Positions 1 through 64,000 of a stretch of DNA of 64,000 bases are shown piece after piece. Both the position numbers and the translations under genes were made by a program. The number at the start of each line of letters is the position of its first letter. Positions within the stretch are counted from its first letter, which is position 1. The stretch spans positions 124,001-188,000 of the forward strand of contig WBUG01000001.1 of NCBI GenBank assembly GCA_008933835.1, given 5' to 3'. This DNA comes from Bacteroidota bacterium (GTDB lineage: Bacteria > Bacteroidota > Ignavibacteria > UBA10030 > UBA8401). The notes under the pieces were generated by a model. The model did not search any database, was not told the origin of the DNA, and saw only the letters and a program-made list of their open reading frames with translations.

Positions 1-15
1 CAAAGGAGCGTTACC

Positions 16-1593
16 ATGGCACATCTCTCATTCCTCCGCAAGAGCATCGGCGTCATCCTTGCTCTCGTTCTCATGACCGGCGCCTTGTTCGGTCAGAACA
101 ATCTCGTCATTTCCAACGGCAGCACCGTCACGAATTCCGGAACCATCCGGGTGAAGGGGAACATCGACAATACCGGCGTCGCCGGTGCCACGACCATCGG
201 CGGTACGGTGGAACTGAAAGGGACCACCGGCCAGGATATCGGCACGAACGGGAACGGTGCGTTGAATTTCACCACCCTCACCGCGACGGCGGTCTCCACC
301 AAGACGTTCAATGTGGACGCCTCGGTCGCAACGGCACTGAACATCACCTCGGCCGGCGCCACGCAGTTCGCGGTGGCCGCGAGCCAGGACCTGACCATCG
401 GCGGCACCATCCAGAACACCGGCGGTGCGGGCACTCCGTACGACTTCGATAACAGCGGCGCGGTGGTCATCTACAATGGCGGAGCACAATCCGTCTTCAC
501 GACGACCTATGACGGACTGACGGTCACCAATGCCGGTTCGAAGAGCCTCGGCGGCAGCATCACGGTGGTGAGCGCTCTCACGGCGAACAGCAGCAGCGAC
601 CTGAGCATCGGTGCGAACCTGCTGACCGTGAACGGCACGTATTCCGTCAGCGGCGGCGCCACGGTCACCGGCGGTGCCACCTCCGACCTGACCCTGAACG
701 GCAGCGGCGATATCGCTTCGTTCGAAGTGACGGGCGGGCTGAGCGATTTCATCCTGAACCGTTCGAACGTCGTCACGCTCGGTGCTGACCTGACGGTGGC
801 AGACGGATTCACGATCACCGCCGGTACGCTGGCGGTAAACACCAGCACGCTCACGCTCAACGGCGCGGTCACGAGCAGCGGCACGCTCACCAGTGCGGCG
901 ACCGGTACGGTCAACTACAACAAGGGCACGGATGTCCAGAACGTCCTGGCGGCCAGCTACGGCAACCTGACCTTCTCCAGCTTCGCCAAGACACTGCCGG
1001 CCGGGACGGTGACGGTGGCGGGCACCTTCACGCCCGGAGCCTCGGCGACGCACACCATCACGGGCAACACCTTCGACTTCACCGGTGCGACCCAGAACGT
1101 TCCCAGCTTCAACGGCGCGACCGGGTATAACAACCTGACCCTCTCCGGTGCGGCGAGCACCAAGACCGCGACAGGCAACCTCGAGATCGCCGGCAACTTC
1201 GACAACGGCGGCGGCAGCGACAACGCTGTCACCCTCGATATGGGTCTGAACACGCTCGTCATCGACGGTACGCGGGACAACACCGCCTCCACCATCAAGT
1301 TCGCCGGAGCGTCCAACGGTCAGCTCTTCACGACCGGTACCATCGAGTACAGCGGTACCATCACGCAGACCATCGCGGGCGGCGGCGATTACAACATCCT
1401 GACCTTCACCGGTACGGGTATCAAGAGCATCGCAGCGGCGACGACGGTCGGCACCAACAACGACCTTTCGGTTCCGGCCGGCATCACCCTGCAGCTCGCG
1501 GCGGGTTCGTCCACGCTCAACCTGAACGGCACGTCGAACCTGACGGTCGCCGGTACGCTGGACAACGCCGGTGTGATCGAGATCGGTCTGTAA
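16..1593 (+). CDS. secreted glycine/threonine-rich repeat protein, probable beta-helix
   Basis: 525 aa. The N-terminus has a signal peptide (basic start, hydrophobic stretch around residues 11-24, cleavage near 'LFGQ'). The remainder is low-complexity Gly/Thr/Ser/Asn-rich sequence built from degenerate strands such as 'LTLNGSGD' and 'NLTLSGAAST', typical of parallel beta-helix or adhesin-like surface proteins. AAGGAG lies 8-13 nt before the ATG and supports the start. The first mature residues ('LVISNGSTVTNSGTIRVKG') closely resemble the mature N-terminus of the next large protein ('LVISGTVNNTGTIRVKK'), so the two share a module. Unlike that protein, this one has no visible C-terminal sorting domain; it ends abruptly in repeat-like sequence. 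Function unknown; surface structure or adhesion is an inference. Confidence 0.8.
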   Translation: MAHLSFLRKSIGVILALVLMTGALFGQNNLVISNGSTVTNSGTIRVKGNIDNTGVAGATTIGGTVELKGTTGQDIGTNGNGALNFTTLTATAVSTKTFNVDASVATALNITSAGATQFAVAASQDLTIGGTIQNTGGAGTPYDFDNSGAVVIYNGGAQSVFTTTYDGLTVTNAGSKSLGGSITVVSALTANSSSDLSIGANLLTVNGTYSVSGGATVTGGATSDLTLNGSGDIASFEVTGGLSDFILNRSNVVTLGADLTVADGFTITAGTLAVNTSTLTLNGAVTSSGTLTSAATGTVNYNKGTDVQNVLAASYGNLTFSSFAKTLPAGTVTVAGTFTPGASATHTITGNTFDFTGATQNVPSFNGATGYNNLTLSGAASTKTATGNLEIAGNFDNGGGSDNAVTLDMGLNTLVIDGTRDNTASTIKFAGASNGQLFTTGTIEYSGTITQTIAGGGDYNILTFTGTGIKSIAAATTVGTNNDLSVPAGITLQLAAGSSTLNLNGTSNLTVAGTLDNAGVIEIGL

Positions 1594-2067
1594 GTCAGAG
1601 GAACATCGCTGAACCGGACCGGCACGCTGTCGCCGGTGATGCTGCGCCGCTTGGGTGAGGGGAGGTGCGTTCTGGCCTCCCGTTGGTACGGTCCGAACGG
1701 ACAAGGCATGTCCGGTCCGTACACCGCATGACGGCGGAAGGGCTCAGCGGTCTCCTCCGCGGACGCCGCGGCGTTTCAGTGACGCTGCCGGATGCGTTCG
1801 CGGAACGAACGATACAACCAAAATGAGGTTTTAGCAATGCGATCGTAACGCTCACATACGGGTGTGGAATGACACCGCGGTATTCATTCCTCCACAATGA
1901 ATGATGATGGGTCTGCTCTGCGGGGTCCCGGACACACGGGACTCCGCGGGCGGGCTGTATGATCGTTCAGTGGAACGTTCCTCATCGTTTTCGGACGGAT
2001 GAGCGGGACCGGTGCAGAGCGCACGGGTACCGGCGCATTCCATCCGGAGACATTGGACTGAACCAAT
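1594..2067. other. 474-bp gap with stable hairpins, no gene seen
   Basis: No credible coding sequence is seen; the open frames here are antisense extensions of neighbouring frames. Two foldable elements are visible. One is an imperfect stem between 1865-1872 and 1884-1894. The other is an 11-bp stem (one G-U pair) with arms at 1920-1930 and 1937-1947 and a 6-nt loop. Neither is followed by a T tract, so I do not call an intrinsic terminator. The gap could hold the promoter and a long 5' leader of the 1348-aa protein gene, but no convincing -35/-10 pair was found. Confidence 0.5.
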
Positions 2068-5000
2068 ATGAACAGAGAACAGTACCATCGGCGCTGTTCC
2101 CCTCCGTCGTGCCGGCGGCTGGGAACGGTCATGGCGGCTGTGACGCTGTTGTCCATCCTGTCGGTGCGGTTGCCGGCGCAGGACCTGGTCATCAGCGGCA
2201 CGGTGAACAATACCGGTACGATCCGGGTGAAGAAGCAGACCGTCATCGCGCAACCAGCGGTGGGCGGAGTGCTCGAACTGACCGGAACGGACCAGACACT
2301 GCCGGCGCGGCAGTATCAGCATGTGCGGCTCTCCGGCAGCGGCGTCAAGACGCTCTCCGGCGGGAATGCGGATGTCACGGGCGTGCTTTCCATCGCCGCT
2401 CCCGTCACGCTGAGAGTTCCGCACGGCAATATCATCACATTGGGCGATTCATTGAACGAAGCGGGGGTGCTGCTCGGAGCCGTCCGGCGCACGGTCGACC
2501 TGCAAGGGAGTACTACGTCCTCGAATTTCGGGAATATCGGAGCCGGCATCAGCTGGAGCTCCAATGCTCCGGGGATCACGAGCGTCGTACGGGCCTCCGA
2601 TTCGACGCAGGCGGGGAACGGGAACAGTTCTGTACGGAGATTCTACCGCATCACACCGACGGACACCACCGCAGTGGGGAATGTCCTCTTCCGGTTCGCG
2701 GATGCGGAGTTGGATGGCCACTCGGTCTCAAGCCTCGAACTGTGGCATTCGCAGGACAACGGCGCCTCCTGGCGGCGGCGGCCGGCGGTCGTGGACGCGC
2801 TGAACCGCACCATCGGACGCAGCAATGTTCCGCTCGCCGGACTCTGGGCGATGGCCGATACGACACGTCCGCTCGGTCCGCTCACTGCCGCAGGCATACC
2901 CGCGTACCTCGCCACGATGAGCGCCCCGCCGCCGCTCACACCGATCTTGACGGCACTGCCGGCGTACTCCATCGTCGTCACCGATGCGTTCGGCGATCCT
3001 GTCGCGAACGTCCCCGTTTCGTTCGCGCTCACCTCGGTACCGGCAGGCGCCTCCGGACAATCGCTCAGTACAGTATCCACAACGACCGATTCGCTCGGCC
3101 GCGCCGGGACTCAATTGACGCTGGGTGACAAGACGGGAGACTATGTCGTCACCGTGACATCTCCGTCGCTGAACCCGGTCGCGTTGACGGCCAGAGCGAA
3201 ACACGGTGCCCCGACAGCGCTCACGGCGCTCACCGCGACGTCCATCAACGATACGGTCTTTGCTGCGCTCGTCACTCCGCTCCGCATCGTGCTCACAGAC
3301 ATCGGGGGCAATGCGGTCGACAGCACACCGGTTCGGTTCGCATTCGCCTCCGTTCCTTCAACGGCCTCACTCTATGCGGTCAGCATGGACAGCGTCGTGA
3401 CCGATTCTTCCGGCCGCGCCGAAGTGACGGCGACGCTCGGGAACCGTCCGGGGTCGTACATCGTGACGGCCGCCGCCGGTGCGCTCACACCGGTTACGTT
3501 CACGATAACGGCAGCACGGAACGTCGCTGCACAGCTCTTCGCGTCGGGCGGAGGGGGACAGAGCGATACGGTCTTCAACATCTTGGGTACACCGATGCGG
3601 GTGGAAGTGCGTGACCGCGCCGGTCATCCGGTGGACAGCGCCATCGTGCAGTTCGCCATCACGGCGGCGCCGGACGATGCGACAGGGCAGTCGCTCTCTG
3701 CGCTTTCCGCCACGGCCGATACATCAGGCCTGGCATCGGTCTCTCTCACACTCGGTTCAAGGACGGGTCTCTATGAAGTGAGCGCGACGAGTCCGGCGGC
3801 GGGAATCGCCCCGGTACTCTTCCAGGCGAACGCGGTCAGAGGTCCGGCGGCCGTCATCCAGCTCGTCGCCGGCACGGGACAGAACGGCGTCGTCGGAACG
3901 GAACTGTCACAGCCCTTCATCGTGTCGATGTCGGACATCGGTGGCAACGCGGCGGAAGGGGATTCGGTGGAGTTCGCCATCGTCACCGCGCCCGACGGTG
4001 CAGTGGAACAACGGTTGAGCGTGACGAACACCACGGTGGACCTGACCGGTATGGCGCAGACACGCCTCACGCTCGGGACCAAGACCGGCACGTACACGGT
4101 ACGTGCCCGGTCGCCCAAGGTCGCCGGAACGCTCTTCTTTTCCTCGACGGCGATACCCGGCACGCCATCCGTGCTCGCCGTGTCGGGAGGTTCGGCGCAG
4201 AGCGGTCAGATCCTCACCACGACTGTGAACGATATCGCGGTTGCGGTGCGCGATTCGCTCGGGAACGGCATCGCCGGACGTACTGTCCGATTCTCCGTCA
4301 CGAGCGCTCCCACGTTCGCCTCCGGACAGTCGGTGACCGATACCATCGCGGTGACCGACGCCTCGGGCCGTGCCGTGACGAAGCTTCGGTTCGGTTCGAA
4401 GACCGGCCGGTACATCGTATCGGCGGTCAGCACCGGTCTGCCGGAACTCCAGGTCGAAGCGAATGCGACCCCCGGCGCACCGGCCGCTCTGCTGGCATCG
4501 GCGCGGCCGCAGCAGAGCCGCACCATTCTGTCGGTGCTCGACACGCCGTTCACTGTGAACGTTCTCGACATCGGCGACAATGCGGTACCGGGGACGACCG
4601 TCGAATTCTCCATCCTTTCGTCGCCTTCGGGTGCGGCCGGAATGGCGCTCTCGGATACGGTGTCGGTGACCGATTCGACAGGCGAAGTGCGCTCCTTCTT
4701 CACGCTCGGCAGTAAGGTCGGACTCTATGAAGTCCTGGCGCGCATCTTCCCGTCCCCAGCGACAATGATGAAGAGGGGGGATGCGGTCAAAAAGAAACGT
4801 TCGGAGACGGAACAGACCGCTGCCATCGAGACCCGCTTCTCGGTGTTGGCCGTCGCCGGTGCGCCCGCTGCGGCGGTTCGCATCGTCGGTGATGGACAGA
4901 CCATGCCGACTGGAGCGATGCTGGACACCGCCTTCACCCTGCGCATCACTGATATCGGATTGAACGCGGTTCCGGGCGCACCGGTCTCGTTCCGGATCGC

Positions 5001-6114
5001 ATCCGCTCCGGCGGGTGCCGCAGGTCAGGCGCTGTCCGATACGTTGGTCTCCACCGATTCCGCGGGCGTCGCCTCCGTCTTCCTCACGCTCGGCGACCGA
5101 GAGGGAATGTACGTCGTTTCGGCGGAGGTCCCAGGGGCGGCTCCGGTCACCTTCAACGCTTCGGCGTTCGTGCTCTACGGAGATGTGAACCGCGATATCG
5201 CGGTGAACATCGCCGACATCACGGCCTACATCGATATCATCCTCGGGACGTCGACGATGACCCCGTCCGATTCGGTGAAAGCGGACGTGAACAAGGACGG
5301 CAGGGTCGATCAGACGGACATCGACGCGCTAAAGGAGGTCATCCTCGGCCGCGCCATCCCGCCGTCGTTCCTCGAGCGGAGCGACCGCGACGGAGTACCG
5401 ACGTCGGCATACGCTGTCCGTCGGGTCCGGCGCACCGCTCCCGCGCTCTTCTCGGGGGCCGAAGCGCGACTGGAAGCGACGGAGATGGGTCTTCGTCTGA
5501 ACGTGGACAACATCGTCAACGTCCGCGGCATCGAGATGCGGCTGCGGCTCACCGACTCGCTCGAGACGCCTGCACTGGTGAACCTACAGTTCTCGCGAGG
5601 AAAGAACATGGATGTCTTCGTGAAGAACGCAGGGAACGAGGTCCGTCTCGTGGCGTACGACCGGAAGAACGCCGGTCTTGACGCCGGGACCGGACCGGTG
5701 TTCCGCTTATCGGGCATCCGGGACGCCGCCCTCATCGATACCGTGCAGATCCTCTTCTCGGTCGGCAGTAACATCTCGGTGGAGCCGGCCTACACCACCG
5801 CCACCGCCGGCGCCGGAGTGTATCCGCTCCGGTTCGCGCTGCGGCAGAACTATCCGAATCCGTTCAACGGTTCCACGCGAATTCTGTACGACATCCCGGA
5901 CGGTGAAAAGCGTGTGAAGGCGCTCTTGCAGGTGTACAATATGCTGGGACAGAAGGTGAGAACCCTCGTATCCCGCGAGCACGATCCCGGCACATATCCG
6001 GTGGATTGGGACGGTACGGATGACGAAGGAAGGCATGTCGCCACCGGTGTCTATGTGTATCGATTGATGACGAAAGATCTCTCAACGGCCAGAAAGCTCA
6101 TCTATGTCAAATAA
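2068..6114 (+). CDS. giant secreted Ig-repeat protein with dockerin-like pair and T9SS type A sorting domain
   Basis: 1348 aa. A signal peptide ends near residue 38 ('RLPAQ'). Next comes a module shared with the protein at 16-1593, then about seven tandem repeats of roughly 100 aa (residues about 290-1030). Each has a Big-1/invasin-like pattern: 'DIGGNAV...V.F...S.P.GA.GQ.LS...TD.SG.A...LTLG.KTG.Y.V'. Residues about 1036-1095 carry two DxNxDxxxxxxD calcium-loop segments ('DVNRDIAVNIAD' and 'DVNKDGRVDQTD'), a dockerin-type-I-like pair. A cohesin-like beta-sandwich of about 110 aa follows, then the C-terminal sorting domain starting 'NYPNPFNGSTRILYDIP' near residue 1260. It should cross the outer membrane by T9SS and be cell-surface attached or released. 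A Lys/Arg-rich insert lies in repeat six (about residues 898-915). Met22 is a weaker alternative start. Confidence 0.88.
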   Translation: MNREQYHRRCSPPSCRRLGTVMAAVTLLSILSVRLPAQDLVISGTVNNTGTIRVKKQTVIAQPAVGGVLELTGTDQTLPARQYQHVRLSGSGVKTLSGGNADVTGVLSIAAPVTLRVPHGNIITLGDSLNEAGVLLGAVRRTVDLQGSTTSSNFGNIGAGISWSSNAPGITSVVRASDSTQAGNGNSSVRRFYRITPTDTTAVGNVLFRFADAELDGHSVSSLELWHSQDNGASWRRRPAVVDALNRTIGRSNVPLAGLWAMADTTRPLGPLTAAGIPAYLATMSAPPPLTPILTALPAYSIVVTDAFGDPVANVPVSFALTSVPAGASGQSLSTVSTTTDSLGRAGTQLTLGDKTGDYVVTVTSPSLNPVALTARAKHGAPTALTALTATSINDTVFAALVTPLRIVLTDIGGNAVDSTPVRFAFASVPSTASLYAVSMDSVVTDSSGRAEVTATLGNRPGSYIVTAAAGALTPVTFTITAARNVAAQLFASGGGGQSDTVFNILGTPMRVEVRDRAGHPVDSAIVQFAITAAPDDATGQSLSALSATADTSGLASVSLTLGSRTGLYEVSATSPAAGIAPVLFQANAVRGPAAVIQLVAGTGQNGVVGTELSQPFIVSMSDIGGNAAEGDSVEFAIVTAPDGAVEQRLSVTNTTVDLTGMAQTRLTLGTKTGTYTVRARSPKVAGTLFFSSTAIPGTPSVLAVSGGSAQSGQILTTTVNDIAVAVRDSLGNGIAGRTVRFSVTSAPTFASGQSVTDTIAVTDASGRAVTKLRFGSKTGRYIVSAVSTGLPELQVEANATPGAPAALLASARPQQSRTILSVLDTPFTVNVLDIGDNAVPGTTVEFSILSSPSGAAGMALSDTVSVTDSTGEVRSFFTLGSKVGLYEVLARIFPSPATMMKRGDAVKKKRSETEQTAAIETRFSVLAVAGAPAAAVRIVGDGQTMPTGAMLDTAFTLRITDIGLNAVPGAPVSFRIASAPAGAAGQALSDTLVSTDSAGVASVFLTLGDREGMYVVSAEVPGAAPVTFNASAFVLYGDVNRDIAVNIADITAYIDIILGTSTMTPSDSVKADVNKDGRVDQTDIDALKEVILGRAIPPSFLERSDRDGVPTSAYAVRRVRRTAPALFSGAEARLEATEMGLRLNVDNIVNVRGIEMRLRLTDSLETPALVNLQFSRGKNMDVFVKNAGNEVRLVAYDRKNAGLDAGTGPVFRLSGIRDAALIDTVQILFSVGSNISVEPAYTTATAGAGVYPLRFALRQNYPNPFNGSTRILYDIPDGEKRVKALLQVYNMLGQKVRTLVSREHDPGTYPVDWDGTDDEGRHVATGVYVYRLMTKDLSTARKLIYVK

Positions 6115-6847
6115 ACGGTTTCACCTCATTGCCCTCCTCATGGCGGGAGCGCTCTTCTCCGGCTGTTCCGGTCTCGGTCATGCCGTATCGGGACGGATGT
6201 GGTACACCTATGAACTGGCGGCTCCGGTCAAGAGCAAGGACCTCATCTACCGTGACGACCACCTCATCGTCCAGTTCAAGCTCGACGAGTCGGCGCTCCG
6301 GTTCCAACTGCAGAACGTATCGGATGCTCCCGTCGCGGTGGATTGGGAGAAGGCGTCGGTCTCGCTGAACAACCGGACGTACGCCATCCGGAATTCCGCC
6401 ACCTGGTACGCTCCGCCGTCCGCCGTTCCCTCCTCGGTGACGGTTCCGCCGCTCGGGTACATCCGTGATATGGTGATTCCAAGGGAGAACATCTACCAGG
6501 AGGAGGGCCGATGGATCGAGCGGCCGTTCTTCCCGAACGACGACCTCGGTTCGGCGAAGCGACGCGCGCTCATCATGCGATACCGCGGTTCGCGTGTGAC
6601 GCTCACTCTTCCGGTGCGCATCGCGGAGGTCGACAAGGAGTACACCTTCACGTTCCGCGTCAGCGCCATCGACCCGCTGCCGCCGAACACGCTCCCGCCG
6701 GCGAAGGAACGTCCGCCGGTCCCGCCGGTCTCGGGCGGGGAGGGGAGCGTCAGCCGTGCCGTCATCCCGATGATCATCACCGCCGGAGTGCTCGGCGTCG
6801 CCGTCGTGCTGCTGTCGCAGAAGAAGACGCCGGCCGGAGACCTGTAG
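6104..6847 (+). CDS. lipoprotein with C-terminal membrane segment
   Basis: 247 aa. The N-terminus is a lipoprotein signal with lipobox 'LFSGC' (Cys21), so it should be lipidated and membrane-anchored. The middle is a beta-rich domain of unknown family ('DDHLIVQFKLDESALRFQLQN'), followed by a Pro-rich stretch and a hydrophobic segment near the C-terminus ('VIPMIITAGVLGVAVVLLS') ending in basic residues. A lipid anchor plus a C-terminal transmembrane helix is unusual. The start ATG overlaps the last 11 nt of the upstream T9SS gene, so the two are probably co-transcribed and translationally coupled. Function not recognised. Confidence 0.8.
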   Translation: MSNKRFHLIALLMAGALFSGCSGLGHAVSGRMWYTYELAAPVKSKDLIYRDDHLIVQFKLDESALRFQLQNVSDAPVAVDWEKASVSLNNRTYAIRNSATWYAPPSAVPSSVTVPPLGYIRDMVIPRENIYQEEGRWIERPFFPNDDLGSAKRRALIMRYRGSRVTLTLPVRIAEVDKEYTFTFRVSAIDPLPPNTLPPAKERPPVPPVSGGEGSVSRAVIPMIITAGVLGVAVVLLSQKKTPAGDL

Positions 6848-6892
6848 ACCGTACGAGAGTGTATTTTCAACCATCATCCTGAAAGGGACGTC

Positions 6893-7177
6893 ATGAAAAA
6901 GATCGCCATGTTCGCCGCCGCCGGTCTGCTCCTCGCCGGCTGTGCCACAAAACCCGTCGTCATGAAGACGGACAACCGGTATTTTGCGCCGGTCCGAACC
7001 ACGGCACAGGCGCGCAGTGCCCAGACGCAGAAGACCGCACGCCTGGTATCCCTCGAATCGGCGCAGAAAGAGCTCGCCAAGAAGGAGGTCGTCATCGGTC
7101 TCCTGAAGAAGGAGAACGAACAGCTGCGGGACCGGATCGCCCGTCTGGAAAAGAAGCTGGCGCTGACGAACTCCTGA
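6893..7177 (+). CDS. small coiled-coil lipoprotein
   Basis: 94 aa. Lipobox 'LLLAGC' with Cys17. The mature part is charged and heptad-like ('QKELAKKEVVIGLLKKENEQLRDRIARLEKKL'), an alpha-helical coiled coil as in Lpp-like or scaffold lipoproteins. A purine-rich AAAGGG is placed about 7 nt before the ATG. T-rich TGTATTTTCAA at 6860-6870 may be part of a promoter. Specific role unknown; an envelope structural protein is an inference. Confidence 0.75.
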   Translation: MKKIAMFAAAGLLLAGCATKPVVMKTDNRYFAPVRTTAQARSAQTQKTARLVSLESAQKELAKKEVVIGLLKKENEQLRDRIARLEKKLALTNS

Positions 7178-7262
7178 CGGAACGGCCGGAACGTCCGGGA
7201 GGGGACCCGGCAAGGTGTGATGCGGCACACACCGAATGTCATTCAAAATCGTTATCCATAAG

Positions 7263-7300
7263 CGGTCAACGGCCCTGGGGGGCTCGGCGATTGTTGACCG
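7263..7300. repeat. 8-bp inverted repeat before the sensor-kinase gene
   Basis: CGGTCAAC at 7263-7270 is repeated in inverted orientation as GTTGACCG at 7293-7300, separated by 22 nt. It lies 22 nt upstream of the kinase start at 7323. It could be a hairpin in the mRNA leader or a two-half-site operator; sequence alone does not decide. Confidence 0.5.
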
Positions 7301-7322
7301 TCACCATAGGACGGTACGTCAT

Positions 7323-9626
7323 ATGAGCGACTCGAAAACCACCGTGCTGGTCGTCGACGATTCTCCCGACCGGTTGTTGATCCATTCCCTCATCCTCACC
7401 AAGAGCGGCTACAGCGTCACGCAGGCGACGAACGGCACCGATTGCATGGCCGCGCTGCGCGCACAGGTGCCCGACATCGTCATCCTCGACGTCGTCCTCC
7501 CGGACATCAACGGGATCGAGATCTGCCGGACCATCAAAGCGGACGAACGGACCCGCAACGCTCTGGTGCTGCTCATCTCGAGCATCGAGATCGACAGTCT
7601 CGACCAGTCCCGCGGCCTCGATTCCGGCGCGGACGGTTACCTCATCCTACCGGTGAAGAATCAGGAGTTCATCTCGCGCGTCCGTGCGCTGGAGCGCATC
7701 AAACGCAGCGAGGACGGACTGCGGGACGAGGTGGAACGGCACCGGCGGACGGTGGAAATGCTCCGGCGGTCCGAGGAGTACGCGCGGAGCATCATCGACT
7801 GCTCGCAGGACATGATCATCACAGTGGACACGGACCGGAACATCGTGGAGTTCAACGAATCCGCACAGAGGACCTTCGGCTATTCGAAGGAGGAAGTGGT
7901 CGGACGGAACGTGAACATGCTGTACGCGGACGACGACGAGGGCCGCCGGGTCCACCTGAAGACCCTCGGCGAAGGGAACGTCGTGCGCGAGATCCGGAAC
8001 CGGCGGAAGAACGGCGAGTTCTTCACCAGTCTCCTCGCCGCGTCCGTGCTCAAGAACCACGAGGGGGAACTGCTGGGCCTTGTCGGAGTGTCGCGGGACG
8101 TGTCGCTGCAGAAACGGGCGGAGGAGGCGCTGTTCCAGAGCGAGGAACGCTACCGCCTGCTGTTCAATGAAGCGCCGATGGGCATCGTGCACCTCGATGC
8201 CGCCGGTGCGGTGCTCAATGCGAACGCTATCGCGGGCCTCATGCTCGGCAAACAGCCGGACGAACTCCGGTCGCAGCGTCTCGCGGAGCTGCTCACGAAC
8301 GACCAGATCGGCGGCGTCATCGGCGACGCCCTCGGCGGCAAGCACGGATTCTACGAAGGGGAGTACCGGCAATCGTCCGACGGAAGGCCGTACACCCTCC
8401 GCATCATCACGCGCCCGCTCCTCGCGTCGGGCGGGGCGGTGGAAAGCGTCATCTGCATCTTCGAAGACATCACCGAACAGCGGAACGCCCAGCGTCAGCT
8501 CGTGCAGGCGCAGAAACTGGAGAGCCTCGGCACGCTGGCCGGCGGCATCGCGCACGACTTCAACAACCTCCTTGCCATGATCCTCGGGAACGCCGAACTG
8601 CTCCGAAAGAACCTGCCCGAGGGACACAAGGCGGCGCGGTACGCCGAGAGCATCATCGACGTGGCGCACAAAGGGAGCTCCATCTCCCGGCAGATGCTCC
8701 TCTTCTCGCATCCGTCCGAACTGCGGCTGCAGACCGTCCGCATCTTCAAGGTCATCGACGAACTCCGGACGATGCTGCAGCATTTCATCCCGAAGACGGT
8801 CGACATCCGCACCGAGACCGACGGCCGGCAAGGGTGCATCAGCTGCGACATCGGACATCTGCATCAGGTCATCCTGAACCTCTGCATCAACGCGAAGGAC
8901 GCCATGGGTGACCATGGCTCGCTCGTGCTGGGTGACCGCGTGGTCCCCGGTTCGCTCGTCCGCGAACGTTTCCCCGATGCCGGGGCGGACGAGTACGTGC
9001 AGCTCACCGTCACCGATACCGGTGTCGGCATGGACGAATCCACGCTCGCCCGCATCTTTGATCCTTTCTTCACCACCAAGGAACGCGGAAAAGGGACCGG
9101 CCTCGGACTCTCCATCGTGGCCGGCATCGTCCGCAGTCACCGTGGTTTCGTCGACGTCATCTCGAAGGTCGGCGGAGGCTCCACGTTCGCCCTCTATTTC
9201 CCGGCGGTGACGGAGGGACAGGAGTCCCACAGCACGGAGAAGGGACCGGCGGCGTTCGCCGGGAAGAAAGTGCTCGTGGTGGACGACGAAGAGGTGCTGC
9301 TCACCATCCTGAAAGAGTATCTGGAGGAGATCGGCTGCGGCGTGGTCACCGCATGCGACGGCGCGCAGGCGGTCTCCATCTACCGCGACCGGATGAACGA
9401 ACTCGACGCGGTCATCTCAGACCTCGGTATGCCTTCCATGAACGGCGTGGAGATGTTCTCGGAGATGCGCAAACTGAACCCTGCGGTCAAGGTCATCATC
9501 TCCTCCGGGTACACGGACGGGACGTTCAAATCCCGCATGATGAAAGAGGGGATCGTGGACGTGCTCAACAAGCCGTACCGCTTCGAAGAGATCGGCGAGG
9601 TGCTCGAGCGGACCCTGCGGACATGA
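7323..9626 (+). CDS. hybrid sensor histidine kinase (REC-PAS-PAS-HisKA-HATPase-REC)
   Basis: 767 aa from the ATG at 7323; an in-frame ATG 87 nt upstream is less likely because the receiver domain starts right after Met at 7323 ('MSDSKTTVLVVDDSP'). Order: receiver 1 (about 1-125, phospho-acceptor Asp56), PAS (about 150-265), PAS (about 272-390), HisKA with His411 in 'GGIAHDFNNLL', an ATPase domain with N box 'LNLCINAKDAMG' and G boxes 'DTGVGMD' and 'GKGTGLGLS', then receiver 2 (about 645-767, 'ISDLGMPSMNG', 'NKPY'). No membrane segment is seen, so it is a soluble kinase. In receiver 1 the conserved Lys before Pro is Leu109 ('YLILPV'), which may impair or alter switching. Input signal unknown; no dedicated output regulator is adjacent. 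Confidence 0.93.
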   Translation: MSDSKTTVLVVDDSPDRLLIHSLILTKSGYSVTQATNGTDCMAALRAQVPDIVILDVVLPDINGIEICRTIKADERTRNALVLLISSIEIDSLDQSRGLDSGADGYLILPVKNQEFISRVRALERIKRSEDGLRDEVERHRRTVEMLRRSEEYARSIIDCSQDMIITVDTDRNIVEFNESAQRTFGYSKEEVVGRNVNMLYADDDEGRRVHLKTLGEGNVVREIRNRRKNGEFFTSLLAASVLKNHEGELLGLVGVSRDVSLQKRAEEALFQSEERYRLLFNEAPMGIVHLDAAGAVLNANAIAGLMLGKQPDELRSQRLAELLTNDQIGGVIGDALGGKHGFYEGEYRQSSDGRPYTLRIITRPLLASGGAVESVICIFEDITEQRNAQRQLVQAQKLESLGTLAGGIAHDFNNLLAMILGNAELLRKNLPEGHKAARYAESIIDVAHKGSSISRQMLLFSHPSELRLQTVRIFKVIDELRTMLQHFIPKTVDIRTETDGRQGCISCDIGHLHQVILNLCINAKDAMGDHGSLVLGDRVVPGSLVRERFPDAGADEYVQLTVTDTGVGMDESTLARIFDPFFTTKERGKGTGLGLSIVAGIVRSHRGFVDVISKVGGGSTFALYFPAVTEGQESHSTEKGPAAFAGKKVLVVDDEEVLLTILKEYLEEIGCGVVTACDGAQAVSIYRDRMNELDAVISDLGMPSMNGVEMFSEMRKLNPAVKVIISSGYTDGTFKSRMMKEGIVDVLNKPYRFEEIGEVLERTLRT

Positions 9627-9643
9627 TGCCCCCCATTTTTCCG

Positions 9644-9672
9644 TTGTGGAGAAGGCGATAAATGCGTATATT
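9644..9672 (+). promoter_or_regulatory. promoter for tRNA-Val
   Basis: TTGTGG (9644-9649), a 17-nt spacer, then TATATT (9667-9672), placed about 25 nt before the mature tRNA 5' end. It matches the form of three other promoters in this window. The downstream peptidase gene may be read from it too. Confidence 0.65.
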
Positions 9673-9696
9673 GAACGGCCTTACAGAAACAGCGCC

Positions 9697-9774
9697 GGAC
9701 TCTTAGCTCAGTTGGTTTAGAGCGCTACCTTGACACGGTAGAGGTCAGTGGTTCGAATCCACTAGAGTCCACCA
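9697..9774 (+). tRNA. tRNA-Val (GAC)
   Basis: Full cloverleaf. The acceptor stem GGACTCT pairs with AGAGTCC, the D arm is present, the anticodon stem CTACC/GGTAG closes loop TTGACAC (anticodon GAC, valine), and the T arm contains GGTTCGAATCC. The discriminator A is followed by an encoded CCA (9772-9774). 78 nt. Confidence 0.96.
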
Positions 9775-9853
9775 ACCACCCCGAATCGTCCGTGTCCCGA
9801 CACGTGCAGCCCTCCATCGCTCCCGAACTTCCCCCATCATCCAAGAGGTGTTC

Positions 9854-12043
9854 ATGAGGTCCCTGACCAGGCCGCTCCTTGCCATCGCATGTGCGTTCAC
9901 CATCGCCGGTGCCGGCGGAAAACAGTTGACGGTGGAGGACATCTGGGGAGGGATGACCTTCTCGGGCCGTTCCGTCCGAGGCATCCAGTGGATGAAGGAC
10001 GGACGCTCCTACTCGATGATGGAGTTCGATTCGGTGTCGAAGTCGACCGCCATCATCGCCGTCAACGCCAAGGACCGTTCCCGGCGCACCGTGGTGACCG
10101 GAGCGGACCTGAAAGTGCTCCCGGAGGATCCTCCGTTCTCGTTCTCCTCCTACCAATGGTCGCCGGACGGCAAACGCATCCTGTTCGTCTCCGCCCCTCC
10201 GCGGAAGCAGTACCTCTCCCGACTCACGCCCGCCGGGAACTTCTATGTGTACGATGTCATGTCCAAAGCCTTCACCCGCGTGACGGACGTGACCGTGCCG
10301 CAGTACAATCAGAAGTTCTCACCGGACGGTTCCATGATCGGTTTCGTGCGCGAGAACGATCTCTACCTCTATGAGATCGCATCGGCGAACCTGACGCGCG
10401 TGACGTACGACGGTTCGGCGGACATCATCAACGGCCGGTTCGACTGGGTGTACGAGGAGGAGTTCGGCATCGCGGACGGCTGGCGATGGTCGCCGGACGG
10501 ACGGACCGTCGCGTTCTGGCGCCTGGACCAGTCCGCGGTGCCGTCGTACACCATGACCGAGTGGGACTCCACGCACCTCAATCTGGTCACGATGCGCTAT
10601 CCTAAGCCGGGTGACCGCAACGCGTCGGTGAAGATCGGCGTGTATGATCTCGGCACGAAACGCACCGACTGGCTCGATACCGGCGCGGAGGAGGACATCT
10701 ACATCCCGCGCATCGCGTGGACCGGACAGAAGGACCGGTTGACGGTCCAGCGTCTGAACCGAGCACAGAACACCCTTGAGATGCTCCTCTTCGACACGGA
10801 GAAAGGAACGTCCTCCGTGCTCCTCACCGAACGTTCCGATGCATGGGTCGAAGTGCACGACGACCTGCGGTTCCTGAAGGACGGAAGCTTCGTCTGGACT
10901 TCCGAACGCGACGGATACAATCACCTCTACCATGTGTCGGCCGACGGCGGAACAGTGCGGCAGCTCACGAAGGGACAATGGGACGTCGATGCGTTCTACG
11001 GTATCGATGAGAAGAAGGGACTGCTCTACTTCACCTCGTCCGAGGTCTCACCGATGGAGCGGCATGTGTATACGGTGTCCATCGACGGAAAACGGAAGGC
11101 CCGTCTTTCGAAACTGCCCGGCACGCATTCGCTCAACGCTTCGCCGACGTTCGACAACCTCATCGGGTACCATTCGAGCACCTCGGTCCCCACGCAGGTC
11201 CGAATGATGGCTCCGGACGGGAAAGAGCTGTACATGATGGAGGCGAACGACATGCCGATCCTAAAACAGTACGATCTCCCGGCGGTGCGGTTCCTGTCGT
11301 TCAGGACAAGCGACGGAACGGCACTGAACGGCTGTATGATGACCCCTGCCGACTTCGATTCCACCCGGCGGTATCCGGTGATGGTGTACACGTACGGCGG
11401 TCCCGGTTCCCAGGTGGTGCGCGACCAGTGGGGGGGAGCGACGTACCTGTGGCACGCCATGCTGACGCAGAAAGGGTACATCGTCTTCATGGTCGACAAC
11501 CGCGGAACGGGTGCGCGGGGCGCCGCGTTCAAGAAAGTGACCCACCGGAACCTCGGGAAGTGGGAAGTGAACGATCAGGTCGAAGGAGCGACGTATCTCG
11601 GCACGCTGCCGTACGTCGACCGTGACCGCATCGGCATCTGGGGATGGAGTTATGGCGGATATTTGGCGAGCCAGACCATCCTCGTGGGGGCGGACCACTT
11701 CCGGGCCGCCATTGCCGTCGCCCCGGTGACGCATTGGAAGTTCTACGACACCATCTATGCGGAACGGTATATGGGTACGCCGTCGGACAATCCGGAGGGA
11801 TACGCCGAGAGCGCGCCGGTGACGCATGCCGGAGCCTTGAAAGGGCGTTTCCTGCTCGTCCATGGTACATCAGACGATAACGTCCACTTCCAGAACGCTG
11901 CCGTACTGGCGGCAGCATTGCAGAAGGAGAACAAACCGTTCGAAACGATGTTTTACCCCAATAAAAACCACGGTATCGGCGGGGGAAAGACCCGTGTGCA
12001 TCTGTACAACATGATGACCGATTTCATCCTGCGCAATCTCTGA
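9854..12043 (+). CDS. secreted dipeptidyl-peptidase IV-type serine peptidase (S9B)
   Basis: 729 aa from the ATG at 9854, with AAGAGG 5 nt upstream; a GTG 6 nt earlier is less likely. An N-terminal signal peptide ('LLAIACAFTIAGAG') precedes a seven/eight-bladed beta-propeller (about 40-480) containing the DPP-IV substrate-binding motif 'DWVYEEEF'. The alpha/beta-hydrolase domain has the nucleophile in 'GWSYGGY', Asp in 'HGTSDDNVH' and His in 'NKNHGI'. The family releases N-terminal X-Pro/X-Ala dipeptides; the likely site is the periplasm, in peptide feeding. It sits between tRNA-Val and the thrS promoter. Confidence 0.92.
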   Translation: MRSLTRPLLAIACAFTIAGAGGKQLTVEDIWGGMTFSGRSVRGIQWMKDGRSYSMMEFDSVSKSTAIIAVNAKDRSRRTVVTGADLKVLPEDPPFSFSSYQWSPDGKRILFVSAPPRKQYLSRLTPAGNFYVYDVMSKAFTRVTDVTVPQYNQKFSPDGSMIGFVRENDLYLYEIASANLTRVTYDGSADIINGRFDWVYEEEFGIADGWRWSPDGRTVAFWRLDQSAVPSYTMTEWDSTHLNLVTMRYPKPGDRNASVKIGVYDLGTKRTDWLDTGAEEDIYIPRIAWTGQKDRLTVQRLNRAQNTLEMLLFDTEKGTSSVLLTERSDAWVEVHDDLRFLKDGSFVWTSERDGYNHLYHVSADGGTVRQLTKGQWDVDAFYGIDEKKGLLYFTSSEVSPMERHVYTVSIDGKRKARLSKLPGTHSLNASPTFDNLIGYHSSTSVPTQVRMMAPDGKELYMMEANDMPILKQYDLPAVRFLSFRTSDGTALNGCMMTPADFDSTRRYPVMVYTYGGPGSQVVRDQWGGATYLWHAMLTQKGYIVFMVDNRGTGARGAAFKKVTHRNLGKWEVNDQVEGATYLGTLPYVDRDRIGIWGWSYGGYLASQTILVGADHFRAAIAVAPVTHWKFYDTIYAERYMGTPSDNPEGYAESAPVTHAGALKGRFLLVHGTSDDNVHFQNAAVLAAALQKENKPFETMFYPNKNHGIGGGKTRVHLYNMMTDFILRNL

Positions 12044-12046
12044 GCG

Positions 12047-12075
12047 TTGCATCTTGTGCCGATTTTTGCTACATT
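12047..12075 (+). promoter_or_regulatory. promoter of the thrS-infC operon
   Basis: TTGCAT (12047-12052), 17-nt spacer, TACATT (12070-12075). Predicted transcription start is near 12082, giving a leader of about 67 nt. A 9-bp inverted repeat (TTTTGCTAC at 12064-12072, GTAGCAAAA at 12079-12087) spans the -10 region and start point and could be an operator. Confidence 0.6.
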
Positions 12076-12102
12076 ACCGTAGCAAAATCTTGGTTTCTTC
12101 CG

Positions 12103-12137
12103 ATCGGAGATTGCCGTTTGTTCTCCGATTTTTTTTT
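12103..12137 (+). terminator. intrinsic terminator in the thrS leader (attenuator candidate)
   Basis: Perfect 8-bp stem ATCGGAGA (12103-12110) / TCTCCGAT (12122-12129) with an 11-nt loop, followed directly by eight more T (12130-12137). It lies 19 nt after the stop of the neighbouring promoter's predicted start region and ends 11 nt before the thrS ATG. It could end transcription from the peptidase gene, or act on the thrS transcript itself as an attenuator. TCTTCCGAT at 12096-12104 is a near copy of the 3' arm. Confidence 0.75.
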
Positions 12138-12148
12138 ATTGAATTCGA

Positions 12149-14089
12149 ATGTCCAGCACCATCACAGTCACGTTTCCGGACGGTTCGGCGAAACAGTTCC
12201 CCTCCGGCATCACCGGACAGCAGATCGCCGAGGGGATCAGCCGTGGACTCGCGAAGAACGCGCTCGCCGTTTCGGTGAACGGCGAAGTGTGGGACCTCTC
12301 CCGTGCCATCACGACGGATTGTTCCCTTGTCGTCCATACATGGGAGAGCGCCGAAGGGAAGTCGACGTACTGGCACAGTTCCGCCCATCTCATGGCCGAG
12401 GCCATCGAGGCGGTCTTTCCGGGCACCAAGTTCGGGATCGGACCACCGATCGAGAACGGCTTCTACTACGACATCGACATGGGGGAGCATTCCCTCACCG
12501 CCGATGACCTGAAGACGCTCGAAGAGAAGATGACCGAGTTCTCGAAGCGGGACGCACCGTTCGAACGCCGGGAAGTGACGTGGGACGAAGCGGTGGAATA
12601 CTTCACGAAGAAGGGGGATCCCTACAAGCTTGAACTGCTCCAGGATTTCAAAGGGGAGCAGATCAGCATGTATCACCAGGGGAACTTCACGGACCTCTGC
12701 TACGGTCCGCACATCCCCTCGACGGGACGCATCAAGTTCGTGAAGCTGCTCAGCATCGCCGGAGCCTACTGGCGCGGCAGCGAGAAGAACAAGATGCTGC
12801 AACGCATCTACGGCATCACGTTCCCGACGAAGCAGGAGCTGGACGACCATCTCTTCCGTTTGGAGGAGGCGAAGCGCCGCGACCACCGCAAGCTCGGCGC
12901 CGAGCTGGAGCTGTTCATGCTCACGCCGAAGATCGGCGGCGGTCTGCCGGTGTGGCTGCCGAAGGGGACCATCGTCCGCCGGAAGCTCGAAGAGTTCATC
13001 AAAGCGGAGCTGCTGCAGCGCGGATACACCGAGGTGATCACGCCGCACATCGGCAACCTGAACCTGTACCGCACCAGCGGTCATTACCCGTACTATGCGG
13101 AGTCGCAGTTCGCCCCCATCAAGGTGGAGGAGGAGGAGTACATCCTCAAGCCGATGAACTGCCCGCATCACCATCAGATATACTCCAGTCAGCCCCGGTC
13201 GTACCGCGACCTGCCGGTGCGTCTGGCGGAGTTCGGTACCGTCTACCGGTATGAGCAGTCCGGCGAGCTCAGCGGACTGTCGCGCGTCCGCGGTTTCACG
13301 CAGGACGACGCGCACATCTACTGCACGCACGACCAGCTCAAGGACGAACTGGTGAACGCCATCGAACTGACGCAGCTGGTCTTCACCACGTTCGGAATGC
13401 CGGTCAAGACGCGGCTCTCGTTCCGCGATCCGGCGAAACCGGAGAAGTACGCCGGCGCGCCGGAGATGTGGGACCAGGCGGAGCGCGAGATCAAAGAGGT
13501 CGCCGATGCCATCGGTCTCGACTACTTCATCGGTCTCGGCGAAGCGGCCTTCTATGGCCCGAAGTACGATTTCATCGTCCGCGACGCGCTCGGCCGCCAA
13601 TGGCAGCTCGGCACTGTGCAGGTCGATTACGTGATGCCGGAACGCTTCCAGCTTGAGTATGTGGGACCGGACGGTCTGAAGCACCGGCCGGTCATCATCC
13701 ACCGCGCCCCCTTCGGATCGATGGAGCGCTTCCTCTCCATCCTCATCGAGCATTACGCCGGTGAGTTCCCGCTCTGGCTTGCGCCGGTGCAGGCGGTCGT
13801 TCTGCCCATCACGGACGCGCAGACCGAATACGCGCGGGGGGTCCAGGAGACATTGAAAAAAGCGGGATTGCGGGTTGACCTTGACGCCAGAAATGAGAAA
13901 ATTGGGTTCAAGATCCGTGAACACGAGCTGAAGAAGGAGCCGTACATGCTCATCGTCGGCGAGAAAGAGCGTCTGGCGGGAGCCGTGTCCGTCCGGCAGC
14001 ATAAGAAAGGGGACCTCGGCACCATGTCCGTCGAGGCTCTGACCGCCAAACTTCTGGCGGAGAACACCGTTCAATCACCCACAGCGTAG
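12149..14089 (+). CDS. thrS: threonyl-tRNA synthetase
   Basis: 646 aa, normal family length. An N-terminal TGS domain (about 1-65) is followed by the editing/SAD region (about 70-240, 'HSSAHLMAEAIE', 'HQGNFTDLCYGPHIPST'), the class II catalytic core with Zn ligands (Cys in 'MNCPHH' near residue 337, His in 'DDAHIYC' near 389, His in 'IHRAPFG' near 517), and the anticodon-binding domain at the C-terminus. It charges tRNA-Thr and hydrolyses Ser-tRNA-Thr in cis. First gene of a thrS-infC-rpmI-rplT-pheS-pheT block. No Shine-Dalgarno is visible before the ATG; the site lies right behind a terminator hairpin. Confidence 0.98.
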   Translation: MSSTITVTFPDGSAKQFPSGITGQQIAEGISRGLAKNALAVSVNGEVWDLSRAITTDCSLVVHTWESAEGKSTYWHSSAHLMAEAIEAVFPGTKFGIGPPIENGFYYDIDMGEHSLTADDLKTLEEKMTEFSKRDAPFERREVTWDEAVEYFTKKGDPYKLELLQDFKGEQISMYHQGNFTDLCYGPHIPSTGRIKFVKLLSIAGAYWRGSEKNKMLQRIYGITFPTKQELDDHLFRLEEAKRRDHRKLGAELELFMLTPKIGGGLPVWLPKGTIVRRKLEEFIKAELLQRGYTEVITPHIGNLNLYRTSGHYPYYAESQFAPIKVEEEEYILKPMNCPHHHQIYSSQPRSYRDLPVRLAEFGTVYRYEQSGELSGLSRVRGFTQDDAHIYCTHDQLKDELVNAIELTQLVFTTFGMPVKTRLSFRDPAKPEKYAGAPEMWDQAEREIKEVADAIGLDYFIGLGEAAFYGPKYDFIVRDALGRQWQLGTVQVDYVMPERFQLEYVGPDGLKHRPVIIHRAPFGSMERFLSILIEHYAGEFPLWLAPVQAVVLPITDAQTEYARGVQETLKKAGLRVDLDARNEKIGFKIREHELKKEPYMLIVGEKERLAGAVSVRQHKKGDLGTMSVEALTAKLLAENTVQSPTA

Positions 14090-14103
14090 GAGAGACACCT
14101 ATC
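14088..14103 (+). promoter_or_regulatory. Shine-Dalgarno and ATC start codon of infC
   Basis: AGGAGA (14088-14093) lies 7 nt before ATC (14101-14103). From this ATC the frame reads IF-3 from its conserved N-terminus ('RLNEEIRGD'). No ATG/GTG/TTG exists in frame between the thrS stop and the internal ATG at 14188, which would delete the start of the N-domain. Use of a rare start codon is known for infC in other bacteria (AUU in E. coli), where IF-3 discriminates against its own mRNA. Confidence 0.75.
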
Positions 14104-14658
14104 AAGGAAAAGCGACCTCGTCTCAACGAGGAAATCCGCGGAGATCTCGTCCGTGTCATCGAAGATGGCGGCGGACAGATCGGGGTCATGACCCCACGAG
14201 AAGCACATGCCCTGGCGGCCCAGAAGGGGAAGGACCTCATTGAAGTGGTCCCGAACGCAGTACCGCCGGTCTGCAAGATCATGGATTTCGGGAAGTTCAA
14301 GTACGAGATCCAGAAGAAGGAGAAGATGCAGAAGAAGCATCAGCATGTGTCGCAATTGAAGGAGCTGCGGTTCCACCCCAACACCGACACGCACGACTTC
14401 GACTTCAAGGCGAAGCATGCGATCCAGTTCCTGGAGGACGGCGACAAGGTGAAGGCGACGGTGGTGTTCAAGGGGCGCGAAGTGGCGTACAAGGAACTGG
14501 GCGTGGAACTGCTCACCCGTCTGTCCGAGCGGCTCACGGGCATCTCGAAGATCGACCAGCCCATCAAGATGGAAGGGCGGTTCATGATGATGATCTTCGC
14601 GCCCGACAAGGTCGCCAAAGCCAAGAACGAGAAACAGAAACAAGAACAACCATCATGA
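14101..14658 (+). CDS. infC: translation initiation factor IF-3
   Basis: 185 aa from the ATC at 14101. The N-domain ('RPRLNEEIRGDLVRVI...QIGVMTPREA') and linker ('PPVCKIMDFGKFKYE') are followed by the C-domain ('LRFHPNTDTHDFDFK'; 'KVKATVVFKGRE'). IF-3 binds the 30S subunit, prevents premature 50S joining and checks the initiator tRNA and start codon. The start is set by homology: beginning at the first ATG (14188) would remove about 29 conserved residues. It follows thrS by 11 nt and precedes rpmI by 10 nt. Confidence 0.93.
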   Translation: MKEKRPRLNEEIRGDLVRVIEDGGGQIGVMTPREAHALAAQKGKDLIEVVPNAVPPVCKIMDFGKFKYEIQKKEKMQKKHQHVSQLKELRFHPNTDTHDFDFKAKHAIQFLEDGDKVKATVVFKGREVAYKELGVELLTRLSERLTGISKIDQPIKMEGRFMMMIFAPDKVAKAKNEKQKQEQPS

Positions 14659-14668
14659 GGATGCCGGT

Positions 14669-14863
14669 ATGCCGAAAATGAAGTCCCACCGGGGCGCCCG
14701 GAAGACCTTCACCGTGACCGCCACGGGAAAGGTGAAACGCCGCAAAATGAACCGCCGTCATATCCTGACGAGCAAGGTGAAGAAGCGGAAGCGCCAGCTG
14801 CGGAAGTCGACCCTCGTCTCGAAGCCCGACACCGCCAAGGTGAAAGAGATGCTGTTGATGTGA
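14669..14863 (+). CDS. rpmI: 50S ribosomal protein bL35
   Basis: 64 aa, very basic. Family signature at the start ('MPKMKSHRGARKTFTVTATG') and 'RRHILTSK'. A GAGGA sequence precedes the ATG. It lies between infC and rplT, the usual order; in other bacteria this pair is repressed by L20 binding to its mRNA, but I do not see a clear operator in the 10-nt gap. Confidence 0.97.
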   Translation: MPKMKSHRGARKTFTVTATGKVKRRKMNRRHILTSKVKKRKRQLRKSTLVSKPDTAKVKEMLLM

Positions 14864-14909
14864 CCCTTTAATCCACTGAATCAATCACCATAACAGGAGA
14901 AGAGCAACC

Positions 14910-15257
14910 ATGCCTCGTTCGCAGAATAAGGTTGCCTCCCATCGCCGCCGCAAGCGCATACTCGCGCAGGCGAAAGGCTACTGGGGTGCGAGAAGCAAGG
15001 TCCTGACGATCGCGAAACACCATGTCGACAAAGGCATGCAGTACGCGTATCGGGACCGCAAAGCCAAGAAGAGAACGTACCGTCAGCTGTGGATCGCGCG
15101 CATCAACGCGGCGGCCCGCCTGCACGGGATGACCTACTCCGCGCTCATCGCCGGACTGAACAAGAAGGCCGTGACCATCAACCGCAAGGTGCTGGCCGAG
15201 CTCGCCGTTCACAATCCGGACGCGTTCGCGCAGATCGTCTCGTTCGTGAAGGCATAA
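14910..15257 (+). CDS. rplT: 50S ribosomal protein bL20
   Basis: 115 aa. Typical basic N-terminal tail ('[23 protein letters not shown]') and globular C-domain ('[21 protein letters not shown]'). It binds 23S rRNA early in 50S assembly and is the autoregulator of this operon in model bacteria. AGGAGA lies 9 nt before the ATG. Confidence 0.97.
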
Positions 15258-15265
15258 ACCCGTCC

Positions 15266-15294
15266 TCCCGCCGGCGTCCTCCGCCGGCGGGAGT
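15266..15294 (+). terminator. strong GC hairpin between rplT and pheS
   Basis: 12-bp perfect stem, CTCCCGCCGGCG (15266-15277) and CGCCGGCGGGAG (15283-15294), with a 5-nt loop. The following TCCTTTGTT is only moderately T-rich, so this may be a partial terminator or an mRNA-stabilising/processing hairpin that lowers pheST relative to the ribosomal protein genes. Confidence 0.6.
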
Positions 15295-15317
15295 CCTTTG
15301 TTCCCCTCAGCCCGACC

Positions 15318-16331
15318 ATGATGACCGACAAGATCGCCGAGATCCGCTCCCGGATCGAATCCGCCGCTCGCTCCATCGCCTCCTCCGACGACCTCGAACG
15401 CTTCCGGCTCGAATTCCTCTCCCGCAAAGGTCTCATCGCCGCGCTGTACGACGATCTCCGGACCGTGGCCGCGGAACAGAAACCGGCGGCCGGCCAGGCG
15501 ATCAATCAGGTGAAACGGCTGGCGGAGGGGACCGTCGAATCGCTCACGGCCAGGTTCTCGCAGGAGAAACGTTCGGCCGGTCCGTCCATCGACCGGACCC
15601 TTCCGGGACGGATGGTCCGCCGTGGAACCCGCCATCCGATCACGCAGACCATCGAACAGATGAAGGCCATCTTCGTCTCGATGGGCTTCGGCATCGAGTA
15701 TGGTCCCGAGATCGAGGACGACTACCACAATTTCGAAGCGCTCAACTTCGCCCCGAACCACCCCGCCCGCGACATGCAGGACACCTTCTTCATCGCGGAC
15801 GATGTCGTCCTCCGGACGCACACCACACCCGTCCAGGTGCGCCTGCTCGAGCGGCGCACGCCCCCCATCCGCGTCATCATGCCGGGCCGTGTCTACCGGA
15901 ACGAGGCCATCAGCGCGCGCAGCAACTACTTCTTCCATCAGGTGGACGGTGTGTACGTCGACCGGCACGTCACCTTCGCGGAGCTGAAGGGAACGCTGAT
16001 CACCTTCGCCCGGAGTTTCTACGGAAGCGGTATCAAATACCGCTTCCGTCCGAGCTATTTCCCGTTCACGGAACCGAGCCTTGAAATGGACATCACCTGC
16101 TTCCTGTGCTCGGGGAAGGGGTGCCGCATCTGCAAACATACCGGATGGCTTGAAGTGCTGGGAGCCGGTATGGTGCATCCGAACGTTCTCCGGAAGAGCG
16201 GCCATGATCCGGAACAGGTCAGCGGTTTCGCTTTCGGAATGGGAGTCGACCGTATCTCGCTCCTCCGGTACGGCGTGGACGATATCAGGACTTTTTTTGA
16301 GAACGACGTTCGATTTCTAAATCAGTTTTAA
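15318..16331 (+). CDS. pheS: phenylalanyl-tRNA synthetase alpha subunit
   Basis: 337 aa, normal length. An N-terminal coiled-coil arm (about 1-85) for tRNA binding is followed by the class II catalytic domain: 'HPITQTIEQMKAIFVSMGF' (motif 1), 'FHQVDGVYVD' with 'RPSYFPFTEPS' (motif 2 region and substrate pocket), and 'GFAFGMGVDRI' (motif 3). It works as alpha2beta2 with pheT, 10 nt downstream. The start may be either of two adjacent ATG codons (15318 or 15321). Confidence 0.97.
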   Translation: MMTDKIAEIRSRIESAARSIASSDDLERFRLEFLSRKGLIAALYDDLRTVAAEQKPAAGQAINQVKRLAEGTVESLTARFSQEKRSAGPSIDRTLPGRMVRRGTRHPITQTIEQMKAIFVSMGFGIEYGPEIEDDYHNFEALNFAPNHPARDMQDTFFIADDVVLRTHTTPVQVRLLERRTPPIRVIMPGRVYRNEAISARSNYFFHQVDGVYVDRHVTFAELKGTLITFARSFYGSGIKYRFRPSYFPFTEPSLEMDITCFLCSGKGCRICKHTGWLEVLGAGMVHPNVLRKSGHDPEQVSGFAFGMGVDRISLLRYGVDDIRTFFENDVRFLNQF

Positions 16332-16341
16332 TGTTCCTGCT

Positions 16342-18774
16342 ATGCGTATAAGTCTCAATTGGTTGCGGCGCTATCTTGATGTGACGGATACCCCCGAACG
16401 AATCGCGGAGGTGTTGACCTCCGTCGGTCTGGAAGTGGAGTCCATGGAGCGTCTGGGTGAGGCGCTGCGCGGATTCGTCGTCGGACATGTCCTCGAAACA
16501 TCGAAGCACCCGAACGCCGACCGGCTCTCCGTCTGCTCCGTCCGGCTCCGTCCGGATGGTGAGCCGGTGCAGATCGTCTGCGGCGCGCCGAACGTGGCCG
16601 CCGGTCAGAAAGTACCGGTAGGGTTACCGGGAGCGGTCGTTCCCTCCAGTCTGCACGATCCCTCCGGGAAACCGTTCACCCTGGCGGTGGCGAAGATTCG
16701 CGGCGTCGAATCGAACGGCATGATCTGTTCGGAATCGGAACTGGGCATCGGACAGGATAAGAGCGGGATCATGGTGCTTCCCGAAGCGACGACGGTCGGC
16801 ATGCCGCTGGCGGAGTTTTTCGGCCGGGACGATGTCGTGATGGAGCTCGGTGTGACGCCGAACCGTCCGGACTGTCTCAGTCATCTCGGCGTCGCGCGGG
16901 ACCTTTCCGCCTACTACCGGATTCCGGTACGGCGCCCGGAAGTGGCGGGAACGGACGGCGGCGGAAACACCGCGGCATCGCTCACCTCCGTGACGGTGAA
17001 GAACCCCGCGGCATGTCCGCGGTATACGGCGCGCGTCATCCAGGACGTGACGGTGAAAGAATCACCCGAATGGCTGAAGCGCCTCCTCACGGCGGCCGGT
17101 CTTCGTCCCATCAATAACATCGTCGATGTCACGAACTTCGTCATGTTCGAGTACGGACAGCCGCTCCATGCGTTCGATATGGACCGTCTGTCCGGACGGC
17201 GCATCGTGGTCCGCTCCGCGGAAGCGGGGGAGTCGTTCACGACGCTCGACGGACGCACGCACGCGATGACCGGGAACGAACTGATGATCTGCGACGCCGA
17301 ACGGTCCGTCGCGCTCGCCGGCGTCATGGGCGGACTCAACTCCGAGATCACGCCGGAGACCGTCACCGTGCTCCTCGAGAGCGCATACTTCGATCCGGTG
17401 ACCGTGCGCCGGACCGCGAAGCGGCTCGGCATCAGCACCGACGCATCGTACCGGTTCGAACGGGGAGTGGACCCGAACGCCGTGGACGAAGCGTCCCGCC
17501 GCGCGGCGCAGCTCATCGCGGAGCTCTCCGGAGGGAGTGTCGTACCCGGCGTCGTCGACGAGTATCCCTCGCCGATCGCTCCGAAAGAGATCACGCTCCG
17601 ACTCGCCCGTGTGAACGCGATGCTCGGAACGGAACTGACGATGGAGACGGTCTCCGGGATCCTCACGTCGCTCGGACACCGCGTCACCCACGTCGACGCC
17701 GGAACGGTCATCTGCGCATCACCGACGTTCCGCCCGGACATCGAACAGGAGATCGACCTCATCGAAGAGGTCGCACGGATGTACGGGTATAACAATATCG
17801 CGGACAGCACATCCGGCTCGGTGGTGTTCACCGAACCCTCCGCCGCCGAACGCCGGCTCTCCGACGTCACCGGCTGGCTGCAGGCGAACGGGTTCAACGA
17901 ATCGGTCACCAATAGTCTGATGGATGCGAAGACCGCAACGCTCTTCTCCTCGTCCGCCGTCTCCGTCCGGAATCCGCTCAGTGCGGAGCTCGAAACGCTC
18001 CGGCCGGCGCTCCTTCCGTCGCTCCTGCAGGCGGTGGCCTATAATCACAACCGCGGCGCCCGAACGGTGAAATTCTTCGAGACCGGGAGCGTGTTCGAGC
18101 GGGTCTCAGGTGATGCACCGTACACGTTCGTTCCTGGATATGTCGAACGCTTCCGGCTTGGAATGGTCCTCTCCGGTTTTTCTGGTGATTTGAGCTGGCA
18201 TGAAAAACAGCGGGAATTCGACATCTACGATGTGAAAGGCACCGTGCTTTCGCTGCTTCGTTCCATCGGTATTGACAATATTCATTTAATTTATTATGAT
18301 GCATCGAATTCTTTAAATGAACAGTCCATCGGTATTGAAATTCAAGGGACTTACGTCGGCCTGATGGGGCGCTGTTCGGAAGAATTGACCGGACGGTTCA
18401 AGATCGAAAAGCCGGTCTATTTCGCTGAGTTCGACCTCGGACCGGTCCTTTCGGGAACCGGACCGAAGAAGTTCAAGGGATTCTCGAAGTATCCGTCCGT
18501 GACGCGCGATGTGGCGTTCGTCGTCGGTGAGGAAGTGGCGGCGGGGGATGTGGAGCGGACCATCGCGGAAGCAGGAGGAGCGATCGTTTCCGGTGTGACA
18601 CCGTTCGACCTCTTCACCGGAAAGAATCTCGGAACAGGAAAGAAGAGTCTCGCATTCTCCGTTCAGGTGACGCCGTCCGACCGGACGCTCACCGAAGCCG
18701 AGATCGACGCGGTGGTTGCGGCGATCGTTTCACGCGTCTCGTCCCGGCACGGCGCCGTACTAAGACAGATATGA
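16342..18774 (+). CDS. pheT: phenylalanyl-tRNA synthetase beta subunit
   Basis: 810 aa, full length. Contains the tRNA-binding EMAP/OB-fold domain near residues 40-150 ('HPNADRLSVCSV'), the B3/B4 editing domain ('RPINNIVDVTNFVMFEYGQPLHAFD'), B5, the catalytic-like core and the C-terminal FDX-ACB domain ('YPSVTRDVAFVV') that binds the anticodon. It edits Tyr-tRNA-Phe. A short AT-rich stretch around 18285-18330 stands out from the surrounding GC-rich codons but the frame is intact. Confidence 0.97.
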   Translation: MRISLNWLRRYLDVTDTPERIAEVLTSVGLEVESMERLGEALRGFVVGHVLETSKHPNADRLSVCSVRLRPDGEPVQIVCGAPNVAAGQKVPVGLPGAVVPSSLHDPSGKPFTLAVAKIRGVESNGMICSESELGIGQDKSGIMVLPEATTVGMPLAEFFGRDDVVMELGVTPNRPDCLSHLGVARDLSAYYRIPVRRPEVAGTDGGGNTAASLTSVTVKNPAACPRYTARVIQDVTVKESPEWLKRLLTAAGLRPINNIVDVTNFVMFEYGQPLHAFDMDRLSGRRIVVRSAEAGESFTTLDGRTHAMTGNELMICDAERSVALAGVMGGLNSEITPETVTVLLESAYFDPVTVRRTAKRLGISTDASYRFERGVDPNAVDEASRRAAQLIAELSGGSVVPGVVDEYPSPIAPKEITLRLARVNAMLGTELTMETVSGILTSLGHRVTHVDAGTVICASPTFRPDIEQEIDLIEEVARMYGYNNIADSTSGSVVFTEPSAAERRLSDVTGWLQANGFNESVTNSLMDAKTATLFSSSAVSVRNPLSAELETLRPALLPSLLQAVAYNHNRGARTVKFFETGSVFERVSGDAPYTFVPGYVERFRLGMVLSGFSGDLSWHEKQREFDIYDVKGTVLSLLRSIGIDNIHLIYYDASNSLNEQSIGIEIQGTYVGLMGRCSEELTGRFKIEKPVYFAEFDLGPVLSGTGPKKFKGFSKYPSVTRDVAFVVGEEVAAGDVERTIAEAGGAIVSGVTPFDLFTGKNLGTGKKSLAFSVQVTPSDRTLTEAEIDAVVAAIVSRVSSRHGAVLRQI

Positions 18775-18778
18775 ACTC

Positions 18779-19114
18779 ATGGTAGACCAGAAGATCGATC
18801 CGAACGCCGACCCCACGCATGCCGTCGAGAACGCGCTCACGGCGCTGTGGGACAAGGCGCGTGAAGCGTCGTATCTGATCTCGACGCTTCGCGATGAACG
18901 GAAGAAACTGCAGACGAGGGTGGAGGAACTGGAGCTGGAGCTCGCCGGAGTGCGCACTGAGCTCGGTTCTCGCATCGGGGAGCTGGAGCGGATGCAGGAC
19001 GACCTGCAGGCGCGCGGCACGGCCTCCGTCGCGCTCGGCGATGAGGAACGCAGGGCGCTGCAGCAGAAGATCAGGAACATCATGACGGTGCTCGACCAGT
19101 ATCTGGCACCGTAG
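18779..19114 (+). CDS. small coiled-coil protein between pheT and zapA
   Basis: 111 aa, no recognised family. The first 20 residues are polar; residues about 25-80 form a long heptad-rich coiled coil ('LRDERKKLQTRVEELELELAGVRTELGSRIGELERMQDDL'), and the C-terminus 'QQKIRNIMTVLDQYL' is also helical. It starts 4 nt after pheT and ends 44 nt before zapA. Size, coiled coil and position suggest a ZapB-like or other cell-division partner of ZapA, but this is inference from context. Confidence 0.8.
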   Translation: MVDQKIDPNADPTHAVENALTALWDKAREASYLISTLRDERKKLQTRVEELELELAGVRTELGSRIGELERMQDDLQARGTASVALGDEERRALQQKIRNIMTVLDQYLAP

Positions 19115-19158
19115 CACACGACCACCGGAAGTATCACACTTACCAACCGTACGACACC

Positions 19159-19452
19159 ATGGACAGGAAGAGCGTCAGGGTCAAGATCTTCGGCTCCGAG
19201 TACCCGCTCCGCGGCGAGAGCGAGGAGTTCACCAAGAAGGTCGCCACGCACGTCGATCAGATGATCACCAGCGTGCACGACAAGATCCCGGAACAGCCGC
19301 CGCTCACCATCTCCGTCTTGGCAGCGCTGAACATCACCGAAGACTACTTCAAGGAGAAGGAAAAGGGAACACAGCTCCTCTCCTCCCTGGAATATGAGAT
19401 CGCGAAGATCACGAACTACCTCGACACCAGCATCAACAGCACTGAGTCGTAA
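19159..19452 (+). CDS. zapA: cell division protein ZapA
   Basis: 97 aa. N-terminal beta-hairpin domain ('SVRVKIFGSEYPLRGE') and long C-terminal helix ('VATHVDQMITSVHDKI', 'LAALNITEDYFKEKEK') as in ZapA, which tetramerises and crosslinks FtsZ filaments at midcell. The location directly before a 6S-like RNA resembles the zapA-ssrS linkage known in other bacteria. Confidence 0.9.
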   Translation: MDRKSVRVKIFGSEYPLRGESEEFTKKVATHVDQMITSVHDKIPEQPPLTISVLAALNITEDYFKEKEKGTQLLSSLEYEIAKITNYLDTSINSTES

Positions 19453-19538
19453 CGTACGGTAAGGAGGCGACGAACAGAACACCATCCGCATTTTCAGCCT
19501 AAGACATACGATATAAAGAACTGATATTTTTAATATCA

Positions 19539-19670
19539 TGGGAGTCTGTCTCAACACCGTGATATTACAGGCCTCGATCCCGCTCCGCGGGACTGCGCGA
19601 AAGCCCCAGGGTTGTCCGGCGTGCCGGACTAGCAAACAGAGGAAGTAAGAGACGATGTGGCGGACACCCA
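19539..19670 (+). ncRNA. ssrS: probable 6S RNA
   Basis: The 298-bp zapA-rny gap holds no reading frame but folds as a long rod. The terminal stem TGGGAGTC (19539-19546) pairs with GACACCCA (19663-19670) with one A-A mismatch; GTCTC (19548-19552) pairs with GAGAC (19649-19653). An open central bubble is followed by CCTC (19572-19575) with GAGG (19639-19642), a hairpin TCCCGC/GCGGGA (19578-19592) and a tip hairpin GTCCGG/CCGGAC (19614-19629). The fold with a large single-stranded bubble and the position after zapA point to 6S RNA, which binds housekeeping RNA polymerase. Ends are approximate. SRP and RNase P signatures are absent. Confidence 0.62.
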
Positions 19671-19672
19671 CT

Positions 19673-19701
19673 GTGTAGGGAAAGAGAGTTCTTTCATACA
19701 C
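19673..19701 (+). other. hairpin between the 6S-like RNA and rny
   Basis: GTGTA (19673-19677) pairs with TACAC (19697-19701), and GAAAGA (19680-19685) with TCTTTC (19690-19695), closing a 4-nt loop. No T tract follows. It may be a processing boundary or a leader element of rny. Confidence 0.45.
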
Positions 19702-19750
19702 GTGCCTTCGGTTGGAATGCGGATTGGTATTTTAAAGCGTTGGAGTCACT

Positions 19751-21310
19751 ATGGGCATCGAAGCAATCATCGTCACGGGGGTCATCGGCATCACGTCGTT
19801 CTTCATCGGCTGGTTCGTCAACGCCCGTGTAGGGCAGAATAAGATCTCCTCCGCCGAGGAGCGCTCGAAGAAGATCCTGGCGGACGCGGAACGGGACGCG
19901 GCGGCGGTGCAGAAGGAGAAGATGCTCGAGGTGAAGGACGAATGGTACAAGAAGAAGCATGAGTTCGAGAACGAGTCGAACCAGAAACGGAACAAGCTCC
20001 AGTCCTACGAGAAGCAGCTGAACGCCCGCGAAGAGAACATCGACCGGAAGGTGGAACTGCTCAATAAGAAGGACAAGGAAGTGCAGGCGCTCCAGAAGCA
20101 GAACGACCTCCGCACCCGTGAAGTCGACCAGAAGATGCAGCAGCTGGACCAGATGATCGCCGAAGAGAACGTGAAGCTCGAACGGGCCTCCGGGATGTCC
20201 CGTGAAGAGGCCCGGAAACTCCTGCTGGACAACCTCCTGGACTCCGTGAAGACCGAGGCGGCTCAGACCCTGAAGGACATCCGGGACCAGGCCAAGGAGG
20301 ACGCGAAGAAGGAGGCGCAGAAGATCATCGTGCAGGCCATCCAGCGCTCCGCCGCGGACCATGCCGTGGAGGCCACCGTCAGCGTGCTGCAGATCCAGAG
20401 CGACGAGATGAAGGGGCGCATCATCGGACGGGAGGGTCGGAACATCCGCGCGTTCGAGGCGGCCACCGGGGTCGACGTCATCGTCGATGACACGCCCGAG
20501 GCCGTTATCCTGTCGGGGTTTGACGCGTTCCGGAGAGAAGTGGCTCGAATATCACTGGAACGTCTCATCGCCGACGGCCGCATCCATCCTGCCCGCATCG
20601 AAGAGGTGGTGGAGAAGGTGAAGGGGGAGCTCGAGGAGGAAGTGAAGCGCGTCGGCGAGAACACGCTGCTCGAGATCGGACTCCCCGGCGCCCATCTGGA
20701 AGTGGTGAAGAACATCGGCAAGATGAAGTACCGGGCGAGCTACGGGCAGAACCTGCTCCAGCACTCGGTCGAAGTCGCCTACCTCTGCGGCATCATGGCG
20801 GCAGAGCTCGGGATGGACGTGAACCTCGCAAAGCGGGCCGGCCTGCTGCACGATATCGGTAAGACGGTGGACCGGAGCATCGAAGGACCCCATGCCATCA
20901 TCGGGATGGAACTGACGAAGAAGTTCAATGAGCATCCCATCGTGGTGAACGCCGTCGGTGCACATCACGACGATATCCCGATGGAACACCCCATTGCTGC
21001 GCTCGTCCAGGCGGCGGACTCCATCTCCGGTGCCCGTCCGGGAGCCCGCCGCGAGTCGGTGGAAGGGTACATCAAACGGCTCGAGAAGCTGGAGGACATT
21101 GCAAAGTCGTTCCGCGGCGTGCAGACCACCTTCGCCATCCAGGCGGGGCGGGAGATCCGGGTCATCGTCGAACACGATAAGGTGGACGACGCCATGGCCG
21201 ACCAGCTGGCGCAGGAGATCTCGCGCAAGATCCAGCAGGAGATGGAGTACCCCGGCCAGATCAAGGTGGTCGTCATTCGGGAGGTGCGTGCTGTAGCGTA
21301 CGCGAAATAA
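19751..21310 (+). CDS. rny: ribonuclease Y
   Basis: 519 aa, normal length. An N-terminal transmembrane helix ('AIIVTGVIGITSFFIGWFV') anchors it to the inner membrane. A long charged coiled coil (about 30-200) follows, then a KH RNA-binding domain ('GRIIGREGRNIRAFEAATG', about 219-285) and an HD phosphohydrolase domain ('HSVEVAYLCG' near 337, 'HDIGK' near 366). It is an endoribonuclease that starts mRNA decay. The start is supported by TGGAG 7 nt upstream. Confidence 0.97.
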   Translation: MGIEAIIVTGVIGITSFFIGWFVNARVGQNKISSAEERSKKILADAERDAAAVQKEKMLEVKDEWYKKKHEFENESNQKRNKLQSYEKQLNAREENIDRKVELLNKKDKEVQALQKQNDLRTREVDQKMQQLDQMIAEENVKLERASGMSREEARKLLLDNLLDSVKTEAAQTLKDIRDQAKEDAKKEAQKIIVQAIQRSAADHAVEATVSVLQIQSDEMKGRIIGREGRNIRAFEAATGVDVIVDDTPEAVILSGFDAFRREVARISLERLIADGRIHPARIEEVVEKVKGELEEEVKRVGENTLLEIGLPGAHLEVVKNIGKMKYRASYGQNLLQHSVEVAYLCGIMAAELGMDVNLAKRAGLLHDIGKTVDRSIEGPHAIIGMELTKKFNEHPIVVNAVGAHHDDIPMEHPIAALVQAADSISGARPGARRESVEGYIKRLEKLEDIAKSFRGVQTTFAIQAGREIRVIVEHDKVDDAMADQLAQEISRKIQQEMEYPGQIKVVVIREVRAVAYAK

Positions 21311-21323
21311 CGCCGGACAATCG

Positions 21324-21941
21324 ATGATAGTCATTGGAGTTACGGGCGGCATCGGAAGCGGAAAATCGTTGGTATGTTCAGAGTTCAGCGCTCTGGGCAT
21401 ACCAATTTTTTTTGCGGACGAGGTCGCGAAAGATATCCTGCACACCGACCGTACCGTCGCCGACCGTGTATCGAAGGAGTTCGGAGTGGAGGTGTCCGGA
21501 GGTGATCCCGCGGCCGCGCGCCGTCAGCTCGCCTCCATCGTCTTTGCGGACGCCGCGTCGCTGGAACGCCTGAACAGCATCATCCATCCCGCCGTGTTCG
21601 ACCGGTTCGACCGCTGGAAGCGGGAGACATCCCTCTCCGCCGCACCGTACGCCATGGCTGAAGCGGCGCTCCTGTTCGAATCCGGGTTCGACGAACGGAT
21701 GGACTACGTGCTGCTGGTGACGGCGGACGAACAGGCCCGCATCCGACGCGTGGTGGAACGCGATTCGGTGAACGAATCCGATGTTACCGCCCGCATCCGG
21801 CGGCAGATGTCGCCGCAGGAGGCGGTGGAACTGTCCGACTTCACCATCGCGAACGACGGAACGCCGGAACAAGTGCGTTCATCGGTCCGCTTCTTCCACA
21901 CCCTTTTCTCCCACCTCACGACAAGGAACGACGATCTATGA
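21324..21941 (+). CDS. coaE: dephospho-CoA kinase
   Basis: 205 aa. The P-loop 'GGIGSGKS' (8-15) is near the start, with 'FFADEVAKDILH' (the substrate Asp) and 'EAALLFESGFDE' as in CoaE. It phosphorylates the 3'-OH of dephospho-CoA, the last step of coenzyme A synthesis. The stop overlaps the next gene by 4 nt (ATGA). Confidence 0.95.
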   Translation: MIVIGVTGGIGSGKSLVCSEFSALGIPIFFADEVAKDILHTDRTVADRVSKEFGVEVSGGDPAAARRQLASIVFADAASLERLNSIIHPAVFDRFDRWKRETSLSAAPYAMAEAALLFESGFDERMDYVLLVTADEQARIRRVVERDSVNESDVTARIRRQMSPQEAVELSDFTIANDGTPEQVRSSVRFFHTLFSHLTTRNDDL

Positions 21942-23119
21942 ACTTTCCGGAGACCGAATCCAGGCTCTTTTTTCACACCTATAAACGTCTGCCGCTCGAA
22001 GTGGTGCGGGGCGAAGGGTGCATGCTCTTCACGAAGGACGGCCGGCAGTACCTCGACATGTTCTCCGGCCTCGCCGTGAACGCGCTCGGCTACGCCCACC
22101 CCGCGGTCATCGCGGCGGTGAACGAACAGATGCACCGGTACACGCACCTCTCGAACTTCTTCATTCAGGAACCGCAGCTTCTGCTGGCCGAACGGCTGCT
22201 GCGCCATTCCGGCTATGACAAGGTGTTCTTCACGAACAGCGGCACCGAAGCCATCGAAGGGACCATCAAACTGGTCCGTAAGTGGGGGAAGGGGAGCGGC
22301 CGGCGGATGATCTTCGGTATGAGCAACGGGTTCAGCGGCCGTACCATGGGGGCTCTGTCGCTCATGGATAAGGAGAAGTACCGTGACGGATACGAACCGT
22401 TCCTGCCGTACTTCGGAAGCATCACGTTCAATGATGCCGAAGACCTCGAGGCGAAGGTCGGTCCCGATACAGCGGCCGTCTTCCTGGAGTTCATTCAAGG
22501 AGAAGGCGGCATCATCGGCGTGACACCGGCGTTCATCGCACGGCTCGTCACCCTTCGGGAGAAGTACGGCTTCCTCATCGTGGCGGACGAGATCCAGTCC
22601 GGCATCGGCCGGACCGGCCGGATGTTCGGCTTCCAGCACTTTCCGGTCGCTCCGGACATCGTCACGGTGGCCAAGCCCATCGGCGGCGGACTCCCTCTCG
22701 GCGCCATCCTCGGGTCCAAGGCGGTGGCGGACGTCTGGACGTACGGCGTGCACGGAACGACCTTCGGCGGCAATCCCGTCGCCTGCGCGGCCGGCATCGC
22801 GACCATCGATGCGGTCATGACCGACGAGTTCCTCGCCGCCGTCCGGGACAACGCGGCGTACTTCAAGGCGAAGGTGGAGGCGCTCGGCGCGAGGTTCCCG
22901 TTCATCAAAGAGGTCAGGGCGTACGGATACATGATCGGCATCGATCTCGCCATGGAAAGCCAGACGGCGGTGGACAAGATGCGCGACCGCGGTGTGCTCG
23001 TCAATTCGACCGCCGTTTCGGTCATCCGCATCCTGCCGCCGCTCATCGCGGGGCGGGCGGAGTTCGACCGTCTGCTGGCGGTGATGGAGGAGGTCTTCGC
23101 CGGACTTTCTTCGCATTGA
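21938..23119 (+). CDS. class III PLP aminotransferase (acetylornithine aminotransferase-like)
   Basis: 393 aa. Fold type I aminotransferase motifs: 'FFTNSGTEAIEG', PLP Asp in 'VADEIQSGIGRTG', and Schiff-base Lys in 'TVAKPIGGGLPLGA'; Thr in 'VHGTTFGGNPVACAA' binds phosphate. The closest functional match by eye is ArgD/LysJ (acetylornithine or related omega-amino substrate plus 2-oxoglutarate), but no arginine genes are adjacent, so the substrate is uncertain (ornithine, GABA and others are possible). Coupled to coaE by ATGA. Confidence 0.88.
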   Translation: MNFPETESRLFFHTYKRLPLEVVRGEGCMLFTKDGRQYLDMFSGLAVNALGYAHPAVIAAVNEQMHRYTHLSNFFIQEPQLLLAERLLRHSGYDKVFFTNSGTEAIEGTIKLVRKWGKGSGRRMIFGMSNGFSGRTMGALSLMDKEKYRDGYEPFLPYFGSITFNDAEDLEAKVGPDTAAVFLEFIQGEGGIIGVTPAFIARLVTLREKYGFLIVADEIQSGIGRTGRMFGFQHFPVAPDIVTVAKPIGGGLPLGAILGSKAVADVWTYGVHGTTFGGNPVACAAGIATIDAVMTDEFLAAVRDNAAYFKAKVEALGARFPFIKEVRAYGYMIGIDLAMESQTAVDKMRDRGVLVNSTAVSVIRILPPLIAGRAEFDRLLAVMEEVFAGLSSH

Positions 23120-23167
23120 TTCTCTGAAGCGAAATCTCTATACTCCATGCACATTTCAGGACGGACC

Positions 23168-24352
23168 ATGAAACGAATCGTGTGGGCGCTGCTCCTCCTT
23201 CCGGCGGTGCTTGCCGCGCAGAACAAGTTCTACAACTACTACGACAACGGACTGGCGTACATGGAAGCGCGCGACTGGGCGCGCGCCATCACGGAGTTCC
23301 GCTCCGCCGTATCGCTGGAGTTCGAGGACGTACCGCGGAAGCGGACCTATGGCACCAAGTTCATCCAGTACTACCCGCACCGTGAGCTCGGCATCGCCCA
23401 CTACATGCTCGGAGAGAACGAAACGGCACGGAAGGAACTGGAGCTCTCGCTCGCTTACCGCTCCACCGATCGGGCGGAGGAGTATTTCACGAAAGTGACG
23501 GGGGGAGTCCCACCGCCGAAACCGGAACCGAAGAAGGTGGAATCAAAGATCGCCGCGAAACCGGCCCCTGTGACGACGACGGTGACACCGTCCGTTCCGA
23601 AACCGGAACGAACCGCACCGGCCTCCAGCATCCTCGTCGTAACAAGGAAGTACGATCCCGCGGCCCTGCCGCAGGTCGGTTCCCGCCTCGCCGTGGCGGT
23701 CCTCCCGTTCGAAGGGAGCGGCGACGCGGCCCGGTACCGGGACGGCGTCACCAGCGAGATGGTGAACGAGCTCGTCAATCTCCGCCGCTTCAAGGTCATC
23801 GAACGTTCCGCCATCGACAAGATCATCGCCGAGCAGAAAGTGCAGGCCTCCGGTATGGTGGACGACAAGACCGCGGTGAAGCTCGGCCGTCTCGCCGGGG
23901 CGGACGCCCTCGTCGTCGGTTCGCTGTCGGTCAGCGGAACGTCGCTGAAGATCTCGGCACGGCTCGTCGATGTGGAGACCGGGGAGACCCTCATCGCGCA
24001 GGACGCCTCCGCGAACCTGAACACGCCGGAAACCGTCGACCCGACCGTCGCCAACGTCGCCACGATGCTCTATAATGAACTCCCCATCATCGAAGGGGAT
24101 GTCATCAAGGTGGAACAGGAGGAGCTCTTCATCGATATCGGCAGTGTCAGCGGGGTCCGGAAAGGGACGAAGTGCGTCGTCTTCCGCGAAGGGGAGAGCA
24201 TCAAACACCCCATCTCCGGCGAGATCCTCGGCAAGAGGGTGACGCGGCTCGGTGAGATCATCGTCATCCAGGTGCACGACAAGTTCGCCGCCGTCAAACC
24301 GGTCGAGACGGAACAGGACATCAAGGTTGGAGACAAGGTCATCATCAAATAA
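23168..24352 (+). CDS. CsgG/FlgO-like envelope protein with TPR-like start
   Basis: 394 aa from the ATG at 23168, whose signal peptide ('IVWALLLLPAVLAAQ') begins directly; an earlier in-frame ATG adds 7 residues. Residues about 20-105 look like one or two TPR helices ('NGLAYMEARDWARAITEFRSAV'), then a Pro-rich linker, a CsgG-type domain (about 178-290: 'VAVLPFEGSGDAARYRDGVTSEMV', 'FKVIERSAIDKIIAEQ', 'GADALVVGSLS') and a small C-terminal beta domain ('VRKGTKCVVFREGE') similar to FlgT C-terminal modules. There is no lipobox Cys, unlike true CsgG, so it is probably periplasmic rather than a curli secretion pore. Confidence 0.82.
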   Translation: MKRIVWALLLLPAVLAAQNKFYNYYDNGLAYMEARDWARAITEFRSAVSLEFEDVPRKRTYGTKFIQYYPHRELGIAHYMLGENETARKELELSLAYRSTDRAEEYFTKVTGGVPPPKPEPKKVESKIAAKPAPVTTTVTPSVPKPERTAPASSILVVTRKYDPAALPQVGSRLAVAVLPFEGSGDAARYRDGVTSEMVNELVNLRRFKVIERSAIDKIIAEQKVQASGMVDDKTAVKLGRLAGADALVVGSLSVSGTSLKISARLVDVETGETLIAQDASANLNTPETVDPTVANVATMLYNELPIIEGDVIKVEQEELFIDIGSVSGVRKGTKCVVFREGESIKHPISGEILGKRVTRLGEIIVIQVHDKFAAVKPVETEQDIKVGDKVIIK

Positions 24353-24365
24353 TGAGGGAGCGTTC

Positions 24366-25643
24366 ATGAAACGTCTTCGTGGCATCATCGCAGCCGTACT
24401 GCTGGTCTCGACCGCAACGGTCGCGCAGTTCAATTCCGATTTCAACATCACCGGAGCCGGAGCACGGGCGGAAGGTTTTGGCGGAGCGTTCATCGGCCTT
24501 GCGGACGACGCCACCGCCGTCGTCTGGAATCCCGCCGGCCTTTCCCAGCTGGAGCGTCCGGAAGCCTCCCTCGTCACCCGCTACATTTCGGAAGGGGTGA
24601 AGTTCAGCAATGAACTCCGTCCACGATTGGATTATGAGGAATCCCAGGGAAGATTCGCATTGAATTTCGCCAGTTTGGCGATGCCGCTCGGCAAGAGCGA
24701 CATGAAGCTGGTGGCGGCCGTTTCGTACCAGAAACAGCTCGATTTCTTCGACCGGAGCCGGGAAAAGGATGAGGACGGTTTTGGCGTGGAGATCGAGCAG
24801 GAGTCCGAAACGGACGGCGGCGTCAACACCATCACTCCCGCGGTGGCCCTGAAGATCACTCCGGTCATCTCCGTCGGACTTGCTGTGAACATCTGGACCG
24901 GCACGCTGGAAACGAAGGACCGACTGCGATACGGGTTTGTGGGGGAGAACCGCATGGAGGTGACGGGGGATTTCTCCGGTCTCAATTTCGTCATCGGCGG
25001 CCTTGTAGATTTCGAACAGACCTCCGGCGCGCTGCCGCTTAAGCTCGGCGTCACGCTCCGTACACCGTTCGAACTGAAGAACGACGGCTCCGGGAAGATC
25101 GATTACGAACTGTCGGGACTCAGCGGTGATTTCGAGTACACGCAGACGGTGCAGATGCCTCTCATGCTCGGCTTCGGCGCATCGTACCGCATCGGGGAGA
25201 ATCTCACCGTCGCCGCGGACTACGAACTGCGGAACTACGCACAGAAGAAACTGACCACCGAGATCGCCGGGAGCGGACAACCGGCGGATGAAGCTCCCGT
25301 CTCAGAGAGCGGAAAGGACCTCAACGAAGTTCGGGTCGGCGCCGAATACCTTATCGTGCTTGAGACCGGCGTCATCCCGTTGCGGGCCGGCTTCAAGACG
25401 GTCCCGACGGTCCTCTCCGATGTCGATGTGGCGTACGATACCGTCAATGACGAGTTCGTCATCACTCCGACCGGAACGCAGGTGTCCGGAACCGGTTTCT
25501 CTGTCGGTACCGGTTTCATCACGGACCGGTTCGCGGTGGATGTGACCTACGGAAGTCAGACCTACACACAGAAGTTCGGGAACCGTGCATCGTTCGATTT
25601 CTCTGTCGGAACGGTAAGTTCGTCTGTGATAATCTACTTTTAG
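24366..25643 (+). CDS. OmpP1/FadL-family outer-membrane protein (PorV-like)
   Basis: 425 aa from the ATG at 24366; the upstream in-frame extension overlaps the previous gene and lacks a signal, while this start gives a clear signal peptide ending 'TATVAQ'. GGGAG precedes it. The mature start 'GAGARAEGFGGAFIGLADDATAVVWNPAGLS' is the PorV/FadL signature, followed by amphipathic beta strands and a C-terminal aromatic ('SSVIIYF'). In T9SS bacteria PorV shuttles cargo to the sortase; whether this one does that or transports hydrophobic compounds is open. Confidence 0.87.
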   Translation: MKRLRGIIAAVLLVSTATVAQFNSDFNITGAGARAEGFGGAFIGLADDATAVVWNPAGLSQLERPEASLVTRYISEGVKFSNELRPRLDYEESQGRFALNFASLAMPLGKSDMKLVAAVSYQKQLDFFDRSREKDEDGFGVEIEQESETDGGVNTITPAVALKITPVISVGLAVNIWTGTLETKDRLRYGFVGENRMEVTGDFSGLNFVIGGLVDFEQTSGALPLKLGVTLRTPFELKNDGSGKIDYELSGLSGDFEYTQTVQMPLMLGFGASYRIGENLTVAADYELRNYAQKKLTTEIAGSGQPADEAPVSESGKDLNEVRVGAEYLIVLETGVIPLRAGFKTVPTVLSDVDVAYDTVNDEFVITPTGTQVSGTGFSVGTGFITDRFAVDVTYGSQTYTQKFGNRASFDFSVGTVSSSVIIYF

Positions 25644-25664
25644 GTCTCTTTAAGATGTTTCCTC

Positions 25665-25693
25665 TTGACTATCGGGTAAACCCCTTATATATT
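25665..25693 (+). promoter_or_regulatory. strong promoter for the small outer-membrane protein gene
   Basis: TTGACT (25665-25670), 17-nt spacer, TATATT (25688-25693). The -10 region reads TATATTTG and so also fits the Bacteroidetes TAnnTTTG motif. Predicted leader of about 52 nt to the ATG at 25752, preceded by GGAGG-like CGGAGGT. Confidence 0.78.
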
Positions 25694-25751
25694 TGCATTG
25701 CCTTCACCACTCCCAATCACTAATTTCTCTATTTTTTCGGAGGTTAGTTCT

Positions 25752-26231
25752 ATGAAGAAAGTACTCTTGGTTGTCCTCGCGGTGGTTCTGGTGTCGTCGG
25801 TCTCGATGGCGCAGCTGAGCGCCGGTAAGCTGGCGATCACCACGGACATTCCGGGTAACTCCATCGGCGCGGCGTATGCCCTGTCCGAGAACATGCGCAT
25901 CGACGGCGGTCTGACGTTCCAGTCCACCTCCGCCGGCGGCACCTCGTCCACCGCTTTCGGTATCGGTGCGAACGTGAAGCTGTACCACCCCGCGGTCGAG
26001 AACGTCACCTACTTCTACGGCGGCGGCGTTTCGTTCTCCACGGCCGGTGATCCGGCGTTCACCACCCTCGGTCTGAAGGCGATCGGCGGTGCCGAGTACT
26101 GGTTCAGCTCCCGCTTCGCCATCGGCGGCTACGTCTCTGCCGGTTACAGCAGCGCGGGCGTCTCCGGTGCGAAGACCAACACCTTCGGCACGATGGGAGT
26201 GGGCACCACCTGGACCTGGTGGATCAACTAA
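25752..26231 (+). CDS. small outer-membrane beta-barrel protein
   Basis: 159 aa. Signal peptide '[18 protein letters not shown]' and alternating hydrophobic strands rich in Gly/Ser/Thr with aromatic girdle residues, ending '[11 protein letters not shown]'; about eight strands would fit, as in OmpA/OmpW-like or YadA-unrelated small barrels. Own strong promoter and own terminator make it a single-gene, probably highly expressed unit. The GGAGG 8 nt before 25752 sets the start. Function unknown. Confidence 0.82.
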
Positions 26232-26255
26232 TTCCACCCAGCGTCACGCGGTATC

Positions 26256-26292
26256 AAAAGGAGAGAAGTCTTTTCTCTCCTTTTTTATTTTT
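26256..26292 (+). terminator. intrinsic terminator of the small barrel gene
   Basis: 12-bp stem AAAAGGAGAGAA (26256-26267) / TTCTCTCCTTTT (26273-26284) with a 5-nt loop, followed by TTATTTTT. It ends about 12 nt before the nadB ATG, leaving no room for a conventional promoter and leader. Confidence 0.9.
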
Positions 26293-26304
26293 CTATCTTC
26301 CGAT

Positions 26305-27897
26305 ATGCAGAACACGACAGACTTTTTGGTGATCGGAAGCGGTATCGCCGGCTTGTCCTACGCCCTGAAGGCGGCCGAGCAGGGGACCGTCGCCATCGTC
26401 ACCAAGAAGGAGACCGCCGAATCCAACACCAATTATGCGCAGGGGGGCATCGCGGCGGTCATCGGCTCGGACGATGCGTTCCAGTTCCATATCGACGATA
26501 CGATGAAGGCAGGCGGCTATCTGTGCCGTCGGGAGGTGGTGGAGATGGTGGTGAAGGAAGGGCCGGCCCGCATCAAGGAGCTGACCGACATCGGCGTACA
26601 GTTCACCCGGAACGGTCCGGGACTGGACCTGGGCCGCGAAGGTGGTCACTCCCACCACCGCATCGTGCATGCCGCCGACCTCACCGGCAAGGAGATCGAA
26701 CGGGCGCTCCTCGCCCGCGTCTCGTCCCATCCCAACATCTCCATCTTCGAGAACCACATCTCCATCGACCTAATCACGGAACATCACCTGTTCGGCGCCG
26801 GGAAGCGTTCGCACGATTCCATCCACTGCTGGGGCGCATACGTGCTCGACGTGGACGCCAACGTGGTGAAGACCTTTCTGGCGGGGACGACCCTGTTGGC
26901 GACCGGCGGTGCGGGACATGTCTACCTGCACACTACCAACCCGCTCATCGCCACGGGGGACGGGGTGGCGATGGCATACCGCGCCGGTGCGAAGATCTCC
27001 AACATGGAGTTCATCCAGTTCCACCCGACCACGCTCTTCAATTCCGGTTCCCCGTCGTTCCTCATTTCCGAGGCGGTACGCGGGTTCGGGGCCGTGTTAC
27101 GGAACCGGCAGGGGGTGGATTTCATGCGGAAATACGACTCCCGTGGTGACCTGGCACCGAGGGACGTCGTGGCGCGCGCCATCGACTCTGAACTCAAACG
27201 GAGCGGCGACGAGTTCGTCTACCTCGATGTACGGCACTGCGACGCCGCCAAGACACGCTCGCATTTCCCGAACATCTATGAACGCTGCCTGAAACACGGC
27301 ATCGATATCACGAAGGACCTCATTCCCGTCGTTCCCGGTGCGCATTATTCCTGCGGCGGGGTGGTGACGGACGTCGACGGCGCGACGACCATCAACGGGC
27401 TGTTCGCCATCGGAGAAGTGGCGATGACCGGGCTGCACGGTGCGAACCGGCTGGCGAGCAATTCATTGCTGGAAGCGGTGGTGTACTCCCACCGTGCGGC
27501 GGAACGGGTGCAGCGGAACGGCAGGAGGGACCCCATACCGGGGAACATCCTCGACTGGGACGATTCCGGTACGAATAATAGCGAAGAATGGGTGCTCATC
27601 TCCCATAACCGGAAGGAGATCCAGCAGTTGATGTGGGATTATGTCGGCATCGTGCGGTCGAATCACCGGCTCGGCCGTGCGCAGCGACGCATCACGCTCA
27701 TCGTGGACGAAGTGAAGGACTTTTACAAGCGGACGAAGGTCTCCGAAGGGCTCATCGAACTGCGGAACCTCGCCTGTGTCGCCGACCTCATCATCCGGTC
27801 GGCCATCGAACGGAAAGAAAGCAGGGGTCTCCATTTCACGACGGACCATCCGGAAACAGATGATACGAACTGGTTGCGGGATACGGTGATAAACTGA
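26305..27897 (+). CDS. nadB: L-aspartate oxidase
   Basis: 530 aa from the ATG at 26305; the open frame extends upstream through the terminator, but the family begins at '[17 protein letters not shown]' (FAD dinucleotide-binding). Other signatures: '[11 protein letters not shown]', '[16 protein letters not shown]', '[13 protein letters not shown]' and the C-terminal helical domain. It oxidises L-aspartate to iminoaspartate for quinolinate and NAD synthesis. nadA and nadC are not in the window. purF follows with no gap. Confidence 0.95.
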
Positions 27898-29400
27898 ATG
27901 AAATCAAAGTTCAAGAGCAATTTGCTGAAAGATAAACCTCGCACCGCGTGCGGGGTCTTCGGGGTCTTTCAGCATCCCGAAGCGTCGGTCCTGACCTACT
28001 ACGGACTCCATTCTCTGCAGCACCGCGGACAGGAAGCGGCCGGCATCGTCTCGAGCGAGTTCAAAACGGAGAAGAAACGGCGTCACTTCAACATCATGAA
28101 GGGGATGGGGCTGGTGACGGACGTGTTCAAGGACTACTCCATGCTCCGGAACCATCTGGGCGGCGATGCCGCCATCGGCCATACCCGGTATTCGACCACC
28201 GGTTCCGCCAATAATGAGAAGAACATCCAGCCGCTGGTGGTGAATTACCGCGACGGAAACCTCGCCGTGGCCCATAACGGGAACCTGACGAACTTCAGGA
28301 CCATCCGTACGGAGCTCCAAAAGGAAGGGACCATCTTCCAAACGACGTCGGACACCGAGCTGCTGCTCCACCTCATCGCCCGAAGCCGTCAGAAGAAGCA
28401 GATCGACCAGATCCGCGAAGCGGTGAACCGCGTCGACGGGGCGTTCTCGTTCGTCATCATGACCGATACGATGCTCGTGGCGGCCAGAGATGTCCACGGG
28501 TTCCGTCCCATGGTCCTCGGAAAAAAGGATGGGGCATATATCGTCGCTTCGGAGACCTGCGCGTTCGATATCCTGGACGCCGAATATCTCCGGGACATCG
28601 AACCGGGCGAGATCCTCGTCATCGACCGCAAAGCGGACGTGAACGAACCCTTGACCTCCTACCGCATCGACCGGCATGTCCCGTCGTCCCACCATTGCAT
28701 CTTCGAGTACATCTATTTTTCCCGACCAGACAGCTTCGTGTTCGAGGAGAGCGTGGACAAGATCCGCCGGAAGCTCGGGAAAGCGCTGGCGCAGGAGGCT
28801 CCGGTCGTTCCGGACAAGGACGAGAAGACGATCGTCATCAGCGTGCCTGATTCGAGCAACACGGCCGCGCTGGGGTATGTGAGCGAATCGCTGAAACAGG
28901 GGGTGAACACCAAGCTGGAGCTCGGTCTCATCCGGAACCATTACGTCGGCCGCACCTTCATCCAGCCGGAACAGGGGCAGCGCGAGATGAAGGTGAAAAC
29001 CAAGTTCAACACCGTGAAGGGAGTGCTGAAAGGGAAGAAGCTCGTGGTGGTGGACGATTCCATCGTCCGCGGAACGACTTCACGTCAGCTCGTTAAGTTG
29101 TTGAAAGAGGCCGGCCCGAAGGAGATCCATTTACGGATTTCCTCACCCCCCATCGTGAACTCCTGCTACTATGGTATGGACTTCCCGAACCGGGAGGACC
29201 TCATCGCGGTCCGCTGTAACGAGGATGCCGAGAAGATCAAGGAATACCTTGGGGTGGACAGTGTCCACTACCTGTCGGTCAAAAAACTGCTGGCATCGGT
29301 ACCTTCGGGGAACGGCAGGGGATATTGTACCGCCTGCTTCGGCGGCGAGTATCCGGCACCTATCGAAAACGTCACGGATAAAAACGACCTCGAGACCTGA
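27898..29400 (+). CDS. purF: amidophosphoribosyltransferase
   Basis: 500 aa. The N-terminal nucleophile is Cys18 ('TACGVFGVF') after a short propeptide that must be cleaved. The Ntn glutaminase domain ('HSLQHRGQEAAGI', 'GHTRYSTTGSANNEKN') is followed by the PRTase domain with 'LVVVDDSIVRGTTSRQL'. Cys in 'HHCIFEYIYF', 'VNSCYYGMDF' and 'YCTACFGG' fit the [4Fe-4S] ligands of the Bacillus-type enzyme. It makes phosphoribosylamine from PRPP and glutamine, the first committed purine step. The stop overlaps the next ATG (TGATG). Confidence 0.96.
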   Translation: MKSKFKSNLLKDKPRTACGVFGVFQHPEASVLTYYGLHSLQHRGQEAAGIVSSEFKTEKKRRHFNIMKGMGLVTDVFKDYSMLRNHLGGDAAIGHTRYSTTGSANNEKNIQPLVVNYRDGNLAVAHNGNLTNFRTIRTELQKEGTIFQTTSDTELLLHLIARSRQKKQIDQIREAVNRVDGAFSFVIMTDTMLVAARDVHGFRPMVLGKKDGAYIVASETCAFDILDAEYLRDIEPGEILVIDRKADVNEPLTSYRIDRHVPSSHHCIFEYIYFSRPDSFVFEESVDKIRRKLGKALAQEAPVVPDKDEKTIVISVPDSSNTAALGYVSESLKQGVNTKLELGLIRNHYVGRTFIQPEQGQREMKVKTKFNTVKGVLKGKKLVVVDDSIVRGTTSRQLVKLLKEAGPKEIHLRISSPPIVNSCYYGMDFPNREDLIAVRCNEDAEKIKEYLGVDSVHYLSVKKLLASVPSGNGRGYCTACFGGEYPAPIENVTDKNDLET

Positions 29401-32400
29401 TGCGGTCAGGAACGGTCCTTTCGACTCTTCTTTTCCTCCTTCTCTGCAATGCCGTTTCCGGTCCGCGGTACATCCTCCGGACCAGCGCCGACGTCAGGGA
29501 CGTCGGTGCCATCGAACGTTCGTTGCAGGAGCGTATCAGTCAGCGTCTGCTTCGCACTGCACCCGGCACCGAATCCATTTCCATCTCCCTCCGTCCGCTC
29601 CAGCTTCCCAGGTCAACCACCTTTCCCGGGGCACACTACCTCATTCTATCAAGTACACACGCATTATCGGAAGAGATCCGTGCCGATGTTCGTACGGCTG
29701 CCTTAGTCGACGACCTGATACCGGAACGATTCCTTTCGGTCGACGGCGTGCCGAACGATTCCGCTTATGCGTCGCAATGGAACCTTCAGCGTATCGGCAT
29801 TTCCGGTCTATTCGAACAGGGGGCCATCACCTCCGATCTTCCGGTCTCCGTTATCGGAGTTATCGATACAGGCATCGATCCGGATCATCCGGACCTGGTC
29901 AACCGATTGGCGTACAATACGTTGGAAACGGGACTTGATGCACTGAATAGGGATAAAAGGACGAACGGCATCGATGATGACCTGAACGGATTCATCGACG
30001 ACTGGAAGGGTTATGACTTTGTGGACGGCGCGGCACCCGATGCGGGGGACTGGACTCAGCCGGACAACGAGCCGGAGGATGAACATGGACATGGGACGGC
30101 GGTGAGCGGTATCATCGGAGCGGAAACGGGGAACGGCATCGGTACCGCCGGAGTAAGTCCATGCCGTATCCTGCCGGTACGGGCGTTCGGAAAGAACGGA
30201 CGGGGGAGCGACATCGACATCGCTCTCGCCATCATCTATGCAGCGGACAACGGCGCGTCCGTCATCAATATGAGCTTCGGTGATGTCATTTCGTCACCAT
30301 TCCTCCATGAAGCGATCCGCTATGCCGCTTCGAAGAACATCATCCTTGTCGCTTCCAGCGGCAACGATGGTTCGCCGTATCCACATTATCCTTCTGATTT
30401 TACCGAAGTCATCTCAACGGGTTCCGTGGGGACATTTGATGTTCGTTCTATATTTTCCGGTTACTCTCCTTCTTTGGACTTGACCGCTCCCGGTGAGTCA
30501 ATTCCTACCACCTCTATCGGCGGCGGTTATACGGACAATTTTTCAGGGACCTCCGCTGCGGCACCGCATGTTGCTGCGGTCGCAGGATTAATGAAGAGCT
30601 TTGAAAAGGCCAGACGCAGTACCGACCCGACGCTCCCTCCGATGTCTGGTGCGGAGATCCGGGACATCCTCGTCAACACCGCAACGGACATTGGTGCGTC
30701 CGGATGGGATGCGCAGACCGGTGCTGGAGTGGTGAACGCTCAACGGGCGGTATCAGCCGTCCGGGGCGGTGATGTTCAGGTCCATTATCCCCGCGTCGAT
30801 GATATCGTGAGTCCTGCCGATTCCGTCTTGATCATCTCTGCCGTCACCCCGTACCTTTCCTCGGTTCGGCTGGAGGCCGGGCAAGGGGAGAGACCAGAGA
30901 CGTGGAAGACACTATGGGAAAAGCAGGGTGCGATGTTCCTTCACGATACCGTCCGCATCCCCGCACTGGCAGCACTATCGGACGGTTACCACATCCTTCG
31001 GCTCATCGTCAGAAACAGCAAAGGGAATGATGTCGAGGTCCGGCAGCGAATCGAATTCCGCGCGACCGCACCCGCTTTGGTCTCTCTCCAGTTCTCCGAT
31101 TCCGTCATCACCGACGGTACGTACTGCTCGATGGTGACGGCCCGTACCGACCGGAATACGGCGGCATCACTGGAATACCGCGGTCAGGGAAGCGGGGAAT
31201 GGAAAGCGATTCGCTCTGCCGGAACGCAGAGAAATCATGCTTTTCTGATCACTTCCGGTGAGTTTCGTCCAGGAAGCCCCTATGATATCCGACTGCGGTT
31301 CACAGAAACAGGCCGGCAGGCGCGAGAGACATTGTTCGGACTCACCGATTCGATGGGACGGTCTGTTCAGCTCTCCGGTGCTTCCATTTCGACGACGGGA
31401 CTCACGCAGCGCACGTTCACACTGCCGGCAGGATATTTGCTGAACTCCGTCGTGGATCCTTCATCGCCCAAGCTCGCGATGAACGAGTATTCTGCTGGAG
31501 GAGATTTCGGTCAACTCTCTGTTTTTCAATATCATAATGGAACATTCCTTAAACGCGATTCGACGCGAAGAGTCTGGATTCCGAAATCGTTCGGAACCGA
31601 TCCGGTCTGGGGCAAGACCGGTGCGTTCGTTCACGACCGGGGCATCAGCGCACTCTTCACTGTCGATCCCTCCTCCGGCACTATTGATAAGAAGATGGTG
31701 TGGGGCGATTCTTCCGATGTCTGGGGGAGCGAATGGACCGATATCGACGGTGACGGCCTTCGTGACATCGTCGCAAGGACGTCGACCGACTACCGGTTGT
31801 ACCGGGGTCACCTTTCAAACGGGATATTGTCGTTCGCCCCTGCGACCGTTCTTCCGAATCCTTCGGCGCCTCTCCCCGGCGAGGCGGTCAACCAGTTCGG
31901 TCCTCCCCGGTCCGTCACCGGACGCTTCACGGACTCGGGACGCCGGGAGATCGTCTTCGCCGACTATGACGGGGACATGATGCTGTACCGGCAGACGGGG
32001 AGCGATGCGTTCAACTTCTCGCTCGCAGGGCTCGATACCACGGACCTGTTCGAGACCGGCGAGTTCCTCGCAAAAGGGGATTTCGACGGCGACGGTCTGG
32101 AGGACATCGTCGTGGCGGGACACAGCCGGGCCGATCTGAACGACGACCGAGAGTACGATGCTCCGGTCTGGGTCGCGCGGGTCTTTTCCCATCGTCCGGC
32201 CGACACGCCAGGATCACTCTCATTAATTTGGGAGCAGAAGTTCGCCGGAGTGCGTTCGGGCAGCGGATATGACAATGGCGTACAATTCTCGAAGCTCCGG
32301 AGCGGCGACATACGCGATGCATTGCTGCTCTCGCTCAATCCGTATCTCTATATCTTCGAATGGGACACTGCGCGTTCCACGTTCGCCGCACGGTGGATGC

Positions 32401-33656
32401 ACCGCTCCGAAAGCAACGGCATCATCGTTCACGATTTCGACGGCGACGGCGATAACGAGCTCGGTTTTCACTCCGACGGAAAGGTGCGCTTCTGGTCACG
32501 CTCTGCTTCCACCGGCACCATGTCGGCCCCGTGGGGTCTGACCGCGACCGTGACCGGCCCGTCTTCGGTGGCGCTTCGTTGGAACTCATTTGCATTGACA
32601 CATCGACTGTATCGCGGGACGACTCCGGACTCGTTGTCCCTGTTCGGCGTGGTGAACGGCACGTCGTGGACCGATTCATCATTAGCGGCGGAGGTCCGGT
32701 ATCATTATGCGGTTGCGCCGTTCGATGGTCCGGAAGGGGAGCGGTCGGCAATGGTGTCCGCCGTTCCGCATGCACCGGCGGTCATCACGGCGGTCACACA
32801 AGGTTCGGCCCGGCAGCTCGTGCTCCGGTTATCGCAGACGGTCCGTCCGCAGGACGCCGCACTCTTCCTCTTCACCGTCTCCGGCCGACCGTCGCACATT
32901 GTCGTTTGGAAGGATGCCCGCACTGTGGTCGCTTCGTATGCCGACGACATTCTGGCCGGCAGCCATACCGTACGTATCCGTGCATTGACCGATGACGGCG
33001 GACTGCCGGGGGACACGGCGGCAGCGTTCCTCTTTACCTCCGTCTGGGAGAGGGAAGAACGCTTCTTCGTCCGCTCCGTTGCGCTGGAAGGAAAGGACCG
33101 CATCGTTCTGGATTTTTCAAATCCGCCCGCCCAGCCAGCGTCCGTACAGCCAGTGAACTACCGCGTCCGGTCTTCCGTCCGGACCTACAGCGTCACGTCG
33201 GTCGAGACGGACGTGCAGGATGACGCACGAATCATTCTCCGGTTTGCGCCGGGTACGGACCTGACCGCACTGGCGCTCCGCCTCGAAGTGACGCTGACGC
33301 CGAACCTCTTGTCCCTGGCAGGTGTTCCATTGATGGGAGGGAAAGGGCAGACCGTTTCCATCGAACAGACCTCGCTCTCGCTGGACAAGGTGGTCGTCTT
33401 CCCGAATCCGGTGCGGGGGAACGGCAGCCTCTCCTTCGCGAACCTCCCTCCGGACAGCCGTGTGACCATCTTCTCTCTTGGAGGAGAGCGGGTCGCGGAG
33501 TTCGGCGTGGACGATGGGAGCGGACTCGCCGTCTGGGACCTCCGTACGAACGGTGCCGATGCCGGCTCCGGTATCTATATATATCGCATCGTCCGGACCG
33601 GTCCCACGGGCGAAGAGAACAGTGCAATGCTCGGAAAGGTGGCGGTGATACGATGA
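29400..33656 (+). CDS. secreted subtilisin-like protease with FG-GAP/FN3 domains and T9SS sorting domain
   Basis: 1418 aa. The signal peptide is followed by an S8 catalytic domain with Asp156 ('VIDTGIDPDHPD'), His231 ('HGHGTAVSG') and Ser385 ('SGTSAAAPHVA'). Ig-like segments follow, then a propeller-like region with repeated 'DxDGDGxxDI' calcium loops (FG-GAP/VCBS, about 770-1045), an FN3 domain ('LRWNSFALTHRLYRG'), another Ig-like part and a C-terminal type A sorting domain ('VVVFPNPVRGNGSLSF...GIYIYRIV'). An exported extracellular or surface protease. It is oddly placed between purF and pgsA, overlapping both, so it may be co-transcribed with housekeeping genes. Its codons are slightly more AT-rich than those of neighbours. 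Confidence 0.92.
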   Translation: MRSGTVLSTLLFLLLCNAVSGPRYILRTSADVRDVGAIERSLQERISQRLLRTAPGTESISISLRPLQLPRSTTFPGAHYLILSSTHALSEEIRADVRTAALVDDLIPERFLSVDGVPNDSAYASQWNLQRIGISGLFEQGAITSDLPVSVIGVIDTGIDPDHPDLVNRLAYNTLETGLDALNRDKRTNGIDDDLNGFIDDWKGYDFVDGAAPDAGDWTQPDNEPEDEHGHGTAVSGIIGAETGNGIGTAGVSPCRILPVRAFGKNGRGSDIDIALAIIYAADNGASVINMSFGDVISSPFLHEAIRYAASKNIILVASSGNDGSPYPHYPSDFTEVISTGSVGTFDVRSIFSGYSPSLDLTAPGESIPTTSIGGGYTDNFSGTSAAAPHVAAVAGLMKSFEKARRSTDPTLPPMSGAEIRDILVNTATDIGASGWDAQTGAGVVNAQRAVSAVRGGDVQVHYPRVDDIVSPADSVLIISAVTPYLSSVRLEAGQGERPETWKTLWEKQGAMFLHDTVRIPALAALSDGYHILRLIVRNSKGNDVEVRQRIEFRATAPALVSLQFSDSVITDGTYCSMVTARTDRNTAASLEYRGQGSGEWKAIRSAGTQRNHAFLITSGEFRPGSPYDIRLRFTETGRQARETLFGLTDSMGRSVQLSGASISTTGLTQRTFTLPAGYLLNSVVDPSSPKLAMNEYSAGGDFGQLSVFQYHNGTFLKRDSTRRVWIPKSFGTDPVWGKTGAFVHDRGISALFTVDPSSGTIDKKMVWGDSSDVWGSEWTDIDGDGLRDIVARTSTDYRLYRGHLSNGILSFAPATVLPNPSAPLPGEAVNQFGPPRSVTGRFTDSGRREIVFADYDGDMMLYRQTGSDAFNFSLAGLDTTDLFETGEFLAKGDFDGDGLEDIVVAGHSRADLNDDREYDAPVWVARVFSHRPADTPGSLSLIWEQKFAGVRSGSGYDNGVQFSKLRSGDIRDALLLSLNPYLYIFEWDTARSTFAARWMHRSESNGIIVHDFDGDGDNELGFHSDGKVRFWSRSASTGTMSAPWGLTATVTGPSSVALRWNSFALTHRLYRGTTPDSLSLFGVVNGTSWTDSSLAAEVRYHYAVAPFDGPEGERSAMVSAVPHAPAVITAVTQGSARQLVLRLSQTVRPQDAALFLFTVSGRPSHIVVWKDARTVVASYADDILAGSHTVRIRALTDDGGLPGDTAAAFLFTSVWEREERFFVRSVALEGKDRIVLDFSNPPAQPASVQPVNYRVRSSVRTYSVTSVETDVQDDARIILRFAPGTDLTALALRLEVTLTPNLLSLAGVPLMGGKGQTVSIEQTSLSLDKVVVFPNPVRGNGSLSFANLPPDSRVTIFSLGGERVAEFGVDDGSGLAVWDLRTNGADAGSGIYIYRIVRTGPTGEENSAMLGKVAVIR

Positions 33657-34216
33657 ATCCCGGCCGGTGGTACAACGTCTCCAACCTGCTCTCCCTGTCG
33701 CGCATCGTCCTCATGGTGCCGGTCATCGCAGTGATGTCCGTGCCGATGACGTTTCAGCGTGAGATCGCTGTGCTCATCATCCTCCTGGCGGTGGCGACTG
33801 ACGCCCTCGACGGCTATCTCGCCCGCCGACTGAATGAAGTGTCCGAATTGGGCAAGATCATCGACCCGCTCGCCGATAAGGTGGGTGCAGCCATCGTTGT
33901 TGGAATGCTGGCCATTTTTGGCGATATTCCCCTTTGGTTCGCGGCGGCGGTCCTTGCCCGCGACCTCATCATCTTCTCCGCCGGATTGTACGTCAAGCAC
34001 CGCACCGGGATCATCCTTCCGTCCCTCATGGCCGGAAAGGTGGCGGTGTCCTTCTTGGCGCTGTACGTCGTCCTGGCCATGCTGCGGTACGAAACATGGC
34101 AGACATTGACGACGGCGGTCTTCATCATCACGAACATCACGCTGGCGTTCTCGATGGCGGTCTATGCCCGCCGGTTCTTCGGGACGCTCGCCGCACACCG
34201 GAACAAGGGAACGTAA
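33653..34216 (+). CDS. pgsA: CDP-diacylglycerol-glycerol-3-phosphate 3-phosphatidyltransferase family
   Basis: 187 aa, several membrane helices. The CDP-alcohol phosphatidyltransferase signature D-x2-DG-x2-AR-x8-G-x3-D-x3-D is complete at residues about 49-74 ('DALDGYLARRLNEVSELGKI', then 'DPLADK'). PgsA makes phosphatidylglycerophosphate in the inner membrane; another alcohol acceptor cannot be excluded from sequence. ATGA overlap with the protease gene, 1-nt gap to ftsY. Confidence 0.87.
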   Translation: MNPGRWYNVSNLLSLSRIVLMVPVIAVMSVPMTFQREIAVLIILLAVATDALDGYLARRLNEVSELGKIIDPLADKVGAAIVVGMLAIFGDIPLWFAAAVLARDLIIFSAGLYVKHRTGIILPSLMAGKVAVSFLALYVVLAMLRYETWQTLTTAVFIITNITLAFSMAVYARRFFGTLAAHRNKGT

Positions 34217-34217
34217 C

Positions 34218-35171
34218 GTGGGATTCTTCGACGCTTTTAAACTGTCGCGACTGAAAGAGGGACTCGCCAAGACGAGGGAGACGCTCGCCGCCAAGGTGAA
34301 CCGACTCATCTTCGCCAAAGGGGTCATCGACGACGACTTCCTCCGCCAGCTGGAGGAGATCCTCATCACCGGAGACGTCGGTGTGGAGACGTCACGGCTC
34401 ATCATCGGCGAGATCAAGCGGAAGGCGAAGGAGCACAAGTACGAGACGCAGGAGGAACTGAACGGACTGGTCCGCTCGGTCGTCGCCTCGTCCCTGCAAC
34501 GCTTTCCGTTCGCGGGGGACGAGCCGTTCTCCTTTCCGCCGCACACCAAACCGTACGTCATCATGGTGGTGGGGGTGAACGGAGCGGGGAAGACCACCAC
34601 CATCGGAAAGCTTGCGCACAACTATCGCACCGCCGGACGGAGCGTGCTCATCGGCGCGGCGGACACGTTCCGGGCGGCGGCGAACGAGCAGCTGGAGGTC
34701 TGGGCGAAGCGTGCCGGAGTGGAGATCGTTCAGCAGCTCCACGGCTCCGATCCCGCGGCAGTGGCGTTCGATACCGTGAAAGCGGCGCAGTCACGCGGTG
34801 CCGAGGTCGTCATCGTGGATACGGCGGGCCGTCTGCACACCAAGACGAACCTGATGGAGGAGCTCAAGAAGATCCGCCGCGTCATCACGAAATGCAGCGC
34901 CGAGGCACCGCACGAAGTGCTGCTGGTGCTGGACGCCACCACCGGACAGAACGCCGTGCAGCAGGCGAAGCAGTTCCACGAGGCGGTGGGGCTCACCGGT
35001 CTCGTCGTGACGAAACTGGACGGCACCGCCAAGGGGGGCGTCATCTTCGCCGTCAGCAATGCAGTGAACGTGCCGGTCCGTTTCATCGGCGTCGGCGAAC
35101 GCATCGACGATCTGCAGCCCTTCGACGCGTCGACCTTCGTCGACGCGCTCTTCACCCGGGAGGCTTCATGA
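34218..35171 (+). CDS. ftsY: signal recognition particle receptor FtsY
   Basis: 317 aa from a GTG at 34218 ('VGFFDAFKLSRLKEG') with AAGGGA 7 nt upstream; an in-frame ATG further up lies inside pgsA and adds unrelated residues. N-domain helices are followed by the GTPase G-domain: 'GVNGAGKTTTIGKLA' (near 117-131), 'DTFRAAANEQL', 'DTAGRLHTKTNLMEEL' and 'TKLDGTAKGG'. No acidic A-domain is present, common outside enterobacteria. It docks ribosome-SRP complexes at the inner membrane. Confidence 0.95.
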   Translation: MGFFDAFKLSRLKEGLAKTRETLAAKVNRLIFAKGVIDDDFLRQLEEILITGDVGVETSRLIIGEIKRKAKEHKYETQEELNGLVRSVVASSLQRFPFAGDEPFSFPPHTKPYVIMVVGVNGAGKTTTIGKLAHNYRTAGRSVLIGAADTFRAAANEQLEVWAKRAGVEIVQQLHGSDPAAVAFDTVKAAQSRGAEVVIVDTAGRLHTKTNLMEELKKIRRVITKCSAEAPHEVLLVLDATTGQNAVQQAKQFHEAVGLTGLVVTKLDGTAKGGVIFAVSNAVNVPVRFIGVGERIDDLQPFDASTFVDALFTREAS

Positions 35172-36181
35172 CGCTCTCCTGGACGGTCCACGAACTCCAC
35201 CTGCGACATACGTTCCGCATCTCGCGCAGCGCGAGCGATGTTGCACGCGTGGTCATTCTGCGTCTCGAGCACGACGGCATCGTCGGATACGGCGAGGCGT
35301 CGCCCACGCGCCGGTACGGCGAGACGCCGGAGACGGTGACGGCGTTCCTTGCATCGCTGGACCTTTCGCGCTATGAATCTCCGATGATGCTCGAAGATAT
35401 CCTCGCGGCGGTGGAAGCGGCCGCGCCCGGCAACACCTCCGCGAAGTGCGCTGTGGACCTGGCGCTCCACGACTGGATGGGGAAGAAGCTCGGCGTCCCG
35501 CTGTACGCGCTGTGGGGCCTGACGCCGGAACGGGCGCCCCTTTCCTCTTTCACCATCGCCATCGATTCGACGGAGGTGGTGCGGAAGAAGGTGGAAGAGG
35601 CGGCGGAGTTCCCCATCCTGAAAGTGAAGCTCGGGGGGGACAACGACGAAGAGATGATATCGACCATCCGTTCGATGACCGACAAGACGTTGTACGTGGA
35701 CGCGAACGAGGGATGGAAGGACCGCGAGACCGCGCTGGCGAGGGTACGCTGGCTGAAGGACAAGAACATCGGATTCATCGAACAGCCGATGCCCGCCGCG
35801 CAGCTGGACGACCTGCGGTGGCTGCGTGAACGTTCGGAGATCCCGCTCATCGCGGACGAGAGCGTGGTGCGGCTCGACGCCATCCCGTCCCTCGCGGGCG
35901 CGTTCGACGGCATCAACATCAAGCTGATGAAATGCACCGGCCTGCGCGAAGCGATGCGGATGATCGCCGTCGCCCGCGCGTTGAAGATGAAGGTGATGAT
36001 GGGCTGTATGATCGAGACCGCCGTCGGCATCTCGGCCGGCGCGCAGCTGGCGCCGCTGCTCGACTACGCGGACCTGGACGGGAACGTGCTCATCACGGAC
36101 GACCCGTTCGACGGCGTGCGGAACACCGCCGGCCGTCTCACGCTCACCCCGCGGCCGGGCCATGGAGCGGTTCCTCGATGA
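35168..36181 (+). CDS. enolase-superfamily dipeptide epimerase (L-Ala-D/L-Glu type)
   Basis: 337 aa from the ATG at 35168 (ATGA overlap with ftsY). Enolase-superfamily capping domain at the N-terminus ('GYGEASPTRRYGE') and barrel with catalytic Lys pair ('ILKVKLGG'), metal ligands in 'VDANEGW', 'IEQPM' and 'ADES', and the second-face Lys in 'NIKLMKCTG'. This set is that of L-Ala-D/L-Glu epimerase, used in recycling murein peptides; substrate preference in this group varies, so other dipeptides are possible. Confidence 0.88.
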   Translation: MTLSWTVHELHLRHTFRISRSASDVARVVILRLEHDGIVGYGEASPTRRYGETPETVTAFLASLDLSRYESPMMLEDILAAVEAAAPGNTSAKCAVDLALHDWMGKKLGVPLYALWGLTPERAPLSSFTIAIDSTEVVRKKVEEAAEFPILKVKLGGDNDEEMISTIRSMTDKTLYVDANEGWKDRETALARVRWLKDKNIGFIEQPMPAAQLDDLRWLRERSEIPLIADESVVRLDAIPSLAGAFDGINIKLMKCTGLREAMRMIAVARALKMKVMMGCMIETAVGISAGAQLAPLLDYADLDGNVLITDDPFDGVRNTAGRLTLTPRPGHGAVPR

Positions 36182-37980
36182 TCGAAATGTCGTCCGTCAT
36201 CAACATATTGCCCGATCATCTGGCGAACAAGATCGCCGCCGGCGAGGTCGTACAGCGGCCCGAATCGGTCGTGAAGGAACTCCTCGAGAACTGCCTCGAT
36301 GCCGGAGCGGAGAGCATCGCTGTCACGGTCGAGAACGCCGGCAAGACCCTCATCCGCATCGTGGACGACGGGAAAGGGATGTCCGGGGAGGACGCCGAGA
36401 AGGCGTTCCTCCGGCACGCCACGAGCAAGATCGCGTCGTACGAGGACCTGGAGAACGTGCGGACCCTCGGATTCCGCGGCGAGGCGCTCGCATCCATCGC
36501 AGCCGTGGCGCAGGTGGAACTGCGGACGAGGAGGGAGGGGACGGAGGTCGGCACGCTGGTGCGTATCGAGGGGGGAGAAGTGAAGGAGCGGTCCGGGACC
36601 GCCCATCCCCGCGGCACGGGCATTTCGGTGCGCAATCTCTTCTTCAACACTCCCGCACGGCGCTCGTTCCTCAAGTCGAACAACACCGAGTTCAAGCATA
36701 TCTATGACACCGTGCAGCGTCTGGCGCTCTCGAGACCGGACGTCGCACTGGAGTTCACCAGCGACGGAGACACCATCCTCGCTCTTCCCTCCCAACGCAT
36801 CGAGGATCGGCTCACCACGTTGTTCGGTGACCGCCAGTTCGCCGCGATGGTGCCGGTGCGCGAGGAGACCGAACTGCTGACCGTGGAGGGTTTCCTCGGC
36901 AAACCCGACTTCGCGAGGCGCTCGAAGGTGGACCAGTACCTCTTCCTCAACGGCCGATTCATCGTCAGCCGTTCCATCAATCACGCGGTCTTCTCCGGAT
37001 ACGAACACCTGGTGGAGAAGGGGAATTTCCCCTTCTTCATGCTCTCCCTCACGCTCGATCCGAGGAAGGTGGATGTGAACGTGCATCCGTCCAAGATGGA
37101 AGTGAAGTTCTCCGACGAGCAGAACGTGTACCGCATCGTCGCCTCCGTCGTCCGCAAGGCGCTCGGACGGCACGACCTGGTGCCGACCGTGGAGTTCACG
37201 CCGTCGTCGCCGGCCTTCGGTTCCTCGTTCCGGCACACCGCCCAGCCGCGGCTCGACGTGCCGGTCGCCGCCTGGACCGGAGGCAGCGCTCTTCCTTCGG
37301 CCGCACCGGAGCAGCTCCCGTTCGATCTCGGCCCGACGCTCGATGCAGCGTTCAGCGCTCCAGCCGCACCGCTCACCACGCCGGCCGCAGGGAGAGAGCC
37401 CGAAGCGATGGAGCCCATCGCCATGTGGCAGCTCCATTCGAAGTACATCCTGGCGCAGATACGCACCGGTCTGATGATCATCGACCAGCACGTGGCGCAC
37501 GAACGCATCCTGTACGAGAAGGCGCTCCAGCGGATGCGCGACACGGTGCCGACCTCCCAGCAACTGCTCTTTCCTCAGACCGTTGCGCTGTCAGCGGGCG
37601 ATTTCACCCTCGTGCGCGACGTGCTGCCGTTCCTCCGGTCCATCGGATTCGAGACGTCGGAGTTCGGGAAGAACACGGTGCTACTCGAGGGTGTACCGCC
37701 GGAGGTGAAGGCCGGCACGGAGACCTCCATTCTGCAGGACATCCTCGACGAGTTCAAGAACAATCAACTGCGCGTCAAGCTCGACGCGAGCGACAATATC
37801 GCCAAGTCGTTCTCCTGCAAGGCCGCCATCAAAGCGGGGGAGAAGCTGTCCGAGACCGAGATGCGGTCGCTCGTGGACCAGCTCTTCGCCACCGCGATGC
37901 CGTACGTCTGTCCGCACGGCCGTCCGGTGCTCATCAAGGTCTCGCTGCAGGAGCTCGACCGCCGGTTTTTCAGGACCTGA
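36178..37980 (+). CDS. mutL: DNA mismatch repair protein MutL
   Basis: 600 aa. N-terminal GHKL ATPase ('LPDHLANKIAAGEVVQRPESV', 'DDGKGM', 'TLGFRGEALASIAAV', 'GTGISVRNLFFNTPARRSFL'). The C-terminal dimerisation domain carries the endonuclease metal motif in the form 'DQHVAHERILYE' (near residue 434; Val in place of the usual first Ala), plus 'FSCKAAIKAGE' and 'CPHGRP', so it should be a nicking MutL as in bacteria without MutH. Start at 36178 by ATGA overlap; 'MSSVIN' 9 nt later is possible. Confidence 0.96.
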   Translation: MIEMSSVINILPDHLANKIAAGEVVQRPESVVKELLENCLDAGAESIAVTVENAGKTLIRIVDDGKGMSGEDAEKAFLRHATSKIASYEDLENVRTLGFRGEALASIAAVAQVELRTRREGTEVGTLVRIEGGEVKERSGTAHPRGTGISVRNLFFNTPARRSFLKSNNTEFKHIYDTVQRLALSRPDVALEFTSDGDTILALPSQRIEDRLTTLFGDRQFAAMVPVREETELLTVEGFLGKPDFARRSKVDQYLFLNGRFIVSRSINHAVFSGYEHLVEKGNFPFFMLSLTLDPRKVDVNVHPSKMEVKFSDEQNVYRIVASVVRKALGRHDLVPTVEFTPSSPAFGSSFRHTAQPRLDVPVAAWTGGSALPSAAPEQLPFDLGPTLDAAFSAPAAPLTTPAAGREPEAMEPIAMWQLHSKYILAQIRTGLMIIDQHVAHERILYEKALQRMRDTVPTSQQLLFPQTVALSAGDFTLVRDVLPFLRSIGFETSEFGKNTVLLEGVPPEVKAGTETSILQDILDEFKNNQLRVKLDASDNIAKSFSCKAAIKAGEKLSETEMRSLVDQLFATAMPYVCPHGRPVLIKVSLQELDRRFFRT

Positions 37981-37982
37981 CC

Positions 37983-38267
37983 ATGAAGATCATCACCGTC
38001 CATTTCACCGTCCGGCCGGAGTGCCGCACCGAAGCCCTCGCGCTCTGCCGTTCCATGATCGCACCGTCCCGCGCGGAAGCGGGATGCATCCGGTACGAGC
38101 TGTATCAGGACGTCACGGACGAGCACCGGTTCTTTTTCTACGAGGAGTGGGCCGATCAGCGGGCGGTGGACGAGCACGCGGCGGCCCCCCATTACATCGA
38201 TTTCGTTCCCCGATTCGGTCCGTTGCTGACCGCACCGGCGGACCTACAGGTCCGTTCGGTGCAATGA
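37983..38267 (+). CDS. antibiotic biosynthesis monooxygenase (ABM) domain protein
   Basis: 94 aa, a single ferredoxin-like ABM domain ('VHFTVRPECRTEALALCRSMI', 'PGCIRYELYQD'-like 'AGCIRYELYQDVTDEH', 'FFFYEEWADQRAVDEHAAAPHYIDF'). Small ABM proteins include quinol monooxygenases (YgiN) and many of unknown substrate. It follows mutL by 2 nt. Role here unknown; probable dimer. Confidence 0.87.
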   Translation: MKIITVHFTVRPECRTEALALCRSMIAPSRAEAGCIRYELYQDVTDEHRFFFYEEWADQRAVDEHAAAPHYIDFVPRFGPLLTAPADLQVRSVQ

Positions 38268-38327
38268 TCCCTCTCTCCGTGCAAACAGCGCGGAGGGCAT
38301 CGCTCATTCAACCGAGGAGTGATTCGC

Positions 38328-39995
38328 ATGTCCAGCACATCTGATACACCGGCCTATGAGAAGGCCAGAAAGCGGTACCAGGAGACCGTCGCCGCGGCCA
38401 AGGTCCGGCCTGCTTCGTTCACGACGGTCAGCGGTGCGCCGGTGAACGTCACTTATTCGCCGGACGACATCGCCGAGACCGATTATCTGTCCGAAATAGG
38501 CTTTCCGGGTGATTTCCCCTATACACGAGGCATCCACCAGACTGGATACCGGGGGAAATTATGGACGATGCGGCAGTTCGCCGGTTTCGGCACGCCCGAA
38601 GACACCAATCAGCGCTTCAAATACCTCCTCGAGCACGGTCAGACCGGTCTCTCCACTGCATTCGACCTTCCCACTCTGATGGGGAGGGACGCTGATGACC
38701 CGCTGTCCGAAGGGGAGGTGGGAATTTGCGGAGTGTCGGTGAGTTCCCTGGCGGACATGGAGATCCTCTTCAAAGGGATACCGTTGGACCAGGTCACCAC
38801 ATCGATGACCATCAACGCGCCCGCGGCGATGATCCTGGCGATGTATATCGCCGTGGCGGAGAAACAGAAGGTCTCCTCCGATAAACTCCGGGGGACGATC
38901 CAGAACGATATCCTGAAGGAGTACATCGCCCAGAAGGAATGGATCTATCCGCCGACCCCGTCCATGCGGATCATCACGGATATGTTCCGTTATTGTTCGA
39001 AAGAACTTCCGTCCTTCAACCCTATCTCCGTGTCCGGCTATCACATACGGGAAGCCGGTTCGACCTCTGTCCAGGAGTTAGCGTTCACCCTGGCGGACGG
39101 GTTCGCGTACATCGAAGCGGGCATCGCCGCCGGATTGGACGTCGATGAGTTCGCTCCCCGCATCTCGTTCTTCTTCAATTCCCACCTCGACTTCTTCGAA
39201 GAAGTGGCGAAGTTCCGGGCAGCCCGGCGCATCTATGCGAAACGGATGCGGGGGAAGTACGGAGCGAAGAATCCCCGTTCTTGGACCCTCCGGTTCCATA
39301 CACAGACGGCGGGATGTACGCTCACGGCGCAGCAGCCGGAGAACAACATCGTCCGGACCGCTCTGCAGGCGCTGGCCGGCGTTCTCGGCGGCACTCAATC
39401 CCTGCACACCAACTCGATGGACGAGACCCTGGCGCTCCCCTCCGACAAGGCGGTGAAGATCGCGCTCCGGACACAGCAGATCATCGCCGATGAGACGGGG
39501 GTCGCCAACGTTGTGGACCCGCTGGGAGGGAGCCATTTCGTGGAAGCGATGACGGACCGGATGGAACAGGAAGCGGAACGGTACTTCGAGCGGATCGACA
39601 TGTTGGGGGGCGTCATCCCGGCCATCGAACAGGGTTTCTTCCAGCGCGAGATCGCCGAAGCCGCGTACCGGTATCAGCGGGAACTCGATACGGGAGTGAA
39701 GACCATCGTCGGCGTGAATCAATACGTTGAGGAGAACGAGACGGTGGACATCCCCATCCTCGCGATCTCGCCGGAAGTGGAACGGGTCCAGCGGAAGCGC
39801 GTCGCGGAATTGCGGCAGAGCCGTCCGCAGCAGGAGGTCAACGATGCCATCGCCCGGCTGAAGGCCGCTGCAACGGACGGTTCCAATCTGATGCCGCCGC
39901 TCCTTGACGCGGCGCGGCGGTATGTGACGCTCGGCGAGATGTGCTCCGCACTCGTGGAGCACTTTGGCGTGTACGAAGAACAGGCGGTGTTCTGA
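38328..39995 (+). CDS. stand-alone acyl-CoA mutase large subunit (isobutyryl/methylmalonyl-CoA mutase type)
   Basis: 555 aa from the ATG at 38328 with GAGGAG 8 nt upstream. It is only the substrate-binding TIM-barrel domain ('[14 protein letters not shown]', '[15 protein letters not shown]', '[16 protein letters not shown]', '[10 protein letters not shown]', '[13 protein letters not shown]'); there is no B12-binding C-terminal domain, so a small subunit must be encoded elsewhere. By-eye alignment puts Tyr74 at the position of Tyr89 of methylmalonyl-CoA mutase but Gln202 at Arg207, the residue that binds the substrate carboxylate. Gln is typical of isobutyryl-CoA mutase, so methylmalonyl-CoA may not be the substrate. 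Co-transcribed with ubiA (1-nt overlap). Confidence 0.9.
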
Positions 39996-40906
39996 TGACG
40001 GCGGCAGAGACTCCGGACGGCGGACCGTCCTATCTTCGATCGCTCGTCGGCCTCTTCCGGCCGCTGCAATGGCTGAAGAACGGGTTCGTCTTCACGCCGC
40101 TGGTGTTCAGCCGGCACCTGCTGGAGTCCGCGTACGTCCTGTATGCCGCGGCCGCGTTCCTCTCGTTCTGTCTCATGTCCAGTGCCGTCTATGTCATGAA
40201 CGACATTCTGGACCGCGAAGCGGACCGGTCGCATCCGCAGAAGCGGAACAGGCCGGTCGCGTCCGGGCGGATCTCACCGTCGGCGGCGGGGATATCGGCG
40301 ATACTGCTTTTCGCCGCGGCGGCCGTCGCTGCGCTCTCCGTGAGTCTTGCGTTCGCCGGAATCATTGCCGGGTACTTCGTCCTGCAGACGGCGTACTCAA
40401 TTCGATTGAAGCATGTGGCGCTGGTGGACATCTTCCTCATCGCCTTCGGTTTCATGCTCCGGGTGATCGGCGGTGCGGTGGCCATTGATGTGGTCATCTC
40501 GCACTGGATCGTCATCACCACCCTTTTCCTGTCGCTCTTCCTCGCCGCCTCCAAACGGCGGAGCGAGCTGGAACTGGTGCAGCGGCTCGGTCTCGCGGAG
40601 ACCCGTCCCGTCCTTCAGCAGTACTCCATCGCGTTCCTCGACTCCATTCTCGTCATCACGGCGACCGGCGTCGCCATCTCGTACTCCCTCTATACGATGG
40701 CGGAGCGGACCATCACGACGTTCGGTTCGGAGCATCTCATCTTCACCACGGTCTTCGTCCTCTTCGGCATCTTCCGCTACCTCTTCCTCGTCCTCCGCCG
40801 CGGGGAAGGGGAGAACCCCACCGCAATCCTCGTCCGCGACGTCCCGATGGGGGTGAACCTCCTTCTCTGGCTCGCCGCTGTCGTCTCGATCATCTACCTT
40901 CGCTGA
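39995..40906 (+). CDS. ubiA: UbiA-family polyprenyl-phosphate phosphoribosyltransferase (DPPR synthase type)
   Basis: 303 aa from the ATG at 39995 (TGATG overlap with the mutase stop), about nine membrane helices. The UbiA metal motif NDxxDxxxD is intact (Asn69, Asp70, Asp73, Asp77), followed by 'HPQKRNRPVASG'. 'RPLQWLKN', 'LKHVALVDIFLIAFGFMLRVIGGAVA' and 'LAASKRRSEL' match the mycobacterial Rv3806c subfamily rather than quinone or heme UbiA enzymes. That enzyme transfers 5-phosphoribose from PRPP to decaprenyl phosphate. Neighbouring dprE1/dprE2 strongly support this role. Confidence 0.88.
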   Translation: MTAAETPDGGPSYLRSLVGLFRPLQWLKNGFVFTPLVFSRHLLESAYVLYAAAAFLSFCLMSSAVYVMNDILDREADRSHPQKRNRPVASGRISPSAAGISAILLFAAAAVAALSVSLAFAGIIAGYFVLQTAYSIRLKHVALVDIFLIAFGFMLRVIGGAVAIDVVISHWIVITTLFLSLFLAASKRRSELELVQRLGLAETRPVLQQYSIAFLDSILVITATGVAISYSLYTMAERTITTFGSEHLIFTTVFVLFGIFRYLFLVLRRGEGENPTAILVRDVPMGVNLLLWLAAVVSIIYLR

Positions 40907-40978
40907 ACGCCGGCGGAAGTAGTCCGGCAGAGGACAAAACGCTTCTAAAACTCCCTTTCTTTTTGTATTTTCAATTCC

Positions 40979-42295
40979 ATGAAGGTCACCAACTGGGGGA
41001 ACTATCCGGTCATCGACGCGGTCGTGCATGAACCGCGTACGACGGACGACGTGCGACGCATCGTTGCGGAAGAGCGGGAGCTCATTCCGCGCGGACTCGG
41101 CCGCTGCTACGGCGATTCGTCGCTCAATCACACCATCCTCTCCACCCGTCATCTGGACCATTTCATCGCGTTCGATTCGTCCACCGGTCTGCTCACCTGC
41201 GAAGCGGGGGTCTCGTTCGCCGATATCGTCGAAGCGATGGTGCCGCGCGGATGGTTCCTTCCGGTGACGCCGGGGACGAAGTTCGTGACGGTCGGCGGGG
41301 CGGTGGCGTCGGATGTGCACGGTAAGAACCATCACGTCGCCGGCTCGCTTTCGTCCCACATTGCATCGCTGAAACTGCTGCTCGCTTCCGGCGAGGTCCG
41401 TACCGTGACGCCGGAAGGTGAGCCGGAGCTGTTCTGGGCGACGTGCGGAGGGATGGGACTGACGGGGGTCATCCTTGAAGCGGCGATCCGCATGAAGCGC
41501 ATCGAGACCGCGTACATCCGTCAGCGCATCGTGAAGAACCGGAACATCGACGAGGCGGTCGAGGCGTTCGAACGGAACGCCGAATGGACCTACTCCGTCG
41601 CCTGGATCGATTGTCTGGCGAAAGGGGAGCATCTCGGACGGTCGGCGCTCATCCTCGGAGAGCATGCCACCCAGGCGGAGGTCGGATTCCGGTACCGGGA
41701 CCCTCTGTCGGCGGAGCGCCCACTGTCCGTCGCCGTTCCGTTCATGTTCCCCGGTTTCGCCCTGAACACCCTCACCGTGAAGGCGTTCAATGCGCTGCGG
41801 TACGCGACGTACCGGAACGGCGATTCGTTCGTGGAGTACGAACCGTTCTTCTATCCGCTGGACGGCATCCGTTCCTGGAACCGCATCTACGGCCGGCGGG
41901 GCTTCACGCAATATCAGTTCGTCGTTCCGCGCAACGGTGCCGCAGCGTTGCTGCGCCGCATCCTCTCCCGAATCGCGGAGAGCGGCGAGGGTTCGTTCCT
42001 GGCGGTCCTGAAGCTGTTCGGCCGGCAGGAGGGGATGCTCTCCTTCCCGATGGAAGGGTACACGCTGGCGCTCGACTTTGCGATGACGCCGGAAGCGCTC
42101 CGTCTCTTCTCGGAACTCGACACGCTCGTGACGGAGAACGGAGGACGTCTGTATCTGACGAAGGACGTCCGGATGAACCCTGAGACCTTCGAGCGGGGCT
42201 ACGCGAAGGCGGCGCGCTTCAAGGAGGTGAAACGGTCGGTGGACCCGCACGGGAAGTTCCTCTCGCTCCAGTCACGGAGGGTCGGTATCCTATGA
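40979..42295 (+). CDS. dprE1: decaprenylphosphoryl-beta-D-ribose 2-oxidase homologue
   Basis: 438 aa. FAD-binding PCMH-type fold: 'GLGRCYGDSS', 'PVTPGTKFVTVGGAVASDVHGKNHH' (His114, Lys116), 'LFWATCGGMGLTGVI'. The substrate domain has 'RRGFTQYQFVVP' and 'GRLYLTKDVR' (Lys395, equivalent to mycobacterial Lys418). It oxidises the C2 hydroxyl of polyprenylphosphoryl-ribose, first half of epimerisation to arabinose. In 'LSFPMEGYTLALDF' Ala364 replaces Cys387, the residue that benzothiazinones bind covalently. A T-rich TATTTT lies 8 nt upstream of the ATG with no Shine-Dalgarno. dprE2 overlaps by 4 nt. Confidence 0.92.
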   Translation: MKVTNWGNYPVIDAVVHEPRTTDDVRRIVAEERELIPRGLGRCYGDSSLNHTILSTRHLDHFIAFDSSTGLLTCEAGVSFADIVEAMVPRGWFLPVTPGTKFVTVGGAVASDVHGKNHHVAGSLSSHIASLKLLLASGEVRTVTPEGEPELFWATCGGMGLTGVILEAAIRMKRIETAYIRQRIVKNRNIDEAVEAFERNAEWTYSVAWIDCLAKGEHLGRSALILGEHATQAEVGFRYRDPLSAERPLSVAVPFMFPGFALNTLTVKAFNALRYATYRNGDSFVEYEPFFYPLDGIRSWNRIYGRRGFTQYQFVVPRNGAAALLRRILSRIAESGEGSFLAVLKLFGRQEGMLSFPMEGYTLALDFAMTPEALRLFSELDTLVTENGGRLYLTKDVRMNPETFERGYAKAARFKEVKRSVDPHGKFLSLQSRRVGIL

Positions 42296-43026
42296 GAAGC
42301 GTCCTCTTCATCGGCGCCGGATCGGACATCACGCGCCCCCTCGCGCACCGGTACGCGCGTGCGGGATACGGCATCGTCCTGGCGAGCCGCTCTCTTCCGG
42401 CGCTGGAACGCATGGCGGATGACATCCGCATCCGGTTCAACGTCGACGCTCGGGCGTACGCGTTCGACGTCACCCGTACGGAGATGCACGCATCGTTCTA
42501 CGCCGCACTTCCCGAGCCGCCGGAGATCGTCGTCTGTCTCGCCGGCACGCTGGGAGAACAAGCGCTCTCCGAACAGGATATCGGGGCGGCGCGGCAGGTC
42601 ATCGACGCCAATTTCACCGGCATCGTCTCCATCCTTCACATCGTTGCGGCGGACTTCGAACGGCGGAAGAAGGGTTCCATCGTCGGCGTCAGTTCGGTGG
42701 CGGGGGAGCGGGGCCGGAAAAGCAACTATGTGTACGCGGCGGCGAAGGCGGGATTCACCGCGTTCCTTTCCGGTCTCCGCAACCGGCTCTATCCGTCGCA
42801 CGTGCACGTGCTCACCGTGCATCCCGGTTTCATCCGGACGAAGATGATCGCGGGACGGGAGACGCCCGGCATCATCACCGCATCGCCCGAACAGGTGGCG
42901 AAGGACATCTACGAGGCGCAGCGGGCGGGGAAGGACTTCATCTATTCGCGCTGGTTCTGGAGGTACATCATGCTGCTCTTCACGATGATACCGGAATCGG
43001 TCGCCAAGAAGCTCGATCTCCGATGA
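42292..43026 (+). CDS. dprE2: decaprenylphosphoryl-2-keto-D-erythro-pentose reductase homologue
   Basis: 244 aa short-chain dehydrogenase. Nucleotide-binding 'VLFIGAGSDI' (a variant of TGxxxGIG), Asn107, Ser134/135, Tyr148 and Lys152 ('YAAAK') make the catalytic set. The C-terminal 'SRWFWRYIMLLFTMIPESVAKKL' membrane-associated tail resembles mycobacterial DprE2 (Rv3791). It reduces the 2-keto intermediate from DprE1 with NADH to polyprenylphosphoryl-D-arabinose. The adjacency and 4-nt overlap with dprE1 fit the two-enzyme epimerase. Confidence 0.9.
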   Translation: MRSVLFIGAGSDITRPLAHRYARAGYGIVLASRSLPALERMADDIRIRFNVDARAYAFDVTRTEMHASFYAALPEPPEIVVCLAGTLGEQALSEQDIGAARQVIDANFTGIVSILHIVAADFERRKKGSIVGVSSVAGERGRKSNYVYAAAKAGFTAFLSGLRNRLYPSHVHVLTVHPGFIRTKMIAGRETPGIITASPEQVAKDIYEAQRAGKDFIYSRWFWRYIMLLFTMIPESVAKKLDLR

Positions 43027-43904
43027 CCTCCCGCGCCCGGGCCGAACTCTTCCTCTTGAGCACCACGGTGGTGTGGGGAAGCACGTTCGTCGTCGTGAAG
43101 GCGGGAGCGGACCTCATCTCACCCTCGCTCTTCATCGCGCTCCGGTTCGGCATCGGTGCGCTGCTCTTCGCGCTCCTGCTCGCCGGACAGTACCGTTCCA
43201 TCGGACGGCGCACCGTCCGCCGGGGTGTGCTCCTCGGCGCCATGCTCGGCACCGGCATCATCCTGCAGAACTACGGCATCTACCTCACCACCGCCTCGAA
43301 GTCGGCCTTCATCACCGGCCTGATGGTCATCTTCACTCCCGTCGCCCAATTGGTGCTGGAGCGGCGTGCGCCGCGTCCGGGGAACGTCGTCGGCATCGTC
43401 GTCGTCACCGCCGGACTGTACCTTCTCACCATGCCGGAGGGTTCGGCGTTGAACGCGGGCGATCTCCTCGTCCTCATCTCGGCGGCGGTCTTCGGCGTCT
43501 ACATCGTCTACCTCGACATGTTCTCGAGGGACGAGAAGGTCCTCCATCTTTCGTTCATCCAGGTCACCGTCACCTCGTTCACGGCCGCGATGACCATTCC
43601 CTTTGAATCGGTCCGGTTCATTCCGGCGCCGGGACTCATCGCGTCCCTCCTCTACATGGGCATCTGCGCCACGGTGCTGACCACGTACATCCAGACGAGG
43701 TACCAGAAGGACACCACGCCGACACGGGCGGTCATCATCTTCACGATCGAACCGGTCATCGCTGCGGTGCTCGCCTACTTCGCTCTGGGTGAAGTGCTCG
43801 GAGCGGTCGGGATCGCCGGCGCGGCGGTCATCATCGTCGGCATCCTCATCTCGGAGTTCGGCGACCAGCTGATTCCATGGTCCGGCGAGCGGGAGGGAAT
43901 ATGA
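43023..43904 (+). CDS. EamA/DMT-family membrane transporter
   Basis: 293 aa, ten predicted helices in two EamA repeats ('TTVVWGSTFVVVKAGADLISPS', 'ALRFGIGALLFALLL', 'TIEPVIAAVLAYFALGEVLG'). The family exports metabolites; some DMT relatives (ArnE/ArnF) flip lipid-linked 4-amino-arabinose. Its overlap with dprE2 by ATGA makes a role in flipping polyprenylphosphoryl-arabinose an attractive but unproven idea; amino-acid export is the default alternative. Confidence 0.88.
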   Translation: MTSRARAELFLLSTTVVWGSTFVVVKAGADLISPSLFIALRFGIGALLFALLLAGQYRSIGRRTVRRGVLLGAMLGTGIILQNYGIYLTTASKSAFITGLMVIFTPVAQLVLERRAPRPGNVVGIVVVTAGLYLLTMPEGSALNAGDLLVLISAAVFGVYIVYLDMFSRDEKVLHLSFIQVTVTSFTAAMTIPFESVRFIPAPGLIASLLYMGICATVLTTYIQTRYQKDTTPTRAVIIFTIEPVIAAVLAYFALGEVLGAVGIAGAAVIIVGILISEFGDQLIPWSGEREGI

Positions 43905-44179
43905 GCATCGTCAACGCAAAGATTGTCGTTTCGGGTTCGGTGCAGGGGGTCGGATACCGCTGGTTCGCGGACAGGATCGCCCGGAAACACGAGCTATACG
44001 GTTTCGTCGAGAACCGTCCGGACGGGACGGTGTTCCTCGAAGTGGAAGGGGAGAGGAAGGCCGTTGAAGAGTGCGTGAAGGATCTCAAGACCGGACCCCG
44101 ATCGGCCAGCGTCACGAACGTTGCGGTCGAGTGGGGGCCGCCGCATCATTTGTTCATCGCTTTCAAGATCAAGGCATGA
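43901..44179 (+). CDS. acyP: acylphosphatase
   Basis: 92 aa from the ATG at 43901 (ATGA overlap). Family motif 'GSVQGVGYRWFAD' with catalytic Arg20, and Asn38 in 'GFVENRPDGTV'. It hydrolyses acyl phosphates such as acetyl- or carbamoyl-phosphate. No obvious link to neighbours. Confidence 0.94.
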   Translation: MSIVNAKIVVSGSVQGVGYRWFADRIARKHELYGFVENRPDGTVFLEVEGERKAVEECVKDLKTGPRSASVTNVAVEWGPPHHLFIAFKIKA

Positions 44180-44180
44180 T

Positions 44181-44657
44181 ATGACACGAATCGGATTCGG
44201 ATATGACGCGCACCGGTTCGCCGCCGGGCGGAAACTGATGCTTGGAGGGGTGGAGATCCCGCATACGCACGGTCTGCTGGGGCATTCGGATGCTGACGTC
44301 CTGCTCCATGCCGTCTGCGACGCGTTGCTCGGCGCGGCGGCGCTGGGGGACATCGGCCGGCATTTCCCCGACACCGACCCCCGATACAAAGGCATATCGA
44401 GTCTGACACTCCTTTCTCACGTGGGTCGACTGGTGCAGGCGAACGGGTACACGATCGGCAACATCGATTCCACCATCGTCATGGAGCATCCTAAGGTGAA
44501 CCCGCACGTCGAAGCGATGCGGCGGGCAATCGGGGAAGCCCTTACGATACCACCGGAAGTCATCTCTATCAAGGCGACAACGAACGAAGGAATGGGATTC
44601 GTCGGAACGGGCGAAGGTGCTGTGGCATATGCGGTTGCGCTTCTCCACACTATCTGA
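44181..44657 (+). CDS. ispF: 2-C-methyl-D-erythritol 2,4-cyclodiphosphate synthase
   Basis: 158 aa from the ATG at 44181. 'GFGYDAHRF' supplies metal ligands Asp9 and His11, 'GHSDADVLLHAVCDALLGA' the third His and 'GRHFPDTD' the substrate loop; 'ATTNEGMGFVGTGEGAVA' is the C-terminal signature. Fifth step of the MEP isoprenoid pathway; trimer. ispD is not adjacent (often fused or next to it). Confidence 0.96.
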   Translation: MTRIGFGYDAHRFAAGRKLMLGGVEIPHTHGLLGHSDADVLLHAVCDALLGAAALGDIGRHFPDTDPRYKGISSLTLLSHVGRLVQANGYTIGNIDSTIVMEHPKVNPHVEAMRRAIGEALTIPPEVISIKATTNEGMGFVGTGEGAVAYAVALLHTI

Positions 44658-44664
44658 TTTCGAT

Positions 44665-45276
44665 ATGATTGAATCGCTCATCGCCCAATTGCAGCAGCTC
44701 GATCCTCTCTGGGTCTATGTTGCTGTCTTTGTCATTGCCTATGTTGAGAACCTGTTTCCGCCCTCCCCCAGCGACCTGATGATCGTAGCAGGTGGATACC
44801 TTGTCGGCATCGGACATATCGGATTCTGGCCCACGTTGATCGTGGCGACCATCGGGAGCACGACAGGATTCATGACGATGTACAAGATCGGCGACTGGTT
44901 CGGCATCCGTATCATCGAAGGAGGGAAGATGAAGTTCCTTCCGCTGGACTCCATCCATAAGGTTGAGGCGTGGTTCCGACACTATGGTTACTGGCTTATC
45001 ATCATCAACCGGTTCCTCTCCGGCACACGTGCGGTGGTCGGTTTCTTCGCCGGCATGTCCGAGGTCCGGTTCGTTCCGACCGCGATTCTCTGTTTCATCA
45101 GTGCCCTCATCTGGAACTGGCTGCTGGTGTATGCGGGAACGCTCCTCGGTGAGAACTGGGAAACGATCGGTTTCTATTTATCCACCTATAGTCAAATCGT
45201 TACGGTGCTGTTGATTACGGGTGCCGTCGTGCTGCTGATTCTATGGAAAAAACGGAAGGGAGGAAACGGTGCTTGA
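44665..45276 (+). CDS. DedA-family membrane protein
   Basis: 203 aa from the ATG at 44665, 7 nt after ispF. DedA/SNARE-associated signature: 'VENLFPPSPSDLMIVAGGYL', 'GSTTGFMTMYKIGDWFG' and 'NRFLSGTRAVVGFFAGMS' (conserved Glu, Asp and Arg residues in re-entrant loops). Members translocate undecaprenyl phosphate or other lipids across the inner membrane. Overlaps the PAP2 gene by 8 nt. Confidence 0.92.
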   Translation: MIESLIAQLQQLDPLWVYVAVFVIAYVENLFPPSPSDLMIVAGGYLVGIGHIGFWPTLIVATIGSTTGFMTMYKIGDWFGIRIIEGGKMKFLPLDSIHKVEAWFRHYGYWLIIINRFLSGTRAVVGFFAGMSEVRFVPTAILCFISALIWNWLLVYAGTLLGENWETIGFYLSTYSQIVTVLLITGAVVLLILWKKRKGGNGA

Positions 45277-45832
45277 CGCCTTGTATTCCATCGATGTTGC
45301 GCTCTTCTTTTTCCTCAACCGCACCATCGCGAATCCTGTCTTCGATATCCTCTTCCCGTTCCTTACCGACCTGAACAAGCAGCCCTTCATCGGCTATGTG
45401 CTCATCGCAGTCATCGGATGGGTCTTATGGAAGGGGGGAGCGAAAGGAAGGATCACCGTCCTGTTGCTGGTCATCGGAGCGGTCATCGGTGACCAGTTGA
45501 GCAGTTCCGTGTTGAAACCGATTTTCGGGCGGATCCGCCCGTGCCGGGCGCTCGAGGGAGTGCGAATGCTGGTGGACTGTGGCAGCGGGCTGTCGTTCCC
45601 ATCGTCCCATGCGGTGAACAACTTCACCGGCGCCGCCATAATCTCGTTCTTCTACCGCCGGCAAACACCCTATTGGATGGCGTTCGCTTCTCTCATGGCG
45701 CTGTCGCGGCCGTATGTTGGAGTACATTATCCGTCGGACATTCTCGGAGGTGCGGTCACCGGAGCGGTCATAGGACTGTCGTTGAGCAGTGCCGCACGCC
45801 TCATCGCACAACGAAGAAATATCATTGTATAG
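45269..45832 (+). CDS. PAP2-family membrane phosphatase
   Basis: 187 aa from a GTG at 45269 with GGGAGG upstream. The phosphatase triad motifs are all present: 'KPIFGRIRPC' (KxxxxxxRP), 'FPSSHAVN' (PSGH-like) and 'SRPYVGVHYPSD' (SRxxxxxHxxxD); five to six helices. It may remove phosphate from undecaprenyl pyrophosphate (PgpB/BcrC type) or from polyprenylphosphoryl-phosphoribose, the job assigned to the PAP2 protein Rv3807c next to mycobacterial ubiA. Confidence 0.9.
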   Translation: MLDALYSIDVALFFFLNRTIANPVFDILFPFLTDLNKQPFIGYVLIAVIGWVLWKGGAKGRITVLLLVIGAVIGDQLSSSVLKPIFGRIRPCRALEGVRMLVDCGSGLSFPSSHAVNNFTGAAIISFFYRRQTPYWMAFASLMALSRPYVGVHYPSDILGGAVTGAVIGLSLSSAARLIAQRRNIIV

Positions 45833-45842
45833 ACAAGTCTAT
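45829..45842. promoter_or_regulatory. ATAGAC-AA-GTCTAT palindrome before lnt
   Basis: A perfect 6-bp inverted repeat spans the PAP2 stop codon. It is flanked by two TTGTAT copies (45825-45830 and 45842-45847), the second merging into TATTTT (45845-45850), a -10-like sequence 16 nt before the lnt ATG. Could be an operator or small hairpin. Confidence 0.4.
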
Positions 45843-45865
45843 TGTATTTTAACACAAGACCTTGA

Positions 45866-47470
45866 ATGCCTCCTCTTCAGAGAAAATATCTTCTTGGGCT
45901 CGCCGGTTTGACCGGCATTCTCTTCACGCTTTCCTTCCCGCCGTTCCCGACCGGTGTTCTTGCCGTGGCGGCCTTCATTCCGCTCCTTCTCATGACCGAG
46001 TCTGTCAGCTCGTTCGGTCGTTTTTTCCGGTATGCCTATTTCATGTTCTTTCTGGTGTCGGCGGGGACGTTGTACTGGGTCGGAGGATTCACCCATCTTC
46101 GGGACCCGTACCTGATGATCGCCGGCGGGGCGCTGTTGCTCTGGCAGCCGTTCTTCCTGACATTGCTTGCTTCTGTATATTACGGAATACGGAAAAGGGT
46201 GCCATTGGGGATCGCACTGACGGCGTTTCCGTTCGTGTGGGTCACCGGTGAGTGGCTGTATGCTTTGGGAGAGTTCGCATTCCCATGGCTCACCATTGGG
46301 AATACGCAGACGTACGCATTGGAGAAGATACAATTCATCGAATGGACGGGGGTCTATGGACTTTCCCTCTGGCTGCTCGTCATGAATGTTCTCCTTTTTT
46401 ACCTGTTCTACTCGGTCCCGGCCACTGCGGTCCGGAAAAAGATGCTCTTTGCCGGCTTGGTCATGACATTCTACATCGCACCGAACGTGTACACCGCAGT
46501 GGCTCCGTATACACCATCCCGGCAGGATGGTATCGGCGTTGGTATCGTTCAACCAAACATCGATCCCTGGGACAAGTGGGAAGGGGCGAATACATTCTCC
46601 GGCCGGTGGCAGCAAACCAATGCCTTCCTTGATGTTATCCGGCGTGAAATGAACGATAGTCTCGACATCGCCGTACTACCTGAATCCGCCATCCTTCTGA
46701 ATCTGCCGGCGTTCCCTCAGCATCGTTCAGAGTTCCTGCAAAGGGTGGAGAGTCTGGGGGTTTCGGTCCTGTCCGGTTATGCGAGGTTCGAATATTATGA
46801 AGAGGGAAAAGCGCCGGTCTCGAGCAATACGGTGAAAGCGACCGGTCAGCGGTGGGATTCCTTTAATTCGATCTTCTTTGCGCAGCCGGGTCGAACGGAG
46901 TTTCAATCCTACAGCAAAATGCGTCTGGTGCCGTTCGCTGAACGCATCCCCTATGCGGAGGATGTTCCCTTCCTCATCGAACCGCTCCGGTGGGGCGTCG
47001 GTATCTCCAACTGGGGGATGGGGAAGGACAGCACGGTGTTCCGGCATGAGAGCAGCGGACACCGGTTCCTGGCGATGGTCTGCTACGAATCCATCTTTCC
47101 GGAGTTTGTTGCATCGTTCGTCGCTGGGGGGGCTGAGTTCCTGGTCTTCATCACGAATGACAGTTGGTGGGGGAACACGTCCGGCGCGCGGCAGCATCAG
47201 CAATACGCCGTGCTCCGGGCGGTGGAGAACCGGAGATGGGTCGCCCGGTGTGCGAACGGCGGCATCTCTTCGTTCATCGATCCGTCCGGAACAGTGTATG
47301 ATGTGACCGCCATGTATGAACCGGCCTACATCCAAAGGACCATCTATCCCCAGTCGTACAACACGGTCTACTCCCTTCATGGCGATTGGATCGCGAGAAT
47401 TTCGGCGAGCATGACGCTGTTATTCGCTTGTTTTTCAATGGGATATCCATTAATTAGTAAGAAGAAATGA
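45866..47470 (+). CDS. lnt: apolipoprotein N-acyltransferase
   Basis: 534 aa. N-terminal multi-helix membrane part (about 1-230, 'LSFPPFPTGVLAVAAFIPLL') and a nitrilase domain with the Glu-Lys-Cys triad: Glu in 'VLPESAI' (near 272), Lys in 'SKMRLVPFAERIPY' (near 351) and Cys in 'VCYESIFPEF' (near 407). It adds the third acyl chain to lipoproteins at the inner membrane; substrates include the two lipoproteins earlier in this window. Confidence 0.96.
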   Translation: MPPLQRKYLLGLAGLTGILFTLSFPPFPTGVLAVAAFIPLLLMTESVSSFGRFFRYAYFMFFLVSAGTLYWVGGFTHLRDPYLMIAGGALLLWQPFFLTLLASVYYGIRKRVPLGIALTAFPFVWVTGEWLYALGEFAFPWLTIGNTQTYALEKIQFIEWTGVYGLSLWLLVMNVLLFYLFYSVPATAVRKKMLFAGLVMTFYIAPNVYTAVAPYTPSRQDGIGVGIVQPNIDPWDKWEGANTFSGRWQQTNAFLDVIRREMNDSLDIAVLPESAILLNLPAFPQHRSEFLQRVESLGVSVLSGYARFEYYEEGKAPVSSNTVKATGQRWDSFNSIFFAQPGRTEFQSYSKMRLVPFAERIPYAEDVPFLIEPLRWGVGISNWGMGKDSTVFRHESSGHRFLAMVCYESIFPEFVASFVAGGAEFLVFITNDSWWGNTSGARQHQQYAVLRAVENRRWVARCANGGISSFIDPSGTVYDVTAMYEPAYIQRTIYPQSYNTVYSLHGDWIARISASMTLLFACFSMGYPLISKKK

Positions 47471-48504
47471 TCATGACAATCGACCTGCGAAGCGACACAG
47501 TCACGAAACCCTCCGAGGCGATGCGTCACGCGATGGCGCACGCGGATGTGGGCGATGATGTATTTGGAGAAGACCCGACGGTCATCGCTCTGCAGGAGCA
47601 TGTCGCCGGTCTGCTGGGCAAAGAGAAGGCGCTCTACGTACCGAGCGGTTGTATGAGCAATCAATTGGCGCTGAAGGCCCATACCACCGCCGGGGACGAG
47701 GTGTTGATGGAGCAGGACGCTCACATGTTCAATTACGAGACCGCCGCACCGGCAGTGATGTCGTCCGTGCAGGTCAAGACGGTGCCGGGCGTCCGGGGGG
47801 TGTTCCGTGCCGAAGAGCTGCCGCCGCACATCCGTCCGGCGCTGTATTACATGCCCGCGACACGGGTCATCTGCGTGGAGAACACGCATAACCGGGCGGG
47901 AGGAACGGTCTTTCCGCTCGACGAGATAAAAAAGATCTCCGCGTTCTGCAGTGAACGGGGCATTCTGTTCCACTTGGACGGAGCGAGGCTCTGGAACGCA
48001 TCGGTCGCCACGGGTATTCCGGTGTCCGAATGGGCCCGGCACTTCGATTCCGTGTCGGTCTGTTTTTCGAAGGGGCTCGGTGCTCCGGTCGGTTCCGCCA
48101 TCTGCGGAACGGCGGAGTTCGTCACGCGGGCGCACAAGTGGAGGAAAGTGTTCGGCGGAGGGATGCGGCAGGCCGGCATCATTGCGGCCGGGGCGCTCTA
48201 TGCGGTCCGGAACAACATCGCACGGCTGCAGGAGGACCATGAGAAGGCGAAACGGTTCGCCGCCATCGTCAACGATGCGCCGGGTCTCTCCATCGACATG
48301 GAGGCGGTACAGACCAACATTGTACTGGTGGACGTGCAGCGGACCGGCCGTACGCCGAACGACGTCATCGCCGAACTGAAGCGTCACGGTGTGTTGCTGT
48401 CCGGCGGCACCTACACGTCCGTCCGCGCCGTCATGCATCTCGACGTCACGATGGAGCAGGTGACGAAAGCGGCGGAGACCATCGCATCGGTGTTCCGTTC
48501 ATGA
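47467..48504 (+). CDS. low-specificity L-threonine aldolase
   Basis: 345 aa (ATG at 47467 by ATGA overlap with lnt; 'MTIDLRSDT' 6 nt later also possible). PLP fold type I: 'DLRSDTVTKPSEAM', 'VGDDVFGEDPTV', 'HLDGARLWNA' and Schiff-base Lys in 'SVCFSKGLGAPVGS'. It splits threonine or allo-threonine to glycine and acetaldehyde. Confidence 0.94.
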   Translation: MIMTIDLRSDTVTKPSEAMRHAMAHADVGDDVFGEDPTVIALQEHVAGLLGKEKALYVPSGCMSNQLALKAHTTAGDEVLMEQDAHMFNYETAAPAVMSSVQVKTVPGVRGVFRAEELPPHIRPALYYMPATRVICVENTHNRAGGTVFPLDEIKKISAFCSERGILFHLDGARLWNASVATGIPVSEWARHFDSVSVCFSKGLGAPVGSAICGTAEFVTRAHKWRKVFGGGMRQAGIIAAGALYAVRNNIARLQEDHEKAKRFAAIVNDAPGLSIDMEAVQTNIVLVDVQRTGRTPNDVIAELKRHGVLLSGGTYTSVRAVMHLDVTMEQVTKAAETIASVFRS

Positions 48505-48974
48505 CGAAACGAGCGGCGGCGGAAGAACTGGAGCGGTACCGTCATTGTCACCCCATTGCGGTACGCAATTACGAGATCGACTGGCAGAAGATCGTCCACA
48601 ACGGGAACTATCTGCTGTACTTCGAAGTGGCGCGCGTCGACTACTTCCGGCAGGTGGGTATGGACCTGGACCAGCGCACCATCACCGGCGGCACCACCAT
48701 CGTGGTCGTACGGACGGAGCTCGACCATCTCGCGCCGGCAACCTTCGGGGACCGTCTCGACGTCCGGACGCGCATCGTCTCCATCGGCATATCGAGCATC
48801 CGCTGTGAAGCGGTGATGACCTTCGCCGGAACGGACACACTCGTCGCGCGGAACGTCTGCGTCATGGTGTGGCTGGAGGAAGGGACCGGCATCCCGACGA
48901 GGGTGCCCGAATACTTCCGGGAGCGGGTCCGTGCCTTCGAGGGGACACAGGTCGCCATGACCGGGAATCAATGA
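48501..48974 (+). CDS. hotdog-fold acyl-CoA thioesterase (4HBT/YbgC-like)
   Basis: 157 aa. One 4HBT hotdog domain: 'YEIDWQKIVHNGNYLLYFEVARVDYF' carries the active-site Asp and the 'VH.NYL.YFE' helix start; the usual Gly before 'VVH' is Lys here. It hydrolyses acyl-CoA thioesters; substrate unknown. Overlaps both neighbours by 4 nt. Confidence 0.88.
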   Translation: MTKRAAAEELERYRHCHPIAVRNYEIDWQKIVHNGNYLLYFEVARVDYFRQVGMDLDQRTITGGTTIVVVRTELDHLAPATFGDRLDVRTRIVSIGISSIRCEAVMTFAGTDTLVARNVCVMVWLEEGTGIPTRVPEYFRERVRAFEGTQVAMTGNQ

Positions 48975-50482
48975 ACACCATGATATCGTACGACGAATAT
49001 CGCCGGAGAGCACAGGAGGGGAACGTCATCCCGCTCTTCGATGAACAACTGGCGGACACCGAAACGCCCGTTTCGGTCTACCGTAAGGTTCGTGACGAAA
49101 GCCCTTACTCCTTCCTGCTGGAAAGCGTCGAAGGAGGGGAGCACATCGGGCGCTATTCGTTCATCGGATTCAATCCGTTCGGGAACTTCGTCATTCGCGG
49201 CGGTTCGTACACCGTGCAGTCGAGGCATCCCGATGTCACGGTGATGCCGGATCTCGTGAAGGGCATCACGCACCCGGTGCAGGCGCTGAAGACGCTCTTC
49301 GCACACTACCGGACGGTTCCCATGGAAGGGTTGCCGCGCCTCGCCAGCGGCGCCATCGGTTACTTCGGGTATGAGACCGTTCAGCTCATCGAGAACGTTC
49401 CGTCCGCGCCGTCGGACGAACTCGGCATCGATGACGGATTCCTCATGTTCCTCGATACGCTCTACGTGTTCGATAACGTGAAGCGGAAACTGCTCCTTGT
49501 TTCGAACGCGTATGTGCCAGCCGGTTCGTCGGAAGAGTACCTCCGGTCCGAGTACGAGAAAGCGGCCGGCGAGATCGGCCGGATGAGGGAGATCCTCCGG
49601 AAACCGGTCCCGTCGGAGGGCGATGCGACACGCCTGGGGCCGCTCGAACAGCCGACCACCCGTGAACAGTACGAAGCGATGGTCCGCCGTTCCCTCTCGT
49701 ACATCGTCGAAGGGGATGTGTTCCAGGTGCTGCCGTCGCACCGCATCCGCCGGAAGTTCGAAGGGGACCCGTTCCAGGTCTACCGCATGCTCCGTCTCAT
49801 CAATCCCTCCCCGTACATGTACTACTTTTCGCTGAACGGATTGGCCATCGCCGGTTCGTCCCCCGAACTGCTCGTACGGGTCGAGAACGACACGGTGGAG
49901 ACCCGTCCCATTGCGGGAACACGGAAGCGGGGGAGCACACCGGCGGAGGACGACGCCTTCGCTGCGGACCTCCTCAACGATCAGAAAGAGGTGGCGGAAC
50001 ACCTGATGCTCATCGACCTCGGCCGGAACGACATCGGCCGCATCAGCGAGTACGGCAAGGTCGAGGTCGACGAATATATGGTCATCGAACGATACTCCCA
50101 TGTGATGCACATCGTCTCCAACGTGCGCGGCACGCTCCGCAAGGGGATGACGGCGCTCGATGCGTTCTTCTCCTGTTTCCCGGCCGGCACGCTCACCGGC
50201 GCGCCGAAGATCCGCGCCATGGAGATCATCGCGGGCATGGAGCCGGTCAAGCGGGGCATCTACGGCGGTGCCATCGGTTATCTGGATTTCTCGGGCAACC
50301 TGGACACCTGCATCGCCATCCGGACGACGGTCATCAAGGACGGGTACGCGTACTTCCAGGCGGGAGCCGGCATCGTGTACGATTCGGTCCCGTCCCGCGA
50401 GTACCAGGAGACGCTGGACAAGATGTCCGCCGTCATCCGGGCGGTGGAAATGACGCAGACCATGGCCGGAGGTCCGACATGA
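48971..50482 (+). CDS. trpE: anthranilate synthase component I
   Basis: 503 aa from the ATG at 48971. N-terminal domain with the feedback-site region ('SPYSFLLESVEGGEHIGRYSFIGF') and chorismate-binding domain ('SYIVEGDVFQVLPSHRI', 'SSPELLVRVENDTVETRPIAGTRKRG', 'CFPAGTLTGAPKIRAMEII', 'YFQAGAGIVYDSVP'). With TrpG it makes anthranilate. PabB (aminodeoxychorismate synthase) is the alternative; the N-terminal Leu/Glu/Ser region favours TrpE. trpDCFBA are not in the window. Confidence 0.92.
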   Translation: MNTMISYDEYRRRAQEGNVIPLFDEQLADTETPVSVYRKVRDESPYSFLLESVEGGEHIGRYSFIGFNPFGNFVIRGGSYTVQSRHPDVTVMPDLVKGITHPVQALKTLFAHYRTVPMEGLPRLASGAIGYFGYETVQLIENVPSAPSDELGIDDGFLMFLDTLYVFDNVKRKLLLVSNAYVPAGSSEEYLRSEYEKAAGEIGRMREILRKPVPSEGDATRLGPLEQPTTREQYEAMVRRSLSYIVEGDVFQVLPSHRIRRKFEGDPFQVYRMLRLINPSPYMYYFSLNGLAIAGSSPELLVRVENDTVETRPIAGTRKRGSTPAEDDAFAADLLNDQKEVAEHLMLIDLGRNDIGRISEYGKVEVDEYMVIERYSHVMHIVSNVRGTLRKGMTALDAFFSCFPAGTLTGAPKIRAMEIIAGMEPVKRGIYGGAIGYLDFSGNLDTCIAIRTTVIKDGYAYFQAGAGIVYDSVPSREYQETLDKMSAVIRAVEMTQTMAGGPT

Positions 50483-51048
50483 TCCTGGTCATCGATAACT
50501 ACGACTCGTTCACGTACAACCTCGTGCAATATCTGGGAGAGATGCGCGCCGATGTACATGTCATCCGGAACGACCGAACGACCGTGGCAGAAGTGGCGGC
50601 GATGGCGCCGGCGGCGGTCGTCATTTCGCCCGGTCCGTGCACTCCTAAAGAGGCCGGCATCTCCGTCGACCTCATCCGTACCCTCCATCCCTCGGTGCCC
50701 ATCCTCGGTGTCTGCCTGGGACATCAGTCCATCGGCGAAGCGTTCGGCGGAACGATCGTCAAAGCACCTTCCGTCGTGCACGGCAAGACCTCCGTCATTC
50801 TCCATGGTGGGAAAGGGATCTTTCAGGGAATTCCGGACCGTTTCCGTGCCGCACGGTACCATTCCCTGGTGATTCGACCGGACTCCATGCCCAGCGAGCT
50901 GGAAGTGACCGCGACCACCGAGGACGGCGTCGTGATGGGTGTTCAGCATAGACGGTTCCCGGTGTTCGGTGTTCAATTCCACCCCGAGTCAATCGCCACG
51001 GAACACGGGAAGACGCTCCTCCGAAACTTTGTTGAAGGAACGTACTGA
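50479..51048 (+). CDS. trpG: anthranilate/aminodeoxychorismate synthase glutamine amidotransferase
   Basis: 189 aa. Class I amidotransferase: oxyanion 'SPGPCTPKEAG', Cys near 79 in 'GVCLGHQSI', His/Glu near 167-169 in 'QFHPESIATEHG'. Supplies ammonia to TrpE, which it overlaps by ATGA; such subunits often serve PabB as well. Confidence 0.95.
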   Translation: MILVIDNYDSFTYNLVQYLGEMRADVHVIRNDRTTVAEVAAMAPAAVVISPGPCTPKEAGISVDLIRTLHPSVPILGVCLGHQSIGEAFGGTIVKAPSVVHGKTSVILHGGKGIFQGIPDRFRAARYHSLVIRPDSMPSELEVTATTEDGVVMGVQHRRFPVFGVQFHPESIATEHGKTLLRNFVEGTY

Positions 51049-52793
51049 TGGACCGCTCCGGTATCGCTGACATCCTCGATGAGATGGGGACCTTGCTGGA
51101 ACTGAAGGGGGCTAACCCGTTCAAAAGCCGGGCGTTCCACAATGCGTCGAGGACCGTTTCGAGCGTTCCTGAGGATGTCATCGCTTTGGCAAAGAGCGAA
51201 CGGCTGACGACCATCAAAGGCATCGGTGAAGGCATCGCCAAGGTCATCACCGAACTGGTGGAGCATGGCCGGTCGAAAGAGCATGAAGAACTGAAAAAAG
51301 GAATACCTCCCGGTCTGTTCGACATGATGAAGATCCAGGGGTTGGGTCCGAAGAAGGTCGCGTTCCTTTTCCGTCAAAAGAAGATCACGTCCATCGAGAA
51401 ACTTGAGAAGGCCGCGAAGGCGGGAGAACTGGCCGGCCTGGAGGGATTCGGCAGGAAAACCGAACAGAATATCCTCCTCGGCATCGAACAGCTCCGGAAG
51501 CACTCTTCGCGGTTCCATATCAGTACCGCAGAAAAGGCAGCGCTCGAGATCCTTGACGCCGTCAAGTCACACCCGGGCATCATGCGGTGCGAGCTCGCCG
51601 GAAGCCTGCGGAGGCGGAAGGAGACCATCGGCGACATTGATATCGTCGCCAGCGCGCGGAAGAACGCCGTTCCGGCCATCATGAAGATGTTCACCGGACA
51701 TCCCTCCGTCACGCGCGTCACCGGAGAAGGTGAAACGAAATCGAGCGTGGTGCTCTCGTCCGGCATCAACTGCGACCTTCGCATCGTGACGGACGCCGAA
51801 TTTCCCTTCGCGATGAATTACTTCACCGGAAGCAAGGAACATAATGTCCGCATTCGTTCGCTTGCCCGCGAAAAAGGGTGGAGCCTGAATGAATACGGGT
51901 TTTCGGCCGTCGAAGAGGAAGGGAAACGAGGTACGTCCAAACGGGCCGTGAAATGCCGTGATGAAGCGGACATCTATAAGGCGGTCGGCCTGCCATACAT
52001 CGCACCGGAATTGCGCGAAGACGCCGGCGAGATCGAGCGCGCGAAGGAAGGACGGCTTCCGGAACTGGTCGAAGAGGGAGATATCCGCGGTACGTTCCAC
52101 TGTCATACAACATACAGTGATGGACGTAACACCTTGAAAGAAATGGCGGAAGCGGCGATCGCATTAGGCTGGGAATACCTCGGTATCGCAGACCATAGTC
52201 AGGTGGCGACCTATGCCAACGGGTTGACCGAAGAGCGTGTCCGCCGGCAGCACGAAGAGATCGATGCGCTCAATGCAACGTTCAATAAGTTCCGGTTGTT
52301 CAAGGGAAGCGAAGTGGACATCCTTCCGGACGGCAGCATGGACTTCCGTGATGCCGTTCTTTCACGGTTCGACTTCGTCGTGGCATCGGTACACAGCCAG
52401 TTCAAGATGACCGAAGCGGAAATGACCAAGAGGATCCTCAAGGCGGTCAAGAACAAGCATGTGACGATGCTCGGGCACCTGACCGGCAGGCTGTTGCTGG
52501 AGCGCGAGGGTTACCCGGTGAATCAATCGGAGATCATTCAGGCGGCTGCGGATTACGGGAAGGTGATCGAGATAAACGCTCATCCGATGCGTTTGGACCT
52601 TGACTGGCGGTGGGTTCGGATTGCTGTTGAAAAGAAGGTGATGATCTCCATAAATCCTGATTCGCACACGGCGACAGGATTGTCAGATGTCAGGTATGGG
52701 GTGGGGATAGCACGTAAGGGTTGGTGTGCAAAAAAGGATGTTTTGAACACCCGAAATGCAAAGGATGTGAGCAAACTCCTCAAGAACGAATAA
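51048..52793 (+). CDS. polX: family X DNA polymerase with PHP domain
   Basis: 581 aa, the usual bacterial PolX length. HhH-containing 8-kDa and fingers region ('ELKGANPFKSRAFHNASR', 'IKGIGEGIAKVI', 'QGLGPKKVAFLF'), palm with 'GSLRRRKETIGDIDIVA' (metal Asp pair) and thumb, then PHP domain ('GTFHCHTTYSDGRNTLKEM', 'GIADHSQ', 'SVHSQF', 'NPDSHTATGL'). Gap-filling polymerase, with 3'-5' exonuclease or AP-endonuclease activity of the PHP part in studied homologues. Last gene of the long plus-strand chain; TGATG overlap with trpG. Confidence 0.95.
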   Translation: MDRSGIADILDEMGTLLELKGANPFKSRAFHNASRTVSSVPEDVIALAKSERLTTIKGIGEGIAKVITELVEHGRSKEHEELKKGIPPGLFDMMKIQGLGPKKVAFLFRQKKITSIEKLEKAAKAGELAGLEGFGRKTEQNILLGIEQLRKHSSRFHISTAEKAALEILDAVKSHPGIMRCELAGSLRRRKETIGDIDIVASARKNAVPAIMKMFTGHPSVTRVTGEGETKSSVVLSSGINCDLRIVTDAEFPFAMNYFTGSKEHNVRIRSLAREKGWSLNEYGFSAVEEEGKRGTSKRAVKCRDEADIYKAVGLPYIAPELREDAGEIERAKEGRLPELVEEGDIRGTFHCHTTYSDGRNTLKEMAEAAIALGWEYLGIADHSQVATYANGLTEERVRRQHEEIDALNATFNKFRLFKGSEVDILPDGSMDFRDAVLSRFDFVVASVHSQFKMTEAEMTKRILKAVKNKHVTMLGHLTGRLLLEREGYPVNQSEIIQAAADYGKVIEINAHPMRLDLDWRWVRIAVEKKVMISINPDSHTATGLSDVRYGVGIARKGWCAKKDVLNTRNAKDVSKLLKNE

Positions 52794-52839
52794 TTTCATT
52801 CGATTATAAACTTAACATAATACATATTATAACCATAAC

Positions 52840-53670
52840 TCAGAGGTCAATTTCTCCATGAAACACAGTTACTGCGGGTCCTGCCAGATGAACGTTCGTG
52901 AATCCGTTCTCGGTCCGGTCGAACGAAACGTGCAATTGTAGGCCGCTGCGGACGTTCACCGTGACCGGGCTCTTCACCGAGTACCGAATGGCGGACAGTA
53001 TCGCGCTTGCCACCGATCCGGTCCCGCACGCCAGCGTTTCATCCTCGACCCCGCGTTCGTACGTTCTGACTGCGATTTCCCTATCGTTCAGTACCTCCAC
53101 GAAATTGATGTTCGCACCAATTGGCTGATAAACAGTATGGAAACGCATCTCTCGGCCGATTCTGACGATATCGGCGTTGCCGAGCGCACCGATCCCGGGA
53201 TTCTCCCGGATGAAGACGACACTATGGTCGGTGCCGGTATTGATGTAGTGCGCAGCGAGGTTTCTTCCATCCGCCAGCTGAACCTGTTCTGCGATTCGCA
53301 GACTGCCTGCATTCTTCATGTGCAAACGATACTGATCGGCCCCAAAGCGCTCTGCTTCATAGAAATGACCGAATGCTTCAAATCGAAATCTTTCACTGTG
53401 CACGGCACCGATGTCATAAGCGAACTTTGCGAGGCACCGTCCGCCGTTGCCGCACATCCCGGCATTAGAGCCGTCCGCATTGAAGTATTTCATCATAAAA
53501 TCGGCTGATTTGGCCGGTTCCAATAACAATATACCGTCCGCTCCGATGCCAAAACGCCTGTCGCACACTTTCTGTGCAAATATGGAGGGGTCGATGATAA
53601 TGCCGTTCCGATTGTCGATCACGACAAAATCATTTCCGGCTCCGGACATCTTTGTAAAAGGTATAGACAT
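52840..53670 (-). CDS. dapF: diaminopimelate epimerase
   Basis: 276 aa. 'KMSGAGNDFVVIDNR' start, catalytic Cys73 ('GMCGNGGRC') and Cys215 ('LACGTGSVA'). Converts LL- to meso-diaminopimelate for lysine and peptidoglycan. Its ATG lies 9 nt after the U tract of the tmRNA terminator and has no Shine-Dalgarno; it is convergent with polX, with a 46-bp AT-rich spacer and no clear terminator between them. Confidence 0.97.
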   Translation of the reverse strand: MSIPFTKMSGAGNDFVVIDNRNGIIIDPSIFAQKVCDRRFGIGADGILLLEPAKSADFMMKYFNADGSNAGMCGNGGRCLAKFAYDIGAVHSERFRFEAFGHFYEAERFGADQYRLHMKNAGSLRIAEQVQLADGRNLAAHYINTGTDHSVVFIRENPGIGALGNADIVRIGREMRFHTVYQPIGANINFVEVLNDREIAVRTYERGVEDETLACGTGSVASAILSAIRYSVKSPVTVNVRSGLQLHVSFDRTENGFTNVHLAGPAVTVFHGEIDL

Positions 53671-53678
53671 ATGATAAT

Positions 53679-53713
53679 AAAAAAACCTGTTAAGCTTTGA
53701 TGCTTAACAGGTT
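53679..53713 (-). terminator. intrinsic terminator of tmRNA
   Basis: 12-bp perfect stem AACCTGTTAAGC (53684-53695) / GCTTAACAGGTT (53702-53713) with a 6-nt loop. Read on the minus strand it is followed by a run of T extending past the stem, then ATTAT and the dapF start. Confidence 0.9.
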
Positions 53714-53740
53714 GTGGGATTCAATGAAAGCATTGTTTTG

Positions 53741-54097
53741 TGGAGGTGCGGGGATTCGAACCCCGGTCCGAAGTGAAAACCAGCAGACCTTCTACATACT
53801 TAGTTCGGCGGACAACCTTACTTTCGGACTCTTGGCCGGACTCAAATCATCCGAAACGCAGCCAGGGGTTTCAGTCTCGCCCGTGTCACCCCGACAGGAC
53901 ACAGGCCATTCCGGCATTGTCGACGCCTTTACGAACCCGCCGGAAAGGATCCGTATCAGCGCTCGTGGCTAATTAAGCTGCGAGTGCGTAACCGTAGTTA
54001 TCAGCATTTATTGTTTTGCCAGGAGATTTACGTGCGTCAGGCGAGCACGGTATGCTTGTCTGCCCATTCTCTACCCCGTCGAAGCCAGGTCACCCCC
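53741..54097 (-). ncRNA. ssrA: transfer-messenger RNA (tmRNA)
   Basis: 357 nt. The 5' end GGGGGTG pairs with 3' CACCTCC to make the tRNA-like acceptor stem, with the T arm GGGGTTCGAATCCCC next to the 3' end. CCA is not encoded after the discriminator A. The tag frame runs from 54020 to 53973 and reads GKTINADNYGYALAA followed by TAA; the resume codon (GGC) is inferred, while the ALAA ending is clear. It rescues stalled ribosomes with SmpB and marks the products for ClpXP-type proteases. Pseudoknot regions fill 53975-53790. Confidence 0.93.
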
Positions 54098-54112
54098 AAG
54101 GTTGGGCACTAC

Positions 54113-54141
54113 AATTTACACATTAGAACTGAGACTATCAA
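54113..54141 (-). promoter_or_regulatory. tmRNA promoter inside the 3' end of the preceding gene
   Basis: On the minus strand TTGATA (54141-54136), 17-nt spacer, TAAATT (54118-54113). The -10 box contains the stop codon of the SirB1-like gene. Predicted start about 8 nt before the mature tmRNA end. Confidence 0.68.
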
Positions 54142-54973
54142 TGAATTGTCGTATCGTTTCCACACGTTCTTTTTCATCCTGCCGCTCGAGCGAAATGATG
54201 ATGTTCCGCAGCATCCGTTCGATGATCTGGGCGTTGGTGACCGGTTCGAGGTATCCGTCGTCGAACGTAAAGCCGAGACCCGTCACCATCTCACGGCACT
54301 CGTCGTACGAAAGGACCGCCCCTTCATTGAACGGATCGAAGTAGACATGAGTGGTACCGAACGACATGCGCAGGATGAAGTGACCGGGAAGTCCGATGCC
54401 GCGAAGCGGAAGGTCGATGCGCTTCCCCACCAGCAGATAGACGGCGCTCAGCGTGATGGGGATGCCTCTCCGTGTCTCGAGGACGCGGTTCAGGTAATGG
54501 TTCTGCTCATTGTAATAGTCCGCGTGGTTGCCGGTGAAGCCCTTGTCCGAAACGAAGAAATCGATGGTGCGCCGGAGGAACTCGGTCGGATCGCTCACGG
54601 TGCTGAGTCCCTCTTTCAGTTCTTTGGCGTACGTGTTGAGCTCTTCGGTGAGGCGCGCCGCGTCGAGGTCGGCATACCGCGTCCTTCCGATGAGGAACAT
54701 CCCTTCCTCCAGGTCGACGTCTCCGGAAGCGGTCCGTTTCATCGTCCGAAAGAGCGGTTTGAAGATGGTGCGGAGGATGGTCTCCCGGATCTCCGCGCCC
54801 CGCTGCGCCGCCAGGGTCCGGCGGTCGTCCGACGCCGGCAGGTACGGAAGCACCGCCTCGCGGTACGAGAGAAGGCGCGTCCGGGCGGCCGCATAGACCT
54901 CCCCATCCTCATCGTCCAGCAGCGTGATGAGCGAACGGAGTTCGGACATGTCCCGGCCGGCCGGTGCGGTCAT
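54116..54973 (-). CDS. SirB1-family transglutaminase-like protein
   Basis: 285 aa from the ATG at 54973 (ATGA overlap with the LOG gene). 'GFTGNHADYYNEQNHYLNRVLETRRGIPITLSAVYL' and 'PGHFILRM' are the signatures of the SirB1 N-terminal transglutaminase-like family (YchA in E. coli). The conserved region includes the catalytic-like His in 'GHF'; a Cys nucleophile is not obvious. Cellular role of this family is not established. The tmRNA promoter lies in its last codons. Confidence 0.85.
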   Translation of the reverse strand: MTAPAGRDMSELRSLITLLDDEDGEVYAAARTRLLSYREAVLPYLPASDDRRTLAAQRGAEIRETILRTIFKPLFRTMKRTASGDVDLEEGMFLIGRTRYADLDAARLTEELNTYAKELKEGLSTVSDPTEFLRRTIDFFVSDKGFTGNHADYYNEQNHYLNRVLETRRGIPITLSAVYLLVGKRIDLPLRGIGLPGHFILRMSFGTTHVYFDPFNEGAVLSYDECREMVTGLGFTFDDGYLEPVTNAQIIERMLRNIIISLERQDEKERVETIRQFIDSLSSNV

Positions 54974-55806
54974 CGGTATTCCGGATAGTTCTGTTTGATG
55001 GACGCGGTGAGGATGCGGAACGCCTCCTTCGGAGTATCGGCGAACGCGAAGAGTTCCAGGTCCTCCGCGCTGATCATCCCGTACTTCACCAGCGCGCGGA
55101 AATCGATGATCTTGCTCCAGAATGTCTTGCCGTAGAGGATGACGGTCATCTTCTTCCCGACCTTCTGCGTCTGCAGCAGCGTCAGCAGTTCGAAGAACTC
55201 GTCCAGCGTCCCGAATCCGCCGGGGAACGCCACCAGTCCCTTCGCGAGGTACATGAACCAGAGCTTGCGCATGAAGAAGTAGTGGAACTCGAAATTGAAC
55301 TTGGGGGTGATGAACTGGTTCGGATACTGTTCGAACGGCAGACTGATGTTCAGTCCGATGGACTCCCCTTTCGCGAGCATCGCTCCCTTGTTCGCCGCCT
55401 CCATGATGCCGGGACCGCCTCCGGAACAGACCAGCAGCCGGTTCTTCACTCTCCGCCGCTTGGACCACTGCGTGACGAGCCGCGAGAGTTCCGTTGCGTC
55501 CTCATAGTACCGCGACATTTCGACGGCGATCTCGGCGTTCAGGAGTTCCTGATGGTACTTCTTCGAATGGACCCGGTCACCGGTCCCTTTCCGGGCGAGC
55601 TCCCGCAGCGCCTTCACGGTCTCCTTCCGCGGCTTGATGCGGGCCGAACCGAAGAAGACGACGGTGTCCTTCACATCATAATAATTGAACCGGCTGAGGG
55701 GTTCGAGGAATTCGGAGAGGATGCGCAAGGGACGCGCATCACGGCTGCCGAGGAAACCGGGATTCTTGTACGCCTTCGGCGCCTTGAGGAGTTTCGGTCG
55801 TTTCAT
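54970..55806 (-). CDS. LOG-family protein (nucleotide 5'-monophosphate phosphoribohydrolase)
   Basis: 278 aa. LOG/'lysine decarboxylase-like' Rossmann fold: 'CSGGGPGIMEAANKGAMLAKG' and 'AFPGGFGTLDEFFELLTLLQTQ' (PGGxGTxxE). The family cleaves nucleoside monophosphates to base and ribose 5-phosphate (LOG, YgdH/PpnN), not lysine. Slightly longer at the N-terminus than minimal LOG. ATGA-coupled to both neighbours. Confidence 0.88.
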   Translation of the reverse strand: MKRPKLLKAPKAYKNPGFLGSRDARPLRILSEFLEPLSRFNYYDVKDTVVFFGSARIKPRKETVKALRELARKGTGDRVHSKKYHQELLNAEIAVEMSRYYEDATELSRLVTQWSKRRRVKNRLLVCSGGGPGIMEAANKGAMLAKGESIGLNISLPFEQYPNQFITPKFNFEFHYFFMRKLWFMYLAKGLVAFPGGFGTLDEFFELLTLLQTQKVGKKMTVILYGKTFWSKIIDFRALVKYGMISAEDLELFAFADTPKEAFRILTASIKQNYPEYR

Positions 55807-56300
55807 TCGGTCCTCACGATGGTGCCGGCGACGGCGGCGATGAGCGATTCAAGGGCTTCCGCATCCGTCGCATCGAAGGCGGCGAGCCGGTAACTGTCCA
55901 CATCCAGCACTCCCACCGGCAAGCCGCCGGAACGGAGCGGAACGACGATCTCGGAACGGGTGCCGCCGTCACAGTAGATATGCCCGGGGAACTTCTCGAC
56001 ATCCGGCACAATGATGGTCTCGTTGCGTTCGAACGCGGCGCCGCAGACCCCTTTGCCGCGTCCGATGCGCGTGCAGGCGATCTTCCCCTGGAACGGTCCG
56101 AGCACCAGACCGTCCGTCCCAGGATCGTACAGGTAAAAACCGACCCAGGAGATGTCGGTGAACGACTCCTTCAGCGCGGCGGCGATGTTCGCCATGTTGG
56201 CGACGGCGTTCGGTTCGTCCCGCACCAATGCGGCGATCTGCGGGATGAGCTCCGCATACCGTTCGCGTTTACTGCCGGTGTTGAGGTGCAGTTCTTCCAT
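55803..56300 (-). CDS. free methionine-(R)-sulfoxide reductase (GAF domain)
   Basis: 165 aa. A single GAF domain with 'WVGFYLYD' and the three catalytic/resolving Cys at 76 ('ACTRIG'), 86 ('KGVCGAA') and 110 ('GHIYCD'); the 10- and 24-residue spacing equals that in E. coli YebR/fRMsr (84, 94, 118). 'SEIVVPL' is conserved too. Reduces free Met-R-SO using thioredoxin. Its start lies inside the end of ygfZ (32-nt overlap). Confidence 0.92.
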   Translation of the reverse strand: MEELHLNTGSKRERYAELIPQIAALVRDEPNAVANMANIAAALKESFTDISWVGFYLYDPGTDGLVLGPFQGKIACTRIGRGKGVCGAAFERNETIIVPDVEKFPGHIYCDGGTRSEIVVPLRSGGLPVGVLDVDSYRLAAFDATDAEALESLIAAVAGTIVRTE

Positions 56301-57135
56301 AGGTCTCTCTTGTAGCCAACGGTTCCAGCGTCAGCTTCGTTCCCGATCCCGTGACCGTCTCCAGCGGCTGGAACGGGTCCTTCGAACGGACCACGGCGAG
56401 TCCGATGAACCCTTCCCCGTCCTCGATCGCACTGGTGATGCGTCCCGCCTCTCTTCCGGTGTCGTCGCGGAGCGATTCACCCGCCCGGACCGGACCGCCC
56501 GACCGGAAACGGTAGATCGCGCGCTGGACCTTGTTGTACGTCTCGAGCCTCGCGATGACCTCCTGCCCGGGATAGCATCCTTTGGTGAACGAGATCCAGT
56601 CCCACAGGTTCAGTTCCAGCGGATTGTAGTCGTCCGTCAGTTCGTGTCCCGCCTGCGGAATGCCCGCATGGATGCGCCACTCCCTGAACCGGGGGCCGCA
56701 CTCCGCCGGCCGTTCGCGTCGTTGCTCCCGCACGATGAACGACGCCGGCTGCGTGAAGTACATCGCGGTGACACCTCCCGGGCGCTGAGGATCCCGGAAC
56801 GATACGTCGACGGTCCGGGACGATGTCCGGTCAGCGAGCGTGATGTCCTCCATGATGATGGAACGGTCGAGCCAACGCATGACCTCTTCTCCCCTGCCGC
56901 CGCTGGTCAACAGCAGGAGGGAGCGGCCGGTGTGGAGGACCCAGACAGCGTCCACTATGCGGCCTTTCTCGGTGAGCAGCAGCGTACGCCATATCTCTCC
57001 CGGTGCGAGACCGGAGAGGTCGCTCGTACCGATCCGATGGAGCAGGTCCGCCGATTCAGCCCCGGTCATTTCGATGACATCGAACGGAAAGTTTCCGATG
57101 TCGTCCGGTAATCCGTATCCCGCCGTATCATTCAT
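56269..57135 (-). CDS. ygfZ: YgfZ/GcvT-family Fe-S cluster repair protein
   Basis: 288 aa from the ATG at 57135. Three-domain folate-binding fold with the YgfZ motif '[22 protein letters not shown]' near residue 183 (Cys essential in E. coli). Needed for some [4Fe-4S] proteins under oxidative stress. Sits next to fRMsr, another oxidative-damage gene. ATGA overlap with purL. Confidence 0.9.
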
Positions 57136-59372
57136 CGGACATCGATACGTTCCTGCAACGCGTTGAAATAGATGTGCCGCATCGCATCCATCGGCAGCAT
57201 GAGCGTGTTCACCGTCGCGGCCGGTGTGTCGGTGACGCTGCCGATGCGTTCGACCGGAACGCCATGGCGTCCGCAGAGCGAGCGGATCCGTTCTCCATGA
57301 GCGTCCGGAGCGCTGATGACGACGCGCGACTGGTCCTCGCCGAAGAGCACGGCGTGGAACGGTACGCCGTTCGTCTCGAGCGTGACCGAGAACGACAGCG
57401 GCGAAACGGCGGTGACGGCGCTCTCGAGCAGCGTGACGATGAGTCCGCCGTCCGACACATCGTGGGCGGAGGAGACGAGTCCGCCCGTGATGAGCGCGAG
57501 CACACATTCCTGCAGCCGGCATTCGAACGCGAGATCGAACCAGGGGGCGTCACCCGCGGTGATGCCGTGGACGGCAGCGAGGAATTCGCTGCCGGAGAGG
57601 TCCCCTCGGTTGGTGCCCAGCAGGAAGATGGCGTCCCCCTTCCGCTTGAAGGCGGCGGTGGTGACATGTTCCTCCCGTTCGATGACGCCCAGCATGCCGA
57701 TGGTCGGTGTCGGGAAGACCGAAGCGGTCGGACTCTCGTTGTAGAAACTGACGTTCCCGCCGGTGACCGGGGTGTCGAGCGCGAGGCACGCTTCGCGCAT
57801 GCCGGCGATCGCCTCGGTGAACTGCCAGTAAACGTCCGGTTTGTACGGATTGCCGAAGTTGAGGCAGTTGGTGATGGCGATGGGCTTTCCGCCGCTGCAG
57901 ACGACGTTGCGGCCCGATTCGGCGACGGCGATGGCGGTCCCTTTCCGCGGATTGAGGTACACGTACCGGCCGTTACAGTCGGTCTTCATCGCAAGCAGCT
58001 TGTCCGACTTCTTGATCCGTACGACGGCGGCATCGGAACCCGGCAGGACCACCGTGTTCGTCCGCACCATCGAATCGTACTGACCGTAGACCCACCGCTT
58101 GCTGGCGATGTTTGGCGACGACAGGAGGGTACGGACGGCTCCGGCAAGGTCATCCGGTGCGGGCAGCGCGGAGGCATCGAACGTCTGTGTGCGGTCGAGG
58201 TACTCCGGCCGTTTCGTCTCGCGGATGTACACCGGCGCACCGCCGCCGAGCACGCATGTCTCGGCGGGGACTTCGGCCTTCAGTTCACCGCGGTGCCGGA
58301 CCCGCACCATGCCGTCGTCGGTGACGGTGCCGATGGTGACGCAGTTCAGGTCCCACTTGCGGAAGATCTCCTTGATGGCCTCTTCGTTGCGCGGTTCGGC
58401 GACGATGAGCATCCGCTCCTGCGATTCGGAGAGCATGATCTCATAGGCAGTCATTCCCGTCTCGCGCGTCGGCACAAGGTCAAGGTCGATCTCCATGCCG
58501 CTCATCCCCTTCGCGCTCATCTCCGTGGAGGAACAGGTGAGTCCTGCCGCACCCATGTCCTGAATGCCGACCACGAGTCCCGCCCGGATGGCCTCCAGCG
58601 TCGCTTCCAGCAGCAGTTTTTCCGTGAACGGATCGCCGACCTGCACCGAGGGACGTTTCGATTCCGACGCCTCGGAGATCTCTTCCGATGCGAACGTCGC
58701 ACCGTGGATGCCGTCGCGTCCGGTGGCGGAACCGACGATCATGACGGCATTGCCGCGGCCTTTCGCGACGGCCGACGCCGCCTGTCCGTGTTCGACGATG
58801 CCGACCGCCATCGCGTTGACGAGCGGATTGGTCTGATAGCACGGATCGAAATAGACCTCGCCGGCGACCGTCGGCACGCCGAAGCTGTTCCCGTAATCCC
58901 CGATGCCCTTCACGACCCCCTTCAGCAGATGTTTCGTACGGGGATCGTTCAGGTCGCCGAACCGGAGGGAGTTCAGAGCGGCGACCGGCCGCGCCCCCAT
59001 GGTGAAGATGTCGCGCATGATGCCGCCCACCCCCGTGGCCGCCCCCTGATACGGTTCGACGGCGGAGGGATGGTTATGACTTTCGATCTTGAACGCGACG
59101 GCGAGCCCCCCACCCACGTCCACCAGGCCGGCGTTCTCCTCTCCGGCGCCCACCAGCAGGCGGGTGCCCGAACGCGGCAGCGTCTTCAGCTGCGCGATGG
59201 AGTTTTTATAACTGCAATGTTCGCTCCACATCACGCTGTAGATGCCCAGTTCGGTGTAGGTGGGGACCCGTCCGAGGATGGAAAGGATACGGTCGTACTC
59301 CTCATCGGTGAGTCCGTGCTGACGCGCGAGGTCGGCCGTGACGGCCGGTTCGGAAGTGTGTTTCATAGTCAT
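57132..59372 (-). CDS. purL: phosphoribosylformylglycinamidine synthase subunit II (small PurL)
   Basis: 746 aa, the Bacillus-type small PurL. '[12 protein letters not shown]' (catalytic His), '[30 protein letters not shown]', '[10 protein letters not shown]' and two ATP-grasp-like PurM halves. It needs PurS and the glutaminase PurQ, which are not in the window. Converts FGAR to FGAM. Start at 59372 or the Met two codons later. Coupled by ATGA to accB and ygfZ. Confidence 0.96.
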
Positions 59373-59863
59373 TCGATGCTGAAGAGCGGGTCGCCTTTTT
59401 CGACCGTTTGTTTTTCCTTGACGAAGATGCGCTTCACCGTGCCGGAACGTGCGGCGCGCAGTTCGTTCTCCATTTTCATCGCTTCGATGACGAGCACCCC
59501 CTCACCCGACGTCACCATCGAACCTTCGTGCCGCAGGATGCGCGTGATGAGCCCCGGCATGGGGGCGTTGACGGTCAGGTCCGAATGTTCGCCGGTGCCC
59601 TTCGAGGCGTACCGTTCCGTCAACTGCTCGCGCAGCGTATGTCTCCGCAACGGCACGGTATGGTTCCGCACCGTCGCGGTGAGCCCCCTGGGCGTGGCAG
59701 TGATGAGCACATGGTAGGACTGCCCGTCCAGCAGGACGCTGTACTCCCCTTCGGTCAGGCGCACGATGTCGGCGGAATGCTGCCGTCCGTCCACCACCAG
59801 CACGCCGTTGCGCTCTTCCACCGTGATGTGCTTCTCGCCCAGTGCCAATACGGTCTTGCTCAT
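59369..59863 (-). CDS. biotin carboxyl carrier domain protein (acyl-CoA carboxylase)
   Basis: 164 aa. The N-terminal half (about 1-90) is a spacer/BT-like region; the C-terminal biotinyl domain has Lys130 in '[12 protein letters not shown]' and '[11 protein letters not shown]'. This type belongs to propionyl/acyl-CoA carboxylases or to a two-gene accC-accB ACC. The carboxyltransferase subunit is not here. ATGA overlaps with both neighbours. Confidence 0.92.
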
Positions 59864-61350
59864 CGGCGTCCCTCCTTCTTCCAGCGGGACGGCATGACAG
59901 GGGGCCCGGAGCCGGACACCGCCGAGTTCCCGGCATCGCGGTACGCGACGAATGCGGCGGCGACAGCCGCCGCTTCCGGATGACGCACCGGTGCTGCGGC
60001 GGATCGGTGGTGTCGCTCCACGAAGGTGATGTCGTACGACCCCTTGACGAAATCGTGATGCGCGAGTACGGTCAGACAGAACGGTATGGTCGTCTTGACG
60101 CCGCTGATGGAGTACTCCTGGAGGGCGCGGACCATTCGAGCCACGGCTTCGGAGCGGTCCGATCCGTGGGCGATGAGCTTCGCGATCATCGGATCATAGT
60201 GCATCGTGATCTCGCTCCCGGGACGCGCCCCAGCATCATGCCGGATGCCCGGCCCCTCGCTCGGCGCCAGGTGCGTGATGCGTCCGGTGGAGGGAAGGAA
60301 ATCGTTGTCCGTCTCCTCGGCGTAGATGCGGCATTCAACGGCATGACCGCGCGGGACGACGTCCTGCTGCCTCCACGACAACGGCTTTCCTTCGGCGATG
60401 CGAATCTGTTCTTTCACGATATCGATGCCGTAGACCATTTCAGTGACGGGATGCTCGACCTGGATGCGTGTGTTGACCTCCAGGAAGTAGAACCGGTGAT
60501 GACGGTCCACCAGGAATTCCACGGTCGCCGCATTGACGTACCCGGCGGCACGGCAGACGGCGATCGCGGCGTCGCCCATCGCCCCGCGGAGTTCCGGCGA
60601 CACCGCGGTGCTCGGACATTCTTCGATGACCTTCTGGTGACGCCGCTGGATAGAGCACTCACGTTCGCCGAGATGGATGACGTTCCCGTGGGAATCCGCC
60701 AAGACCTGGATCTCGATATGTTTCGGATGTTCGATGTACTTCTCGATGTAGACGCGCGGATCGCCGAACGCCTTCGCCGCTTCGTTGGCCGAACGTTCCA
60801 TCGCCGCCGCCAGTTCCGATTCGTTCGCCACTTTTCGCATCCCCTTCCCTCCGCCTCCACCGGCGGCCTTGATGAGGAAGGGGTATCCGATGGAAGCGGC
60901 CGCTGCCGCCGCTTCCGCAGCGGAGGCGAGCGGCGTGGTCGTACCGGGAACGATGGGTAGGGAGCGGCTTTTCAGAAGCTCGCGGGCGGCGGTCTTGTCC
61001 CCGAGCAGGGCGATGGTCTCATGTCGTGGACCGATGAAGATGAGTCCTGCCCCGGTAACGGCCACTGCGAACTCCGCTTTTTCAGAGAGGAAGCCGTAGC
61101 CCGGATGGACCGCATCCGCATCGGATTTCGCGGCGATGTCCAGGATCTTCGGAATGTTGAGGTAGGTCTCGACAGCCGACCTGCCGGCGAGCGGATACGC
61201 TTCGTCGCACATCAGGACGTGCGGAGAGCTGCGGTCCGGCTCCGAATAGAGCGCGACCGTGGCGATTCCCATCTCCTTTGCCGACCGGGCTATCCGGACG
61301 GCGATCTCACCGCGGTTGGCGATGAGGACCTTTTTGATCGTTCGGCTCAT
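59860..61350 (-). CDS. accC: biotin carboxylase subunit of acyl-CoA carboxylase
   Basis: 496 aa from the ATG at 61350 ('MSRTIKKVLIANRGEIAVRI'). ATP-grasp with 'KAAGGGGGKGMRKV', 'EKYIEHPKHIEIQVLAD', 'GERECSIQRRHQKVIEE' and 'EVNTRIQVEHPVTEM'; C-terminal extension of low complexity ('PEAAAVAAAFVAYRD'). Carboxylates biotin on the carrier encoded next to it. Acetyl- versus propionyl-CoA use depends on the missing carboxyltransferase. Confidence 0.94.
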   Translation of the reverse strand: MSRTIKKVLIANRGEIAVRIARSAKEMGIATVALYSEPDRSSPHVLMCDEAYPLAGRSAVETYLNIPKILDIAAKSDADAVHPGYGFLSEKAEFAVAVTGAGLIFIGPRHETIALLGDKTAARELLKSRSLPIVPGTTTPLASAAEAAAAAASIGYPFLIKAAGGGGGKGMRKVANESELAAAMERSANEAAKAFGDPRVYIEKYIEHPKHIEIQVLADSHGNVIHLGERECSIQRRHQKVIEECPSTAVSPELRGAMGDAAIAVCRAAGYVNAATVEFLVDRHHRFYFLEVNTRIQVEHPVTEMVYGIDIVKEQIRIAEGKPLSWRQQDVVPRGHAVECRIYAEETDNDFLPSTGRITHLAPSEGPGIRHDAGARPGSEITMHYDPMIAKLIAHGSDRSEAVARMVRALQEYSISGVKTTIPFCLTVLAHHDFVKGSYDITFVERHHRSAAAPVRHPEAAAVAAAFVAYRDAGNSAVSGSGPPVMPSRWKKEGRR

Positions 61351-63713
61351 CGAAGTTCCACGACTGTGACTCCCATGCCCCCTTCGTTCCATTCACCCGG
61401 ACGTGACATCTTCACGCGGGAATCCTGTTCTAAGAAGAGACCGATCTTCTTCCGGAGCGAACCGGTCCCTTTGCCGTGTATGATATCCACCCGCTGCAAT
61501 CCTGACAGGACTGCATCATCCAGGAACTTGTCCACCGCCGAGACCGCTTCCTCGCCGTACATCCCCCGAACATCGACTTCCATCGATGTGTTTCTTTCCA
61601 TTGAAATATAACGACTTGAATCCGACATAGTGATGCGTTGTCGCGAAACGGAAGCGACATTGGCGATGTTGATCCTCGCTTTGATCATGTTCACCGCCAC
61701 TGTCACATTGCCATTCTTGTCCGGCAGGGTCAGGACCGTGCCGGTCTGCCCTCCCGAACGAAGAACGACCGTATCGCCGACGTTCAAGGATAGTTCCTTC
61801 GACCGTTCACGGTGTCCGTCCGAATCCGTTTCCTTTGCAAGAGCGGATAACTGTTCCGTGAGGCGTGCGATGCTTGCCTTCCCTTCCTTGATGACGTCAC
61901 GGCTGGCGTTTTGAGAGCGGATATCCTTTACGGTGTTCTCGATCGTCGCTGCGGCTGACCTGACGAGCTCGGATGCCTCCTCCAGCGCCCGCTTCTTCGT
62001 CTCGCGGATCTCCTGTTTCAGCAGGCGAAGACGTTCCTCGTAGGAGTCGGCTAACTCTTTGCTTTTACGGCTGTTCTCGGCCGCTTCTTCAAGCGTCTGC
62101 TCGACCGCTTTCCCTTTCAATTCCAAGTCGAGCATCAGCTGCTCGATCTTCGCCTTCTGGTCACCCAGTTGCGTTCTTGCATTCTCCACGATCTGCGGCA
62201 GCAGGCCCATCCTCTGGGCGATCTCCAGTGCGTAACTGCTGCCCGGCACACCGTGCCGGTACCGGTACGTTGGGAGCAGTGTCGTCTGGTCGAACTCCAT
62301 CGCACCGTTCTCCATGCCGGGACGGGAATGCACGAACGCCTTCAGCGATGCCTGGTGGGATGTGGCGACCGTCAACGCTCCTGCGGAGGTCAGATGGTCC
62401 AGCACGGCCGCGGCGAGCGCCCCTCCTTCGGAAGGATCGGTGTTGGAACCGATCTCATCGATGAGCACGAGCGAGCGTCCGTCCGCTTCTTCAGTGATCC
62501 TCTTCAGGTGCATCACTTGGGAACTGTATGTGCTAAGGTCGTTCTCGATGGACTGATTGTCGCCGATGAGCACGAACATCCTCCGAAACACGGGAAACTG
62601 GGAATCCGGAGACGCCGGAATGTGGATACCGCATTGGACCATCAGCGCGAGGAGCCCGACCGCCTTCAATGCGACCGTCTTTCCGCCGGCATTCGGACCG
62701 GTGATGAGTACGGTGGAATATGCTCCCCCCAGTTCCATGTTGAGCGGAACGATGCTCTCACGCTGGTGCCGGAGGAGGAGCACAGGATGGAATCCGTTCA
62801 AGATACGCAGCGAACCTGCATTGGAGATGAACGGCGTATTCCCTTTGATTTCAATCGAGTAACGGGCCTTTGCGTAGACGGTATCGAGGTGTTCCAGTAC
62901 ATGCACGGTGGAGCGCAGATCGTCGCTGCGGGCATGGATCAGCGTGGTGAGGAACCGGAGGATCCGTTCGACCTCCCGTTTCTCCTGGAACAGGAGTTCG
63001 GTGATCTCGTTATTGAGCGTGAGGGTCTCCGAAGGTTCGATATAGACCGTCTGTCCCGATGCCGATGAGCTGTGGATGAATCCGGGGAACCGGTTCTTGA
63101 GCTCTGACTTGATGGGGATGACCATGCGGCCGTCCCGTGTCGTGATGATCTCCTCCTGCACCATCCCCTGCTCGGAGGTCGCCTTCAGGATGCGCTCCAG
63201 CGCACGGCGAATGGACTGCTGTTTGTCGATGATGGACTGCCGGATGGAGCGGAGTTCCTTGCTAGCCGTATCCTTCACCTCGCCGTTCTGATCGATACAA
63301 TGCTGAACGTTATGCTCAACCTCCTTGAACGTTGAAATATCATCGGTTAGGCGGAACAATTCAGGCACAAAATCCTTCCGTCCGGCGATGAACGAGCGGA
63401 TGATACGGGCCGCCTGAACGGTGGAAGCCACGGCGAGCAGTTCCTTCGGAAGGAGAATGCTGTTCTGAATGGACGACTTCTGGACGAGCGGACGGATATC
63501 CTTGATGCCGTCCATGGGAACGGAGTCTTCTCCCTCGATCAGGCGCTTCATCTCCGCGACGAGAAGGTGTGCGCGGGAGATCTCGCCGAGATCGGTCAGC
63601 GGTTCAAGGGCATCGACCGCTTCACGGCCGAGGTCCGATGCGGCATAGAATTGAATGCGATGGAGTATCTTGGGAAGGTCGAGGGTGTCGGCGGCACGGT
63701 CGAACGGGGTCAT
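61347..63713 (-). CDS. mutS2: MutS2 family endonuclease
   Basis: 788 aa. MutS-like core and ABC ATPase ('ITGPNAGGKTVALKAVGLL', 'SSQVMHLKRI', 'LIDEIGSNTDPSEG'), long coiled coil (about 515-620), KOW-like segment and C-terminal Smr domain with 'EVDVRGMYGEEAVSAV' and 'VDIIHGKGTGSLRKKI'. MutS2 suppresses recombination and rescues collided ribosomes in other bacteria. No MutS1 mismatch-recognition domain. ATGA overlap with accC. Confidence 0.96.
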   Translation of the reverse strand: MTPFDRAADTLDLPKILHRIQFYAASDLGREAVDALEPLTDLGEISRAHLLVAEMKRLIEGEDSVPMDGIKDIRPLVQKSSIQNSILLPKELLAVASTVQAARIIRSFIAGRKDFVPELFRLTDDISTFKEVEHNVQHCIDQNGEVKDTASKELRSIRQSIIDKQQSIRRALERILKATSEQGMVQEEIITTRDGRMVIPIKSELKNRFPGFIHSSSASGQTVYIEPSETLTLNNEITELLFQEKREVERILRFLTTLIHARSDDLRSTVHVLEHLDTVYAKARYSIEIKGNTPFISNAGSLRILNGFHPVLLLRHQRESIVPLNMELGGAYSTVLITGPNAGGKTVALKAVGLLALMVQCGIHIPASPDSQFPVFRRMFVLIGDNQSIENDLSTYSSQVMHLKRITEEADGRSLVLIDEIGSNTDPSEGGALAAAVLDHLTSAGALTVATSHQASLKAFVHSRPGMENGAMEFDQTTLLPTYRYRHGVPGSSYALEIAQRMGLLPQIVENARTQLGDQKAKIEQLMLDLELKGKAVEQTLEEAAENSRKSKELADSYEERLRLLKQEIRETKKRALEEASELVRSAAATIENTVKDIRSQNASRDVIKEGKASIARLTEQLSALAKETDSDGHRERSKELSLNVGDTVVLRSGGQTGTVLTLPDKNGNVTVAVNMIKARINIANVASVSRQRITMSDSSRYISMERNTSMEVDVRGMYGEEAVSAVDKFLDDAVLSGLQRVDIIHGKGTGSLRKKIGLFLEQDSRVKMSRPGEWNEGGMGVTVVELR

Positions 63714-63722
63714 ACTGACCTG

Positions 63723-64000
63723 CTACTGCTCCAATTCTTTGAGTCCGTCCTGCGCGAACTTCATCATGGACTGGAAGAAGTCCTCCGATTCCGGCAGGAA
63801 GGTGTTCACTTGGTCGAAGAGCATCGGGGCGAAATTCTTGATCGGCTTATAGAGCTGCGAGGCTCCTTTGGTCTCGTCGGACGGAATGTTCAGGTAGATG
63901 CTCATGAGGATGAGGGCGATGCTGGTCACCAACGCCCCTTCGATGACGGCCAGCACCGCGCCGAGCACCTTGTTCCACGCCGCGTCGACCGCATTCTTGA
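63723..64000 (-). CDS. CvpA-family membrane protein, partial
   Basis: Incomplete: the 5' part lies beyond the window. The visible C-terminal part reads 'AAWNKVLGAVLAVIEGALVTSIALILMSIY' with a membrane helix and a polar tail ending 'QDGLKELEQ', as in CvpA/colicin V production proteins. The same frame is open to base 64000. cvpA-mutS2 adjacency is common. 9 nt separate it from mutS2. Confidence 0.78.
   Translation of the reverse strand, partial: KNAVDAAWNKVLGAVLAVIEGALVTSIALILMSIYLNIPSDETKGASQLYKPIKNFAPMLFDQVNTFLPESEDFFQSMMKFAQDGLKELEQ

Follow-up and report, generated by a model that had tools for sequence, protein, structure and literature searches.

Mycobacterial DprE1 (Rv3790; PDB 4fdn, 4aut and others) is the closest structurally described relative of the protein reported here, with the DprE1 chains of M. 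smegmatis and M. tuberculosis being its best matches among solved structures in a phmmer search. Replacement of Cys387 of this enzyme has been published as the cause of natural benzothiazinone resistance in M. avium, which has Ala, and in M. aurum, which has Ser (PMC3206020), N. brasiliensis is described as having a second DprE1 with Ser (PMC4608729), and the killing of Corynebacterineae has been linked to blocked recycling of decaprenyl phosphate (PMC3937683). In Gram-negative bacteria with arabinofuranose (Araf) in their glycans, DprE1/DprE2 homologues are reported from three-component systems for lipid-linked Araf, together with a UbiA-type phosphoribosyltransferase and including the system for pilin arabinosylation in P. 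aeruginosa (PMC11127046). One group has judged such lipid-carrier pathways to be poor targets in Gram-negative bacteria, citing their dispensability and the frequent appearance of suppressors (PMC10412643). Lipid-linked Araf pathways of this type have already been described in Gram-negative bacteria, and the locus examined here, in a 64,000-nucleotide stretch of Bacteroidota DNA that we call the window, is most likely a further case.

The oxidase gene and its operon

The features of the locus are collected in Table 1. The product of the dprE1-like gene contains a PF01565 domain and was aligned by phmmer with DprE1 of M. smegmatis (E = 1.8e-91) and M. tuberculosis (E = 3.4e-88), with 39% identity to the latter (168 of 433 aligned residues). 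Against the DprE1 equivalog model NF053785 it scored 452.9 bits, below the cut-off of 500 bits, which was reached by none of the 296 genomes in our phylum search. Since the score lies under this cut-off, we speak of a DprE1-type homologue and do not regard the protein as a certified DprE1. An AlphaFold model built from a 30-sequence alignment had a mean pLDDT of 91.3, and the structural comparison with M. tuberculosis DprE1 that the first-pass annotation had called for could be run with it. The model matched the listed M. tuberculosis DprE1 chains over its full length with Z scores of 47.8–51.2 and an rmsd of 1.6–2.5 Å, compared to Z scores of 33.9–38.5 for the other listed flavin oxidases (34.1–38.5 for alditol oxidases and galactonolactone dehydrogenases). 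As modelled, the window protein has the DprE1 fold, and it shares with the mycobacterial enzyme this full-length fold, the FAD-binding domain and a neighbouring DprE2-like gene.

Table 1. Positions in the window of the dprE1-like gene, its neighbours and the codons discussed in the text.
Feature	Position	Strand	Evidence
ubiA-family decaprenyl-phosphate phosphoribosyltransferase homologue, 303 aa; GTG start at 39941 also open	39995..40906	+	NF008977, PF01040
dprE1-like gene, 438 aa, FAD-dependent polyprenylphosphoryl-ribose 2'-oxidase homologue	40979..42295	+	phmmer, PF01565, NF053785, AlphaFold model
His114 codon (His132 equivalent)	41318..41320	+	alignments
Val207 codon (Ser228 equivalent)	41597..41599	+	alignment; position computed from start 40979
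Phe291 codon (Tyr314 equivalent)	41849..41851	+	alignment; position computed from start 40979
Segment LSFPMEGYTLALDF, residues 354–367	42038..42079	+	located in ORF
Thr362 codon (Asn385 equivalent)	42062..42064	+	alignments
GCG codon of Ala364 (M. tuberculosis Cys387 equivalent)	42068..42070	+	alignments, codon read
Lys395 codon (Lys418 equivalent)	42161..42163	+	alignments
dprE2-like SDR reductase, 244 aa, 4-base overlap with dprE1	42292..43026	+	NF053786, NF005489, PF00106
EamA-family transporter, 4-base overlap with dprE2; candidate flippase	43023..43904	+	PF00892

The genes ubiA, dprE1-like, dprE2-like and EamA follow one another in this order on the same strand. The UbiA homologue scored 263.4 bits against NF008977, above its cut-off of 234, and the DprE2-like protein passed the cut-off of NF005489 and scored 163.3 bits against NF053786, below the cut-off of 250. 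The gene set for lipid-linked D-arabinofuranose (UbiA type, DprE1 and DprE2 homologues) is present, with the DprE1-like and DprE2-like members under their equivalog cut-offs. Of 125 relative loci, 111 carry a DprE2-like gene and 92 a UbiA gene on the same strand at a distance of at most 1.5 kb; loci that end short count as misses, and the named genomes are the best 80 of 584. An EamA gene was found in none of the 125 other loci (tblastn, E 1e-5), of which those of the first phylum-sample set span only about 3–4 kb and those from named genomes belong to the best 80 of 584. A general partnership of EamA with dprE1 was rejected, and the occurrence of EamA as observed is limited to the window's own family. 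Within the window's order a dprE1-like gene was present in 8 of 98 genomes, the window's included, all of them in the window's own family, and EamA follows DprE2 in five of seven same-family loci, the remaining two stretches ending earlier. The EamA protein may replace GtrA as the flippase of the lipid-linked sugar, because a profile search with the GtrA model gave no match in the window's genome. In these two respects, an EamA gene after dprE2 and a genome without a GtrA match, the locus differs from the Gram-negative Araf systems introduced above.

Judged from its sequence, this operon most likely produces lipid-linked D-arabinofuranose as the sugar donor for a glycan of the cell surface, a role proposed because the UbiA and DprE1/DprE2-like genes match the Gram-negative three-component systems. 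After removal of the 5'-phosphate from the lipid-linked sugar by a phosphatase, oxidation at C2 by the DprE1-like flavoenzyme and its subsequent reduction by the DprE2-like SDR would yield polyprenylphosphoryl-D-arabinofuranose. This donor would then be flipped, a step that the neighbouring EamA protein might perform, and would serve a transferase that acts on a surface glycan. With Ala in place of Cys387, the enzyme would stay catalytically competent and lack the thiol that is bonded by nitroso-benzothiazinones. We consider it highly probable that the window protein is an ordinary DprE1-type oxidase of the non-mycobacterial kind, working in an operon for a polyprenyl-phosphate pentofuranose, with Ala364 neutral for catalysis and the covalent thiol absent. 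In this account the homology, the fold of the model, the residue states and the gene order are observations, whereas the substrate, the product, the flippase and the drug insensitivity are inferred from them.

The score below the DprE1 equivalog cut-off and several pocket residues unlike those of the mycobacterial enzyme are also consistent with drift of the protein towards a different FAD-dependent oxidation, of a sugar or an alditol, in place of the oxidation of lipid-linked ribose. We regard such a drift as unlikely, however, as the Z scores to M. tuberculosis DprE1 stand well above those to alditol oxidases and galactonolactone dehydrogenases, the gene lies between the UbiA and DprE2-like genes, and the equivalents of His132, Lys134, Gln336, Lys367 and Lys418 are retained. 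It is very unlikely that the lipid made by the operon carries a pentofuranose other than arabinofuranose, such as another epimer of ribose. A xylofuranose system that starts from the same lipid-linked ribose is known, and the arabinosyltransferase-type models AftA_N, Arabinose_trans and GT87 had no match in the window's genome; xylofuranose systems, however, are reported to be accompanied by one SDR epimerase and Araf systems by DprE1/DprE2 homologues (PMC11127046), and the window locus has the oxidase and reductase pair.

A gene of the DedA family and one for a PAP2 phosphatase adjoin one another (44617–45832) approximately 1.6 kb beyond dprE2 on its downstream side; among NCBIfam models they came closest to polyprenyl-phosphate transporters and phosphatases, with every score far below the cut-off. 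The PAP2 gene (45269–45832) was considered as the missing phosphatase and set aside: undecaprenyl-diphosphatase models matched it weakly and far below their cut-offs, and it was not seen in the 125 relative loci searched (named genomes being the best 80 of 584).

The residue at the Cys387 site

In the phmmer alignment the motif GYTLALDF of the window protein lies opposite GWNICVDF in M. tuberculosis DprE1 and GWNVCVDF in M. smegmatis DprE1, and because this block is free of gaps, Ala364 corresponds to Cys387. Cys387 was not taken as defining DprE1, since it has been described as non-essential for DprE1 activity (PMC6128881). The placement of Ala364 at position 387 had been put forward in the first-pass annotation, together with the retention of His114 and Lys395 as equivalents of M. 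tuberculosis His132 and Lys418, and both were borne out, the multiple alignment agreeing with phmmer on position 387. The range it had given, 42058–42090, holds the second half of the segment and the target codon but not the segment start at 42038. Another cysteine filling the role of residue 387 was ruled out by alignment, as the four cysteines of the window protein are residues 43, 74, 156 and 212, with Cys43, Cys156 and Cys212 opposite Ser59, Val175 and Ala233 in M. tuberculosis DprE1 numbering. Identical in the two enzymes are His132, Lys134, Trp230, Gln336, Lys367 and Lys418.

Cys occupied the site in all five rows from M. tuberculosis, M. smegmatis, Rhodococcus ruber, Nocardia farcinica and Tsukamurella tyrosinosolvens, which we take to be mycolic-acid actinobacteria; these five rows make up the mycolic-acid side of a sample without other actinobacteria. 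Three plasmid rows were assigned to the order Mycobacteriales. Outside the mycolic-acid group, where the window is placed by its nearest relatives, 165 rows were aligned, the window included, and two of them (L135 and L164) stop short of the site. From 584 confirmed relatives in named genomes the best 80 were used, so this set leans towards the window protein. The phylum sample of 296 genomes gave 64 with a strong match (at least 141 bits), the window's genome included; two genomes, G192 and G280, matched in fragments only, the front-part fragment of G192 being left out and G280 entering as two rows. Sixteen plasmid loci were taken from listings of 60 and 30 rows, and one species may occur from two collections among the survey rows.

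The 163 covering rows outside the mycolic-acid group, with the window included and the named-genome rows being the best 80 of 584, had Ala in 149, Thr in 13, Ser in one and Cys in none. All five sets sampled had Ala more often than any other residue: 77 of 80 named genomes (the best 80 of 584 confirmed relatives; Thr in the other three), 25 of 29 rows in the first set of the phylum sample (three Thr, one Ser), 29 of 35 in its remainder (five Thr, one row not covering the site), six of the seven relatives in the window's order besides the window (one row not covering the site) and 11 of 13 non-mycolic-acid plasmid rows (two Thr). In the rows sampled outside mycolic-acid actinobacteria, Ala is the standard residue of the family at the Cys387 site. 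The first-pass annotation had presented Ala364 as a natural residue with the covalent contact lost; the residue difference is real, but with Ala at this frequency, in a survey whose named-genome part is the best 80 of 584, there is no notable loss. The 13 relatives with Thr, again with named-genome rows from the best 80 of 584, were L008, L043, L047, L092, L101, L103, L121, L124, L142, L147, L148, L149 and L152.

In a FastTree tree of 128 rows (named-genome rows the best 80 of 584; order rows and the remainder of the phylum sample excluded), the mycolic-acid rows form one branch and Cys is explained by one change. Support was below 80 at 42 of the 123 inner branches, and the tree was rooted at its midpoint for drawing only, so that it is no proof of which state is older. 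In mycobacteria, Ala or Ser at position 387 does confer benzothiazinone resistance, and Ala364 might on this precedent be a resistance replacement of an ancestral Cys, an adaptation of the lineage to a natural nitro-aromatic DprE1 inhibitor. We give this next to no credence, as Cys was found in 0 of 163 covering rows outside the mycolic-acid group (named genomes the best 80 of 584) and appears on the tree as a single change on the branch to the mycolic-acid rows, with polarity left unproven by the midpoint root. M. avium and M. aurum DprE1 share with the window protein a position 387 without Cys (PMC3206020); those two, known here from publication, are exceptions within the Cys-bearing group, whereas the window protein, with Ala, conforms to what the wider family usually has. 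Ala364 is an ordinary trait of the family rather than an unusual change towards resistance, and because Ala is the family norm, genes of this kind do not belong in lists of resistance variants.

Pocket residues and the action of inhibitors

In addition to Cys387 to Ala, the window protein differs from mycobacterial DprE1 by Ser228 to Val, Tyr314 to Phe and Asn385 to Thr. Fourteen residues are given as contacts of benzothiazinones or benzoxacinones in Table 2 of PMC6128881, and 12 of them are identical in the window protein, the differing ones being Ser228 (Val207) and Asn385 (Thr362). All five mycolic-acid rows have Ser at 228, Tyr at 314 and Asn at 385. Among the covering non-mycolic-acid rows, with named genomes the best 80 of 584, the Ser228 site had Val in 155 of 162 (exceptions six Met and one Ala, with Ser in none), the Tyr314 site had Phe in 156 of 164 (Tyr in two of the eight exceptions), and the Asn385 site had Thr or Ser in 160 of 163 (Asn in two of the three exceptions). 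We lean towards a division of DprE1-type oxidases into two pocket classes, with Ser228/Tyr314/Asn385/Cys387 in mycolic-acid actinobacteria and, nearly always, Val/Phe/Thr or Ser/Ala or Thr in the others. If this division is true, the covalent drug class as a whole, together with a share of the non-covalent class, depends on a lineage-specific, catalytically dispensable pocket, and the pocket difference explains the narrow spectrum at target level. The family-wide pocket difference, with its mycolic-acid side of five rows, is the part of the finding worth keeping. Neither this difference nor work on residue 387 in non-actinobacterial DprE1 was found among literature titles and abstract openings, a search in which subscription papers were mostly outside the scope.

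The loss of the covalent nitro-benzothiazinone contact very likely applies to the window enzyme. The further claim of the first-pass annotation, that Ala gives intrinsic resistance, stands for the covalent bond, which Ala would prevent on a principle already published (PMC3206020), but does not extend to resistance of the organism, which cannot be concluded because it hinges on uptake and on the need for the enzyme. The predicted insensitivity is sound at the level of the enzyme and the claim about the organism is not supported. Non-covalent inhibitors had by implication been left unaffected, and this part may not hold, as the other pocket substitutions, which had been overlooked, bear on such inhibitors. 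For the non-covalent inhibitor TCA1, its hydrogen bond with Ser228 was judged important by the authors, and the effect of TCA1 is lowered by Y314C, with Y314A remaining sensitive (PMC5659129). A non-covalent inhibitor relying on Ser228 may also fail on the window enzyme because of the Val, Thr and Phe found at positions 228, 385 and 314. In the sampled rows the benzothiazinone cysteine is confined, along with other pocket residues, to mycolic-acid actinobacteria, and this confinement offers a simple target-level reason for the narrow benzothiazinone spectrum.

Cys212 of the window protein (codon 41612–41614) sits three residues past the pocket tryptophan and is kept in 137 of 162 covering rows (named-genome rows being the best 80 of 584), with Ala233 at this position in the mycolic-acid enzymes.
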